Origin: Hyaloraphidium curvatum
Taxonomy: Eukaryota; Monoblepharomycota; Hyaloraphidiomycetes; Hyaloraphidiales; Hyaloraphidiaceae
NCBI GenBank assembly: GCA_025558095.1
Contig: JAIVFI010000016.1
Coordinates: 62,001 to 126,000, forward strand
DNA: 64,000 nt
Direction: 5' to 3'
Part shown: piece after piece, positions 1-64,000 of the stretch
Layout of the letters: every line of letters begins with the position of its first letter
Numbering within the stretch: position 1 is the first letter of the stretch
The notes under the pieces: model-generated
The model's database searches: none
What the model was told of the DNA's origin: nothing
What the model saw: only the letters and a program-made list of their open reading frames with translations
Position numbers and translations under genes: made by a program

Positions 1-108
1 GGGGGGAGGTGAGTCGCCTCGGAGCCGGCGCCCGGGCCGTCGACGCCCACAAATATCGAGGAGCAGGCAGAGGGCGACAAGCCGGAAGCGCGTCGACTTG
101 GTGTCCAT
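1..108 (-). CDS. Possible first exon of a secreted protein, cut by the window edge
   Basis: Reading leftward from an ATG at 108-106, the peptide begins MDTKSTRFRLVALCLLLDI, which resembles a signal peptide (basic n-region, then a Leu/Val/Cys core). A GTGGGC just after this could be a 5' splice site like others in the window. The rest of the gene lies outside, so the product is unknown. A chance hydrophobic frame is also possible. The 109-462 stretch up to the stop of the next gene shows no further coding evidence. Confidence 0.25.
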   Translation of the reverse strand, partial: MDTKSTRFRLVALCLLLDICGRRRPGRRLRGDSPPP

Positions 109-462
109 GTCAATGCAAGCGGGCGCCATCGTTCTCTGCTTCGGAGCGGTGCTAGATGTGTTCGAGTGTTCGGTGTGTTTTGTGACTCGATGGTGTTTGT
201 GACTCGACGTTCAGCCAGGGACGAGGGACCCCAGGCTCTCACGTGATTTGCCGCATGTTACGTATGTGTTCCAAGCCTTCGGGGAAGGGAAGCCGGGTAA
301 GGGACACTGCCGATGCCGACATCGATTTGTATATGCACGTGAGCCCACCACGACGTCTCCCGGCGCGCCGACAATGCATTCGACAACCGACGACATCAGA
401 TGTCCAGCGGCGGCTCGCTCGCCTGCCTCAGCCTCCTCCTCCGCATCCAAAACGGCTCGTCG

Positions 463-3229
463 TCAGATCACCTCGGTCGCCCCCGCCGCGGGGGCCGGGG
501 CCGGTCCCGCCGGGATGGCCGGCCCGTCCCCTTGGTCGTCGTCCGAAATTTCGATTGGTCCCTCCGCCCCGCCCTGTCCCGTTCCGGCGTCCGGAAGTCC
601 ATGCGCGGGCGGCGTCGCGGGCTCGTCCTCGCTGTCGCTGGAAAGCACGATCGGCTCCTCGGCTTGCCGATGCTCCGGCGGCATTTCGTGACCGTCCCCG
701 AACCCCAGCACCTCCCCGTCGTCCGCCCCGTCGCTCGGCAAATCGCACGGATCCGCCGGAGGCCCGTCCGCGTCCCGGACCATCGGCGCCTCGCTCCCGG
801 GCGACGCCGACCGCCCCCCGCCGTCGGAAGCCACCATCGGCGCCTCGCTGCCCGACGGCCCGCCATCGGAATCCCGCCCATCCATCTCGTCGTCCGCCTC
901 CCCCTCCGACCCATCCGAGGGCACCCACCCCGCCGAATCCTCAAGCCTTGGGGGCGCCGCGCGCGGCTCCCGCGGCGGCCTCGGCCTCGGGTGGGTTGCC
1001 GTCGCAGGTTCGCCGTCCGCGGCCGGGTCCAGGCCCTCCCCGAACCCCCTGCCGTACAACGCCACCGCGCCGCCCGCATGCCCCACGGCGAGCCACATCC
1101 CGTCTTCGGCACGCGCATCAGCCCCGCTCCACTTCGCGGTGCACGGGGAACACACCTTCCGACAGCGCCATCCTGCTCACGGGCTGGAACCTGCTCACCG
1201 CGCAGCCGACCACCCTGAACGGCCGCAAGGCCGCGAGTTCGCCCGCGGGGGTGCGGGTCTGCGCGGAGGCGGGGTCGTACATGTGCACGCGGCCGTCGGC
1301 GCCGCCGACCGCCAGCCGCGAGTCGGGGAACCACAGCGCGGACCTGAGGCCGCCCGAGACGTCGACGTTGCCTAGAGCGGGGATCGGCGGTCAGTGGTGC
1401 GCGGAGGACGGTCGCGGGGGGCGCGGTGAGGGTACCCTCGGTCAGATCGCGGTGGTCCAGCTCGGCGACCAAGGTCCCCGCCGACGCCTTCCTCCACGCC
1501 TTTTCGGCCTTCTTGCCCCGTGCCCCCAAAAGCAGCCCGCCGCTCCCCAGCACCTTTGCGGAATCGAACATCCGCGCCGTCCCGTCCGCGCCGAGAGTGA
1601 GCAGCCACCCCCCGCACGGCGAGAACGAGGCCTCGTTCAGGTCCTGCTGCCGGACGTGCAGCCGCCTGTGCACTTCCAGCTCCCCCGCGGGAGAGACGGA
1701 GAAGATGTGCATGACGCCATCGGATTCGGCGGGGCCGAAGTGGTCGGCGGTGGTGCACCCGACGGCGAGGTGCCGGCCGGAGGGGGAGAGCGCGAGGCAC
1801 GAGGCGGGGTAGGCGAGCTCGATCGGTTCGGGGCGGGGGGCGGAGGGGGATGGGAGGAAGGAGGTGAGCTGCGGTGGGGGGCGAAGGTGAGGTGCGTTTT
1901 GCGGGAAGGTTCAAGAAGGCGCACCAGGCCGTAGTGTTTCCTCTGGGAGACCAGCTTGGCCGATGCGGCGACGACCAGGCGGTTCCCGAACCAGAGCAGG
2001 TCGACGACGGACTTGCTGCCCCCCTTCTTGTCCCCGAACGGGCGGTACATCCCCCGCGCGGACCAGCGGCACGACTCGGCGTCCAGGAGCGGGCCAAACA
2101 CCGCGACGCCGCCGTTGTCCAGCCCCACGGCGAACGCGTCCCCGTCGCCGCCGGCGCCGGGGCGCACGGCGATCCTCTCGGCTTTGGTTCCAGGGTCGTG
2201 GAACACCCTTTCGGGGCTGCCCGGCCCGGAGGCGGGGAAGGTGAACACCGAGCCGTCGTACCCGCAGGTGACGATGTACGCCGGCTTCCCCTCCGCCCCC
2301 CCGGGTCCGCGGATGAGCCTCAGGTCCGACACCGTCTTCGTTTTGTCCCCCTCGCGGTGCAGGAAGAGCCATTCCGGCGCCGGGTCGGGGTGCCCCGCGC
2401 GCGCCCGGAGCAGGTTCTGGGGCGCGCTGGCGTCCTCCGCGAGGAACCCGGCGAACAGCACGTGCGAGCCGTCGGGGAGGCGGGCGAATGCCATCTCCTG
2501 CGCGTCCGAGGAGCCGGGGGGGAGCGCGACGGCGGGGCGGAAGGCGTGCTTCAGCGCCGCGGGCACGGCAGAGCGGGAAGAGAGGGGGCCGGGCGGGGCC
2601 AGTTCGCGGCCGAGGATGTACCGCATGGCCAGCGGGTACTTTCGGGGGCCAGGTTTGCCCGGGGTGCCCCATGTCGGCCGTCCTGCGCCCGGAGTCCCGA
2701 GTCCCGGCTGCGGCGGCTCGATGGGCAAAAGCGGCCTCGGCCTCCATGCGACCGGCTGCTCGGCCTCGATCCTCCGTCGCTTGGCGGCGCGCTCCTCCTC
2801 CTCCCTCCGCGCGATTTCGCGCAGCGCGAGCTCGAACCTGTCCGGCGCCTCCCATCCATCGAGCGCGTCGACGTCGATGACGGCGGCATCGAGCACGGCG
2901 GACACGCTGCGGCGGAGGCCGGCCACGGTGGCGGGGCGCGGAGAGGGCGGGCCGGCGGGGGCGGCCGCGGATGCAGCTGGGCGGGGCGCGGCCGGGACGA
3001 GCGACGCGCCCCGGCGGGGCACAACATCGGAACCCCCGGCGGAATTGCCGCTTGCTGCGGGAGAACCCAGCATTTGCCGGTTGCAGCCGGGCACGGGGCC
3101 GTCGGCGGGCCCGATCGCCGGGGCGGGATCGGGCGACCGGGGGTTCGTGCCACCCGCGGCGGTCGCGGCCGCCCGCTGCGGCTCGTCGTGCTCCCCGTCG
3201 ACCGGCGAGTGCGGCGGCTCGGAGGCCAT
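463..3229 (-). CDS. WD40-repeat protein with disordered N-terminus, 4 exons
   Basis: I infer a beta-propeller scaffold, probably nuclear; its partners are unknown. Introns at 1869-1924, 1372-1435 and 1104-1155 restore one frame from ATG 3229 to the stop at 463. The first ~160 residues are disordered Pro/Ala-rich sequence ending in a basic RRIEAE stretch that may be a nuclear signal. WD-type blades follow, with signatures such as VTCGYDGSVFTFP and LTLGADGTARMFD. The tail is acidic, Ser/Asp-rich. It is a clear paralogue of the ankyrin-WD40 gene at 24114-28848: blades align (CGYDGSVFTF with CGGDGGVFVW; RMALSE with RMAVSD) and all three introns sit at equivalent positions. It lacks the ankyrin repeats. 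The protein is recognisable as WD40 only by repeats, so no orthologue is assigned. Confidence 0.8.
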
Positions 3230-3434
3230 GGCCAGTCACATGTCGCGGGAGGCCGCCGGGGGCGTGGCAGGTTGGGCGTGCGGGGCGAGTTCCGCGTCAA
3301 CGGTCCGCGTAGCTTTCTTAAAGATCACCCCAGAAACCACATCCCATTTTGAACAACACCTCGGATCTAGCGGTGAACAGTTTCGTGCAGGTTGGGCAGG
3401 TGGAACATTTGCCTTTGAGCTCACGGTCCCGCAG

Positions 3435-5963
3435 TCACCGCATCGCCTTGCCCTCCCTCAGCGCGTCGAGCTCCTCCTCCGTCGGCACGCCCCCCTCCAG
3501 CACGATGCGCTCAAACACCCTGTGCGCCTGGCGCGTGTATGCCCACGCCTGCCCGCCCAGCCGCAGCGCCCCCAGGCACGCCGCCGTGTCCTCCACCAGC
3601 CGCCTGACGACCTCGCCGTCCAGCCCCGCGGGTTCCGGGCCCGAAGCCAGGCGGCGCAGCACGGCGGCGTGCACCGCCCCCGCGCGCAGGACGGCGACGG
3701 GGATCAGCTGCGGGATCAGCGGCGCCGCGACGGGGTCCGCGAGCACCGCGGCCGCCAGCCGCGAGACGGCCACCGCGTGCGCCGCGCACTCGACGAACCC
3801 CGGCCCGCGCAACCACCCCGCCGCCTCGCCACCGGGATCGTCCGCCAGCACCGCGGCAAAGTCCCCGGGCGAGCGGACGAGCACGTGCAGCGCGTGCAGC
3901 CAGACGAGGTACGCCGCCAGCCGCGGCCAACCGTACGGTCCGTAGTGCGCCGAGCCCAGCGCGCGCACGGCGGCGCCGTCGCCGGCGTCCAGGGCCGCGG
4001 CGAGCTGGGGGGGGAGGTGCCGCTCGGCGTCGGCGAGGGCCGAGAGGAAGGCGGCGCGGCGGGCGAGCGCCTCGGCGAGCACCTCTGGCGCGGCGACCGC
4101 CAGCTCCGCCGCGCGCCCGCACGGCGGGTCCAGCTCGTGCGCCTCCAGCCCGCGCGCGTGCAGCCATGCGCGCAGGGCGGCGTGGCGGGCCATCAGCGCG
4201 CCGACCAGCGACAGGAAAGCCCACCGGCCGAGCTCCCACACGCGGCCAAACGACCCGCGCAGCACGGCCTCGCGCTGCGGGCTCCCCGGGGGCAGGTCGA
4301 TCCAGCCGTGCACGGCGCCGTGGGTGATGCGGCGCCGCGGGTATCCGGCGAAGGAGCGGAGGATCCGGGGGTAGGCGTGCACGGCGCCGGGGGCGAGGGC
4401 AGAGGGGAGCGCCTCGAACAGGGCGTCGTGGCACGGGATCTCCACCGCCGCGATGGTGCGCGGGTCGAACGCCGTTGCCGTCGGGCGCTCGGGCGGGGTT
4501 GCGACGGCCACGCCGGGGGTGCCGGGCGACGGCAGCGGCGCGGGGCTGGGTCCCGAAGGCGAGCTGCGCAGCTCGGCGACCACGATGGCGGCGGCCGTCA
4601 GCCCCGCCACGAGCCGCAGCTTCTCCTCGGCGCGGATCCACGCGGCGGGGAGGTCCCGCTCGTCGTCGGGCCCGCGGGCGCACCACTCTGCCATCCGGGC
4701 CATCGCCGCCACCCTCGCCGACAGCGCCCCCGCCAGCGCCGCGTGGTCCGCGGACCGCCCCAGCGCGCTCAAACCCCACAGGAACGTGAACAGCGCCGTC
4801 AGCGCGTCGAACATGTCCCTGTGGTACCCCGTCATGAGCAGCGCCTGCGGCTCCCCGCCGTACTCGTCCCCCTCGAGCATCTCCCTCCACAGCATCCCCA
4901 GCGCGCCCCCGCCCGAGCTCCCCGCCGCCGGATCCGCGGCCACGAACCACGCCGCGAGCTCCGCCAGCTCGTCCGCGACCCACGCCTCGAGCGCGTCCGT
5001 CTCCTCCTTGCCCATGCCCGTGTGCGCCTCGGGCCTCCCTTCGTCAGCCATCCGCGTGCCCAGCGACGCCCCGGCCCACGCAAGGGAGGCGAGCAGCAGG
5101 GCGTCCATGTGGTGCTCCGCCGCCGCCGCCGGCCTCAGCTCGGGCCGCATCCTCCCCGCGGCCCGCGTGGGCCCGCGGAGCAGGGCGAGCTGCCGCGCCT
5201 GGAAGCGCGCGCGGTACGACGCCCGCGAGGGGTCCTCGCCCGCCGCGACGCGCGAGTCGAGGGTGGCGCGGTGCAGGATGCCGAGCACGCCGACGGAGAG
5301 CGCTGCGTCGAGGGATCGCTGGAGCACCGGCGGCGGGGGGAGCAGGCCGGGGGGCACGGAGGGGTACAGCGCGGCGGCGTAGTCGGGCGGCAGGGAGTGG
5401 AGCGGCGGGAGGGAGGCGGGGTGGTCGGGGAGGCCGGGCACCGCCGCACCGGAGAATTGCGGGTCAAGGGGACCCGAGGGCAGCCGGGCGGGCGGGGTGC
5501 CGCCGAAGGCCGGCTGCGGCGAGCCGCCCGAGGGCGCCCGTGCCACGTTGGGGGGCTGTTCCTGGCCGTACAGTCCGAAAGTGCCGTTCGACGGGCCCGG
5601 AAATCCGTCGCCCGGCAGTTGCCACGGCACTTGTCCCGGCAGCGGTCCCGGCAGCTGCGGCGGCAATTGGCCGGACGAAAGCGGCACGCCCGACGGCGGC
5701 CTCGCCACGCCCGGAGGCGCTCCCGGCGGGCTCCCGTCGCTCCCATAATATCCAAAATCGCCGTTCGACGCCCCCGCCCCGGGAAATAGCCCCGGCTGAC
5801 CGTCGGCCGCGCGCGGCTCGGGGATGTTGCGGCACGGCTGCCCGCGCTGGGCGCACCGCGCGCACGGGTCGCCGCCGTCGCACTTCCTGCGCGATGCCGA
5901 GCACGGCTGGCACGCTGTGCCCCGCGGGACGCGTTTGCGCGGAGGCGGCGGGAGGGAGGCCAT
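3435..5963 (-). CDS. Zn2Cys6 (Gal4-type) fungal transcription factor
   Basis: A single exon of about 842 residues. Near the N-terminus lies a complete binuclear zinc cluster, CxxC-x6-C-x5-C-xx-C-x6-C, running from ACQPCSASRRKCDGG to CARCAQRGQPC, preceded by basic RKRVPRG. This DNA-binding domain is characteristic of fungi. A Pro/Gly/Gln-rich linker of roughly 150 residues follows, then a long alanine-rich helical region as in the middle-homology regions of this class. I chose the ATG at 5963 because it puts the cluster about 20 residues in; an in-frame ATG at 6041 would add 26 residues of less typical composition. It is tail-to-head with the reductase gene at 6076, both on the minus strand. 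Target genes are unknown. Confidence 0.88.
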   Translation of the reverse strand: MASLPPPPRKRVPRGTACQPCSASRRKCDGGDPCARCAQRGQPCRNIPEPRAADGQPGLFPGAGASNGDFGYYGSDGSPPGAPPGVARPPSGVPLSSGQLPPQLPGPLPGQVPWQLPGDGFPGPSNGTFGLYGQEQPPNVARAPSGGSPQPAFGGTPPARLPSGPLDPQFSGAAVPGLPDHPASLPPLHSLPPDYAAALYPSVPPGLLPPPPVLQRSLDAALSVGVLGILHRATLDSRVAAGEDPSRASYRARFQARQLALLRGPTRAAGRMRPELRPAAAAEHHMDALLLASLAWAGASLGTRMADEGRPEAHTGMGKEETDALEAWVADELAELAAWFVAADPAAGSSGGGALGMLWREMLEGDEYGGEPQALLMTGYHRDMFDALTALFTFLWGLSALGRSADHAALAGALSARVAAMARMAEWCARGPDDERDLPAAWIRAEEKLRLVAGLTAAAIVVAELRSSPSGPSPAPLPSPGTPGVAVATPPERPTATAFDPRTIAAVEIPCHDALFEALPSALAPGAVHAYPRILRSFAGYPRRRITHGAVHGWIDLPPGSPQREAVLRGSFGRVWELGRWAFLSLVGALMARHAALRAWLHARGLEAHELDPPCGRAAELAVAAPEVLAEALARRAAFLSALADAERHLPPQLAAALDAGDGAAVRALGSAHYGPYGWPRLAAYLVWLHALHVLVRSPGDFAAVLADDPGGEAAGWLRGPGFVECAAHAVAVSRLAAAVLADPVAAPLIPQLIPVAVLRAGAVHAAVLRRLASGPEPAGLDGEVVRRLVEDTAACLGALRLGGQAWAYTRQAHRVFERIVLEGGVPTEEELDALREGKAMR

Positions 5964-6075
5964 TGCCGTTGGACCCTGCGGGCTTGGAGGCAAGGGGTTG
6001 CTGCCAAAACAACGAAATAGATGAAGCCTCCCGCCGTACATGAGGCGCTATAGTTCCAATCTCCGTTGCATCCAA

Positions 6076-7596
6076 TCACCTCCTCATGGCATACTTGTTC
6101 AGGCCCTGCAGGTGCTGCACCGCGTAGCGCTCCCAGTCGATCGCGCGCGCGTCCACGTCCAGCGCGTGCCCCGTGCGGGCGGCCAGCTCGGCCAGGTTAT
6201 CCGTGGCAAACACCGCGGCGCACGTCGTGTAGAACCCAAAGAGCCCCGCGAGCTTGGCCGCCCGCGCATGGCGGTCCCGCGCCTTGCGCGCACCGGGGGT
6301 GCGCACCACCGCCCCCGCGACCGCGTGCGCGGCGCCGGCGACCGAGGCCAGCGCGGCGAACTGTCCGCGCGGGAGCCACTTGAGGGATCCCCGCGGAGTG
6401 CCCGACTTGAGCAGCTTGTCGAGCTCCCCGCCGTCGGCGCGCATCCGCGCCTCCCACAGAGACCACAGCCGCCCAACCGTGATCGGGTTCTCCGCCGACG
6501 TGCCCACGTGCACCGTGAACGCCGAGGTGTCCCCCGCAACCGACCGCCGCACGGCGTCGCAGCACGCGAGCACCATGGCGTTGGCCACCACGTCGCCGGG
6601 CACCACGTCGAGCACGGCCCCCTTGCGGCCGGGCAGCGCGGTCACCCCGCGGGCGTACCCGAGCACAACGGCATCCGCGGCCTTGACCCCCTCGATCCAC
6701 CCTGGCACCGGCCCGGCGTGGCAGCTCTCGACGATGGCCGGGCGCACGACCGTGAGCGCGCATTGGCCGGCGAGCTGCCCCCTGATGAGCGCTTTCCCGA
6801 TCCATTTGGTGAACGTGTATCTGGGAGGCGGTGTGCATGTCAGCTCCGGACCGGATGTGCGCGGTCGTGTCACCCACACGTCGTTGAACCCGTTCTCCCT
6901 CGCCGCCTTGGTCCCCTCCGCCGCCTTCTCCATCTTCCCCGCCCCGGCCGCCCTCTCCAGCAGGCCCCTCGCGAGCCCCTCCGCATCGTATCCCCCGTCA
7001 GCTTGCGCCCTGATGGGCCCCTTGGTCGGCGGCAGCAGCTCCTCCTTGATCTTGCCTTCAGCCCCGCGGATGCCGCACACATACGCCGTGCTCACGTGCA
7101 CCACGGGGATCCCGCGGACGAGGGCGATGCCGGCGAGGGAGCGCAGGGGGAGCACGTTGGCCTGCACGGCTGCGTCCAGGGGGGCGCGGAAGTCGACGTT
7201 GGCGGCGCAGTTGACGATCTGCATGCGGCACGTGACGGCGCGGGTGAGCGGCCGGCCGGGGTGCTGCGGCCCCCGGAACGGAGGACGTACGAGGTCGACG
7301 CAGCCCGCGAGCCTGTCCATCTCGCCGGCATCCATCCCCAGCCCCTCCCTCTCCAGATCCGCCCTAACAGCCTCCACCTTCCCCTCCACCCCATCCAACC
7401 CCTCAAACACGGCGGCGGAGAGCACCTCCCTCTCCACCCTCTCCCGCGGATCGTTCCCGCGCACCAGCAGCGTCACGCGGGCGACGCCGGGGCAGGAACG
7501 GAGGAGGACGGAGAGGAAGAGCTTGCCGACGAAGCCGGTGGCGCCGGTCAGGAGCACGTGGCGGCCGTCGAGGGCCGAGAGCGCGGGGGGGTGCAT
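6076..7596 (-). CDS. Fatty acyl-CoA reductase-like (NAD_binding_4/male-sterility family)
   Basis: The N-terminus has the Rossmann motif LLTGATGFVGKLFLSVLL, followed by VSTAYV and the active-site YxxxK in YTFTKWIGKAL, as in alcohol-forming fatty acyl-CoA reductases and related extended SDRs that reduce acyl thioesters with NADPH. The whole span is open, but two stretches break the family pattern and have intron borders: 7219-7290 (GTACGT...CAG, 72 nt) and 6821-6877 (GTGGGT...CAG, 57 nt). Both are multiples of three without stops. Removing them restores LAGCVDLIVNCAANVDF and NDVYTFTK. The C-terminal ~150 residues match the position of the Sterile domain. Substrate chain length cannot be read from sequence. 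It is divergent from the ABCG transporter at 8023. Confidence 0.8.
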   Translation of the reverse strand: MHPPALSALDGRHVLLTGATGFVGKLFLSVLLRSCPGVARVTLLVRGNDPRERVEREVLSAAVFEGLDGVEGKVEAVRADLEREGLGMDAGEMDRLAGCVDLVRPPFRGPQHPGRPLTRAVTCRMQIVNCAANVDFRAPLDAAVQANVLPLRSLAGIALVRGIPVVHVSTAYVCGIRGAEGKIKEELLPPTKGPIRAQADGGYDAEGLARGLLERAAGAGKMEKAAEGTKAARENGFNDVWVTRPRTSGPELTCTPPPRYTFTKWIGKALIRGQLAGQCALTVVRPAIVESCHAGPVPGWIEGVKAADAVVLGYARGVTALPGRKGAVLDVVPGDVVANAMVLACCDAVRRSVAGDTSAFTVHVGTSAENPITVGRLWSLWEARMRADGGELDKLLKSGTPRGSLKWLPRGQFAALASVAGAAHAVAGAVVRTPGARKARDRHARAAKLAGLFGFYTTCAAVFATDNLAELAARTGHALDVDARAIDWERYAVQHLQGLNKYAMRR

Positions 7597-8022
7597 GGCG
7601 GCGGCGGCGGCGGGGTGCTGTTGGCGGGTCGGTTGGCGGCGAGCTGGGCGGCGCGGCTCCTTTTACCTGCGGCCGCGGCGGGTTGACGTCGTGGTTCGGG
7701 GCCGTCTGTCCGCCGTTCCCGCAGCTCAATGACGTAAGCCAGGCTTTGGGCGGCGGTTTGCGTCGGGCGGCCGCCTGCAGCAGCGGTGTCTGCTGACGGG
7801 GTCGATGATCGGGTGACGTCGACGGGCCGGACGAATTCCGAAAGGCAGGAACAGATCGGCAGGGGCGTGCATGCCTCGGCAGTGTGCTGCAGCGCCGTTT
7901 GTGCGTTCCCGCTGGCCGGCGGGCCGGGCGGCTCACAGATGAAGGCTGAACCCGCGCGGCCCTCAAAAACCCGCTGACTCGCTAGAACCCTGCCGCAGCT
8001 GCAACGACAATCAGACCACGAC
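7597..8022. promoter_or_regulatory. Divergent intergenic region between reductase and ABCG transporter
   Basis: The 426 bp between two divergent start codons presumably contain both promoters. I see no TATA box, RNA gene or conserved ORF. Shared control of acyl reduction and export is only a suggestion from layout. Confidence 0.4.
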
Positions 8023-10124
8023 ATGAACTCCATTCAGCCCGCCATGCAGCCCTCTGCCAAGAGCGTCGCTTCCGCCGGCCCCGCGCCCGACCCCGTCGAG
8101 CTGCGTTTCAGAAACCTCTCGTATTCCGTCGCCGCCACGGGCCGGCGCTCCTGCCACCCCTTCCGCCCGCCGGCCCCCGCCAAGGAGATCCTGGCCGGCG
8201 TCACCGGCGCCTTCCGCCCCGGGCGGCTCACCGCCGTCATGGGCGCGTCGGGCGCCGGCAAGACGTCGCTCCTGCAGGTGCTCGCCGGGCGCGCCCGCGG
8301 CGGCACCGTGCGCGGCGAGGTCGAGGTCAACGGGGCCCCCGCGAGCGCGAGGGCGCTCCGTGGCATGTCGGCGTTTGTTTTCCAGGACGACGTGATCATG
8401 CCGGTGGGTTTGGCGTGCAGAGGCGCCCTCCGTTTGGGCCACGGGTCCGGGCTGAGCTGACCCCGCCCGCGCTGGCAGACCATGACCGTCAGGGAGGCGC
8501 TCACCATGGCCGCCACCCTGCGCCTCCCCGCGCACACGAACCCCGAGGAGCGCCGGGCCAAGCTCGACGAGACGCTGGCGGTGCTTCGCCTCGAGGGCGC
8601 CGCCGACACGCCCGTCGGCGATTCTGAAGCGAGGGGCATCTCGGGCGGCGAGCGCAAGAGGCTGGCCATCGGGATGGAGCTGCTGGCCAACCCGCCGCTG
8701 CTGCTGCTCGACGAGTGCACCTCGGGGCTCGACGCCTTCACCGGTGGGTTGCATGTGCGTCGGTCGCACCGATGATTCATGCTGAGCCCCCTTTGCCGAC
8801 AGCCAACAAGGTCATCGAGGTCCTCCGCGACCTCGCCCGCCGCGGCCACACCGTCGTCTGCACCATCCACCAGCCGGCCTGGGAGACCTTCTCGCTCTTC
8901 GACGACCTGCTCCTGCTCGCCCGCGGCGGCATGGTCTACCACGGGCCCGCGCAGGGCGCCGTCGCCCACTTTGAGCAGGCCGGCTACCCGATCCCGCTGC
9001 ACACCAACCCCATCGACTACATCTTCCTCAGCGTGCTCTCCGACTACGCATCCACGCCCTACCCGGCCGGCATCCCGCCGCCCCCGGGCACCCCCGCCGG
9101 CGCCCTCGAGGCCCCCTCTTCCCGCATTCCCCGCCTGCTCGCCATGTGGCCTTCTTCTCCCGCGCACAAGGCGCTCATCGCATCGCTCGCCTACCCCCCC
9201 GCTTCGACCGCCAAGCCCGCCGCCGTCTCCGCCTCCCGCGGCTTCTTCGTGCAGCTGGGCTACCTGGCCGGCCGCTCTTGGCGCAACGCGCTCCGGGACG
9301 TGCATATGGTGCGCGCCAAGTTGGCAGAAGGCCTCGTCCTCGCCCTCTTCATCGGCCTCGGCTTCCTCAACGTGCCGGGGATGGACCCGGCCTCGCAGGC
9401 GCAGTCGTACGCGGGCTCGCTCTTCTATATCACCATGATCCAGGTGCTCACCAACACCGTCTCGGTGCTCAACGTCTTCTCGGGCGAGCGCGCGGTCGTC
9501 CGCCGCGAGATCGGCGCGGGGTACTACGGCCTGCCGGCCATGTACTGCTCCAAGCTCGCCGTCGAGCTCCCCGTCTGCGCCCTCGTCGCGGCGCTCAAGA
9601 CCACCGTCGAGTTCTTCCTCATCGGCTTCCCCTACACCCCCGCCAACGTCGCCGTTTCGATCGGCCTGAACGCCCTCGGTTCGGCTTGCGGCCTGCTCAT
9701 CGGCATCCTAATCTCCTCCAACGTGCACACCGTCAACCTCGCCCTCGGCCTGGCACCGGTGCTGCTCACCCCCCTGTGGCTGTTTTCCGGCCTCTACATC
9801 CCCGTGGCGGACATCCGGCCCTACTTCAGCTGGATCCAGTACGTCTCGCCGATCCGGTGGGCCTACGAGGGCATGGCCAAGCAGCTCGTGCCGCAGCTGG
9901 CGGCGGGGATGGGCTTCGCGGACGGCTTCACGCCGGGGTTCTGCGCGGCGATGCTGGCGGCCATCGCGGGGGGGCTGGCGGTGCTGGCATATGCGTGCCT
10001 TTGGAGGGTGACGGCGATGGGCGAGAAGATGGCGCGGTGGGAGGCAGCGGAGGGGGCGGAGGGGGCGGAGTGGGAGGGGTTCGAGGTGGCGGTGCCGGAG
10101 AAGGACGCGGCACAGAAGGTGTGA
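8023..10124 (+). CDS. ABCG/White-type ABC half-transporter, 3 exons
   Basis: An ATP-driven exporter of lipids or other hydrophobic substrates that should work as a dimer. Introns 8404-8478 and 8744-8802 join the exons. The nucleotide-binding domain comes first, as in ABCG proteins: Walker A GASGAGKTS (near residue 75), signature ISGGERKRLAIGMELL, Walker B LLLLDECTSGLD, and H-loop TIHQPAWE. The usual DEPTSGLD has become DECTSGLD; the catalytic Glu is kept. The C-terminal half has about six membrane segments, including LVLALFIGLGFL, SIGLNALGSACGLLIGILI and ALGLAPVLLTPLWLFSGLY, in ABC2_membrane order. The length, about 655 residues, is normal for a half-transporter. The divergent neighbour is an acyl reductase, so a lipid substrate is possible but unproven. 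Confidence 0.92.
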
Positions 10125-10459
10125 GGACGCGGCGGTCTGCGAGCACATTGGAATCATCCTCCGTGTAATGTGAAGCAAGATGAATGCGTATATTCGATAC
10201 GTTCCAGCAGCTTCGACAGATTCCGGCCGCTCCAGGAGGAGAGGCGTACGTCCGCCAGCTCATCAGAGTAACGCGCGCCAGACAGCTTGTCAGAGTAATT
10301 TCTTATTGATGATCTCGTCTATGAGCAGCTCCAAGTGGGATGCTGTGAAGCAGTGCGGATGACGCAGGCCAGACTTGCCGCCGCCAACGCCAGGACCCAC
10401 CGAAGAGTCATCCAAGGACGCACGGCGACATTCTCCAAAATGAACTTCCTCGACCCGCG
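10125..10459. other. Intergenic, no gene seen
   Basis: The 335 bp between the ABCG stop and the next start hold only short frames. They probably contain the transporter 3' UTR and the promoter of the lyase-like gene. I see no repeats or RNA genes. Confidence 0.4.
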
Positions 10460-13400
10460 ATGACATCTCCCCATCCCCGCAAACCACGCGCATATGGTTT
10501 CCGACCGGCGGGCGCGGCGCTGGCGCTGCTCGGACTGCTCGTCCTCGCCGTCATTGCCCCGGCCTTCGGAGCTCCGTTGGCCTACTACCCATTCCCGACC
10601 GTCCGTCTTCCGCACGCCGGCGACGCCTCGCAGTGGCCACACCCGCGGCTCGTCATTCCTGCGCTCCTGCCGCGGCTGCAGGAGGCGTGGGACTCCCCTT
10701 CGCCGACGCCGGCCGCGGCACTCTTCAAGCAATGGCTGGCTGGCCTGCTCGCCGAGACCTCGTGCGCCGGCAAAGAGTGGCTGTGCGGCGACGGTATGGC
10801 CGCAGCAGGACTGGCGCTGGCGTGGCGGCTGTCGGGCAACGCCGCCTATGCGCAGAAGGCCTGCGACCTGTACTTGCCGTCCTTCACGGGGGCCTACACC
10901 AACGTCGGTGGCAACTGGCTCAGCACCGCGCACTTTGCCTTTGCCTTCGACTGGATGTACGACGCGCCGTGCTTCAACCAGGCCGCCCGGGACTCGCTGC
11001 GAGGGAAGCTGGTCCGCTTCTCGGGCGAAGGCGACGACCTCGCCCGCAACGGCGCTTCCATCTCGCACGACTCGGACATGAACTGCAACCTGCTCTCCTC
11101 GCACCTCGTTGCGGGATTGGCCCTGCGGGGCGAGAACTCGTCGGATACCGCCGAGGCAGTGTCGGACCTGCTACTCTCGCGGGGGTGGACACTGCTGGTG
11201 CAGGGCATATCGACGGATCCAAACATTCCGGAGCCGCAGCCGCTCTTGGACTTCTACCGCCAGTCGGTCGGCAGCGGTGCTCCCATCGTCGGCTGGGAAT
11301 ACGGCGTGGGTGACGACCTGCTTGGTTTCCACGCAATCATGGCCGTGCTCGACGACATGGGCATCTCCGACGACTACTTCCCCGAGATCCGCCCCTTCTG
11401 GGCAAACAGCATCCGGAGCTACATCCACTACTTCGACCCAGCCATGACCTTCTGGCACTGGCTGGGCGACTCCCAGGACCCCACCGACATTTCCAGCTGC
11501 GTCGGCTGCGCAGTGCAATCCTTCCTCTCCATGTCGGCCCACTGGGCCGAGCGTTTTGGTGACCTGACGGCGGCTGCCCATGCGCGCTTCCACATGGACG
11601 AATTCCTCTCCCGCCGCTCGTACGTCGCCGACTCGGAGCCCCTGCTCTGGTTCCTCCGCTCTTGGAACTCCACTGCCTCCCGGCTCGACTACCGCCGCGG
11701 CCCATCCACCCTCCCCCGCACCTACATCGCCGGCGTCGGCCCGGGGCAGCACACCGGCACCGCCGCCTTCCGTACGCACTGGAACTCCACCTCCTCCCCG
11801 TCCGACCCCGTGCAGGCGACCTGGGGCATTGTCACCGGATCGGGCGCCTACCCGTGGGACCACATCCTCAACGACGCCGGGAACTTCTTCGTCTGGCGCA
11901 ACGGCGAGTTCCTGCTCACCGAGCCCAGGTCGTACCAGGGCCCGGAGGTGGCCGAGGTGTTCAACTCGCTGTCGATCGTCAACCCGGGGGCGGGGAACAC
12001 GTACAACAACCTCAGCGGGGGGCCGATCGTGTACGGGCCCGAGGGGGCGGCGTACGTCGAGCGCGGCCGGAGCTACGGGGTCACCAAGGCAGACGATGAC
12101 ATGCTCTACGTGGCGATCAACATGGACCGTGAGCGATTCGAGGGCGTCTGCAAGCCCGGATTGATTGGTCTCGTCCCTTGCGTGCAGACAACTACAACTT
12201 TCCTCCGAACCCTTGGAGTGAGTGCACCGGCCTCTGTCTCGCCCCCGTCAAGACCTACTCGCGGCACATCGCGTGGGACGGCGGCGACTACCTCTTCATT
12301 TTTGACAGGGTCAAGCTCCAGTACCCCGCCGCCGCCGCCCTGCGCTTCCGAACCAACAGCCCTCCCTCCCCTCCCACCGTCGTCGACGCGGCCAAGAACA
12401 TCGTGCAGCTCCCTTCGTCGGGCGGCAGCTACCACACCCTGATGCGCGTGTTCAACAGCCCTCAGCTGGACTGGCGCTTCGTCAACGAATCGGAGACGTG
12501 GCCGCAGTTCGATTGGCACCTCGACCCTCAGGCCGTTGGGTGGATGGTCCGCGCCCGCTTGCTCCCGCAGGACGGGCTGGAGCACGACGTCGTGACGGTG
12601 ATGAACTTTGACAGGGCGGGCGCGGGGACGGGGCAGCTCGACTCGGCTGGGTTGGTCACCCCGCTGGACGGTCCGCCGGGGACGGGGTCTTTCGGCGTCT
12701 GCGCGGGCAAGATGTGCGTGGTGCTCGCGGGGTACGGGGTCGCATCCTCGGGAGGGCTGCGGACGAACGCGAGCTACGAGTCGCCGGCGATCTTGCCAGG
12801 CGGCAGGCACGCCGTGGGCGATCTGGATGCATCCAAGTGCTACGACGTGCTCGTCAACGGCACGACGGTCGCTTCGAGTCTCGGGGTCGCAGACGAGGAC
12901 AACACGGTCGTGTTTGCCGTCGGCGGGGGCAGCCTGCGCGTGGACGTGCAGGCCGTCGCATGTCCGGATGCGCAAATCAAGACCAGCACGACTTCATCCG
13001 TCACCAAGAGCTTCACGACGAGCGCATTGGGCACGAGCACCATGTCTGCCACCCGTAGCTTGACGACGAGCGGCACCGTAAGCAGCACTTCGAGGACGGA
13101 ACCCAGCTCTTCCATTTCTTCTACCTCTTCTGCGACGGCGACGGCTTCGCTTTTCAGCACCTGGTGGGAAACCACCACGACGGTCCTGCAGCCGCCTGCG
13201 ACCACCGCGATGCAGCAGCCGCCAACCACAGCGGTGCATCCGCCCACGACCACGGTGCCGACTGTCGCCGTGCCGACGACTAGCAGGGTCTTGGCGGGCA
13301 CAACGAGCAGGCCGATCAGCCTGCGGCGGAGCACGAGCCGGAGGCGGACGTCCAGCCGGAAGCGGACGACGTCGCGAAAGAGGACGACGACAAGGAGAAG

Positions 13401-13521
13401 GAGGACGACCACGCGGAGAAGGACGACGACGAGGCGAAAGACGACTTCGAGACGGCGGACGAGCACGAGGAGGCGCTCGAGCACCCGCCGGCGCTCCACG
13501 ACGAGAAGGAGCAGCCCGTGA
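10460..13521 (+). CDS. Secreted heparinase II/III-like protein with basic Ser/Thr/Arg tail
   Basis: Two exons (intron 12129-12187, GTGAGC...GTGCAG). The N-terminus has a hydrophobic segment, AALALLGLLVLAVIAPAFG, acting as signal peptide or anchor. Residues ~50-560 are rich in Trp/Tyr/His with alpha-helical hairpins (for example NWLSTAHFAFAFDWMYDAP and the DPAMTFWHWLGDS stretch). A beta-rich part follows, including GAYPWDHILNDAGNFFVWRNG. This layout recalls the (alpha/alpha) toroid plus beta-sandwich of heparinase II/III-type polysaccharide lyases, but I see no certain catalytic signature, so the enzyme class is inferred. The last ~190 residues are a low-complexity Ser/Thr region that becomes an almost pure Thr-Ser-Arg tail. 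That tail is strongly cationic and could bind acidic polysaccharide or the cell wall. Confidence 0.6.
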
Positions 13522-13549
13522 CGATGTGAAGGTAATCGATTCATGCCTC

Positions 13550-14859
13550 CTACTCGTCCAATTCGATCACCGTTCCCCTCCTCGAAAGCCCTCCCGGCAT
13601 CCACCCCCTTAACCACCCCGGGACATCCCCCTTTCCCCCCTCGGGCGGCAGCGGCTCCTCCGCCCAGCTGACCGCCCTCCCCAGCCCCGGCGACTGCGGC
13701 GCCGACCCCGTCCGCGACGTCGCAGTCGGCGACGCCAGCACAACCACCGAATCGGCGGAGCGCGACGAGACGGAGGGGTTGCGCTGGCGGAAGGCGCCGA
13801 GCGGGATCCAGGAGGAAGAGCCGCGGGCGGGGTATTCGACGACCACCGTGGGGCGCTCCATCCGTGGGGGTTCGGCGGGGGGGATGGAGGGGTTGTCCGG
13901 GTTGGAGGCGCGCGCGGGGCGGAACCACGCGGTGATCTTGTCCCACGTCGTCGTCCGGGTCGCGAGGGAGGCGACCGAGGCGGCGTCCGTTTCGCCTTCC
14001 GCGGGATAGACGTCCGCCATAGAGGTGTAGAGGAAGGTGGAGCTCCGCGAGGGCGGATCGGGGGCGGAGGCAGACGAGGGGGTGCGGAAGGCGCGGCGGC
14101 CGCGGGTGCCAGTGGTGGGCTCGCCGAGGAAGTATCGGAAGAGGAGGAAGCGGCCGAGCCAGATGAGGAGGGCGCAGGCGACGATGCCGGCGAGGATGAA
14201 GCCGATGATGATGCCGACCTGGAATGCGGCAAGCCGAGCGGTCAGAGAAATGAGATATACTGGCAACCCCCATAAGAGACCCACTCTTCTCGCGGTGACC
14301 TCGTTCAGGTCGCTCGAGCTCCCCGACCCGCCGAACTCCGGGTTCTTCGCGAGGTAGTAGCTCGCGCTCTGGTTGTAGTACCTGCCGTAGATGGTATCCG
14401 GCGGCTCAGGCGGGCCGACCAGGAACTGCACCGCGTCCGCAAAGAATGCCGCCGCCGCTTCAGGAAGCACGCCCCCGGGGTTCTGCGCGCACAAAGTCCG
14501 AAGAGCCGCCGTGGCGGTCGCGTTGCGGCAGTCAAAACACGCGGCCATGGGGGCGTTGGCGAGGAAGAGCTGCCGGCACGCGCAGACGAGCGAGGCGGGA
14601 CGGATGGGGAGCTGGTGCGCAAACACGGAGAAACCCCCGGACGGGGCGGTGACATTGAAGGGCAGCGACGGGAACGGGTATGGCAGGGCACCTGGAGACC
14701 GAATATCAGATCCAATGACGTCGGAAGCGGCTACCAGGCGCGGACGCGGTGTCGGAACGTACAGAGCGGACGCAGCGGCGCCGGGTACGAGGAAAAGCCG
14801 CTGCATTCGGCCTCGCACTCGGGATATGTCGGGAGCGCGGCATACTCGAACTGCGACAT
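13550..14859 (-). CDS. Single-pass membrane protein with Cys-rich ectodomain, 5' end unclear
   Basis: The clear part reads from about 14859 leftward. It has an extracellular region with paired cysteines (PECEAECSGF, CACRQLF, CFDCRNAT) and N-glycosylation sites (NAT, NQS). One membrane span, VGIIIGFILAGIVACALLIW, is followed by a ~190-residue cytosolic tail rich in Ser/Pro/Arg ending IELDE. Introns are likely at about 14220-14283 (GTGGGT...CAG, rejoining VTARR to VGIIIGF) and just after PAPLRPLC (GTACGT...CCAG). No signal peptide can be found. The ATG at 14859 would give a protein with an ectodomain but no targeting signal, so a 5' exon is missing or unrecognised. The neighbouring EEP fragment also lacks its 5' half. 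Function is unknown; the layout suggests a surface receptor or sensor. Confidence 0.55.
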
Positions 14860-14881
14860 CGGAAAGGCCCGCTAGGCGCTC

Positions 14882-15728
14882 ATGATCGGGAACGGCATTG
14901 GGAGGAGAGGAGCGGGAAGGGGTTTCACACAGCTCGAGACTCTCGAGGGACGGAAGACACCCACCACGCGAGCTTGGACGACCTTCAGCCCGGTGTTCTA
15001 CGACAAAATTCGCTTCAAGCGTCTCGACTGCGGCATCAAGGCTTTGCCTTGGCACTCGGGCCCGCGCGCCTTCACCTGGGTCCACCTCTTCGACAAGCGA
15101 ACTGGGAGGTCGTTGCTCGCCGTCTCGCTCGTACGTTAATCCCCGGCCGCGGAAATTACAGCCGCCTGATCTCGCGCCTGCAGCACTTTGAATTCTCGTT
15201 CAAGGACAGTCAAGCATCCAATCCCCCGCCGCCGAACGCGGCCATGCGCCGGGAAGCCAGCGGCAAGATCGCCCGCGACAAGTCCCTCGATACTCTCCTC
15301 CAGTTCCTCGTCGACTGTCACCCCGACGTGCCCGCCGTCGTAGCCGGCGACTTCAACTGCTACCACCGCACGCAGGCCGAAGCCCTTCGCACGGGCATGC
15401 AACGTGCGGGGTTCGAGGACGCCCACGCCGGGACCTCGGACACGTTCAAATCAAGGCACGGGAAGGACAACTACCTCTACCCGGAGAGGGCGAGGGAGGA
15501 AACGCAGAACCCGAACCGTCACTGCGGGAGGATGTAAGTGCTTTCCTGCCGCGCTACTTTCGTCCGCGCGGAGCTCACCATTCACACCCACGCAGCGACC
15601 ACATCTTCGCCCGGGGCTTCCGCATTTGTGAGAGTTCGGTGCACACGAAGCCGGTCGTGACGCGCCACGGGTATGAGCAGTGGCCTTCGGACCACTACCC
15701 TATCCTGGCAACGCTCGAGTTCCAGTGA
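14882..15728 (+). pseudogene. Endonuclease/exonuclease/phosphatase-family gene lacking its 5' half
   Basis: Exons about 14882-15130, 15184-15533 and 15596-15728 join to the C-terminal half of an EEP-fold metal-dependent phosphodiesterase. They show FSPVFYDKIRFKRL, the DFN motif in VVAGDFNCY, RIDHIFARGF (restored across the last intron) and PSDHYPILATLEF, which carries the catalytic Asp-His. The splice sites are good. The N-terminal half of the fold, with the metal-binding Asn and Glu (LQEV-type) motifs, is absent: upstream sequence on this strand has no such coding, and the space is taken by the oppositely oriented membrane-protein gene. Either the gene was truncated by rearrangement or an upstream exon is not recognisable. 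As it stands the product should be inactive. Confidence 0.6.
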
Positions 15729-16435
15729 CACCGAGATCGCGACTGCAAGCAGCAACCAGCTTTGGCACGGGAAAGTCTTCGTCAAGCTAAGGGCAATGAT
15801 TGGTCGGGTGTGGAATCTTCAGATTCGCAGGCGTGCGGGATGGTAGCTTCGGGACAAGGTTCATAGGCTTCGTCGACAGTTGTAGCTTTTGATTGAACAT
15901 TCTGATTGATTCATCTTTCGTACTCGATGGATGAATGCTAAGTTCCAACTTTGACGCACTGAATACAAATCTTGCTGAATAACTTACGTTTCTGGCCTCC
16001 CCGTCGCGAGCCGACCTTGACGATAAGATATCGGAAATATTACCGCAGGGAAGCAACCTCGCCTCATCATAGCCCAGATCGGACTAACCGGCAATGCCCA
16101 CGCATGTGGGACGTCGGGCCCAAAGTCAGTCCCCAAACCAGAAAGTCAGTCAGTCAGTCAGTCAATCAACCTTCGAAGCCTGAACTCTACGGTCGCAGGC
16201 CATTCGTCTGCAGCCCCGCAAGTGCGTGCGCCATTGGGCGCTCGCTCTCTTCGGGGCCCCACGGCTCGCACGGCGGCCGGCCGCGTTCACGGGGAATTCC
16301 GGCGTCGCTCGCCCTGCTTCCGACCGACCGCGCTTCCCAAAACCCGGCACCGTGTTGCCCGTCGCTACAGGTACCGCTTCCTCCGCACGCGCATCGCTCG
16401 GCAAGCTTACTCCGGATGACAGCTGCCGCTCCCTG
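15729..16435. other. Intergenic, relatively AT-rich
   Basis: This 0.7-kb stretch is visibly less GC-rich than its surroundings, with frequent stops on both strands up to about 16180. I see no gene. An upstream in-frame ATG at 16226 belongs to the frame of the next gene and could extend it. Confidence 0.4.
16144..16163. repeat. (AGTC)5 microsatellite
   Basis: Five perfect AGTC tetranucleotides, followed by a degenerate AATC unit, lie in the intergenic region. No function is implied. Confidence 0.85.
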
Positions 16436-16819
16436 ATGAGGCATCTTACGGACAAAGAAGCCATAGTCGTGGTGGTCTTCTTCCTCGCCGTTGGCGGCGC
16501 CGGCATCGGATGTTATGTCGTGGCCGTGCGCACTCCCGGGTATTCTTTTGGCTCACTGTGGTGGGCGGGGTGGATCATGATGTTCATCGGGTTCGGGCTC
16601 CTGTGGGCCCTGCCCGCGTGCCTGGCCGATGAACGCGGTAAGGAGGGCGGCAAGGACGGGGACGGAACGGATGCGCCGGAAGAGATCGTCGTCGGCGATG
16701 TCGATGTCCATGGCGGTGATTTGGCGCCGAAGGACGACGCGGCGGAAGAGGCAGGGGATGGCGGCGAGGTGGTCGATACTGTGAACCTGGTGGGGAAGAG
16801 CGGCGAAAAGGACGAATGA
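16436..16819 (+). CDS. Small two-span membrane protein with acidic tail
   Basis: From ATG 16436 the product has 127 residues: MRHLTDKEA, then two hydrophobic segments (IVVVVFFLAVGGAGIGCYVV and WWAGWIMMFIGFGLLWALPA) and a highly acidic, Gly/Asp/Glu-rich tail of about 70 residues. An in-frame ATG at 16226 would add 70 residues of basic sequence; I prefer the shorter start because that extension has no hydrophobic or conserved character. No family is recognised. Both termini would face the same side of the membrane. Confidence 0.55.
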   Translation: MRHLTDKEAIVVVVFFLAVGGAGIGCYVVAVRTPGYSFGSLWWAGWIMMFIGFGLLWALPACLADERGKEGGKDGDGTDAPEEIVVGDVDVHGGDLAPKDDAAEEAGDGGEVVDTVNLVGKSGEKDE

Positions 16820-17031
16820 ATGCCGCGCAGGCTGACCCTGGGCTGGGGAGAGTGGGGACAGACAACTCTTCGAGTATCGGCCCGATACTGTACAAAAGGA
16901 TATCGATCTACCTTGTGTATTGCGACGCGGACGGAAATGCCATACCAGACCAGACCAGACAGCCCGCTACGGATCTCTCCCATCCGTCCCGTCGGCCCGT
17001 TTTCCTCGCGCGACGCCAAGCTGACCTGCAC

Positions 17032-18066
17032 TCACAGCCTCGCCGCCTCCCCTTCTTGGTCGTGGTACCCCGCCGACTTCTTGGCCAGGCCGCCGAAGAG
17101 GTCCAGCATCCGCGCGCGCCACTGGAACAGCGGGTCCGAGGGCTCGAGGAGCTGCGTGGAGGTGGCGGCTAGAGGAAGTCGGTTAGCTTCGGCCAGCGCG
17201 GTGATCGAGTGAGGAGCTCACAGACGGCGCGGATCCTGAAAGTGGCAGCAAACAGATGAGCCTTCTTCCACATGCCGAACAAAAGGCAGGCAACCCACCA
17301 AAGGAACGCGCTGAACAGCACGTAGTCGCAGTACAGCGGCGTCTCCCCCCCGAGGAACTTGCTCCCCCTCAGGATCCCCCTCGCCGGCTCGAGCGCGCGG
17401 CGGAACTCCTGGATCACCTGCGGGATCTGCTCGCGCGGGACCTGCGGCTTGGGCATGGAGCCGGACTTGATGCCGAACATCTTGGCGCGCTCGGCCGAGT
17501 AGTACCTTTCGAACGCGGGGAGGTGAGACACCACAGCACAGGAAAAGGGGGAGGAGGAGTACCAATCCCGCCCGTCGTCGTCCTGCAGCATCCTCGCGTC
17601 GTCGAAGCACAGCTTCTGGATGAAGGGGTTGACGACCGAGTTGACCCAGTTGCAGACGAACTGGGTCAGCTGCGGCGAGGGGCCAAAGAGCGACGGCAGG
17701 TCGGGGTAGGCCTCGTCGAGGTAGTGCGCGATCTTCTGCGAGTCGTTGACGAAGGGGACCTTCGGGTTGTTGGGGTCAACCTGTTCCGCAGGTGCCCGAA
17801 AGGAGGTGGTCGGAGGAGGAAGCCGGGCGGTGAGCCGGAGCGGAACGAGCGTGCCGACGGAGGGTACCAACAATGACCGGCACCAACTTCTGCTTCGAGA
17901 ACGCGATCTGGTCCTTCTCGGTGAACGTAATCGACACCCGCTTCATCGGGAAACCTTTGTGCGCAACGGCGAGCACCGCCCGCCACGCGAACGGCGAAAG
18001 CACGCGGGCGCGGTCGCCCTTCGAGGTGCAGAGCTCGTAGACGGTGATGGGCTGCTTGTCCGCCAT
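17032..18066 (-). CDS. Glutathione S-transferase-like protein, about 5 exons
   Basis: Predicted glutathione-conjugating or etherase-type enzyme of the cytosol. The first exon from ATG 18066 encodes a thioredoxin-fold N-terminal domain: ITVYELCTS, SPFAWRAVLAVAHKGFP, then KLVPVIVDPNN after splicing out 17781-17871. The domain ends with the expected FVNDSQKIAHYLDEAYPDLP, carrying the Asp-Ser that binds the gamma-glutamyl group. The helical C-terminal domain continues through ALEPARGILRGSKFLGGETP. Two more introns join FLW to IRAV and then to the true C-terminus, SATSTQLLEPSDPLFQWRAR, ending at 17032. Fungal and bacterial etherase-like GSTs end in a similar way. The first intron begins GTTGGT, an unusual donor. 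It is divergent from the amidase with 150 bp between starts. Confidence 0.82.
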
Positions 18067-18216
18067 CGCGCCGGCCGTGGAGGGGGAGAGTGTGTCGGCA
18101 AAAGGCGCACGTCTCCCACGCGGATCGGCGACGCTCTTGTCGCCCGCCAACCCCTGCCTTCGGACGATTCCGCTCCGTTTGCCCTCTCTCGTGCCATCAT
18201 TTTCATCTATTCCACG

Positions 18217-19917
18217 ATGTCGATCCCGCTCGTCGAGATTTCGGTCGCCGATCTCGCCGCGGCGCTCGCGGACGGCCGCACGACGGCGCGGTCCCTCGTC
18301 GAGGGCTATCTCGCCCGCATCGCGCGGTACGACGGCGCGATCAACGCGGTCGTCGTGGCGAACCCCGACGCGCTGGCCGATGCATTCGCCAGCGACGAAC
18401 GGCGGGCAAAGGGCGCCTCGCTGGGGCCGCTGGACGGCATCCCGTATCTGGCAAAGGACAGCTACATGGTCCGCGGCCTGACCTGCGCCGCGGGATCGCC
18501 GGCCTTTGCGGACCTGATTGCGCAGAAGGACGCGTTCACGATCGAGCGCCTGCGCGCCGCGGGGGCCATCTGCCTCGGCCTGACCAACATGCCTCCGATG
18601 GCGAACGGCGGCATGCAGCGCGGCCTTTATGGACGCGCAGAGAGCCCGTACAACGATAAATTCCTCACAGCGCCATTCGGTTCCGGCTCCTCCAACGGGT
18701 CGGGCTCGGGGCTGGCAGCTTCGTTCGCGGCCTTCGCCCTCGCCGAGGAAACGTGGTCCAGTGGCCGCGGGCCTGCTTCCAACAACGGTCTGTGCTGCTA
18801 CACGCCCAGCCGCGGTATCATTTCCGTACGGGGCAACTGGCCGCTCGTGCCGACTATGGACGTCTGCGTGCCGTACGCGCGGTCGATGGGGGACCTATTG
18901 ATGCTGCTGGACGTTATCGTGGCCGACGACAAGGAATCGCGCGGCGACTTCTGGCGCGCGCAGCCCTGGGTCAAGATCCCCCGTGCGTCCGAAGTGCGCC
19001 CGGCTTCATACGCCGCACTCTCGGACCAGGCTACGCTGGCGGGCGTGCGCCTTGGCGTCCCTCGGATGTACATCGGCGAGGACAAGGACTCCAAGGACCC
19101 CATCGAGACCCGGCCAACCGTCATCGAGCAGTGGAACAAGGCACGCCGCGATCTGGAAGCTGCCGGAGCCACCGTCGTCGAGGTCGACTTTCCCGCCGTG
19201 ACCAACTACGAAGCGCGCGGCCTCTCCGACGACCGCTCCCTCGCCGCCCGAGGCCTGGTCCCCAAGGGCTTCGCCGACTCGGAGCTCTGGGACCTGTGCA
19301 TCTGGTCGTGGGACGACTTCCTCGCCGCCAACGGCGACCCCAAGCTGCACCGCCTCGCGGACGTCGACCCGGACCTCATCTTTCCCCCGCCGCCCGGCGC
19401 CCTGCCGGACCGGTACGACGACCACCTCCGCCGGTTCGCCCCAGAGGACGTGCCGCTTGCGGAGTACGTCCACCGCGCCCGGCGCGGGATCAAACCCCTC
19501 GCGGAGATCCCGCACATGGCCAAAGGGCTGCAGGGCCTCGAAGACGCGCGCCGGCTGGACTTTGAATCCTGGATGGACAACCTCGGCCTCGACGCGGTCG
19601 TGTTCCCCGCCGTCGCCGACGTCGGGCCAGCCGACGCCGACGTGAACCCTGCCTCCGCCGCGCTGGCCTGGCGCAACGGGACCTGGGTAGCGAACGGGAA
19701 CCTCGTCCCGCGGCACCTGGGCATCCCGTGCGTGCAGGTACCGATGGGCCTGATGGCCGACATTGGGATGCCGATCGGGTTGGCGTTCGCGGGGAGGGCG
19801 TACGACGACTCGAAGCTGCTTGGGATCGGTGCGGCGTTCGAGAGGGCGGCGAACAGGGAAGGGTCGGCGGTGGGGAGGACGAGGGTGCCGCCGGAGAGCA
19901 CGCCGGAGATCGTTTGA
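18217..19917 (+). CDS. Amidase-signature-family hydrolase
   Basis: Hydrolyses C-N amide bonds; substrate not predictable. A single exon of 566 residues starts at ATG 18217 (the frame is open further upstream, but that overlaps the divergent GST gene and has no family match). The Ser-cisSer-Lys triad elements are visible: Lys in YLAKDSYMVRG (near residue 80) and the Gly/Ser loop GSGSSNGSGSG, followed by EETWSSGRGPASNNG holding the expected nucleophile position. The loop differs from the bacterial GTDTGGSIR form but fits a fungal subgroup as I remember it. The first 60 residues (VADLAAALADGRTTARSLV) are the standard amidase N-terminal helix pair. No signal peptide is present. Confidence 0.88.
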   Translation: MSIPLVEISVADLAAALADGRTTARSLVEGYLARIARYDGAINAVVVANPDALADAFASDERRAKGASLGPLDGIPYLAKDSYMVRGLTCAAGSPAFADLIAQKDAFTIERLRAAGAICLGLTNMPPMANGGMQRGLYGRAESPYNDKFLTAPFGSGSSNGSGSGLAASFAAFALAEETWSSGRGPASNNGLCCYTPSRGIISVRGNWPLVPTMDVCVPYARSMGDLLMLLDVIVADDKESRGDFWRAQPWVKIPRASEVRPASYAALSDQATLAGVRLGVPRMYIGEDKDSKDPIETRPTVIEQWNKARRDLEAAGATVVEVDFPAVTNYEARGLSDDRSLAARGLVPKGFADSELWDLCIWSWDDFLAANGDPKLHRLADVDPDLIFPPPPGALPDRYDDHLRRFAPEDVPLAEYVHRARRGIKPLAEIPHMAKGLQGLEDARRLDFESWMDNLGLDAVVFPAVADVGPADADVNPASAALAWRNGTWVANGNLVPRHLGIPCVQVPMGLMADIGMPIGLAFAGRAYDDSKLLGIGAAFERAANREGSAVGRTRVPPESTPEIV

Positions 19918-20282
19918 TTCCGGTGGCGTCGACCATGGTGTCGTATCAGTTTCTCGATCGGTTGGTGATCTATGGTCTCTACCCATGTACTGTTGTTGCT
20001 TGAAAGGTCGTTATGAGAGGGTGAGAAAGAAAGGATCGAGGTTACACAGCGAGACATGAATTGAGTGCTGTAGAGTCGGAAATCGGAATCCAACGATGAA
20101 GCATCGTTGTTCGCCCGCGAGGATGAATCTTTCCCGGATGTTCGCGGGGTCTCGGGAAGGCGAGTCAGGGCAGGCAGGGTCCACCTCTGGGAGACCCCAA
20201 ACGCCACGCCGTTGGACGCTCATCGGAGCGCTATTCGGCCTAAATCGGCTTCCATATCCCGCATTCCGTCGAACCCTTCGCG
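19918..20282. other. Intergenic, no gene seen
   Basis: These 365 bp between two plus-strand genes contain short frames only, presumably the amidase 3' UTR and the PfkB promoter. Confidence 0.4.
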
Positions 20283-21703
20283 ATGGCCGCGGCCGCCCCC
20301 GTGACTCTCACCCCGGCGAAGCCGGGCACGGACCCCCTCCCCGCGGCGTGCCGCGACACCGAGTTCACGGCGCAGATCGAGGCCATGGGCCTCAGCTTCG
20401 TGCAGAAGCACACCATCATGACGCTGACGCCCAACCCGGCGCTGGACAAGTCGACGGCGTGCCCGATGATCCAGCACACGGAGAAGCTGCGGTGCCAGGA
20501 CGTCAAGGCCGAGCCGGGTGGGGATTTCGCGAGGAAAACACGGCCTGGGACGCGTGGCTGACGTGTTGCTGCCAGGCGGCGGCGGGATCAACGTGAGCAG
20601 GGCGATAAGGAAGCTCGGGGGCGACTCGGAGGCCATCTTCCTCGCGGGGGGCACCAACGGCGAAATCTACGAGGGCCTCCTGGACACGGAGCTCAGGGGA
20701 TGGCACAAGAAGATTGAGATCGCCGGGGAGACCCGCGAGAGCTTCACCTGTTTCGACGAGACGAGCGGCAAGGAGTTCCGGTTCAACATGGTTGGGTGTC
20801 ATTGGGCCTTCCTCCCTGGTCGCGCTCATCGTGACCCTCCTTCCCTCAGCCTGGTCCCAAAGTGACGCCGGAAGAGGTGCAGAGGACGATTGATGAGCTG
20901 GACAAGTTCATGGACCCCCCGCCGGGGTTCCTCGGTACGCCATGGTGACATCTCCTGTCAGGGATACCGAGCTGACGATCGCCTCCGAAGTGCTGTCTGG
21001 ATCCCTCCCCGTCGGCGTCCCGGACACCTACTTCATCGAAATTGCGAAGAAGGCAAAGGCCAAAGGCGTCAAGGTCATTCTCGACACGTCGGGCCCCCAG
21101 CTCCTGGCGGCCGCGCAGAAGTCCGAACGCGACATGTGAGCTCGCCCGCTGGCAGTCCTTTCGCCCTAGAAACCTGATCCGCGCGGCCACAGCTACCTCT
21201 GCAAGCCCAACCAGGAGGAGCTTGAGAGCATGCTGAACCTGAAGGACACCAAGCTGTCCTACCTCAAGGACCAGCTGGACGAGATCATGGGGATCCAGGA
21301 CGACGAGCACCTCATCGCCGCGGCCAAGCTCGCCATCGATCGCGGGCGCACCGACATCATGGTGGTGTCGCTCGGCAAGGCGGGCGCGCTGCTGGTCACC
21401 AGGGAGGGCGAGGTGGAGATGATGAGGGGTCTGACGGTTCCGGTCAAGTCGGCCGTCGGCGCCGGCGACACCATGGTGAGCTGCCCATTGGTCAGCTTGT
21501 TGTCTAGGAGCTAACAGGTGGAGCAGCTCGGCGCGATCACGTTGGCCCTCGCGCGCGAGTGGCCCATCGCGATGGCGGTCAAATTCGGCCTGGCCGCGGG
21601 CGCCGCGTGCGTCATGACGCCCGGCTCGGAGCTCTGCCGCCGGACGGACACAGAGCGGCTCTTCTCCAAGATGATGAAGCAGACCGGCGTCAAGTACTCT
21701 TGA
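20283..21703 (+). CDS. PfkB-family sugar-phosphate kinase (Pfk-2/1-phosphofructokinase type), 6 exons
   Basis: Predicted to phosphorylate fructose-6-phosphate, fructose-1-phosphate or tagatose-6-phosphate with ATP in the cytosol. Introns 20518-20575, 20791-20849, 20935-20990, 21136-21192 and 21476-21517 restore a full ribokinase-fold protein of about 378 residues. Landmarks are ITMTLTPNPALD-like TIMTLTPNPALDKS, EPGGGGINVSRAIRKLGGD, FRFNMPGPKVT, VLSGSLPVGVPD, the CKPNQEEL stretch and the anion-hole/catalytic motif AVGAGDTMV. The typical MTPGSELCRR end follows. A ~40-residue N-terminal extension precedes the family start. The closest pattern I know is bacterial Pfk-2 (PfkB), whereas fungi normally use the unrelated PfkA type, so transfer followed by intron gain is possible. 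Sugar specificity is not resolved. Confidence 0.85.
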
Positions 21704-21796
21704 GCGGCTTTGGGACGGCGGCGGAAAAAGACTGGGCTTCTCACTGATCGGGAGGCGAATTGGTGTTCAGCGCGAGATGTATCTGGGATCGGGTAT

Positions 21797-23311
21797 CTAC
21801 GACGTGGCATCGATCTTGCGCGCGACGAGGACCAAGTTCCTCGGCGACACCCCCGGGTCGAACAGCGGCACCACCTGCACATCCACCCGCTCCCCATGCC
21901 TCTCCGCCTCTTCGACCAGGAACAGGGCGCGGTCCAGGATGATCAGCGATTCCGCAACGGCACCGAGGGCGTGCCGCATGGCACCAAACACCCCCATCGC
22001 GGGTGCTTCCTCCTTCCGCACGGAGTCAAACCTCTTGTCCAGGCCGTCCAGCTCCAGACCGGGCCCGAGTGCCTCGCGGGCGTACTCGGCGAACGGCCGG
22101 CCCGGCTTGTAGCGGCTGTGCGTCCCCCTGGGAAGCCCGCCGCCTTCGCCGCCGCAGGCGGCACAGGGGCGTCCGGCCTCGTGGAGTTCCGCGTGGACGA
22201 GCTCCAACAATGCCCTGGCCGCGAGCCGGGTCCTCAGCCCTGTCCTGTCCGGCTGAAGGGCCAGGAAGGCGGGCGTGGCGCTCTGCGCTGCCGTTTCCCT
22301 TGCGCGGCGGGGTTGGAGGGCGGCAGTGTCCAGAAAACGAACCGCCGTGGAAAGCGGGAAGGTGGTGATATGCTGGTGGCAGCACGCTGCAACAACAAGG
22401 GCGCGATAGGGCGACTCTGGTGTCGCAAATGCGCGGCATAGGTCGGCAGTGAGTTCGCCACAAGAATGGAGACCGGCAAGGAGGGCAGCTGACGTGAGAT
22501 TCAGGGCCTGCAAAGAATCAGGCCCCAGAGTGCCGACGACGAGGGTGCTCTGCGGCGTCGGGGAACCTTCCCTCCCTGCTGCTTCAGGTGTCCGTACACC
22601 TCGCCGCCGGCGGGCTTCCGCTTCGGCTCTTGCGCGCTTCTTTTCGGCGCTCGCGACCGTGTCCGAGTTCCGCTCGATGCCGACGACATCCAGACCGAAA
22701 CGGGCCGTGAGCACCGTTCCGAGCCGTCCAGCTCCAGCTCCCGCGTCCACCACCTTCCCAAGCTGTGACTTCGCGGCGACGGAGCCGATGCGATCGACCA
22801 AGAGGTCCAGTTCGTGGGACTTCTTCCGCGAAGTGTACAGCGGATCCGGGCGATTGCTCGGGTCATCCCACGTCGATACAGTGGTCGTTTCCGCAGGTAT
22901 CCGCGGCATGGCAAGTTCCCTGGCCCTCGAAAACCAAGAGGACAGAGTCTCCAGCTCTGCAGACATGGCCGGCATGTCGTCCGTCCCGGCCAGCAAATCC
23001 GAAGCGTCGTCTCTTTCCCTTCCAGCGGCCTTCATGACGCCCAGAGCCCCCTTCCACGCCTCATCGCGACCGTACATGAGAAAATCGGCCGGGTGCGCCG
23101 CCAACAGGGCGGCATTGTCAAGCGGGACGACCTCGGCCGTGAACGCGGCGAGCGAGGAGGCATAGCGACGCGCTGCTGCCAAATGGTCGCCAAACGACGG
23201 GACAGCGCCATCGGAACCAGGTTCTGGAAAGAATGCAGGAGGCAGATTGAACGGATTCCCGTTCTCCATCCTCCAAGACGGACGAGAGCCTCTCGTTGCT
23301 TCGTTTCCCAA
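21797..23311 (-). CDS. METTL25/RRNAD1-like class I methyltransferase
   Basis: Single exon, 504 residues from 23311, or 490 from the next ATG at 23269, which I find equally likely. The order of motifs matches the METTL25/Methyltransf_32 family: a conserved SRKKSHELDLLVDRI helix, SAM-binding VVDAGAGAGRLGTVL, acidic VVGIERN, ALLAGLHSCGELTADLCRAF, then AACCHQHITTFPLS and a long helical C-terminus ending LVLVARKI. The substrate of this family is not settled as far as I know; related proteins act on RNA or ribosomal protein. The start is only about 60-100 bp from the divergent SDHAF3 start, implying a shared promoter. It converges on the PfkB gene. Confidence 0.8.
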   Translation of the reverse strand: MGNEATRGSRPSWRMENGNPFNLPPAFFPEPGSDGAVPSFGDHLAAARRYASSLAAFTAEVVPLDNAALLAAHPADFLMYGRDEAWKGALGVMKAAGRERDDASDLLAGTDDMPAMSAELETLSSWFSRARELAMPRIPAETTTVSTWDDPSNRPDPLYTSRKKSHELDLLVDRIGSVAAKSQLGKVVDAGAGAGRLGTVLTARFGLDVVGIERNSDTVASAEKKRARAEAEARRRRGVRTPEAAGREGSPTPQSTLVVGTLGPDSLQALNLTSAALLAGLHSCGELTADLCRAFATPESPYRALVVAACCHQHITTFPLSTAVRFLDTAALQPRRARETAAQSATPAFLALQPDRTGLRTRLAARALLELVHAELHEAGRPCAACGGEGGGLPRGTHSRYKPGRPFAEYAREALGPGLELDGLDKRFDSVRKEEAPAMGVFGAMRHALGAVAESLIILDRALFLVEEAERHGERVDVQVVPLFDPGVSPRNLVLVARKIDATS

Positions 23312-23371
23312 AGGCTTGGTCGCAAAACATCATCGTAGTAGCGTCGCTCCGATCTGCGTTCACACCCGCCG

Positions 23372-24002
23372 ATGAAGCTCGCAACTGCCCGAGTGATGTT
23401 GCTTTCGGCACGGTCAGCACTGCTGCGTCAGGGCGCCTCTGTGGCGATTCGGGCCGCGTCGACCTCTCCGCCGCCCCCGTCGGCCGCGGCGCCGCTCCCG
23501 CAGCCGACCGAGCAGCTGGCCCCGCTGCCCCTTCTGCGGTCTATCCTCCGGCTCCACCGCCGCCTCCCGCCCGCCCTGCGCTACATGGGCGACCGCTACG
23601 TGCTCGATGAGTTCCGCCGCCATCGGGAAGCGGAGGAACGCTTCGTCGCCGGTTTCCTGGCCCAGTGGAACGGGTACCTGCTCGCCATGCGGGACCAAGT
23701 GTCCCGGGAGGAGACGAGGGGGAAGCTCGGGGTGTTTGGCGAGCCCGAAGTCGGCGTGACGGGCGAGTGGGTGGGGAAGGACCTGGGAAAGGACGTGCTA
23801 GACAAGATGACCGACGCGCAGGTCGGGCAGCTTTGGGCTTTGAGGTGGGGTTCGGACGACTTTCATTCCTTTGGACTTCATTGACATGCTCTGTCAACTT
23901 ACTTTCAGGGAGGAAGCTAAGTCGCTGGGTCGGAAGGAGGTCGACGCCATGGAGGCCATCGCCAACGGCACGCCCCTCCCTGACGGCGAGGGCAAGAAGT
24001 GA
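23372..24002 (+). CDS. SDHAF3: Succinate dehydrogenase assembly factor 3 (ACN9, LYR family)
   Basis: Mitochondrial matrix chaperone that helps deliver or protect the iron-sulfur subunit of complex II. Exons 23372-23844 and 23909-24002 encode about 188 residues. The N-terminus (MKLATARVMLLSARSALLRQ) is basic and amphipathic, a likely presequence. The family core is clear: LLRSILRLHRRLPPALRYMG, then GDRYVLDEFRRHREAEERFV and FLAQWNGYLLAM, as in SDHAF3/Sdh7. The loop after it is longer than usual. The intron 23845-23908 rejoins WALR to EEAKSLGRKE. It shares a very short divergent promoter with the methyltransferase gene. Confidence 0.9.
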
Positions 24003-24113
24003 TCGAATCTTGATCCACGCTTCTCGGACAGACTATCCGCATGGCACGGATGACGTGAACGACAACTGGGCAGCGATGTTGACGATGTTGAGTTGTGTTC
24101 GATAGATCAGACG

Positions 24114-27100
24114 CTACAAGCCAGAGGGCGGAAACACTTCCGCGGTTGGACTTCGGTCCTTTTTCTGCCTCCTCTTTATCTTCACGTTCGGCAGTCTGTA
24201 CGGACCGTCGTCGTCAGAGTCGGTGACGACCGCGGGAGGGGAGCGTTCGCGGGGAGGCGCCGCCGGAGGAGGTTCCGCGCCTTCAGCAGGACCAGTTGCC
24301 GGCCGATCAGTCGCTTCCGTTCCTGCCGGCGGTTCCTTGGGCTGCTCCTGCGCAGGCTCCGGCGGTTCGTCCGAGTCGCTACACAGGTCGATCACCTCCG
24401 GAGGTTCCCGTCCGATCAACTTAGGAGGCTGCCCCGGGAGTGTCCACTGCTCCACGATAGGAGCCCCCACCGCCTGTGCCACGAAAGCGCGGACCGGTCC
24501 GGCAATTCGACCGGGGGCAGCAGCTCGTGGCGGCAGCGAACGCTTTGGCGCGGAGCCCGCCGACGCCTTCGGAGGCGGTCCTGCGAGCGACGAGGATCCC
24601 GCCCGTTCTTTGCCCTTCCCCGAAGACTTCGAGGACGGAAATACCGGGATCTCAATGACCTCGTCGTCAGCATCCACATCTCCAGAAGTAGGCGGTGTCG
24701 CAAGCGTCGGAGACACTGCCAAAGCGGACGAAGGCACCTCGATCGCGGCGGCGGCCTCGAGGGCCGCCCGAAGAGCCGCCGAATCCGAAAAAGAAGCCGC
24801 CGTTTCAGGAAAGTCCCCGTTCGCGACGTCCGGCCCAAAACTGATGAGTACAAGCCGCTTCGCCCGAGTCTGAGCGTCCGTCGGCGATGCTCCATCGCGA
24901 GCTTCAACATCCTTGAACGTGGAGTCGTGGACGCTGCCACCCGCCTCGTTCTGCCGTTCAATTGCGATGTCCCCGGAAACGGTGGACTGAAGGTCGTCGA
25001 AATCGTCCGAGACCGAAGGCAGGTCATCCGCGGGAGCATCCTCGGTCGGCAAGGTGGCCAGCTCAAGGTCTGCCGCCGCTTCATGACCAATCCCGTCCTG
25101 GGCCGGCGGGTCGGCCTGCTCGGGCTCTGCCGGCACCGCCGGACCGAACACGACCTCCACAGGAGCGTGTCCACCCTGCGCAGCGGCGGCTCCGTCCTCC
25201 AGATCGTCCTCGATCGTGCCATCCTCGCTCTCCGGCACCGAAAACACGGAGGCGCGGTCGTCCGTGTCCATGGGATCGCCGATACGGTACCACCCCGACG
25301 CTGCCGCGGCCGGCTCCCCTGCAAGGCCCGCAACAGCCTCCTTCGACCCGGCGAGAGCTTCGTCCTTGAGCGGAATGCCAAACTCGTCCGAAAATCCTTT
25401 AGTGTAAAGGTTGACGTCGCCCGTAGCATGACCGACGGCCAGAAACGTCTCGTCTGCGAGGAATTGAGCTGGGATGGGTGGAAGCCCCGGAAACCCTCAC
25501 CGTCCGACACCGCCATCCTCGTGATTGAGCTGAACTGCTCTCCAGGTTCCAAGACGTGGAAAGGAAGTAGCTCCCGTGTGCCCTCCTCGTCGTTGATCCT
25601 GAACGAACCCAGGCTGTAGGGATCGTAGAAAGCAATCCGGCCGTCCTCGCCGCCAATGACGAGAACGCCGTCACGGAGCCATGCCGCCGCCTTCAGTCCA
25701 TCACCCGCTGCTCGAAGAACGTTACGAAAAATGCTTGGTAAGGTCCATCGTGTAACTCACATTTGATACGCGGCTTGCGGTCCTTGTGATCCAGGACTGC
25801 CACCAGCGCCTCGGCCGAACTCTTCTCCCAGTTTCGCGTCTGCGCGGGCACAGCTTGTTGCTGAGCCCGCGTGGTCCGCCGTGATCGCTCGGACGTTGCC
25901 GGGTCGTCGCCGCTCTCCACAGGTTCGGCTCGCAAAAGGCCGGCAAAATCCCAAATCTTGGCCACTCCGTCGGCACACAGTGTCACCATAAAGCGATCGT
26001 CGCGGCTGAAAACGATCTCATTCATGTCCTGCTGACCCGTATCGACGCGCCGCAGGGGCCGGATGGTACCCTTGGCGTTGACGTATTCGAAGATGTGCAG
26101 GACCTCGTCCGACGGCTTCTTGATCTCCCGTTCCCCAATTTCCGTTATGCTCGGCGTGACGCCCACGGCCAAAAACTTGCCCGAATGCGAAACCCTGAGG
26201 CAGGAAACGGGGAAAGCCATGGTGTATCGGGAGGTCGACTGTGCTTCCGGCTCCCCCCGTTCGTTGACCCGCACCAGGCAAACCTGAGGCAAGCGAACGA
26301 TCAGATCCAAGGAGAGAAAGCTGCAGCGTGGTCGCCCTACCGCCCCGTAGTTCTTCCGTTTCCCAACCCTGATGCTGATATCCATGCCAACCACCAGGAG
26401 TTTCCTCATCCAGGCCATGTCCGTCACGCCAGGTTCCTCCGGCACCTTCCAGGTCATGGTCAGAGATCTGTCCCTCAAGCCCAACCGATACTCCACGCCC
26501 CGGTCGCCGGGCAAAAACAGCTGCACCTTGCCCTTGCTGAATCCAACGGCAAACATGTCACCGACTCCGCCGGGACGCACCGCGATCCGCACAGCCTGGC
26601 TATCAGGGCTTCGACAGACCAACCGAGCACCTTTCCTGGCCCCTTCTTCCAACGGCCAGACAAACACGCCTCCATCGCCCCCGCAGCTGACCACGTGGGG
26701 CCTCCCTGTCCAATCGCGCACGGTACGAATGTCGTAGACGGTACAAGGCTTCTTGTCGGAGTCGGGTTTGCCCTCGGCGGCAGAGTGATCGTGCACTGCA
26801 TGAATAACCGCGAATTCGAGGTCGATTTGGGGACGAATCCAGGCGTGAAGGAGGTTCGTAGGCGCGCAGTCCTCGTTGGCGCTGAAACCGACGGTGAGGC
26901 AGGTGACGCCGCAGGGAAGCTGATTGAAGAGCAGCTCCTCGGCGTCCATCGAACCTCTCGCAATGTGCCGACAAGGTCGATAGGAATGCTTGAGCTTCAT
27001 GGGCATCGGCCGAAGCTTGCCGGCGTGCGAAGTCCCCATGGAGCGCGAGGAAAGATGGCTCAGAAGCGGGGCCAAGGAGGACTGTCGGGGTGCCGACGCA

Positions 27101-28848
27101 GCGGTGCGGATGATGCCGCGAGGGCGCAGCAGGTCCGGAAAGCTGCGCCAACTGTCGTCGTTGGCCTCGTCGAGATAAACCCGCATTAGCTTCACCACCG
27201 CCAGGCCACGCGCATGCCGTTCGTGCTCCTCCACCATACGCTTCAGTTCGGCGCTGAGCTCCAACTTGACGGCACCCTCAGCAGCACTTTTGGTCATGCG
27301 GTCGAAAAGGGCGGTCGCTTCACGAAGCCAAAGCACGTGGCGCTCCTCGACTGCGGCCCGCATCGCAATAAACCTCACGTGCCCGGATACCAAAGCCGCC
27401 AGCTCCGAATCCATGAGGTCCGCGTGCAAAGCGCACGCCGAGTGGTGAAGCAAGTGCTTATGCCGCCGGCCTTTGGCGGGACCGAGTGGCTCCGCGTCCG
27501 AAATGGCACGCGCTTCGTCCGCAAGATTGGCTGGGAGAGTTGGGATCCCGGTCGTCACTTGGTCCGGCAAAAGAGGCAAGCATCGTGTGTCCAATTCCCT
27601 CCCAGGGTCGAGCCTCAGAAGATCCGCCACGGCTAACCGAATGCACTCATCCAGCTCGTTCGAGTCCATGCCTTCGATCCAGCCGTCCAAGTTGAGGGGG
27701 AGAGGAAGAAGTGGTCGCGGCTTCCAGACAGACTGCGGCTCGAAACCCGTTCGCTGCCGTTTCGACGCCCGTAGCTGCACTGAATCGAAGCGCGGAAGTG
27801 GCACGTCGACGTCGATGGCGTCGTCGGTCAAGTCCGTGACGTCCGCTTGCTTCCGTCGCAACGGTTTCCGGGCGGAAACGGCGGAGCTGAACATGCAACC
27901 AGCAGACGAGCCAGCTTGGATCGGGGGGGGAGCAGGGTCCGAAAGCACGATGTCCTCGTCTTCGTCATCATCGCTGGACAACAAATCCACATCCACAACC
28001 ACGCGAAAGGGAGCCGAACTGCTCGAGGGCTCACAAGAAGAAACGTGTGCGGACGACGTTGGAGCCGTTCCCGATCCGCTGGCAGGTTCAGTTGACGGAC
28101 CGGCTGCCGGATCGACTTCTTGCGCTTGCGGTGGGGGCACCGCGGCTTCCGACTCCACCCTTTGCTGGTTCAAAGCTGGCAGTTCTCGCGGCGCTGGCGA
28201 AGCCTGACGTGACGTCCTGTCTTTCTGTTTCCGGCCCCTCGTCCCTGGTGGAACTGCCCTTTCCAGGCGCGGAGACGCATTTGCCCGGGCCTGCTCCGCA
28301 GCAAGCGCCTTGGCCCGGGCCTCCGCCGCAAGCACCAGCTTGCGAATTTCGTCGTGCCCGTTGTTTTTCGCCACGAACGACGCCGTGAGGCCCTCTTCGT
28401 TGAGCAAAGACAGGTCCGACCCGGGATCCTCGGCCAGCATCTTCGCAATCTCGGTGAAGCCTTTCTGACAAGCCCAGTGTAAGGCAGTGTTGCCACGGTT
28501 GTCCAGGTAGTTGCGCTCCACGCGGTCATCTACGCGGTCGTCCTCGAGCAGGGCACGGACGGCTTCAAGCCGGTTGTTGCGGACCGCCGCCGCGAGCGCA
28601 GTGAACCCTTCCCGAGGATCGCTCGCGTTCGCGACGGTTCGCTTGTCTTTTAGAAGCAGCTTTATCACCTCGGTTTGCCCCGCACGGGCCGCACGAATCA
28701 GCGCCGTCCGTCCCAGCGTATCGGTGGCCTCAGGAGAGACCCCCGCCGACAGAAAGTCGGCCACCTCCCGTACGTTCCCGGCGCCGCAAGAATTTAGGAA
28801 ACGAGTATCTAGGTCGGCATCCCGCGGAGCCGCCGCGGGCGGCGCCAT
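24114..28848 (-). CDS. Ankyrin-repeat plus WD40 protein, 4 exons
   Basis: Introns 26284-26340, 25708-25760 and 25454-25500 join one frame from ATG 28848 to the stop at 24114 (about 1,520 residues). Residues ~15-175 hold about four ankyrin repeats (DTLGRTALIRAARAGQTEVI, RGNTALHWACQKGFTEIAKM). A disordered region with acidic DDDEDED and basic RKQADV patches follows. The WD40 half includes VVSCGGDGGVFVWPLEEG, VTLCADGVAKIWDF and VLVIGGEDGRIAFYD. The ~380-residue tail is acidic and ends with an RRQKKDR basic cluster and IDLCSDSDE, the latter resembling a SUMO-interacting motif. It is a paralogue of 463-3229, with the same three intron positions and phases in the WD40 part. A nuclear scaffold role is inferred from the basic and acidic motifs only. 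Confidence 0.82.
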
Positions 28849-28994
28849 ATTGGGCCCGAGGCCCCGAATGGGGGCCGGAAAGATGCCCAGCGGGGACGAG
28901 CCGAACCGTCAAACACCTGCCTTGCGGAACTCCACGTCCACGTCTCATTTGAATCACAGCATAAGATCAACGCAATACATCAAATGGCCTCTGG

Positions 28995-29619
28995 TCAATA
29001 CTTTTGCGCGTTCTGAGCGGGAGGATGTCAGCTGGCATCTCGAATCAGAACACCGTATGTCTCACCTTGTCCATCCTGTCCTCCTGGACGCCGTACTTCC
29101 CGCCGTACCCTTGTGCAAAGGTGCCCTTGCTGCCGTCCGAGGAAATGTCAGGGCCCAGCTACGCGTAGAGGCGTCCCTGGTACTCGCCTCTCGTACTCCT
29201 TCTTGACGTGGTCCTCGTGCTTCTCGATCGCCCCCGGAATCACGGTCTTCATGTCCGTCACGGGCTCCTTCTTTGCCTCGAGAGTGACTGGCGGTGTAGC
29301 TCCAATGAGACGGGCTCACAGCGGGTCACGCCGACCGTGCCAACCCGGGTTCGACACAGAACCGAAGCGTTGTTGCTTCTCCGACACGTTGTTCACAAAA
29401 TCGGGGTCCGTTTCCCAATCTGCTCTTCGCCAAAGAAAGCGGAGATGTGCGTGTCGGCACGGCCGACCGGGGGTTCGAGCACGAAGACGGCGCGAGAGCG
29501 GGAGACGCGTCAGGACGCGTCGCGTCGGGCAACGCGCCGGGGATCCGACCATCGTCGTCGGCCTGCTTCTTCGGCTTCTCCTTTTCCGTGTCGTCGAGTC
29601 CGACCTGGGCCTTCCACAT
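28995..29619 (-). CDS. Short cortactin/HS1-like protein with one cortactin repeat, about 5 exons
   Basis: From ATG 29619 the peptide starts MWKAQVGLDD, as cortactins do (MWKA). Removing 29420-29549 gives DDDWETDPDFVNNVSEKQQR, nearly the same as the signature after the Arp2/3-binding acidic DDW of animal cortactin. After intron 29288-29362 comes a linker (KTVIPGAIEKHEDH). An inferred 49-nt intron then leads to GYGGKYGVQEDRMDK, a canonical 37-residue-type cortactin repeat core. Intron 29013-29065 adds NAQKY and a stop at 28995. The protein is only about 104 residues: acidic region plus one actin-binding-type repeat, no proline-rich or SH3 part. The predicted role is binding Arp2/3 and branched actin. 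The third splice junction is the least certain; a non-functional remnant is the alternative. Confidence 0.7.
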
Positions 29620-29792
29620 CGTGGAGGTGGGAAGCGAGTTCGAGTTCGCGATCCTGGGTGCGCCCACGCCGCCTTCCATCCATCGAACCGCCTCCATCTA
29701 CTTCCTCTCGCCCGTGTGCCTGGGCATTTCAATCATAACAGCGATCGGATATTTTCCATTTGCTCTGCATCCAGAAAGCTCCGCCTGTATAA

Positions 29793-32470
29793 TCAGATCC
29801 TCCTCCCCCCGCCGAGCCCGACCATGCCACCCGTCCCGTTTGCCTGCGGCTTCCCCTTTGCCCTCTTGCCCACCTCGGCCACCTGTCCCTGCAGGTCCGT
29901 CACCGCGGTCTCGATCCACAGCAGCGAGGACAGGTGCTGGTTCAGCACGAGCGAGATCTGCGAGAGCTGCACATGGAGACTCCGTCAGCGTGCTGTCGTA
30001 GGTAGGAGCAGCGTGAATACCAACCGCATCCTGGTCCCCGACGGGCTCGTCCTCGGCCCCCGTGCCGGCGCCCTTGGCCGCGTTGATCTCCTTGATGATG
30101 CCCCCGAGGTTGCCCGCGATCTCGTCGAGCTGCCTGCCGAGCGCGACGGCGCCCGAGTAGGTCTTTTCCCTCTCGGCGTCGCCCGGGTTTCTGGTAAGTG
30201 AGAGACCATTCAGCTTCTAGGCACCCGACGATGGGCCGGCGTGATACCCACGGTCCAATCCACCCCATCCCGCCCTGCCCCTGCGCCTGCCCGGGCAGCA
30301 TCCCCTGCTGCTCCAGCGCCTCGCGCACCTGGCGCTCGTACTCCCCCAGCACGTCGTCGAGCTCGCGCTGCTGCGCCTCGACGTACTCGAGGTTGCGGTC
30401 GATGTCGGCCTGCAGCGACTCGGCGCGGACGATGCGGTTGTGCAGCTGCGTAATCTGCTCGACGAGTGCGGGTCAGCAAAAGGGCGAACCAACAAGGCGG
30501 AATGAACGAACCTCGTGCGAGTTCCGGATCAGCACGTTGTCCCACTGCGCGACGTCCGCCGCGGTGCGATGGAACTTTGCCGTCGCCTCGTCGAGCTCCG
30601 CGCTCCACCTGTTGACGATCTCCTCCACCGTCTTGGTGCGCAGCGTCGCCGGCGGGGCAACCGGCTTGGCGGCAGGGGCAGGCGCGAGAGCAGAGGTCGC
30701 CGCCGAGGGGCCGGCGGCGGGAGCGGCGGTCGAGGCGGGCGCAGCACCGAACGTGAGCCCGCCGGCCTGCGTGGTCTTTGCAGCCGGCGTTGCAGAAAGG
30801 TCCGAGACCTTGAGCGGACCGGGCGTCTGCGGGACAGAGGTGACGACTGGGGCAGGGATGGTGACGGCAGGTGTCGACGAGGTGGTGGAAGCGCCGAACG
30901 AAAAGCCGGGGAGGGCGGAGGTCGTGGCGGATGTGGAGGCGGCAGACGTCGTCGCGGCCGGCGCGCCGGTGCTCGGGGCGCCGAACGTGAGACCCGCGGG
31001 CTTGGTCGCGTCAGCGGGCTTGGGGAGGGACAACGAAGGAAGAGCGGGTGCGGTGCTCGCGGTCGAAGCTGGAGCAGCCCCGAAGAGCGGCGCAGGTGCC
31101 GCAGCGCTCGTCGTAGCCGGGGCAGGAGCCGTCGTCGAAGAAGCCGGCGCCGCAGGAGTGGCTCCAAAGCTGAACGAGGGAGCAGCAGCGCTGGAAGTTG
31201 CGGCTGGCGCGGTGGTCGCAGCGGGTGTGGCTGGCAAACAAGATTAGCCCAAAGATTGCGACAGCTGAAAGAGAAGCACACTCACTTGTGCCAAACGAGA
31301 AAGGCTTCGCGCCACCGGCCGCCGGGGCCCCAAAGAGGCCACCAGCAGGAGTCGGTGCGGCAGCCTGCGTTGTCCTCGATGCCGTGGTGGCCGCTGGGGC
31401 GCCAAACAAGCCGCCAGCACCCGGTGCGGGAGCAGGTGCTCCTGCGCCGAAGCCGAATCCCGGGGTGCTCGTGCTGGCAGGCGCGGTCGTGGCGGCCGGC
31501 GCGGACGTGCTCGGCGCCGTCCCTCCGAAGCTGAACGAGGGGGCCGACGACGCAGGTGCGGCGCTCGTGGAAGCGCCGGTCCCGAAAGCCGGTGCGCCGG
31601 TCGTTGCGAACAAACCACCGGACGGGGCTGCGGATGGGGTACCCGCAGCGGGCTGCGCCGGCGTCGCGGATCCGAACGAGAACCCGCCCGCGGCGGGGGC
31701 GGCGGGAGCGGCGCTCGCTGCAGATTGGGCGGCACCACCGAAGCTGAATGCGCCTGTGGGTGCGGCGGCAGCGCTCGTCGTCGCGGGCTGGGCAGCCGCG
31801 CCGCCGAACGAGAAGGGGGAAGATGCAGTTGCGGCCGGCGCGGCAGCGGGGGCCGCGGTGGATGCAAAGAGCGAGCTTCCGCCGAACGCAGGTGCCGCAG
31901 GGGTTGCAGCCGGCTGAGAAGTGGCTCCGCCGGCCGCCCCGCCGAAGCTGAAGCCCGAGGTCGGGGCGGCCGGCGCGGTCGACGTCGCCCCGAACGTCGG
32001 GGCCGCGCCGCCGGCTCCGAAAGTCGTGTTTCCGAACGCAGGTGCGGCAGTAGTCGTGCTCCCGCCGGCAGCCCCGAAAGAGAAGCCAGCGGGCTTCGCC
32101 GCCGCAGCGGTCGCGCCGAACGCGGGCGCCTGGGTGCTCGTCGTCGACGCCGGCTGTCCAAAGCCGCCTGCCGCAGGGAAAACCGAAGAAAGAGAAAAAT
32201 CAATGGCAAGAAGCCGCCGCGAATCCAACGGAGTCCGACAGGTAAGGCAGGAAAAGGGGTGGTCAGAAAAGACGCGTCTCGAGCAAGAAGGAGACGCACC
32301 GAAGCCGCCGGCGGTCCCGCCCGTCCCGCTGCCGAAGGTAACTGGAAATGCCGCGTAAATGCCGCGAAAGGGGCCGCGGAGGGAGTCGGAGTGGATCCAA
32401 GGGCGTGGGCGAAAGAACGCGTGAGCACGAGAGACACGCGTCGCGCGGGCGACCCACAGCCGGACGACAT
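29793..32470 (-). CDS. NSP1: FG-repeat nucleoporin Nsp1/Nup62
   Basis: Central-channel nucleoporin, member of the Nsp1-Nup57-Nup49 complex. A 13-nt first exon from ATG 32470 splices (32342-32457) into exon 32300-32341, giving MSSGFTFGSGTGG. Intron 32168-32299 then leads into about 350 residues of FG/FSFG/GLFG-type repeats in Ala/Thr/Pro-rich spacers. Further introns (one near 31235-31290) continue to LTFGAAPAS. The C-terminal coiled-coil Nsp1_C domain follows: TKTVEEIVNRWSAELDEATA, ITQLHNRIVRAESLQADIDR, NPGDAEREKTYSGAV and SLVLNQHLSSLLWIE, ending at 29793. One late intron starts GTTGGT. FG density and domain order make this a confident assignment; internal exon borders are approximate. Confidence 0.9.
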
Positions 32471-32513
32471 GGCGGGAGACGGGGGTGCCAAAGAAATGGC
32501 TAAGAGAGCCGCC

Positions 32514-32520
32514 TTTTATA
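32514..32520 (-). promoter_or_regulatory. TATA box of the nucleoporin gene
   Basis: TATAAAA on the minus strand, followed by GGC, ends 43 bp upstream of the nucleoporin ATG at 32470. It is one of very few TATA-like elements in this GC-rich window, and the spacing fits a short 5' UTR. Confidence 0.6.
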
Positions 32521-32843
32521 GCGAGCGGCGAGCGCGGGGGGCGGGCACGGCGCGCTCGTCGGCTGGGTCTGTTGGAAGAGCAGTGGTCTGGCTGCTCGAG
32601 CGGATGACGAGCAGAGTCTCACGCTCAACCGGACTTCCCTGGACGCACCTTGAATACTAAAGGACCTTGAATACTGAAGGACGACGGTGAAGATGTAGTT
32701 CACAGGTTCTTTCAGTCGGGTTTTTGAAACATCACGCTCCCTATCGGACGAGTCGGAAGCACTTGAACACTTTTCAACCGACCACCAATCCATCCACTGC
32801 CTGATGATTGATTGATTGATAATCCATCCACTGCCACCACCGA

Positions 32844-33927
32844 TCAGGTAATGCACACCGTGCTCGCCTTCCTGACGTGCTGGCAGTGTATGTCCGGCCT
32901 CAACTGGGCCAGCACGACATGCAGGCCGCGGCAGAGCGAAGTGTTGTCCGACAGGGGGCTGAAACCCTGGTATGCGGCATCAGCGGCAATCAGAAATGCG
33001 GCGCAGTCGGCGACGGACTGCGGGCTGGGGGCGGGGGAGTCGGAGTAGCCGGTTTGAAAGCCCTGGGTGTCGCAGAGGCTGTTGCCATGAGCGAGGTCAA
33101 TCCCAAAGCAAATGCAAATGACAGCGGTGAGATACCCACCCCTGAATGATGCCGCAGAGCTGCGCCTTGTCGGCCAGGAACGCCACCGCGGAGCTCAGCG
33201 CCTGCGCAAGGCCGGGATCGACGGCCACGACGACCGACGTCGCCAGCTCGCCGCCGGGCTGGAACGTGTACGTGGCGCCTTGCACCGAGGTGAAAGATGC
33301 CTGGGAGGTGGCGACGGTGATCTCGTGCTGGATCTGGAGCACGTCGGCCGAGGTGAAGTTGTACGAGAGGATGCGGGAGCGGGCGTAGCGGAAGCTGCCG
33401 AAGTTGCCGGCCGGGATGATGGCCACGAGGTATTCAGCCGTGGCTCTGCAATCAAGAGAGGTCAGGTCCTTGGTATCTGCGTGGTCACCGCATTTGCATG
33501 TCACCCACAGGCTGCCGGTGAAGGTCCCGATGCCGGGAAGGCTGTAAGGAGACCCTTCAACGAAGAGACCCTTGACGACGACGAGAAGAGCTTCCTCGGC
33601 TTGCAGCGCCGTGGTAATCGTGGGGTCGTTGCCCAGCTGGGCGTTCGAATGGATGAAGTTGTCGAGCCTGGCCAGCCTGCACGGCTTGAGCCCCTTGGGC
33701 CCGCCGACCAGCGCGCAGGTGCGGCAGGCGGTGTCGGCATCGCAGCCTTTGGAGCCGAAAAGGGCGTCGGCGGGGGAGAGGCACGAGACGTCGCACACGC
33801 GGGAGGTGCGCGGGCTCCGCGATCCGCGCTCGCAGGCGGCGGGGTCGCACCGCGCGGCGGCGCCCGCGACGAGGACGGAGAGGGCGAGCGCGAGCAGGAG
33901 AAGGCCGAGGGACGCACGGGAGGCCAT
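32844..33927 (-). CDS. Secreted Cys-rich protein, 3 exons
   Basis: ATG 33927 gives a strong signal peptide (SLGLLLLALALSVLVAGAAA) followed by CDPAACERG. The mature part of roughly 300 residues has about 16 cysteines (VCDVSCLSP, GCDADTACRTCALV). Two introns are needed. One of about 70 nt after FTGSL (GTGGGT...TTGCAG) is multiple-of-three and could be read through. A second joins CGIIQG to LCDTQGFQTGYSDSPAPSPQ and ends at 32844 with QHVRKASTVCIT. No domain is recognised. No membrane anchor is visible after the signal peptide. An in-frame ATG at 33987 would put 20 basic residues before the signal peptide, so I rejected it. Confidence 0.65.
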
Positions 33928-34483
33928 TCTGCGTGGAGGACGCCGGGGCGACGGTGCAGTGCTAGGCGGTGCGAGACCCCGCAACAATCCAAAGGTGGTG
34001 TGGCAACCCGCCCGGCCAACCAGCCGCCGCTGGCTGTGTCGTTCTCCGCTCCCGATTCAGAGGTCCGAAATGCCACATTTCGGCATGGCATCAGTTGGAG
34101 TATGCAGAGATGGATAAGATGAGGGTTGCCGGCGGCACCGGAAGGCCAAATCTGCTGAGGGCGCTTCGATGCGGATGAACTGTCGTTGAGCACTCGCCAC
34201 TATCGTGGGCGACCATCGGCTCTCGCTGGCACTGAAGACGCGGGACCCAAGCTCATCTCGATACAGGTGGTGTGGTGTCCGACGCGATGGTCCCAAAAGG
34301 CGACGACGTCGTTTTCCGGTGCCGCCTGAGGCGCCTTCCAGCCACCCGGAGCTTGCACAGCTTGTTGCCGCCCAGCAAAACTTCACCCGCTCTCACAGCC
34401 GGATCGCGGGATTGAAAAAGACTCATCGTGACCACCATGGGGCCCCATTCCTGTGTCGCCAACTCCGCGACTCTTCTCTGGAA
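33928..34483. promoter_or_regulatory. Divergent intergenic region of two secretory-pathway genes
   Basis: The 556 bp between the two divergent starts contain no convincing coding frame. Both promoters must lie here. I see no clear TATA box. Confidence 0.4.
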
Positions 34484-35345
34484 ATGCGCTCAATTGCAGC
34501 CTTTCTCCTGTGCCTCCTCGGCTTCACTGCTCCCACCTGGGCTTCGGCTTCAGCGCCCGACAAACGTGCCCGATCTGTCTCCGAGCGCGCCGTGGCGGAC
34601 GGCTGCCTGGCAGTTTCCGCGTGCTCCGCCGCCCTCAAGATCTTGGAGTCCTGCGCCGATTCGTTTGGAGGCTCCGCTGCCTGGGTGGACCGCTTCACTG
34701 CCACGTCCGTCAATGGCGGCTTGTTTGTTCCGCAAGACATATTGAGCTGCGTCTGCAAAGCCGTGGCGCTCTGGAAGCAATGCTGGGATGCTTGCCGTGA
34801 GTCCGGCACCATCGATCACTCAGACGCCTTCATCTTGGTGATGATCCATTTACGTCTCCCACACAGCCGATGCCGGAAGCACGTACTCCAGGACCCTCTT
34901 CGATGTCTGCCTTACCTCCGATGACCCCGATTCCGACGTTCCCCACCCGATCCCCACCGTCTCCCGGGGACCTTCGACGACCGGGCGGCCGACAACGAGA
35001 CCCACATCCACCGAGCACACCCAGCTACCCCGGCCGACGCAGACTTCCGTGCCGATCGATGGCCAAGTTTCCGAGTGCTCCGCGATCCCGCCGATCGGCA
35101 TCGCTGGCATCGCAATCTCCTCGGCTCTCTTCGGCGCCGTGTTCGGGGCCCTGGCGACCTTCTTTATTACGAAACCTGTCAATCCCGGGCCCAAGCCGAG
35201 CGTCGAAGATGCTCATGAACCGGTCCAGGTGCGCGCAGGCGAAACCAACGTCGCGTACGTGGGAGACCTTGAGGTGGGCTACACGGGCGAAGACGAGATA
35301 AAGCAGGCCGAGATCATCAAAGTGGATTCAGATGCATCTATGTAA
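34484..35345 (+). CDS. Type I single-pass membrane protein, Cys-rich ectodomain, 2 exons
   Basis: ATG 34484 begins with signal peptide RSIAAFLLCLLGFTAPTWAS. The ectodomain has about eight cysteines (GCLAVSACSAALKILESC, CVCKAVALWKQCWDAC). Intron 34797-34866 (GTGAGT...CAG) joins DAC to PDAGSTYSRTLFDVC. A Pro/Thr-rich stalk follows. The membrane segment is IAGIAISSALFGAVFGALAT, followed by a short acidic cytosolic tail ending DSDASM. No family is recognised. It ends only 84 bp before the 3' end of the retrotransposon. Confidence 0.68.
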
Positions 35346-35415
35346 ATCTTAATCGGTTCGAAGATCATAAGTGGACCGGTTGCAAAAGGCGGAGGTAGCA
35401 GGGCCGCGACGGCGC

Positions 35416-35428
35416 CGGCCGCCGCCGC
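35416..35428. repeat. Candidate target-site duplication, copy at element 3' end
   Basis: CGGCCGCCGCCGC directly abuts the 3' end of the retrotransposon (that end is set independently by comparison with the second copy). The same 13 bases occur at 42377-42389. The motif is low-complexity, so chance is not excluded. Confidence 0.6.
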
Positions 35429-35475
35429 GTGTGTAATGAGGAGCTAGCAATCCCACCGTACACTTAGCAATCCCC

Positions 35476-38400
35476 CTACGCCCCAAGAATCAGCTCCTCA
35501 TCTACATTCAAACCAAATGCGACCGGCGCGGGGGCCGGAGCGTTGACAGCGGCGGCTTCGGTGCACAGCTGAAGCCAGTGTTGGAGTTGGGCCGCGACGC
35601 CAAGAGCCCAGGCCACCGCGATCCGTTCGCGGAAGCGCCGCACAAAACGAGAGTAAAGGCCATCGAGGTCCACGGGCTGCCCATCGCGGCCGACGATCCC
35701 GGGATACTGGATGCGCCCCATCTCCGAGGAGAAGCGCGAGAAAGTGGCAGAGACAGCGCTGTACGAATCAAAAGCAAGCACGATCAGAGGGTAGAAGTTG
35801 GCGTTGAAGACGAAACGGGAGTAGTCCTTCCTGGCGGCCTCGACCCGCCGTTCGACTGCGTGGCCCGGGACCGAGAAGACCAGGCCCGTGTGCAAATGGG
35901 CCATAGAGGTGAGGGTCTTGATCTCGAGCAACCACCGTTTCCGGGTTTCGCGGTGCGTGATGAGAACGTCGCCAAGGCGGCCAGCATCCGCAGGCGTGGG
36001 CGGGGTGACAGTCTCGTAGCCATGCGCAAGGAGGTTTGGCGGCATGGGGTGCACGCGGAGGAGCGGGATGGAGCGAAGCGCCGCGCGGATGGCCGCGCAA
36101 ATGTCGTCGTGACCAGGACTGAAGAGATCCCGGCCATAGCAGCCCGAGAACGCGTGCTCCCCCGTCAGCGACATGGCCGATCGCTTGCAGCCCCGCCGGC
36201 AGGGCAAGGAAAGACCAGGGTAGTCGGCCTCGTGCAGGAGCGGGAGGCAAAGCCGGAAGCGTACAAGTAAGCGGAAAAAGTTGTTGCGAATGTGGTTGGC
36301 AAGCAGCGCGGGAGAGGCAGTCAGGAAAGCCGACAGGCCGTCCTGCGCCTGGACGAGCCGCTTGCGGCGCTCCAGACCAGCGGAAGTGGTGGGTTGCAAG
36401 GCAATCAGAGCCGCGAGGCGGCGCTGGTCCTCGAGACGCGTAAGGTCGCTCTGCAGGCCGTGCCAAACCGGCTGGGCGAAGAAACTGGCGTCCGCAGGGA
36501 GCGTACGGCGGGCGGGCGCGGCGCCCACCGGTTGCCCAGCACGCGCAGCCTCGGCGTACGCTGCGGCCGTGTCATCCTCGACACGCTCAAAGGCGGGGCG
36601 GAGGGCCTCGATGACGGGAACCAGTTCCCGCACGTGCTCCACGCCCACACCCCGGGCCGAGGTTCGAAGACCAAGCATGGCGTCCAAGGGGCCCGCCGTG
36701 AGGTTGAGTGAAGACAGGTAAGCCGCCGAGGCCACCTTCTCCGATGACAGAAGCCCCATCCCCGAGTAGTGCAGACCCAAGAATACCTGCTCCCGCACAG
36801 TCCGACCCTCCACCGACAGCGGATCCAGATCCTCGGCCCGATCTCCCAGCAAGCGCAAGAAGGTGGTGAAAAGCGCGTTGTCAAGACGTCGAGCAAAGGG
36901 TTGGGTAACCGAGGGGGGGAGAATGCGGAGCCAAAACGAGAAGAGCTGGGTCACACAGAGACGGAGGAGGGAGTACAGGCCCTGGAGGGAGGGGATGTCG
37001 GCCGGCATGGCGTAGCCGAGCGCAGCGCGCTCGATTTCATCGAGAAGAGCGGCAATGGAGTCGATCTTGGCCGCGAGGAACGACTCCACATAGGCAGGGG
37101 TGCCGACCGGGGCACCTACCACCTTGAGGCCGCACGAGCGAGCGAAGTCAGGCGAGCCCGGGGCCGACGCCGTGGCATGCACCTCGGGGTCGGCCTCGTG
37201 AGGCGGGAAGCCAGCGACGCGGATGTTGTGGGCCGCACCGGCCGCGCGCACCCGCTCCAGCACGGCCGGGTTCGTCGAGAGCGAAAGCAGGTAGCTCTTG
37301 TCCGGGCGGTGGGTCATGCCGAGGGAAGCAAGGCCGTCACGCACCTCTCCCAGGACGGCCATGACCGAGTCCAGCGGCCCGACCACGGTGAGGTCGTCGA
37401 GGTACCCAAGGATGAGGCAGTCGGGGTGCCCAGAGCGGATGGGCCGCAGCATGCGGCTCATGGCGCAGGAGAAGATGGCAGACGACAGCGGGTCGCCCTG
37501 GATGTTGCCCTCGTACATGGTGATCCGGAAAAGGAGCTCCGCCGAGCGCCGGTCGCGGAAGTAGGCGTGGGAAGGGCGCGAGTAAACGAGGTTGTAGTAC
37601 GGGATAAGCTGAGGCACCTGGCGGACCACCTCGCGCGCGAAGAGGCGGCGCAGCGTATTGAAGGCGTTCCTAGAGTCGACCTTCATGACGACGTGGTCGG
37701 GGAAGGCCGCCAGCCACGCGTTCACCGCGTGGGCAGTCGCCTCCGCGCCCCCGTCCACCCCGTGACCCAGGTCCTCCTGCTGTTGGAGCTTCCTCAGAAG
37801 AGCCTTGTGCCGCACGGCCAGGTACGAGCCCGCGAGCCGCGTGATGCCCTCCATAATGCCAATCGGCCGGAGCCCCCCCTCCGGCTTGAGCAGAGGGACG
37901 AGGATTTGATCCGTGAGGAGCGGCCGGAGCATGGGGGTGTCGAGTCGGCCAGTGCACACGCCGTGCACCATGGCCGCCAGCGGGCGGAGCTTCCGTCGCG
38001 TCGCGTCGTTCTCGCAGTTGTGCACGATGAAAAGTTTGGCCATGCTGAAACCCGACATGCCGGCCCCCACGCCGTCCTTCTTCCGGCGCAACCGGGCCCA
38101 GATGTCCTCCAGGAAAGCCGCGTCCGTGTAGGCAGGGCAGGGCGCGGGCGCGTTGGGGGGCAGAGACAGCCGACACAGCGGCTCTCCCTCCCGCGGCCCC
38201 GGGTACAGCTCCTCCAGTTCCGCCTGCAGCGTGGGCGTGAAGCCAGCCGGAACGGCCTCCCCCGAGAGCGCCGCGGACGCAGCACCAGGAGCGCCCTTCA
38301 AGGCGGCAAGCACGATGGCCTTGAAGAGCTGGTAGTTGAGCGGCCGCAGCCCGTCCCGCCGCGCGCCCCGGTTGACCTGACGGGCGGCGAAGTAGTTCTG

Positions 38401-39387
38401 CTCGTACATGTAGTCCCCCGACATGACGTAGCCGCCAAACGCAAGGTAGGCGGTGAGAGTGCGGTGCAGGTCGGTTTCCGGTGCCGCCGGGTCCTCGTAG
38501 GCCCGTTGGAAAGACTCGCTGGCCCGGAAGGCGAGCGTGCTCCAGGTGGTGGTCCGGTAGCGGTGCTTCAGCGGCTCCGGCGGCGGCGCCCCCGCGCCCC
38601 CGCCCGGCGGCGGATCAGGCCCGGGACCCCCGGGTGGACCACCGTCGCCTGGGTCGCCCGGATCACCGCCGTTGCCGTGCCCGCCAGCCGCGGCGTTGCC
38701 GCCCGGCGCGCCGTCGCCGCCTGGGGGATCACCGCCGTCCGGGGCGGCACGCGCCGCCGCCGCCGCCGCCGCCAGCGCCGCCCGTTGCGCCTGGACGTCC
38801 TGCGGGGCGTCGGCCGCAACCCGGGCGGCCGCAAGGGCCGCCATCGGCGCGGGCGCGGGTGGCGAAGCACGGGGAGATGCCGACGATGCCGCCGGTGACG
38901 CCGGTCCCTCCGCGCGTCCCGTGGCAGCCGCCCGCTCGGCACGCACGCGGTCGAGGAACTCGACGAGATCGGGTGGAAGCGAAGCTAAAGAGACGCCGAG
39001 TGGCGGGTTAGCTGCGTCCGGGTTGCACGAGGTGTGCTGTCCAGAAACACCGGCACCAGAGGCGTTTGCGGCGTAGGGACGCCGGCAACCCCCGCACCGC
39101 GCGAGCCCCATGGCGCGCAACGCATCGGCAGACAGGCGCTGCATCGCCAACCAGTGCTCCGGGCTCCGTGTGACCCGAAGATGACCGTCCCGTTTGTTTT
39201 TGTTTGGAGTTGGCTGGAAGCGGCAACCATCAACCGGGCACGCATGGAGGCCGGGTTCAGCAGGCGCCTCCGCCATCGGCACATCGCCGTCGATGCAAGA
39301 TTGGTGATGAAGAGATAGAGCTCCGATGTTGGCGAAAGCTGCCGCGCAGCGGTGGCAGCTGTAAGGCAGGAGCGGCGTGCGGCTCAT
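35476..39387 (-). CDS. Retrotransposon ORF2: reverse transcriptase plus restriction-like endonuclease
   Basis: 1,303 residues. Three N-terminal zinc motifs: CHRCAAAFANIG...HH...C (residues ~11-31), CPVDGC...H, and CGGCRRPY...HTSC. A Pro/Gly/Ala-rich linker follows to about residue 290. The reverse transcriptase has VMKVDSRNAFNTLRRLFARE (catalytic Asp near residue 570), EGNIQGDPLSSAIFS, and the active site GYLDDLTV (near 662). The C-terminus has a CRRGC...H...C knuckle (~1062-1083), then the PD-(D/E)xK-like motif RLGDVLI...LLEIKT (~1137-1155). This layout is that of early-branching REL-type LINEs (R2/CRE/R4 group), which do target-primed reverse transcription. The start ATG overlaps the stop of the preceding ORF as ATGA. 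The clade is not assigned. Confidence 0.92.
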   Translation of the reverse strand: MSRTPLLPYSCHRCAAAFANIGALSLHHQSCIDGDVPMAEAPAEPGLHACPVDGCRFQPTPNKNKRDGHLRVTRSPEHWLAMQRLSADALRAMGLARCGGCRRPYAANASGAGVSGQHTSCNPDAANPPLGVSLASLPPDLVEFLDRVRAERAAATGRAEGPASPAASSASPRASPPAPAPMAALAAARVAADAPQDVQAQRAALAAAAAAARAAPDGGDPPGGDGAPGGNAAAGGHGNGGDPGDPGDGGPPGGPGPDPPPGGGAGAPPPEPLKHRYRTTTWSTLAFRASESFQRAYEDPAAPETDLHRTLTAYLAFGGYVMSGDYMYEQNYFAARQVNRGARRDGLRPLNYQLFKAIVLAALKGAPGAASAALSGEAVPAGFTPTLQAELEELYPGPREGEPLCRLSLPPNAPAPCPAYTDAAFLEDIWARLRRKKDGVGAGMSGFSMAKLFIVHNCENDATRRKLRPLAAMVHGVCTGRLDTPMLRPLLTDQILVPLLKPEGGLRPIGIMEGITRLAGSYLAVRHKALLRKLQQQEDLGHGVDGGAEATAHAVNAWLAAFPDHVVMKVDSRNAFNTLRRLFAREVVRQVPQLIPYYNLVYSRPSHAYFRDRRSAELLFRITMYEGNIQGDPLSSAIFSCAMSRMLRPIRSGHPDCLILGYLDDLTVVGPLDSVMAVLGEVRDGLASLGMTHRPDKSYLLSLSTNPAVLERVRAAGAAHNIRVAGFPPHEADPEVHATASAPGSPDFARSCGLKVVGAPVGTPAYVESFLAAKIDSIAALLDEIERAALGYAMPADIPSLQGLYSLLRLCVTQLFSFWLRILPPSVTQPFARRLDNALFTTFLRLLGDRAEDLDPLSVEGRTVREQVFLGLHYSGMGLLSSEKVASAAYLSSLNLTAGPLDAMLGLRTSARGVGVEHVRELVPVIEALRPAFERVEDDTAAAYAEAARAGQPVGAAPARRTLPADASFFAQPVWHGLQSDLTRLEDQRRLAALIALQPTTSAGLERRKRLVQAQDGLSAFLTASPALLANHIRNNFFRLLVRFRLCLPLLHEADYPGLSLPCRRGCKRSAMSLTGEHAFSGCYGRDLFSPGHDDICAAIRAALRSIPLLRVHPMPPNLLAHGYETVTPPTPADAGRLGDVLITHRETRKRWLLEIKTLTSMAHLHTGLVFSVPGHAVERRVEAARKDYSRFVFNANFYPLIVLAFDSYSAVSATFSRFSSEMGRIQYPGIVGRDGQPVDLDGLYSRFVRRFRERIAVAWALGVAAQLQHWLQLCTEAAAVNAPAPAPVAFGLNVDEELILGA

Positions 39388-40235
39388 GGCGAATACGGTG
39401 GCGGCGGTGATGCCGGTGTCCCGCCGCCAGGATCAGCTACCGCGGACGGTGCTTTGTCCGACGAGATATCCCAATCGTCGAGCGCATGTGTCCGCATCCA
39501 AACCTCCTGTGACTCGGTCAGGTCGCCCCCCGCCCTGTGCCAGGCCGCAAGCGCCGACCACGCGTCACCGATAGCATCACGGCCGCCGTCATCGAGGAGC
39601 TCGGAACCTGGCCATTCGAGGTGCGCCGGCGAACCGGGCTCCGTGTGAGCATACCAAGGAGGCAAGGTGCGCGTCGGAGTGGATACTTCCGAGGAGCTCT
39701 GCCCCCCCCCGGCCGTTGGTGCCGGCGGCGTGCCGGGGGTTGTGCGGGGCGGCGCAGGCGGCAGCTGCAAGCTCGGCACGGCGGTTGCAGCTGGGGTTTC
39801 CCACGGAGGATGGCCTGGGTGCGCCGGGAGCATGGAAGCGGCCGAAGCCGGGGCATCAGCGATCAAGATCGGCGATGACGAGGAGGGAGATACTTCCGAG
39901 CGTGCCGCCCCTTTCCCCCCCGCTGGTGCCGGCAAGCGGGAGGAGCCGCGGGGCGGCGTGGGCAGAGTGTGACCCTCGGCCAAGCTAGGCACGGCATTTG
40001 GCCGAGGGGCCCCGGGGGACGCGGGGTCAATGTCGGAAGTCTCCCCTGCTGCCGCGAACGGCCTCGGAACTCGGTGAGACGTTGTAGATAGTGGTAGTTG
40101 GCGTACCGGTGAAGACTGCAAAACAGCAAAAGATGGAGGGGCTGACCGCGCCCGGGAGGTATCCGGACGAGCTCGGCGCCGAGAAGAGCAGCCCACTACT
40201 CGGCGTTGCCACTTGCTTGGTGGTGTTTTAGGCAT
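39384..40235 (-). CDS. Retrotransposon middle ORF, Pro/Ser-rich, function unknown
   Basis: 283 residues, mostly low-complexity Pro/Ala/Ser, with an ordered-looking C-terminal part (DAIGDAWSALAAWHRAGGDL, WMRTHALDDWDIS) and ending PPPPYSP. It starts inside the end of ORF1 (shared ATGCCTAA) and its TGA stop overlaps the ORF2 start (ATGA), so it is joined to both neighbours. The WHRAGGDLTESQE region might bind a partner; PPPPY resembles a WW-domain ligand or a late-domain-like motif, which is only a resemblance. I know no homologue. Confidence 0.65.
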   Translation of the reverse strand: MPKTPPSKWQRRVVGCSSRRRARPDTSRARSAPPSFAVLQSSPVRQLPLSTTSHRVPRPFAAAGETSDIDPASPGAPRPNAVPSLAEGHTLPTPPRGSSRLPAPAGGKGAARSEVSPSSSSPILIADAPASAASMLPAHPGHPPWETPAATAVPSLQLPPAPPRTTPGTPPAPTAGGGQSSSEVSTPTRTLPPWYAHTEPGSPAHLEWPGSELLDDGGRDAIGDAWSALAAWHRAGGDLTESQEVWMRTHALDDWDISSDKAPSAVADPGGGTPASPPPPYSP

Positions 40236-42366
40236 TCAAGGACGGTGAGCCAGGAGCCGGCAGCAGGGATCCGGTTGACATGGAGGTGGCCTTGGCCTGG
40301 GGGGAGCCGGGCTTGCGAGCGGCCGCCTTGGCCTTCCGTTCCGCTTTGGCGGATTTGACGTCGATTTGCTGATACGGCTTGGCAACCTTGTCCGGGTTTG
40401 TCCCTGCCACATCCTCCACGGGACGGCCCTTGCCTGCGTGCTTGGGGCCTGGGGCCATCGTAGGATCACCAACCGCGGATGCCCCAGCGGCCTCATCGGC
40501 CGTGTGCATGTCTTCGCTTGGTGCCTCCGAGTTCGAACCATCGCCCTCAGCAGAGGCTTCGGAGGCAGCGTCGTTTCCACCCGAGGCCTCAGAGCCGGTG
40601 GCATCCTCCTCCATCGCAGATTCCGTGCCCTCCATTGCGGGAGCAGCAAGCTCCAGATCCTCCAGCGCGGTATTGGCTGCAACCTGCTGTGCAGCACTGC
40701 TGATGGCGTTCTCAGCGGCCAGCTGGTCGGCACCACCCATGTCCTCGTCCCCATCCTTGTCAGCCGGCTCCAAAATGGGAAGACCATGGAAATCCATCTT
40801 TTCGGCGGCGTCAGACTCCCCCCAATCGACCGAAGCACCGGCACTACCACCACCAAGTGCCGAAAACCGGTTGTGGGACGCCTTGGCCACTGGCTGGGCA
40901 AGAGCTGGGGGCGCAGAGCCTGCGCGCTTGCCGGACGGCCCAGCTGTAAGCCACTCGTCGGCCGCAGGGGCGGTGGGGGAAGCCAGATGCGGAGGAACGA
41001 CCTCTTCCCTCAGGGGGGGCAGCCGTGGGGTCGTGGCGGGCTCCACCGTTGGGGGAGAGAGCCGTACGTTGGCCGGGTTGTGAATGCAGTCCGCCTCGTG
41101 TGCACGGCGTGCTTGCGGGCTGGCAAAGGCGCCGGGATTCATGCGGTTGAGACCGTCTGGGCAGTAAGCACAGTTGGTGCACGTGGCATCGTCACCGACG
41201 TGGCCGCCCGTGCGCTTGCAGTGGCCGCACTGTCCGTTGCTACTGTCATAGCGGACAGCTGGGCGAAGGAGCTTGTGCTGGAGGAGCGTCCCCCACGAGT
41301 CAAGGAAGCAGTACGAGGGTGGGCCAATGCGTGCTGCGCGGTCAAAGAAGGCATCAACCCCGCACTGCGAGACATCGAAAGTGACCCGCCAGAAGGCGTT
41401 GCTGTCGGTGCCCGAGATGGGAGCCGCTTCAATGACTTGGCAAGGGGCCCCATAGTGGTTCTGGAAAGTCGCGTAGAGGCGGGCCCACCAGTCCGGGCAC
41501 TCGTGCACCGAACCAGGGACGATCATGGGCCCGATCTTGAGCTCGGCGTGCGTGTCCTTGAAGACAGGGTGGATGCGCAGCCGACGCGTCGGTCCGTTTG
41601 GGAACTTGACCTCCAGCACCCCCTGCTCCACCAAGGCGTTGATAGCGTCTGCCCCGTCGACAGCACCAACAACACAGAAGAGGTCCAGTCGCGAGTAACG
41701 CGGGTTGTAGCCTCGCGTCTCGGTCGTGAAGACGGTGGTGGGGAAGGTCGCCTTCGCCACGGCTTCGGCGACGACGCGCCGTCGGTCCTTTGGCACACCG
41801 TTGAGGTCGATGAGGCAGTGGGGGACAGGCCCAATGAAGGCCGGCGTGTAGCCCCGACCGTTGGCGTGCGGTTGCACCCGATCGATGAGCTTGGCGTAGT
41901 TGGTGGGCGCCGAGAAAGGCATGGCAGAAGCCAGATGCTCCGCCATCGCGCCGTCCGTGACACGAACAATCGGGCGGTCGGGCGAGGTGCGCGACGTTGC
42001 TGCGGCGAAAGAGCGAGACCCCAGGCGCGTGGCGGGGGCGGTTGCTTTCGGGAGACGATTGTGCTGAGCCGGCTCCTCCCGGGCGCCGCCGTTGGCGGAC
42101 GCGGGGCGGATTTCAGTGGTCGATTCAGCAGCGTCCTCCTTAGAACCTGTCAGCTGAGCCGTAGCACCAGCGGGGGCCGGCGCGGGCTCCTCTGCCGCGC
42201 CAGGGAGGCGAGGAGAGGCAGCGACGCCGGGAGCGTGGGAAGAGTGGACGGGATTCGCAAGCGCCTCCGAGGAGGCCGCGGCGAGCGCAGGGGAGACCTT
42301 GCCATCAGGCAGGACCACGGGAGCGGCCGCATCATTGGGCCCCTGCCCTGTGTCAGGGGGGTCCAT
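40228..42366 (-). CDS. Retrotransposon ORF1: zinc-knuckle nucleic-acid-binding protein
   Basis: 712 residues. A disordered N-terminus of about 130 residues is followed by an ordered domain (~150-370) with basic and aromatic residues such as RGYTPAFIGPVPHCLIDLNG and FKDTHAELKIGPMIV. Next comes a Cys/His knuckle cluster, CGHCKRTGGHVGDDATCTNC (near residues 380-400). The C-terminal third is acidic, Ala/Ser/Glu-rich, ending in a basic KSAKAERKAKAAARK patch. ORF1 proteins of this kind package element RNA. The ATG lies at 42366, about 10 bp from the inferred 5' end of the element. The TAA stop overlaps the next ORF start. Confidence 0.85.
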   Translation of the reverse strand: MDPPDTGQGPNDAAAPVVLPDGKVSPALAAASSEALANPVHSSHAPGVAASPRLPGAAEEPAPAPAGATAQLTGSKEDAAESTTEIRPASANGGAREEPAQHNRLPKATAPATRLGSRSFAAATSRTSPDRPIVRVTDGAMAEHLASAMPFSAPTNYAKLIDRVQPHANGRGYTPAFIGPVPHCLIDLNGVPKDRRRVVAEAVAKATFPTTVFTTETRGYNPRYSRLDLFCVVGAVDGADAINALVEQGVLEVKFPNGPTRRLRIHPVFKDTHAELKIGPMIVPGSVHECPDWWARLYATFQNHYGAPCQVIEAAPISGTDSNAFWRVTFDVSQCGVDAFFDRAARIGPPSYCFLDSWGTLLQHKLLRPAVRYDSSNGQCGHCKRTGGHVGDDATCTNCAYCPDGLNRMNPGAFASPQARRAHEADCIHNPANVRLSPPTVEPATTPRLPPLREEVVPPHLASPTAPAADEWLTAGPSGKRAGSAPPALAQPVAKASHNRFSALGGGSAGASVDWGESDAAEKMDFHGLPILEPADKDGDEDMGGADQLAAENAISSAAQQVAANTALEDLELAAPAMEGTESAMEEDATGSEASGGNDAASEASAEGDGSNSEAPSEDMHTADEAAGASAVGDPTMAPGPKHAGKGRPVEDVAGTNPDKVAKPYQQIDVKSAKAERKAKAAARKPGSPQAKATSMSTGSLLPAPGSPSLNA

Positions 42367-42376
42367 ACTCTCGGAG

Positions 42377-42389
42377 CGGCCGCCGCCGC
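42377..42389. repeat. Candidate target-site duplication, copy at element 5' end
   Basis: CGGCCGCCGCCGC, identical to 35416-35428, lies 10 bp beyond the ORF1 start codon. If real, it fixes the 5' border of the element at 42376. Confidence 0.55.
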
Positions 42390-42450
42390 CGGCCGCTTCT
42401 CAGAAACGCGGGAGACTTTTCCCGAAACACACGAGGCGACACCGTTGGGG

Positions 42451-43670
42451 ATGGCTGGCCCTCCCTCTTCCTCGGATCATGTCTTCGGCATCGAGGGCGC
42501 CGGGCACCGTGGGTCTTGCCGGGATCCGGGCGCGATTCGGCGCGTCAACGATCTCTCCGAGCAGCCTACGCCGTTCGTGATTCCCTCCCCTTCTCCGCCG
42601 AACGCGAGCTCGTATTCTTCTTCCTCGACGTGAACTCCACCCACGACCTCTTTGCCGGCCTGGTCAACCGCGCCTTCGAGCTGCAGAACCCTGTGTTTAC
42701 GCTTGCGGACGGGAGGCAATCCACTGCCGCGCCCGCGCTGAACAGGGATGGCCGGAGCGGGGCCCCCATGTTCGTCGGGAGGGACGTGAAGGTACAGCTG
42801 CACCCCGACGTCGTCGCCGCCGGAGGCGACCGAATGGTCCCCGGGAACGGGGACCGGGTCTGGGGGCGTGCGTACATGGTGGAAGCCAGCGCCGAGCGAC
42901 CCTATTTCCGCACCGAGTTTGAGCTGAGGATCATCGCCCGTTGGGATCCCGAGACGCGCCGGGAGATCGACCTCACCGATGGCAGGTCGACTTGGGGCTC
43001 TGGACGGGAACGGAGACCAGGGCTTCCGTTCGCTGCTGGCTGGGTCGGCAACGTGGGTTCTACGGTCTAGCTCGAGGGCCGGATATCTGACAAATTTGCT
43101 CAGATGATCGTCACCCGCGACCGTTCCACCGGACGCTTTCGAGTTGCCCCTCGGGACATGCTCCCCGCCGCCAACTGGGCCTCCCGCGGAGCGATCCACA
43201 AATCCATCATTGCCGACGACCCCGCCTACTCGTGGGTCTCCCGTTCCGATGGGTTCGTCGAGGCGGACGTCGCCGCGGCCGAACCGTGGACGGCCTTGCC
43301 GAGCTTCAAATGGGAGACGCGCCGCGTGGACAACGACAGCTTGGGCCACACGACGGCGTCGCGGTACGCTCTTTCCCTCCTTGTCGCAAAAGACCCTCGC
43401 TGATTCTTGATGTCGATCAGGCGCGTGCTTCCATTCTTCGAGGCTTCCTACAGGAATCTACCCGACCACCGCATTGCCGGCATTTTCGTCGAGTATCGGA
43501 CCGAGCTCCTGCCCCACAAGGCATGCACCGTGATCGGCGTCCGGTCGGGAGATACGGTCAGGTACCTCTTGGATGATGGGGCCGGCCCCGGGCGCCTGAA
43601 CCGGGCTGCGGTCTGGATCGTGGACAAGGCGCAGATGAGGCTCAAGGTTGCAGGCGGGGGACCTGCATAG
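42451..43670 (+). CDS. Conserved-looking hypothetical protein, 4 exons
   Basis: Exons 42451-42508, 42565-43052, 43104-43363 and 43421-43670 join in frame: MAGPPSSSDHVFGIEGAGH, then YAVRDSLPFSAERELVFFFL, onward to SRRVLPFFEASYRNLPDHRI and the end KVAGGGPA. The protein of about 351 residues looks globular, mixed alpha/beta, without signal peptide or membrane segment. I do not recognise the family. The retrotransposon ends about 75 bp upstream of the start codon in opposite orientation, so most of the original promoter may now be separated or replaced. The second and third donor sites were chosen to keep frame; alternatives exist a few codons away. Confidence 0.6.
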
Positions 43671-43832
43671 ATCTCTGTAGACTATCTCTCTAGTGTCTAG
43701 ACATGAACTAGATGAAGAGACAGGTAGACAGGTACGGCCGATCGCGAGATTTGGCGACGCACCGTCCCCCGCACAGCAAACACGAGCCTCGCTCGCAGAT
43801 ATCAGACCAGTAGCACCGCCAACGCCGGCAAT

Positions 43833-45000
43833 ATGTCGTCATCTGAGCCGGAGCCGACCGTTCCTGAGTGCTGCCGGACCGGCTACGCGTGGCAGGGCGC
43901 GCCGACGGGCTCTGTCGGGAAGGTCGCCGGACTGGACTGCTGTGCGTTTTCGCGTCTCGGAGGCCGCGGCGGGCGTTGACGGGCCCTTTCTCCCTCTCTT
44001 GGAACGCATCGTGTTTCTTTACTTGCCTGGGATTTGTGCCGACGTATTCCGTCGTCGGTCCTATCTCCTGCTCGCGTTCGTGACCTGGAATCCGTGCCGA
44101 CGTATGCCGTCGCCGCACAGACATGGCCAAAGCCGGGGAGAGCAAGGCGGACAAGGCCATCGTCATAGTGCACGACATCTTTGGGTGGACGTTTCCGAAC
44201 GCGCGGCTCATCGCCGACGCGATTGCAAAGGAAGGCTACGACGTCTACCTCCCCGATTTCTTCAACGGGACGGTCGTGGACCCCGTGGGTTGCTCCGTCG
44301 TGAGCCAAAATGCCGCACTGAACGCTCGTTGGCTTCCAGGACGCGCTCTCGGCGATCGACGGCAAATTCGAGGTGAAAGCCAAATGCCGCCGACGTGCGT
44401 CATTCTCTCACCGCGCTCGCTTCCAGGGCATTTGGACCTCCGTGACCCGCGGCGTCAAACTGATGCTCAACGCCCCCAAGGCTATCTACGCCATCGCGGG
44501 CCACGGCAAGTCTGCCGCCGTCGGACTGGACCAGGTCCTCGACGAGCTGCGCGGCAAGTACAGCAAGATCGGGGCGGCTGGCTACTGCTTCGGCGGGCGG
44601 CAGCTCATCATGCTGGCCCAGCGGGACACGGCGGGGTCCAAGTGCGACGCTTACATGGTCGCACACCCCGGGGAGGTCATCAAGGTGCCCCAGGACCTGC
44701 AATTTCCGAAGCCGGTGCTCTATGGTTCGTTGAAGGTCGTTCCGTTCGCCTGCACAACCCCTGACCTCCGACTTGATCGCAGTGCTCGCCGAGAAGGAGT
44801 TCTTCTCGCCCTACGACCCAAAGCAGATAGCTTCTGTCCTCGAAGGCTACAACAAGGACGGCAAGGTCGCCCTTTCCCGGTACTGGCCCGGGACCAACCA
44901 CGGGTTCGCGACGCGGGTGAACGAGGCTATTCCGGAGCTGAAGCAGGCCAGGGACGAGGCGCTGGAGGCCACGATCGGGTTCTTCAAATCGAACCTGTAG
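43833..45000 (+). CDS. Dienelactone hydrolase-family protein, 5 exons
   Basis: An alpha/beta hydrolase, cytosolic, of the DLH/AIM2 type. Exon 1 (43833-43941) encodes the family N-terminus, PECCRTGYAWQGAPTGSVGK. A long intron (43942-44120) leads to CYMAKAGESKADKAIVIVHD, then IFGWTFPNARLIADAIAKEG. Introns 44285-44339, 44373-44426 and 44725-44782 are typical. The nucleophile elbow is GYCFGGRQ, with Cys as in dienelactone hydrolase. The catalytic His is in GTNHGFATR. The third residue, an Asp, should lie near KEFFSPYDPK. Length is about 274 residues, normal for the family. The true substrate is unknown; fungal members often act on lactones or small esters. Confidence 0.87.
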
Positions 45001-45096
45001 GCCCATTGTTAGACTTGCTGTATTTTTGTGTCTTTTCGAACATGTCTAATGCCCACCCTTGCGTTGCTATGTACAGATCGGCGCATCCGATTGCCG

Positions 45097-45704
45097 TCAC
45101 GGCCTCTCGAAGCTCGCCTCGATGTGCTTCATGGCGACCTGCTGCAGCTGCCTCATCCCGTCCTCGTGCCGTATACTCGTCAGCATCCGGTCCAGCTCCA
45201 CCAGCGATCTGTCCTTTTCTGCGGGCACCCTCCTTCAGCTCTTCTCCCAAAGAGGAGTAGCAGGAAGTGCTCGAACCCACCGCTCGCCGTCAGCAGCGCC
45301 CTCTTCACCTCCTCGCCGACCACCGCGACCTCGACCTCGGCCCCGGGCGCGTGCTCCACCTCCCTCTCCGGCAACCCCAGCACTGAACGCATGAGCTCCC
45401 CCCTCGCCCGGGAATACCGCTCGAACGCGGCGTCCATCTCCGCCGCGCGGCGCTTGTACACCTTGGACACCTTGCGGGACGTCAGCCCCTCGCCCGAATC
45501 TCCCGCCCACGAGGTACCAACCGCCGCGTAAAACACCGCCGCCGGCACGCTCCCCTTTGTCGCCTTTTGCACTGGCGCCGGCGCCGCCGCCGGTGCCTGC
45601 TTTGGCGTCGTCCCCGGCTCCTGCTTCACCTTGACCGCTGAGTCATCCTCGAAGGGGTCGGCGTCGGCGTCGGCGGCGCGTTTCCGGCGCGGGGGGCGGG
45701 ACAT
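45097..45704 (-). CDS. Small probably nuclear coiled-coil protein, 2-3 exons
   Basis: ATG 45704 begins MSRPPRRKRAADAD, a strong bipartite-like basic nuclear signal. A disordered Pro/Ala linker follows, then charged helices (KVYKRRAAEMDAAFERYSRA, VVGEEVKRALLTAS). An intron starting GTGGGT joins to EKDRSLVELDRMLTSIRHED and the end KHIEASFERP at 45097. A second intron (GTTGGT...GCAAG) may remove about 17 residues after VFYAA; the frame is open either way. No family is recognised. Helical composition suggests a small subunit of a chromatin or kinetochore-type complex, but that is speculation. It converges with the hydrolase gene. Confidence 0.55.
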
Positions 45705-46135
45705 TGTTGGGAGGCAGGGGAGGACGGGTTGGTGGACGGGTGGGAGGGCGCGGGGATTGGGGAAGAAGCGGGGAAGGGGGTTGACGGTTGGGCACGGGAC
45801 GGCGGCATCGTCGGTCCGGATCTCTCGACCTTGGAGGCCCGTGGGTGATCCAGGCGTCAACACTCCGGAAACGGACTTCATGAGGTGCTGGAATCTGCTT
45901 TCAGGGCAATCCGGGGCGCCGTGTGCCACGGTTCCCGGGTCGTGCGACGAACGAGACGCCCGGCGCAAGACATCCGGCTTCTCGGAGAGTGCAACCAGGC
46001 CCGCAAATCGACCGGATCTTCTCAGAGCGCGAACAAACAGATATCCTTGGCGAGTGATTTACATAGGGTATGGAAGGGTACGGGTATCAGCAAAGCAGCT
46101 CAAGGGTAGTAACGCGGCTTGGCCTTCGCTGCCAC
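45705..46135. other. Intergenic, no gene seen
   Basis: The 431 bp between two minus-strand genes (3' end of one, promoter of the other) show no supported coding frame or RNA gene. Confidence 0.4.
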
Positions 46136-46922
46136 TCAGAACGTCGCCCCCTTGAGCACCTTCCCCTCCTTCCCCGCCCACATCTTTGGCGGCGCCCCCT
46201 GCCCCTCTAGGTTCTTTGGCAGCTCCCCCACGACGTCGCCGCGGAACTGCGCGAGCAGCCCGAGCTCGGCGAGCATCTCGGCGCCGAACACGCAGATGGA
46301 GCGCTGCCACGGGTGCACAAAGACGCCGTTCTTGTAGTCCGAGGTGGTGAAGAGGGTGTAGTCGCCTGGAAGTGAGGCGGCGTGAGCCGAGAGGACGGCA
46401 GGATGACGGAAGGCGAGGCGACCAACCGTCAGGGACCGCCGACCTCTCCCAGCTCTCGTACGACATCTTCTTGGCGTCGATGATGTACCCCTCGTGGTAC
46501 GGATCCGTGCAGTACACCGCCAGCGGCTTCTTGGCCGCCCCGCAGACGGCCTTGAGCGCCTGCGCCAGCCTGCGGTGCCAGTCCACGCACAGATCCACCC
46601 TGGCCTGCTCCGAGAACCCGTCGAGGGGCAGCAACATCGCCGCCGCCGAGAGCACCAGGAACGGGCCCGGCGGCCTGACGGCGGGCGCGTCCTTCCCCCC
46701 CGCGTTGGCGAACGCGAAGCGGTGCTTGAACTCGCGGAAGGCCTCGGTCTCCTGCGCCTCGGTCATTTTGCGCCAGCCGGGGGAGGAGGTGACGAGGTGC
46801 GGCGCGGTTTCGTCGTCGGAGAAGAGCTCGTCCTCGCCCTCGTCGGCGCCGTCGCGGCCGGCGGTCATGACCCACGGCGACTTGAGGTCCGTCGAGTGCC
46901 AGAAGCGCACGGGGCGGGCCAT
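46136..46922 (-). CDS. Hypothetical protein, possibly DUF2716-like, 2 exons
   Basis: Exon 1 from ATG 46922 gives MARPVRFWHSTDLKSPWVMT and ends at MSYESWER. An intron of about 80 nt (GTCGGC...TTCCAG) leads to GDYTLFTTSDYKNGVFVHPW, then QRSICVFGAEMLAEL and the stop at 46136. The HPW...ICVFG block recalls bacterial DUF2716 proteins as I remember them; I am not sure. The protein of about 230 residues is soluble, without signal peptide. The divergent neighbour is the TRAF-like gene, 300 bp away; that interval shows no other feature. Confidence 0.6.
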
Positions 46923-47222
46923 GTCCCCGCAGGTGCAAAGAAGAATCCGAATACGTCAGATAGATATCAGAGCGGTCCGCAGCGGTCCAGAGAGTCCGGC
47001 AAGTTGTTGGGCGCCGGTCGCTGCACGGTTCCAATGCAGCTAGTCCCTTTCTCGTCACCACGTCCGCCAGCTCTGTTCTTGAAAAGCGCTATCTAGCACC
47101 GCTGCTCAGGAAACTATTCCAGCTTGGCATTCTTCGGCCTTTTCTCCCATTGAGGGGGAGGATCCGAGTTAGACGGACGCGTTTCCCGGACTCGATCCCC
47201 CTCGCGTTCCCTCACCGCCGCA

Positions 47223-48582
47223 ATGAGCGCGCCGGCCGCCGCCGCCGCGCCTTTGTGGTTCGCGTGCGCCGCGTGCCGCCGCCCCGTTCTGCCCGCCGCC
47301 GACCCCGTCGTCTTCCTCGCCGCCAACCGCCCCGCGTGCCCGCACGTCGCGTGCCGCGGCTGCGCGTCCCCGGCGGGCAATAAGCGCCGGCTGGACCAGG
47401 CGTGCCCCGCCCCGGGCTGCGGCGCAGAGTGGGACGCGCTGGGGCAGCTGAGGGACCAGGCGTTCGCGTGGTCGGTGTACCTGGACTCGGTGGTGGACTG
47501 CCCTTCCGGCTGCGGGACGAAAGAGAGGGTGGCACAGCTGGAGGCGCACAGAAGGCGGTGCGCGGGGAAAATGTGTCCGGGGTGCGGGTACAGGAGTGGG
47601 TGGGGGGCCGATCCCGCGGACGCGGACGTGGGTTGCAAGCGGCCCCTCGTCCGCGTAGCCGACTTGCTCACCCCGTCCGCCTTCCAGCGCCACGTGGAAG
47701 CGTGCCCGGACGTCCCCATCGAGTGCGCGAACCCGGGTTGCGGCGCAAAAGTGCCCCGGCGCCTCGCACCGGAGCACCAATCCTCGTGCCCCAAGCGGAT
47801 CGTCACATGCCCCTTTTCGCTGTGCACGCACCAGGTACTTCTGCTCCCTGGATTGTGCTTCGTGCGCCTTCTGATTGCATCTTTCGCACCTTCCCGAACA
47901 GTGCACCGCGGATACCCTCAAGTGCCACACCGACGCCTCGCAGGAGGAGCACCACAACCTCGCCGCCGCCGCCCTCTCGGACCTCCGGCAGGAGCTCACC
48001 GCGCAGCTCCAGGAGGCCGAAGCGCTGCAGCGCGAGCGCATGGCCGCCGCGTGCTCGCAGGTGGTCCGCATCCTCGTCGGCACCGAGGAGACGGGGCTGC
48101 CCCCCGCGCCGCTGCCGACCGAGTGCAAGCCCGCGAGCAAGACCACCGAGAGCGGGACAAAGTACATGTCGGCGCCGTTCGTCTTTTCCGGGGTGCGGTT
48201 CACGCTCATGGCCAAGTTCGACGACGTGCGGGACACGTACGCGGTCTTCATCCGGCTCGGCCCCGGAGGCAGGCACGCCTGGGCAGAGGTCAAGTGGTCC
48301 TTCTGCTTCGTCAACCCCCTCGCGGGCGGCGGCACGCGGCGGGAGCAGCGCGCGCTGCTGGCCAACGACGAGAAGGGGGTGGGGTTCCTGACCATCGCCA
48401 ACAAGGCGCAGGTGCTGGATCCCGCCGAGGGGTTCCTGGAGGAGATAAAGGGGCTCAAGTACCTGGTGTTCAGGGTGTCGATGTACGTCAAGGACGCGGT
48501 GCTGGAGGTGGATGCGCGCGGGGATACGAGGAGGACGAAGACGCTCAAGGACGAGGCGGAGTGGCCCGAGGCGCCGTTTTGA
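47223..48582 (+). CDS. RING/TRAF-type zinc-finger and MATH-domain protein
   Basis: Two exons, 47223-47834 and 47902-48582. Residues ~14-70 form a RING-like cysteine set (CAACRRPV, CPHVACRGCAS, CPAPGCGAEW). TRAF-type fingers follow: CPSGCGTKERVAQLEAHRRR...C, CPGCGYR, CANPGCGAKVP...H...CPKRIVTC, and CTHQCTADTLKCH across the splice. A coiled coil (LRQELTAQLQEAEALQRERM) precedes a C-terminal beta-rich MATH/TRAF-C-like domain (YMSAPFVFSGVRFTLMAKF, HAWAEVKWSFCFVNP). This is the animal TRAF/SIAH-like order, so an E3 ubiquitin ligase or adaptor role is likely. The MATH assignment is by pattern. Its length, about 430 residues, fits. Confidence 0.8.
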
Positions 48583-48683
48583 TCGGACGATGAGAGCGGT
48601 GGGCCGTTTTGGAGAGACGGAAGTGGTGGCGGAGCCTTTCTAATGGTGACAATACCACGTTTTACCTACCCTGCCGCGCTCTT

Positions 48684-51600
48684 TCAGTTCCCGAGCCACT
48701 TCCAGATGTATTTCGCCGCCTGCACGAGGGTGCTTTTGCCATGCAGCGCGACAGTCACCTGGCCTCCGGCCCCCGCGCTGAGGAACGGCTGCGTCTTTGC
48801 CGGGATCAAGATCCGGGCGGACACGTATGCCGTTCCGGGGAGGGTCCTTGTCCCGGCATCGGAGATTTCGGCGACCGTTGTGGAAACCCTGCGGATAACG
48901 GCATCAGATCGAGGCGATGGCCGTGCGGCCCGACCCGCTCAAGCTCACGTAAGGTCGGCCGAGAGTCCGGTCCATTTCTCCACGGCCTTGGGCACCCCGA
49001 CGCTGAATACGGGCACCGTCCGTACCTGCGCCGAAGCCCCCTTGGCCGAGTCCACGCCCGCGCAGCTGTTGGCCGCGCACGCCTCCGCGAAGCCGGACCA
49101 GCGCGCGTCGGGGTCCCATGCGGCCCCGACGTTGACCGAGGCGAGGTTGACGTCGAGGAGGGCGGCCTCGCCGGTTCCCACCGAGATGCCGGCGCTCGCG
49201 TGGGCGCCGACGTAGACGCCTTGCACGAGGGAAGGCTTCCCGGACCGGTCCGACGCATCGGGCAGGGGGCCGCACTCCCCTGAAGTCGGAGCTCCAGCGG
49301 CTACGGCAGCTCCCGGAGTCGGCAGCTTGTCGGATCCGTCCGATCCAACCGGTGCTTCCGGTCCTGCATGCGTGGCCTGCGCTTGTGGCTTGCCGTACCC
49401 TCTCGGCTGGGCCTCCGTGCGAGTACTCTTCGCGGGAGCCGGATCCTCGGTCATCCTCCTTGGCTGGGCGTCGTCCGCAGATGGAGCTTCAGATCGGGAG
49501 GCAGGCTCTCGGCCCTCGTCCCCAGCACCATCCCCGCCTGTCTCCGAACTAGATCCTCGAGCCGATCCAGGGGGTGATCCCGTCCCGCCCCCGTCCCCGT
49601 CCCCGGAGGCTGCCATCTTCCACTGGCGGCCCATGTTCGTGCCCGCCGCATAGATGGCCCCCAGCCCGCCGTACAGTGCGCCGTTGATCGCGGCCTGGCC
49701 GATGTCGTCACCCAGCAGCGCGGCGCCTGCCGCCCCCCCCAGGGTGCTCTGGACCGTCTTGTACGCCGTGTCCAGAGCGACACCTCCCACGTCGATGGGA
49801 GCCGAGGGCGGCGGAGTGGGCGACGGCACCACCGCCGACGAGATCTGTGAGACTGCGCCGCCCGCGGCGCCGACCACGAGGCCACCGACCATGGCCTTGC
49901 CGACGCCATCCATCAACGGCCGTCCCTCGACGGCGTTGATCGCCATCGTCGATGCTCCCGCGGAGAGCGAAGCGCTGGCGGCCGCGGAGCCGACGTCCAC
50001 GGCGATCTTGGCCACCCCCTGCACGGATCCCGCCAGCGCCGACACGCCGGCACCCACGGCGGCGCCGATCCCGGCCCCGACGAGCCCCGCGGCAACCCCG
50101 ATCGCGCCGACCTTGAGGAACTCGCCCCATTCCATCCCGCCGTCGCTCAGCGCGGTCCTGACGGTCATCCCGATCCCCGCGGACACCACCGCGCCCCCCA
50201 CGACCGCCGCCAACCCCGCGGTGCACACGCACAGCGCGACGCCGGCGAGGCTGACAGCGACCCCGACGGCGATCTGCACCAGCTTGCGCCACCACGGCCT
50301 GCGGGCTTCCTGCAGCCCCTTGTCGGCGGCGGCGAGGGCGGCGTCCGCGGCCCGGATCCGGCCGGCGATCGCCTCGAGCTCCGCCCCGCCGGCAACGAGC
50401 TGCTCCCGGGCGTGCGCGTAGAGCCCGTCGATCTCCCCGGCCGCCGCGGCCGCGACCTCCCCGTACCTGCGGTCCGACTCGGCCAGCGCCACGGCGAGGT
50501 CCCGCCCCATGCCCTCCCGTGCATCCCGCGCGGCCCCGGCGATCCCCCGAGCGCCGGCATCGAACGCCGCCGAGAGCTCCCCGGTCAGCTCGGCGCCTAC
50601 CTCGCGGATGCGCGCCGCGCAGGCCGCCATCTGGTCGACGCGGGCCGAGGCCATGGCTTCCGCCATGCTCTCGTAGTCGGCCTTGCGGGTCCCGGCGATC
50701 TCGATCCCATGCACGGCCTGCGAGACCCATTCGGCCTGCTGCCGGACGAAGGCCACCAGGGTCTCGGCGGCGTCGTCGCCCGCGGCTTCGAGGCGGAACG
50801 TTTTCTCCCAGATGGCGATCCTCTCGGCCACGAACTCGACCGTCGCATCCCGCGTCCGCAGCACCGCGTCGACGACGATCGATTGCCAGAGCCGCTGCGC
50901 CAGCGACTCGTCGGCCGCGGTCGCCGCCGCCGCGCACCGCCTGCGCACGGCGGAGAAGGCCCGGTTGGCCGCACGGTCGAGCCTGCGGAAGCACGCCGCG
51001 GTATTCTCCGCGTCCAGCAGGACGAACGGCGGCGCGGAAAGCTCCCCGCGCAGGCCTCGGTGCGCCGCGGCGACGGCGAGGGTGTGCGCGGCGAACAGTT
51101 CCGCCGGGGTCGGGATGCGCCCCCCCGCCGCAGCCCCGGCGAGGGCGGCGGGCAGGTCCCACGATCCGAGGCGCTCCTTCAGCTCGGCGGCGTAGACTTG
51201 GCCCGCGGCACGGGCGGCGCCGTGGGCGGCATCGACCGCGGCCGCACGCTGCAGGTCGTACGCGCTCGGGAAGCGGTCGCCTTCGGCATCGGCGAGCCGA
51301 GCCAGGCGGCGGACGTATGGCGCGGGCTCGAAGGGCGCAAAGGCGGGGTCGCAGATGGGGGAGCAGAGTGCGGCGGCCAGCTCGTTGGCGAGCTCAGGGG
51401 CCGATCCCGCATGCGGCCAGACGGCGAAAGAGGCATGGGAGAACAAGGTCTGCCGGTACGGAGTGCGAAACGGCGCGAGTCAGCTGCTCGTGCTTGCTGG
51501 GAGCGCAGCTTTGTAAACGGTGCCGCACCTTCACGCTCTCCTGGTTCCTCCGCAGCACCGTGTCGCCCGCCTGCGCAGCGAGGGCGTCCGCCTGTGCCCG

Positions 51601-52164
51601 ATCGGCCACGCCGGCAAAGTGGACGACGTGCGCCGCGGGCTTGAAGGCCGAGCCGAAGGCGGCAACAAGGGATCCGCTCGCGGCGGCGGGGGCGAGCACC
51701 TCCGAGAGCCACGCCGGGACGGCCGACGGCGCGTTCTCCGCGGCGACGACCACGTGGGCGCCGGCGAGGCAGCCGCGCGGCAGGGCGCCGGGGAACACCG
51801 AGAACACCAGCCAGCGCGGCCGCGGGGCCGGCAGGAGGATGCAGAACGCGTGGGGCTGCGAGGCCGCGCGCAGGTCGGCCGGGGCCGCGAGGCGTGAACC
51901 GTCGCCCAGCAGCGCCGTGGCGAGGCGGCCGGCGACGTCCCACACCTGATGGCACGCGGTGCCTGTGATGGCAATGGGGACCACGGGAACGTTCAGCAGC
52001 GCGATGGCCGGCAGCCCCTCGGCCGTGCGGTCACTCAAAAGTACCGGCACCACGCGGGCACGCCGCTGCCCCGCGACGGCGAACTGCGGCAGCGGCTCCA
52101 GCCCGGCGGGGACCGGCGCCGCGGCGTGGGAGGCATCGGCGGCGATCGGCTCGACGGCGGCCAT
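48684..52164 (-). CDS. Large protein with glycine-zipper membrane-like region, 3 exons
   Basis: ATG 52164 starts an exon reading to RRNQESVK. A ~90-nt intron (GTGCGG...GGCAG) rejoins TLFSHASFAVWPHAG. Intron 48889-48948 then joins SADLT to VSTTVAEISDAGTRTLPG and the end AAKYIWKWLGN at 48684. The protein of about 1,120 residues is alanine-rich. Residues ~330-560 are long helices. After RRPWWRKL come several Gly/Ala-rich hydrophobic segments, e.g. VGVAVSLAGVALCVCTAGLA and VGAIGVAAGLVGAGIGAAVG, with GxxxG zippers. Then follow a charged disordered stretch and an ordered C-terminus. This looks like a membrane-inserting or self-assembling protein. No family is recognised. It is divergent from the GTPase-Hint gene with a 248-bp promoter between. 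Confidence 0.65.
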
Positions 52165-52187
52165 TCTGTCGTGGATGCCTCGCCTGC

Positions 52188-52240
52188 GCAGCTGATCGCA
52201 GCCGAATGCCCGCTGATCGCAGCCGAATGCGATCAGCTGC
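52188..52240. promoter_or_regulatory. Direct and inverted repeat in the divergent promoter
   Basis: A 19-bp unit, GCTGATCGCAGCCGAATGC, occurs perfectly at 52191-52209 and 52212-52230. The block is bordered by a perfect 10-bp inverted repeat, GCAGCTGATC at 52188-52197 and GATCAGCTGC at 52231-52240. It lies 24-76 bp upstream of the minus-strand start and about 170 bp upstream of the plus-strand start. It could be a regulator-binding site for both genes. Confidence 0.5.
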
Positions 52241-52412
52241 TTACGAAACTCATGGTGGCGCGGCGCGTTGAGATTGAGCTGATCGGATTGAGATCCTGGG
52301 AGGTCACAGGGCGTCAGCCAGGTTACTTGAGACCCGCGCCGCCCCGCAATCCCGCAACGTCAAACTCCAATTGTCGGCAGCAGAACCGCAAGCAGGCACC
52401 TCCGGCGTAACG

Positions 52413-55400
52413 ATGCGTGAGTGTCCGCCGCCGCACCGCGGCCGCCCCGCGCTGACGCCCTCCGCAGCCTTCGCTCTGTTCCCGCGGCCCGACATTCTCG
52501 TTGTCGCCGTCGTCCAGCGGGGCGGCGACACGTACACAATCGCAGAGTGGCGCCGGCCCGGCGCTCCGGCGTTCGCCGACATCGACGCCGCCGTCGCGAC
52601 CTCGTGGCGCCCCGCTGCGAGCGGCATCTCGCGCATGGTCTTTGGCGGCCACAGCTTCGACTCGCTCCACGCCGCGCTGCCGCCCGCCGAAGATGGCCAG
52701 CCCCAAGTGCACGTCATGGGCATCCGTCGTGAAGGCATCGAGGTCACCATGGCGTACACGGCGACGTTCTGGCGGCTCCACACCGTGCCGCTGCCCGCCG
52801 TGCCCGCGGCCATCCTGCTGATGGCCGAGGAGACCGCCTCGGCTTCGCCCTCGTCTCTGGGGGCCAACTTCTACCAAGTCATGATCGGCAACTTCGTTGG
52901 GGCCTTCAGGGTCGGCAGCGAGGTCCTGGATCTCGCCCGCGCCCTGAACCCGCCGCGGCGGGACGCCCTGCGCGTGCACGCCCGCGCCATCGGCATCGTC
53001 GACGAGGGCCACCCCAGGCCCGACGACCTGCGGCCGATCCTGGTGCCGAACCAAGCCGGCCTCGAGGCCCTGCGCGGCATGGCCGAGGAGAACGCCTCGG
53101 CCGACCGGCCCGTGCACCCGCAGGCCATCATCGGCAGCGTGCGCAGGGGCAAGACCACGCTCAACAACATCATGCTCCGCATTGCTAACGAGGTCAGCAC
53201 CGACAGGCTCGGCACCACCGAGTACGGCTACTACGACTCGGCGTCGGTGCCCTTTTTCTTCCTCGCCTCCAACGCCGGGAGGTCCGTCACCAGGGGCGTC
53301 CAGGCCTACGCGATCGAGACCTTGAACAGGACCGTGCTCCTCCTGGACTTCGAGGGGTTCGACAGCGAGGCTCCTCACGCCGAGATCGGGGAGCCCGGCC
53401 CGTCGTCCGCCGCGGGCCCCTCCAACGCGCCCGCGCCGACCTGGAACCACGCCAACCGCCGCGAGTTCGACACCCGCCTCTACGCCCTCGCCATCGCCAT
53501 CGCACCCACCGTCGTCTTCAACGCCTCGGGGATCGTGTCGGCCTCGCTCACGCTGGACAGCATCGCGGCTCTGCACGGGTCGGCCCTAAACCGGCGCATC
53601 GTGCCGCCCGGGGGCCGCGGCTCGTCGTTCCTGATGATGGTGATGCAGAACCACCCCGACGTCGGGCACGACTCGAGGCAGGACTTTGGCGCCTGGCTGG
53701 ACCGCAACGGCCGCAGGGCCGTCTTCGCCACCACCTTTGGCGACTACGCCGTGGTCAACGTGCCCGGGCCCGAGATCGACCCCGCCCTCGAGGTGTCCCG
53801 CATGCCGGCGGAGCGGCTGCGCAGGAACGGTTACCTGGGCCAGATCATGCGGGCCTGGGAAACCGCAAGGGAGAACGGGCAGCCCGTGCCGGGCGACCTG
53901 GTCAGGCTGATCGAGGTGGGGTCCCGCGTACGTGTTTGTGGGGTACCGCGGCTCATCCAATGTCGCACGCAGGACTCGACGGCGGCCATCAACGCCACCG
54001 CAAACCTCAACTCGTACGGGCAGGACGACTACCAGACCACGCAGCAGATCCGGAGCCACGCCGCGGCGACGGTCGCGGCGCACCGCGCCGCCCTGGAGGC
54101 CAGGCGCCAGGCCGTCGATGCCACGGCCGACGTCTCGCAGCTCGAGACGGCGCAGGAGCTCAGCGCCTTCCTGCACACGGAGCGGCACCGCGCGATCGGG
54201 AACTTCCGCGCCGTCCCCAACCTCTCGGATCAGCACAGGGCCATGCACGGCAACGCCATCGAGCAGGAAGAGCGCCTCATGTGCGAGCAGGTCGACGCCG
54301 CGGCGGACCTCCTCCTGGCCACCTACGCAGCCGCCTCGCGCCGCCACCTGGCCGCCCTCGTCGACGGGATCCGCAACGCCGTGCCGCCCGCAGCCGACTA
54401 CGTGCCCAGCGCCGCGAACCCGACCGCGGATCCCGCCCGGTTCCGCCAGTGGATCGACGAGCGGCTGCGGAGCTTCGACGGCACGGCAAGGGGGCCCAAC
54501 GACGCCGTCACCGCGGCCAGGGAGCGGCTCGCCAGCGACCTCGGGTCGTTCCTGCGGCTGTACCAGCAGCAGGCGGAGGATTTCCGCCGGGCCGAGCGGC
54601 GCGCGCGGGAGCAGGAGGAGCGGACGCGCCAGGAGCAGGAGCGCATGAGGGCCGAGCGCGAGCGCATGGAGGGGGACCTCAGGGCGCAGGCAGAGCTGCG
54701 GCAGCGGCAGATGGAAGAGCAGGCCCGGCAGGCCGCGGAGGAGCTCGGCCGGGAGAGGGAGGCGGCGGCAGCTCAGCTCCGCGAGGTCAATGCCAGGCAC
54801 ATGCAGGACCTTCGGGATACTCAGGCCGAGATGAGGTCCCAGGCGCAGCAGCAGCTCGAGGAAACCGTGGCCCCGCTCAACCGACGCATCCAGGAGCTTT
54901 CCGCCGACGTCGCACGGGAGACTGCGCGGGCCAACGACCTGCAGCGCCAGGCTGACGAGCTCAGGAACAGGGGCGGATGCTTCGCCTCGTCGTGCACGGC
55001 CGAGCTCGAGGATGGCCGCCGCATCGGCGTGGCCGAACTGCGGGTCGGGGACCACGTGCGCGTTGCGCGCGGGGGATTCGAGCCCGTCGTTGGCTTCTAC
55101 GACGCCGATACCGACGCGGAGCCGTGCTTCCTCGAGGTTGCTTTCGGGCTGCAGGACGGCCAGTCGGGCATGATCACGCTCACTCACAACCACATGGTCA
55201 TCGCCAGCAACGGCAGCGGCCCGGCCTTGCCCATGCAGGCGCACAAGCTGATCCCCGGCACCAGCTTCCTCATGCTCGCGGGGAGCATGGACCCTGTTCC
55301 CGTGGTCTCGGTGCGCGCCTCAGATGTCCGCGGAGCCTACTCCCCCGCCACCCCCGGCGGCACCATTGCCGTCTCGGACCGCGGCCCGGCGGTCGTGGCC

Positions 55401-55631
55401 TCCTGCTACGCTAAGCCCTCGACGTTCAGCAAGCTGGCCTGGGACGACGCCGCGGTGGATGCGGCACTGCACGGGGCGTCGTGGTTGCTGCGCATGTGGT
55501 GGGCCGCATCCGGGTTGGCGGGCTGGCCGTTGGCGGGAGGTGCGGCGGGAACTGGCAAGGCTGGGCCGGGAGTTCGGGCCCTCAAGGCCGCAGCAGCGGC
55601 AGCGTTCTCCTGGATTGGGCTGCTGGACTGA
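52413..55631 (+). CDS. GBP-like GTPase, coiled coil and Hedgehog-type Hint domain fusion
   Basis: About 1,070 residues from ATG 52413. A ~230-residue N-terminal domain precedes the P-loop IIGSVRRGKTTLNNIML (near 240), switch-like SVTRGVQAY, and G3 motif LLLDFEGFD (near 312), the order seen in guanylate-binding/atlastin GTPases. Helices and a long Arg/Glu/Gln coiled coil (~720-850) follow. From GGCFASSCTAELEDG (Cys near 855) the sequence is a Hint domain: ELRVGDHVRV, the TxxH block in ITLTHNHMVI, and GAYSPATPGGTI...ASCYA, which is diagnostic of Hedgehog rather than intein Hints. A hydrophobic tail (LLRMWWAASGLAGWPLAGG, AAAAFSWIGLLD) sits where Hedgehog has its sterol-recognition region. A 48-nt in-frame intron is likely at about 53929-53980 (GTACGT...CGCAG). 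I recall a GTPase-Hint protein, GIN1, from a Glomus fungus with similar order. Confidence 0.88.
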   Translation: MRECPPPHRGRPALTPSAAFALFPRPDILVVAVVQRGGDTYTIAEWRRPGAPAFADIDAAVATSWRPAASGISRMVFGGHSFDSLHAALPPAEDGQPQVHVMGIRREGIEVTMAYTATFWRLHTVPLPAVPAAILLMAEETASASPSSLGANFYQVMIGNFVGAFRVGSEVLDLARALNPPRRDALRVHARAIGIVDEGHPRPDDLRPILVPNQAGLEALRGMAEENASADRPVHPQAIIGSVRRGKTTLNNIMLRIANEVSTDRLGTTEYGYYDSASVPFFFLASNAGRSVTRGVQAYAIETLNRTVLLLDFEGFDSEAPHAEIGEPGPSSAAGPSNAPAPTWNHANRREFDTRLYALAIAIAPTVVFNASGIVSASLTLDSIAALHGSALNRRIVPPGGRGSSFLMMVMQNHPDVGHDSRQDFGAWLDRNGRRAVFATTFGDYAVVNVPGPEIDPALEVSRMPAERLRRNGYLGQIMRAWETARENGQPVPGDLVRLIEVGSRVRVCGVPRLIQCRTQDSTAAINATANLNSYGQDDYQTTQQIRSHAAATVAAHRAALEARRQAVDATADVSQLETAQELSAFLHTERHRAIGNFRAVPNLSDQHRAMHGNAIEQEERLMCEQVDAAADLLLATYAAASRRHLAALVDGIRNAVPPAADYVPSAANPTADPARFRQWIDERLRSFDGTARGPNDAVTAARERLASDLGSFLRLYQQQAEDFRRAERRAREQEERTRQEQERMRAERERMEGDLRAQAELRQRQMEEQARQAAEELGREREAAAAQLREVNARHMQDLRDTQAEMRSQAQQQLEETVAPLNRRIQELSADVARETARANDLQRQADELRNRGGCFASSCTAELEDGRRIGVAELRVGDHVRVARGGFEPVVGFYDADTDAEPCFLEVAFGLQDGQSGMITLTHNHMVIASNGSGPALPMQAHKLIPGTSFLMLAGSMDPVPVVSVRASDVRGAYSPATPGGTIAVSDRGPAVVASCYAKPSTFSKLAWDDAAVDAALHGASWLLRMWWAASGLAGWPLAGGAAGTGKAGPGVRALKAAAAAAFSWIGLLD

Positions 55632-56176
55632 GAGATGCAGAGGCTCGGGTGAAGGTACCACATAGATTTCGAAGAGTCGTCGTGCTGTGTTGCAGTGCAA
55701 GTTTGTAGGAAGTCATCGTTGTCAATCAAGCAACCTTCTGTGCCTTCCAACCCTGAAGTCCTTCCTCGCGCCTAACCGAATCATTGAACTCTATTCTCCT
55801 TTTTGGCAGCGCTCTAATCATCTCTTTGAGGAGTCCGGGAATGTCCTTGCTCGGCCTCAGCGGTGGCCACGGACGCGGACTTGTCGAGATATGATGGGTC
55901 TTTGTCTGTTGTGAACTCCTCGCTCTGCCGCTAACTATCCTTCCGAAGCGTAGATCACGTCCGTCCGCGCTCTCCTCGTCTTGTTTTGATGATTCTGCAG
56001 TCCTCCGACAGACGAAGCACACCTTTGAAACCCGAGTCCACCACCGAGTCCAGGAAAGCCACCGAGGCGTTCCGGCAATCCAGATCCCAGATCAAGTGGC
56101 AGCAGCGTGCCGAGATGCGCATGAGGAAGTCCGGCAGCGTCCTTGCCCTGCGGCGGCGGCGGCGCACTCGGGCGCA
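55632..56176. other. Intergenic with a possible exon remnant
   Basis: The 545 bp between two convergent genes are AT-richer from 55640 to 55990. On the minus strand, about 56150-55970 reads LPDFLMRISARCCHLIWDLD and on through SVAFLDSVVDSGFKGVLRLS, with coding-like third-position GC and an AG acceptor-like site before it. I cannot link it to a start or to either neighbour, so it may be a gene remnant or chance. Confidence 0.3.
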
Positions 56177-56659
56177 CTAGGCCTGGCCGGCCTGGCGCTG
56201 CGCAAAGAGGGCTTCGCGCCTCGCCTGCTCGGCTTCGTTCTCCTTGCGCTCCCATTCGGAGTACGCGGCGTATGTGCGGAACACGGGCCTCTCCACGACC
56301 TCCTTGTCGTACGGCGGCCGCATCATCTCCTGCTTGGTCGGCGGCACCGCCGCGAGCCTCTTGGCCTCCCTCTCGCTGGCAAAGATCCCCTTGATCCCCA
56401 CGCAGCAGTAGTCCCCGAAAACCCCAACGACGTAGACCTTGTCGTGGTCGCCGGCAACGTCCACGTGGCGAGGGAACATGTCGGCCACATCCCCGCCGTG
56501 GCGCTCCTTGGCGGCGCGGGCGGCCTCGGCCTGGTCGGTGAGCAGGATGATGGGGCCTTCGCCCTCGCTTGCGACGACGGGGTAGACGCGCATTGTCGGG
56601 GGACGGCGGTGGGGAGGCGCTTCGGCGACGCGGGTCATTCGGCCCCTCCGCCGAGTCAA
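56177..56659 (-). CDS. Small hypothetical protein
   Basis: An open frame of up to 160 residues; starts at 56659, 56638 or 56593 are all possible. The globular part begins RVYPVVASEGEGPIILLTDQ and continues with KVYVVGVFGDYCCVGIKGIF. It ends in a charged helix, SEWERKENEAEQARREALFA. It has no signal peptide or membrane segment. No family is recognised. The distance to the neighbouring minus-strand gene at 56775 is about 115 bp. Confidence 0.5.
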   Translation of the reverse strand: MTRRRGRMTRVAEAPPHRRPPTMRVYPVVASEGEGPIILLTDQAEAARAAKERHGGDVADMFPRHVDVAGDHDKVYVVGVFGDYCCVGIKGIFASEREAKRLAAVPPTKQEMMRPPYDKEVVERPVFRTYAAYSEWERKENEAEQARREALFAQRQAGQA

Positions 56660-56774
56660 GCTCCCAAGGCAGCTCCGTCCATTCTCCCTGCTGCAGCCCC
56701 CATCTACCCAGTGGTGTTCATTCCATCAATCATTGCCGCTCCCGATCCGCCCAAGAAACCCCCCGCTCCCCGCA

Positions 56775-58306
56775 TCACATCTCCACCGCGCTCCACAGCG
56801 CCCCGAACGCCCCCATCCCCAGCCCCGCCCAGTCCCCCCCGGCCTTGGCCGCCGCCCACGCCGCGCTGGCCGCCGCCGCCGCCCAGGCGAAGGGCTTGGA
56901 GCGGGGGAGCAGGTCTCCGAGGATGTACTTCGCATGCGCGGCCGGAAGGTCAGCGCAAATCGGGAGGGCGGGAGGGAGCGGGACCCACGGTCGCGAGCAT
57001 GCGGTTGATGATGACCACCCTCGAGTAGCGCTCGACGACCATCCCCGCCGCCGCCAGGACCTGGATCAGGAACACGGCCAGCGGGTACCTGCTCACATCC
57101 GCCGCCTTTGTGCCCCTCGCGCGCCGATCGTACGCCGCGAGCGCGCAGTACGCCAGGCGGATGAACATCAGCCCGGTCCAGAGGTACGCGGTGGAGCGGA
57201 CGACGGCCTCGAGGTAGCGGAAGGCCTGGGAGGGAAGGGAGGAAAGGCAGCGGCGGAGGAAGAGGGAGAGGTTGGAGAGGGTGAGCGGGACGAGCGGGGG
57301 AGGGGGCACGGAGGAGCGGCGACGCTTGTCGGTGAGGGTGGCGGCGGTGTCGTGGTGCTGCAGCTTGGCGGGCTTGGATTCCTGCTCGGCGATGACGAAC
57401 CGGTCCCGGCCCTTGTGCGACGACGCCAGGCCCGTCATCGACCTGAAGCTCCCAAGCGCGCCGATGTCGACCGCCGAGTCGATCCTCCTGAGCTTCTCTT
57501 CCTCCTCTTCTTCCTCCTCCTCCTCCGAGTCGGATTCGGACGCCATCGCCCCGGCGCGCTCGAACTGCGCCAGCCGCGCGAGCTCGGCCTCGCGCTCGCG
57601 CTGCTTGCGCATGTCGCGGAGGTAGTGCGCCCAGCGGTTGCGGGATTCGGTTACGGCGAAGGCGAGGGCCTGCATGCGGGACGGGTTGGGTGAGTACGCG
57701 GGGCTTCCGCGTCGCAGGCGTCGTGGGAGGGAGGCGCACCTGCACGGCGTAGCTGACGGCGAACTGCACGAGGTAGAACCTCAGGTACATCCTGAACAAT
57801 GCCGCATGATGAGCTCTCCGGATCCATCCCGCCCGGTCCGGTGACCCACCTCACGAGGCCCATGAAGCTCAAAGGGGCGTCGCGGAAGAAGCTCCCCACG
57901 CACGAGTCGGTGCCCGGGTGGAACTGCGCGCAGTCCTGCATGACTTCGTAGCGCGGGCTGATGCCGGCGGGCCAGATGAGCTTGTCGAGGAAGATGCGGT
58001 CTGTGGGGAAACAGCGAAGCTGTTGAGCCGGACTCGCTGACGTGTCGGTCTTCCCCCTCGCGGCCACCCACACTTGGTCGAGAACGGCCACTTGCTCCTC
58101 CCCCCCGCGTGCAGCAGCGTCATGAGCACCGGCGCTAGCACCAGCACGTAGGCCGCGTCCTCGGTCCGGCGGCGGATCTTGGTCCCGCGGCCGAGCGTGC
58201 GGAGGCCGAGCAGGAGCGCAAAATAGAGGACGGTCTTGGGCGGCAGCGCGGCGGGGTGCAGCTTGGAGAGCAGGCGAGGCACGGCGGGCTTGCTGAGCGA
58301 CGACAT
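56775..58306 (-). CDS. TMEM135-like multi-pass membrane protein, 5 exons
   Basis: ATG 58306 starts MSSLSKPAVPRLLSKLHPAA. Introns lie after WPFSTK (GTGTGG...CACAG), after LSFMGLV (GTGGGT...TTCAG), after SYAVQ (GTGCGC...GCAG) and after INRMLAT (GTGGGT...CGAAG). The spliced product of about 390 residues contains CAQFHPGTDSCVGSFFRDAP, close to the CxxxHPxxxSC core of the TMEM135 Cys-rich N-terminal domain, preceded by DRIFLDKLIWPAGISPRYEV. An acidic poly-Glu loop (SDSEEEEEEEEEEKLRRIDS) and further membrane helices follow, ending AFGALWSAVEM. TMEM135 proteins act in peroxisomes and mitochondria. The poly-Glu insertion is unusual. The 5' flank now holds a retrotransposon fragment. Confidence 0.65.
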
Positions 58307-58354
58307 GGCGGTTCGGCGGCGGATGCGCGGCGGGAACGGGATGGGTGATTGGTG

Positions 58355-58432
58355 CCTTTGAACGTTGTGTGTAATGAGGAGCTAGCAATCCCACCTTTGA
58401 ACGTTGTGTGTAATGAGGAGCTAGCAATCCCA
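58355..58432. repeat. Two tandem 39-bp units at the 3' border of the truncated retrotransposon
   Basis: Units 58355-58393 and 58394-58432 are identical. Each contains 12 bp that are absent at the border of the full-length copy (CCTTTGAACGTT, presumed target flank) plus the last 27 bp of the element. Thus both element end and host flank were duplicated together. Confidence 0.85.
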
Positions 58433-59332
58433 CCGTACACTTAGAAATCCCCCTACGCCCCAAGAATCAGCTCCTCATCTACATTCAAACCAAAAGCGAC
58501 CGGCGCGGGGGCCGGAGCGTTGACAGCGGCGGCTTCGGTGCACAGCTGAAGCCAGTGTTGGAGTTGGGCCGCGACGCCAAGAGCCCAGGCCACCGCGATC
58601 CGTTCGCGGAAGCGCCGCACAAAACGAGAGTAAAGGCCATCGAGGTCCACGGGCTGCCCATCGCGGCCGACGATCCCGGGATACTGGATGCGCCCCATCT
58701 CCGAGGAGAAGCGCGAGAAAGTGGCAGAGACAGCGCTGTACGAATCAAAAGCAAGCACGATCAGAGGGTAGAAGTTGGCGTTGAAGACGAAACGGGAGTA
58801 GTCCTTCCTGGCGGCCTCGACCCGCCGTTCGACTGCGTGGCCCGGGACCGAGAAGACCAGGCCCGTGTGCAAATGGGCCATAGAGGTGAGGGTCTTGATC
58901 TCGAGCAACCACCGTTTCCGGGTTTCGCGGTGCGTGATGAGAACGTCGCCAAGGCGGCCAGCATCCGCAGGCGTGGGCGGGGTGACAGTCTCGTAGCCAT
59001 GCGCAAGGAGGTTTGGCGGCATGGGGTGCACGCGGAGGAGCGGGATGGAGCGAAGCGCCGCGCGGATGGCCGCGCAAATGTCGTCGTGACCAGGACTGAA
59101 GAGATCCCGGCCATAGCAGCCCGAGAACGCGTGCTCCCCGTCAGCGACATGGCCGATCGCTTGCAGCCCCGCCGGCAGGGCAAGGAAAGACCAGGGTAGT
59201 CGGCCTCGTGCAGGAGCAGGAGGCAAAGCCGGAAGCGTACAAGTAAGCGGAAAAAGTTTTTGCGAATGTGGTTGGCAAGCAGCGCGGGAGAGGCAGTCAG
59301 GAAAGCCGACAGGCCGTCCTGCGCCTGGACGA
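58367..59332 (-). mobile_element. 5'-truncated copy of the same non-LTR retrotransposon
   Basis: This ~0.96-kb copy corresponds to 35429-36354 of the full element plus the 3' tandem duplication. It retains only the C-terminal endonuclease part of ORF2 and the 3' UTR. The 5' junction is at 59332, where match to the full copy stops (CTGGACGA, then host sequence). One C is missing at about 59136 compared with 36155-36159, shifting the frame just upstream of the endonuclease knuckle, so it cannot encode a functional product. Only a few other substitutions were seen. It lies between ATG 58306 (minus) and ATG 59377 (plus), inside their shared promoter. Confidence 0.93.
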
Positions 59333-59376
59333 TCCCGGCGAGCCTTCTCCTTTGTCCGCTCTCGTTTGTTCGGGCG

Positions 59377-62300
59377 ATGTGGCCGCGGCGGTCGACGGAG
59401 GAGGGCCGGCCGAAGCCGCCGCCGGGCGCCGTGCGGGTGCTGCCCCCGGCGAGCACCGCGCCGCCCGCGTCCCCCGCGCTGCCGTACGATCGGCTGAGTC
59501 AGCCCGACCCGCCGCTCGTCGTCGACGGCCGCCCCGCCACGCTGCCGCTGCCGAGCGAGCGGGCGCGGCGGCCGTCGGCGGAGCTGTCGCGCACGTCGCC
59601 GCCGGGCGTCCCCTTGCACCTGCCCGCCTTCCCCCCCGCCGGACCCATGTCGCCCGAAGCCCTATCTGACATTTCCAGCCCGATCAGCAGCGTGGGCAGC
59701 CTGGTCGGCAGCCCGCCGGGGAGCGTCGGCAGCGTCGCAGGGTCCTACGGGGCGCCCGTGCCCGGGGGCGGCAACGGCAACCCGTTCCTGTTCGGCACGC
59801 AGCCCAGCACGCCGATGCCGCAATCCTCCTTCATGCCGCGCACGTCGTCGCTCAGGCCGGCACAGAAGACCGAGCAGCGGGCGCCGGCTGCGGCAGACAG
59901 GAGCTCCTTTGCGGTGCCGTCGCGGCGGGGCACCCAGCCGACCACCCCTCACCAGCAAGCCAACCCGGCTGTCGTCATGTCGCCCAACTCGGCGTCACCC
60001 GTCTCCCCGCTTGCCTCGCCCACGGGCCTGCGGCTGTCGGCGACGCCCCCGCCGGGCGGCCTGACTCCGCACCCGGCGCGCACCGCCTCGCTGCGCGGGC
60101 AGCGCCCCGAGGACCTGGCCGCTCCCATCGGCATTGTCGGCGTGGTCTCCCCCGCGGAAATGGCACGCGGCACGCCGACCCCGCCGCCCGTCGGCGGCGA
60201 GTACTACGACGACCCGCTGCGCCGCTCCGACACTGGGAGGTCGGACGCGGACCGCCGCTCCGTGGGCTCGGTGCTCTCGGGAACTTCGTCGACGCTCGGC
60301 GCCTCGTCGACCCTCGGCGGCGGCAACCACCTGGCGCCCGGCCGCGCGTCGCCGGACATGCTCGCCGAGCCGGCCGTGCCCGTCGCCCGCGCGCGCTCGG
60401 ACCCGGCGTTGCTGGGCTATCCGTCGCCGTCGGGGGGCGACCGCCGCTCCGTCTCTTCGCTCTCCTCCCTGCCCGCTCTGGACGAGGACGACCCCCCGCG
60501 CCCGTCCAACGCCTCGTTCATCGCCGGCCAGGAGGCCATGGCCTTTTCCAACGTCGTCTCGATCGACGCCTGGGCCTCCACGGCCGGCCGCGGCCCCGGC
60601 ATGGGCGAGCGCACCGTCTCCTCTTCCACCATCCCCCCGCGGCAGCAGACCATCCCCAGCCAGCGCCCCTCGATCCCCAGCCGCGACGTCTCGCTCCCCA
60701 AGTTCACCCCCGACGAGCTCCTCGACAAGGGCGTGCACAACCTGGACCCCGCCTTCTCCAAGCGCTTCGCCCCCGACGCCGCGCTCCTCGAATTCGCCCA
60801 GGCGCGCAAGCTGGCCTCGGCCGCCGCCGACATCTTCCGCGAGGCGCGGTGCTACATGGACGAGGGCGTCGCGCTCGCGCACCTCCCCGGCCGCGAAGCG
60901 CAGGCCTACGCGCGGCTCAAGGAGGCGTGGGACATGGCGCGGCGGTGCGTGATGCGGGCGCGCAACAGGACGCTGTGGACCGAGCTGGCCGACGCCATCA
61001 TGGAGGACTGGGAGGACGAGGCGGCGCCGCCCGAGGGGGCCGGCGGGGAGGACGAGGCGGTGACGACGACGCAGGCCAAGGCGCGGGCGCGGAGGCGCAG
61101 GGGCGAGGCGGGGGCGCTGCCCGCCGGGGCCGGGTACAGGCCCGTGAGCAAGGGCGGGCTGATGGCGCCCGACCCGGCCACGGGCCCGCCGATGGTCGCC
61201 TTCCTGCTGGACCTGATGGTGAACCTGGGCAACTGCTGCGCGCGGATGCACGGCCGCCGCGCCGAGGCGCTGGCGTGGCACGAGGGGGTGCTGGAGCTCG
61301 CGGACCGGACCGTCGCGGCGTACCCGGAGCCGGAGCCGGGGAAGGACGGCCGCGCGAGGCCGAGCCAGATCCACAGGCACCTCCTGTACTCGCGCGCCGC
61401 GGCGTGGACGCACATCGGCGCGCTGCTGACCCTCGAGGGGCGGCCGGTGGAGGCCGCGGGGTGCCACCGCCGCGCCTTGGAGCTGTGCGACGCGCTGCAG
61501 CCGCGGATCGAGGCCGCGTGCGCGCGGTACGGGAAGCAGGTCGCCGAGATGCTCGGCGGGCAGACGAGCAACCACCCGCCCCGGACGAGCTCGATCGCCG
61601 CCCCCGCGCGCTCGGCGTCGACCGCCAGCGCATCCTCCGCCTCGACGCTGGTCAACCCGCCCGCGCCGCCGTCGAGGCAGGTGCTCGAGGACCTCCGCAA
61701 CGCCGTTTTCACCTGCGCGCGGCTGCGCGCGGCGGCGCTGAGCCACCTCGCCTCGGCGCACCAGGCGTGCGGGCAGCTCCGCCTTGCGGTGCGGCTGCGG
61801 CGCGCGGCGGTGGGCGAGTTTGCGCGGTGCGGGGACGTGCTCGGGCTCGCGAGGGAGCGGGCCAACGCCGCGGGGTTGCTGGCCGAGTGGGGCCGCGCGC
61901 TGGCGCAGGCGGCGCGGGGGGAGAGCGAGGCGGCGGCGGCGGCGGGGAGGGCCGAGGCGCCCGGGAACGGGGAGGTGGCCGATGCGGCCGAGGCGGTGGT
62001 GCTGGGCGGGGGTGCGGCGCTGCTCCGGGACGCGGGGCTGTACGACCTCAAGCCGAGGGGGGCGGCGGTGTCGCAGATGCCGCCGCTGGAGCAGACCAAG
62101 ATCGTCGAGGGGGTGGGCGTGTGCGGGATGATGGCATCGATCGGTGGGTTCCTCGCGGGGGGAGCGTGCATGCATTCGGACTGACGGGGGCCTTTCAGCC
62201 TCGCTCCTGAGCACCATCTCCCTCCCCCGGCCGGCCCTCAAGTACGCCGACGCCCTCCTCTACAACTCGGCCGCCTCGGTCCGCCGTTCGCAGGCCTCGA

Positions 62301-63808
62301 CCGTGGACCTCATGGACCGCCCTCCCCAGCGGGACCCCCTGTTCCCCGTTTTGCTCCCCTCGGGCCCGCAGGTGGCCTACCTCTCCCTCCTGCAGCTCCT
62401 AGACCGGCAGCCCGGCGACGCCGGCCCGCGGGCGGACCTGGCCGGCCTGGACGGGCTCCTCCTCGCGCTGAGGCTGGCCCCCGAACGGTTCCGGAGCTTC
62501 CCCCCCGAGACGCGCGACGCGGGGCTGCGGATGCTGCAGGACGCGGTCAGGGCGATGCGGGCGAATCTGCTGGACGAGGAAGGCGGGTGGGTTCTCACGG
62601 AGTCGGGGGCGGTGCCGCGGGGCGCGGCGGCGGCGGAAAAAGCCAGGGCGCGGGCGGAGGAGCTCGCTTTGCGGGCGACGGGAAGGCTCGGCGGGGACAG
62701 GAGGGGCCTGCAGCGGCGGGTGGATGCGGGGAAGCTGCTCGCGATGCTCGAGGTGGCGCGGGCGCAGCTGATGGGTTCGGCGGGACTGTTTGCCTGGGTT
62801 GCGGACGGGGGGACGGAGCCGCAGTGGGAGCGGGATCTGCGCAGCGGATGGGCGAGGGACGGGCTCGAGGCGCTGGGTGCCGTCGTGAGCGAGGTCGTGG
62901 AGGCGGGGGAGGAGGCCAAGGCGCAGAACGGGAGGGCGAGGAGGGAGGCGGCGCTGGCGTCGGTGCTGGCGTCGCCCGTGCGCGCGGACGGGACGGTGGT
63001 GGCGCCGCCGCGATCGACGTCGCGGCGGAGGCGGCAGGGGTCATCGGACTCGGGCAAGTCGGGGCCGCCGGTTAAGCCGCCGCTCGCGGAAAGGCTGGCG
63101 GCACTGTGCCAGGAGTGGCTGCAGGATTCGATGCAGGGGCTGCCGAGCATCGCCGAGGACGAGGCGGGGACGCCGCTCAGCCCCGAGCCGTCGCCGGCTT
63201 CGGACGGGCCCTGGGCGAGGGCCGGTGTGCGCATGCCCTTCATGCCGACTACGGCGCTCGCGCGCATTCTGGAATCCGTCGCGGAGCTGGGCGCCGTTCG
63301 GTACCCCGAGAACCCGTTCGCGATGGCGTCGGCAGACCCGGCCACGACACTGGTTACGCCGCTGCCCTACGAGATCGGCGAGCTGCTGCGGCAGACGGCG
63401 CAGGCGCTCGCACTCAAGCACACGCTGGGTTCGTGCCGGGCGTGCCTCGCGGCCTTTGCCAGGCGGGTCGCGGACGGCGAGGGCTCGGCCCTGCGCCCCG
63501 TGGCTTCCCTCCGGCGCTCCTCGACGGGCGGCGCCCGGCGCTCGGACTCTGCCCGCACGCAGATCTCCCCGCCCGGCCCGCGCAACTCGTCGCTGTCGCA
63601 GGCCAACGGCCCGCCGCCCTCGGCTGGCTCGGACCCAGCGCGCGCGCCCAGCGTGCGCAGGAGCGACTCTCTGCTGGTGTCCAAACGCAGAGGGCCGTCG
63701 CAGGACGACTGGGTCGCGGGGCTGCTGGGGGAGATGGGCGGGGCGTGCCCGCACGTGGATCCGGCGGCGGCGCAGGGGTCGTCTGTGGTGAGGGAGGTGG
63801 TTGCTTGA
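59377..63808 (+). CDS. Large Ser/Pro-rich, helical-repeat (TPR-like) protein, 2 exons
   Basis: ATG 59377 opens a ~430-residue disordered region rich in Ser, Pro, Thr and Gly (SPISSVGSLVGSPPGSVGS), likely heavily phosphorylated. A helical region follows from FTPDELLDKGVHNLDPAFSK, with repeats resembling TPRs: MVAFLLDLMVNLGNCCARMH, AAAWTHIGALLTLEGRPVEA, AALSHLASAHQACGQLRLAV. Intron 62144-62198 joins MMASI to ASLLSTISLPRPALKYADAL. The second exon continues with helices and ends in another Ser/Arg-rich segment, RRSDSLLVSKRRGPSQDDW. Total about 1,458 residues. No known family was identified; a cytosolic scaffold is the simplest guess. Its start lies only 45 bp from the truncated retrotransposon. 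Confidence 0.72.
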
Positions 63809-63914
63809 GAGGAGGGAGGCAATGTGCGGGAATGACATGTAGGAAAGGACATCTACTTTGACTTGAAGACCATCTGACATGCTGCCCATCATTTTCCAAT
63901 CTGCCCCTTTTACT

Positions 63915-64000
63915 TTACGACCAGGCAGCGTTCTGGAGGACGATGCGATATCCGTCGGGGTCCTCGAAGGTCCGCCCCTCGCGGTCCCAGTACGGGTTGA
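63915..64000 (-). CDS. C-terminus of a VOC-fold (glyoxalase/bleomycin-resistance-like) protein, partial
   Basis: The last 27 residues read NPYWDREGRTFEDPDGYRIV, then LQNAAWS and a stop at 63915. The pattern NPYWD...TFEDPDGY.VVLQ is the usual final strand set of VOC-superfamily proteins, where the Glu is often a metal ligand. The gene continues beyond the window, so the reaction cannot be given. Confidence 0.75.
   Translation of the reverse strand, partial: NPYWDREGRTFEDPDGYRIVLQNAAWS

Follow-up and report, generated by a model that had tools for sequence, protein, structure and literature searches.

A fungal gene joining a GBP/atlastin-like large GTPase to a coiled coil and a Hedgehog-type Hint domain: a candidate for self-processing and possible sterol attachment

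Within the 64-kb window, i.e. the whole stretch of DNA that was analysed, one gene encodes a protein which combines a large GTPase, a long coiled coil and a C-terminal Hint domain. Its features are given below together with the evidence by which each was placed.

52413..55631 (+): GTPase-coiled coil-Hint gene, ATG to TGA; ORF listing and coding statistics
52413..52997 (+): N-terminal region of ~195 aa, no known family; Pfam and hydropathy
53031..53927 (+): P-loop large-GTPase domain, residues 207-505; best Pfam family GBP (PF02263), scoring below cut-off
53133..53156 (+): G1 P-loop GSVRRGKT, residues 241-248; motif comparison with GBPs
53289..53300 (+): G2 Thr in TRGV, residues 293-296; compare TKGIW of Sey1 and GBP
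53346..53357 (+): G3 DFEG, residues 312-315; compare DTEG of GBPs and DVEG of Sey1
53646..53660 (+): probable G4 region QNHPD, residues 412-416; placed by eye
53928..53972 (+): probable in-frame phase-0 intron of 45 nt; borders GTACGT...CGCAG, CTCAT as branch-like site
54552..54977 (+): coiled coil, residues 714-855 (699-840 after splicing); heptad scoring
54978..55412 (+): Hint domain, Cys856-Ala1000; Pfam PF01079, PDB matches and Drosophila alignment
55413..55628 (+): tail of 72 aa, residues 1001-1072, in the position of the sterol recognition region; hydropathy and a low-confidence model

The reading frame comprises 1072 stop-free codons, compared with a maximum of 561 codons when the surrounding 8 kb were shuffled 200 times, and it reaches the top coding score within the window. 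The GC content of 0.70, 0.52 and 0.91 at first, second and third codon positions indicates a strong codon bias, and together with the intact frame and the Pfam match of the Hint domain this bears out the original prediction that a single gene carries all three parts. That prediction overlooked the probable 45-nt intron: among codons 506-520, A or T occupies the third position in 7 of 15 versus 9% gene-wide (p 1.7e-4), which makes this stretch the sole intron candidate with p < 0.001. Its removal would probably shorten the protein by 15 residues from 1072 to 1057 aa, and the domain architecture is unaltered by splicing, with the frame from P-loop to Hint open either way. In the final ~40 codons (from about residue 1031) the coding signal is weaker and third positions are AT-richer, so that the exact C-terminus is uncertain; alternative terminal introns were listed for the tail and none of them was convincing. 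The gene is present as a single copy in the 31.9-Mb genome, on a contig of 741 kb. A stretch of 54 nt on contig 19 (282974-283027) is 89% identical to the DNA encoding the coiled coil, probably as a convergent Glu/Arg-rich coil sequence.

A divergently oriented neighbour (48945-52164, minus strand) starts ~250 nt from the start of the GTPase-Hint gene. It has two exons separated by a probable intron (51450-51528) and encodes a helical protein of 1046 aa with a Gly/Ala-rich hydrophobic block, for which neither a Pfam family nor a clear paralogue in the genome was found. The idea of this neighbour being a dead GTPase partner was rejected, as the similarity was no better than that of shuffles. 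Other genes in the window include a reverse-transcriptase ORF at 35653-38859 (minus strand; RVT_1, E 5.2e-10), probably a retroelement, and a fatty acyl-CoA reductase-like gene at 6085-7620 (minus strand; NAD_binding_4, E 6.2e-44, with a weak Sterile match). Regarding the host, chitin synthase N-terminal domains at three loci of the genome and sterol C24-methyltransferase domains at two loci support a fungus that produces C24-alkylated sterols. The GC content of the window (68%) does not fit Glomeromycotina, which have low-GC genomes, and a search of the genome for IFT57, addressing the question of flagellation, gave a sub-threshold match only.

The N-terminal ~195 aa of the protein matched no Pfam family at E values of up to 10, and a hydropathy scan revealed no clear signal peptide or transmembrane span; its site of action would therefore be cytosolic, in contrast to that of Hedgehog. 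For the GTPase domain, the GBP family obtained E 0.17 with the whole protein and E 0.0089 with the domain alone, the latter corresponding to 15.7 bits versus a cut-off of 21.1. All three motifs of the GBP pattern are present, namely G1 GxxRxGK(S/T), the G2 Thr and G3 DxEG, and the Arg of GSVRRGKT occupies the same position as the P-loop Arg found in most GBPs, e.g. in GLYRTGKS (motif table, PMC2387175). The G4 motif diagnostic of GBPs, T(L/V)RD (PMC12486975), is missing in this domain; the corresponding strand reads MMVMQNHPD, in which NHPD appears to resemble NKxD more than TLRD. Judged by G1-G3, this is a GBP/atlastin-like large GTPase, but not a GBP. Thus, the predicted GBP/atlastin-like nature stands with regard to the motifs and the top Pfam family, with the sub-cut-off score and the missing T(L/V)RD speaking against a closer assignment. 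The RHD3 (Sey1) GTPase profile did not match the protein, and the AIG1 profile (PF04548) matched neither the protein nor anything else in the genome. Sey1/RHD3 is encoded by a separate gene with short introns on contig 18 (E 6.9e-100), the sole RHD3 match of the genome, and a profile comparison of the G domain with Sey1 aligned the P-loop only.

Heptad scoring recovered the long coiled coil expected between GTPase and Hint (residues 714-855); it extends over ~140 residues and stops exactly at the Hint Cys, the predicted cleavage site. The Hedgehog-type Hint domain itself, proposed on the basis of the starting Cys, TxxH and ASCYA with a profile search named as a check, is confirmed by a significant match of residues 852-1001 to PF01079 (E 2.9e-18; 66.7 bits versus a curated cut-off of 29.7) and by the alignment of the catalytic residues. 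The top PDB sequence matches are Drosophila Hedgehog chains, and the identity to the Drosophila Hedgehog Hint crystal sequence is 31% over 145 residues. The nucleophile Cys856, preceded by Gly855, corresponds to C258 of Hedgehog (Hint position C1), Asp897 to D303 (D46), Thr924 and His927 within THNH (residues 924-927) to T326 and H329 of the TxxH motif (T69 and H72), and Cys998 within ASCYA (residues 996-1000) to C400 (C143). Inteins have C258 and TxxH in common with Hedgehog, but D303 and C400 are Hedgehog-specific; a D303A mutant of Hedgehog retains DTT cleavage and does not complete cholesterol transfer (PMC9163320). Because the equivalents of C258, D303, TxxH and C400 are kept, all residues for the full Hedgehog reaction are present. 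A genome-wide search found no second Hint besides the one in this gene.

The 72 aa following ASCYA agree in position and size with the sterol recognition region (SRR) of Hedgehog, which comprises ~70 residues (PMC4695875), and contain hydrophobic or amphipathic stretches according to the hydropathy scan. The original prediction of a hydrophobic tail at this position is therefore correct in place and hydrophobicity, and is weakened by the coding signal at its end and by the absence of HWY from residues 1001-1072, a motif in the second SRR helix that human SHH requires to transfer cholesterol (PMC7242414). The structure prediction that had been suggested for the Hint-tail part yielded two tail helices at low confidence (~1012-1036 and ~1052-1070; pLDDT 50-64 there, in a single-sequence AlphaFold model only), so the tail could be a helix-loop-helix resembling the SRR. 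With a pLDDT of 41 for Hint-tail and 33 for the G domain, these models are too poor to test folds, and the Foldseek hits of both were dismissed as meaningless.

Based on these data, we propose, with a probability of about 0.45, that the gene encodes a Hog-type autoprocessing protein with a large GTPase as cargo, on which a sterol ester is left at the end of the coil. Post-translationally, the Hint fold would catalyse an N-to-S acyl shift at Gly855-Cys856, and the thioester would then be resolved by a 3-beta-hydroxysterol held at the membrane by the hydrophobic tail. The acceptor would probably be a fungal sterol alkylated at C24, given the sterol C24-methyltransferases encoded in the genome. 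Processing would yield a GTPase-coiled coil with a C-terminal sterol ester at the coil tip, which would keep the GTPase on the cytosolic face of a membrane; membrane anchoring and any role in membrane remodelling are what we infer from this arrangement. By analogy, the ester site may be the counterpart of the position at which GBP1, GBP2 and GBP5 bear a CaaX isoprenyl group (PMC12486975). The individual steps differ in strength: with the given residues, self-processing of the protein is most likely and cleavage after Gly855 likely, and the GTPase-coiled coil may become esterified with a sterol. Given the Hedgehog-specific residues and the hydrophobic tail, no other single acceptor is as likely as a sterol; simple hydrolysis or a different acceptor retains some of the probability because HWY is missing and the end of the tail is uncertain.

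A realistic possibility is that the Hint domain cuts after Gly855 and that water or another small nucleophile resolves the thioester, which would set free a GTPase-coiled coil bearing no lipid, in the manner of hydrolytic Hint proteins. This scenario is supported by the complete set of catalytic Cys, Thr and His and by the tail without HWY; in Hedgehog mutants lacking the SRR, proteolysis takes place with no transfer of a sterol (PMC7242414). However, the equivalents of D303 and C400 and a hydrophobic tail of SRR length have been retained, and D303 is reported to restrain premature hydrolysis in Hedgehog. Transfer to another acceptor (a different lipid alcohol, an amine or a protein), resulting in a novel adduct, appears improbable. 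It is in line with an SRR-equivalent region unlike that of Hedgehog, a situation also met in nematode Hogs, where the name adduct recognition region (ARR) was introduced (PMC2362128); nevertheless, direct support for another acceptor is absent, and the last part of the tail with its AT-richer third positions is itself uncertain. Slightly less probable still is a catalytically silent Hint serving as a folding or interaction module only: despite the low overall identity of 31%, the Gly-Cys junction and every catalytic residue are kept, which suggests ongoing selection for catalysis. Finally, an artefact of the gene model, with two genes or a transcript ending ahead of the Hint, could be imagined from the probable intron between GTPase and coil, but is very improbable with coil and Hint in one continuous frame of equally strong codon bias and with no stop between P-loop and Hint in the spliced or unspliced form.

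Returning to the sterol-modified GTPase as the preferred reading, its broadest form is a dynamin-superfamily-like GTPase that sterylates itself via a cytosolic Hog and thereby carries a self-encoded replacement of the CaaX prenyl group, which would represent a protein-sterol linkage outside animal Hedgehog; taken as a whole, we regard this wider claim as doubtful. A review from 2015 stated that Hedgehog proteins seem to be the sole holders of the sterol-attachment chemistry (PMC4695875). In the literature examined, no non-animal Hog has been demonstrated to attach a sterol. The present gene makes the question of sterol attachment outside animals directly testable because the catalytic residues are complete, the host has a sterol pathway and the GTPase cargo can be assayed.

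In comparison with known systems, searches of viral contigs, bacterial and archaeal genomes and phage proteins returned no homologues, a scope that says little on fungi, and no GBP-like-Hint fusion was found in the open-licence literature, which is not proof of its being undescribed. GIN1 had been named as a related architecture, and the literature agrees: GmGIN1 of Glomus mosseae has an AIG1-like GTPase and a bona fide Hog domain but no signal peptide (PMC2362128), and AIG1-Hint proteins (MEROPS C46) are greatly expanded in Glomeromycotina and, in a set of 45 early-diverging and 10 Dikarya proteomes, were absent from the fungi outside this group (PMC8778642). GIN1 and the present protein both place a fungal GTPase ahead of a Hedgehog-type Hint, and neither has a clear signal peptide. 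In contrast to the AIG1/IAN type of the GIN1 family, the GTPase is GBP/atlastin-like by G1-G3 in our case, where a long coiled coil adjoins the cleavage site and GC content is 68%. Fusions of AIG1/GIMAP with Hint are also described for coral, snail and amphioxus (PMC3723955, PMC7053062, PMC12373286), and CARD-AIG1-Hint for a few fungi (PMC12373286); the animal proteins share the order of GTPase and C-terminal Hint and differ in their AIG1 GTPases, animal hosts and, sometimes, CARD or other extra domains. With the Hog of animal Hedgehog, the protein shares C258, D303, T326, H329, C400, the Gly-Cys junction and a hydrophobic C-terminal tail, whereas the secreted Hedge signalling domain, a clear signal peptide and HWY are lacking. 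Similarly, the P-loop Arg, Thr-x-Gly, DxEG and a helical region with coiled coil past the G domain are reminiscent of GBP, atlastin and Sey1, whereas the Pfam GBP score is below cut-off and G4 is NHPD-like rather than RD. Since AIG1-GTPase-Hint fusions are already known from mycorrhizal fungi and some animals, the GBP/atlastin-like-Hint combination adds a new version to an established GTPase-Hint architecture. Hint domains have been combined with at least two types of GTPase, AIG1 and the GBP/atlastin-like one described here, which suggests that self-processing suits GTPases in particular.
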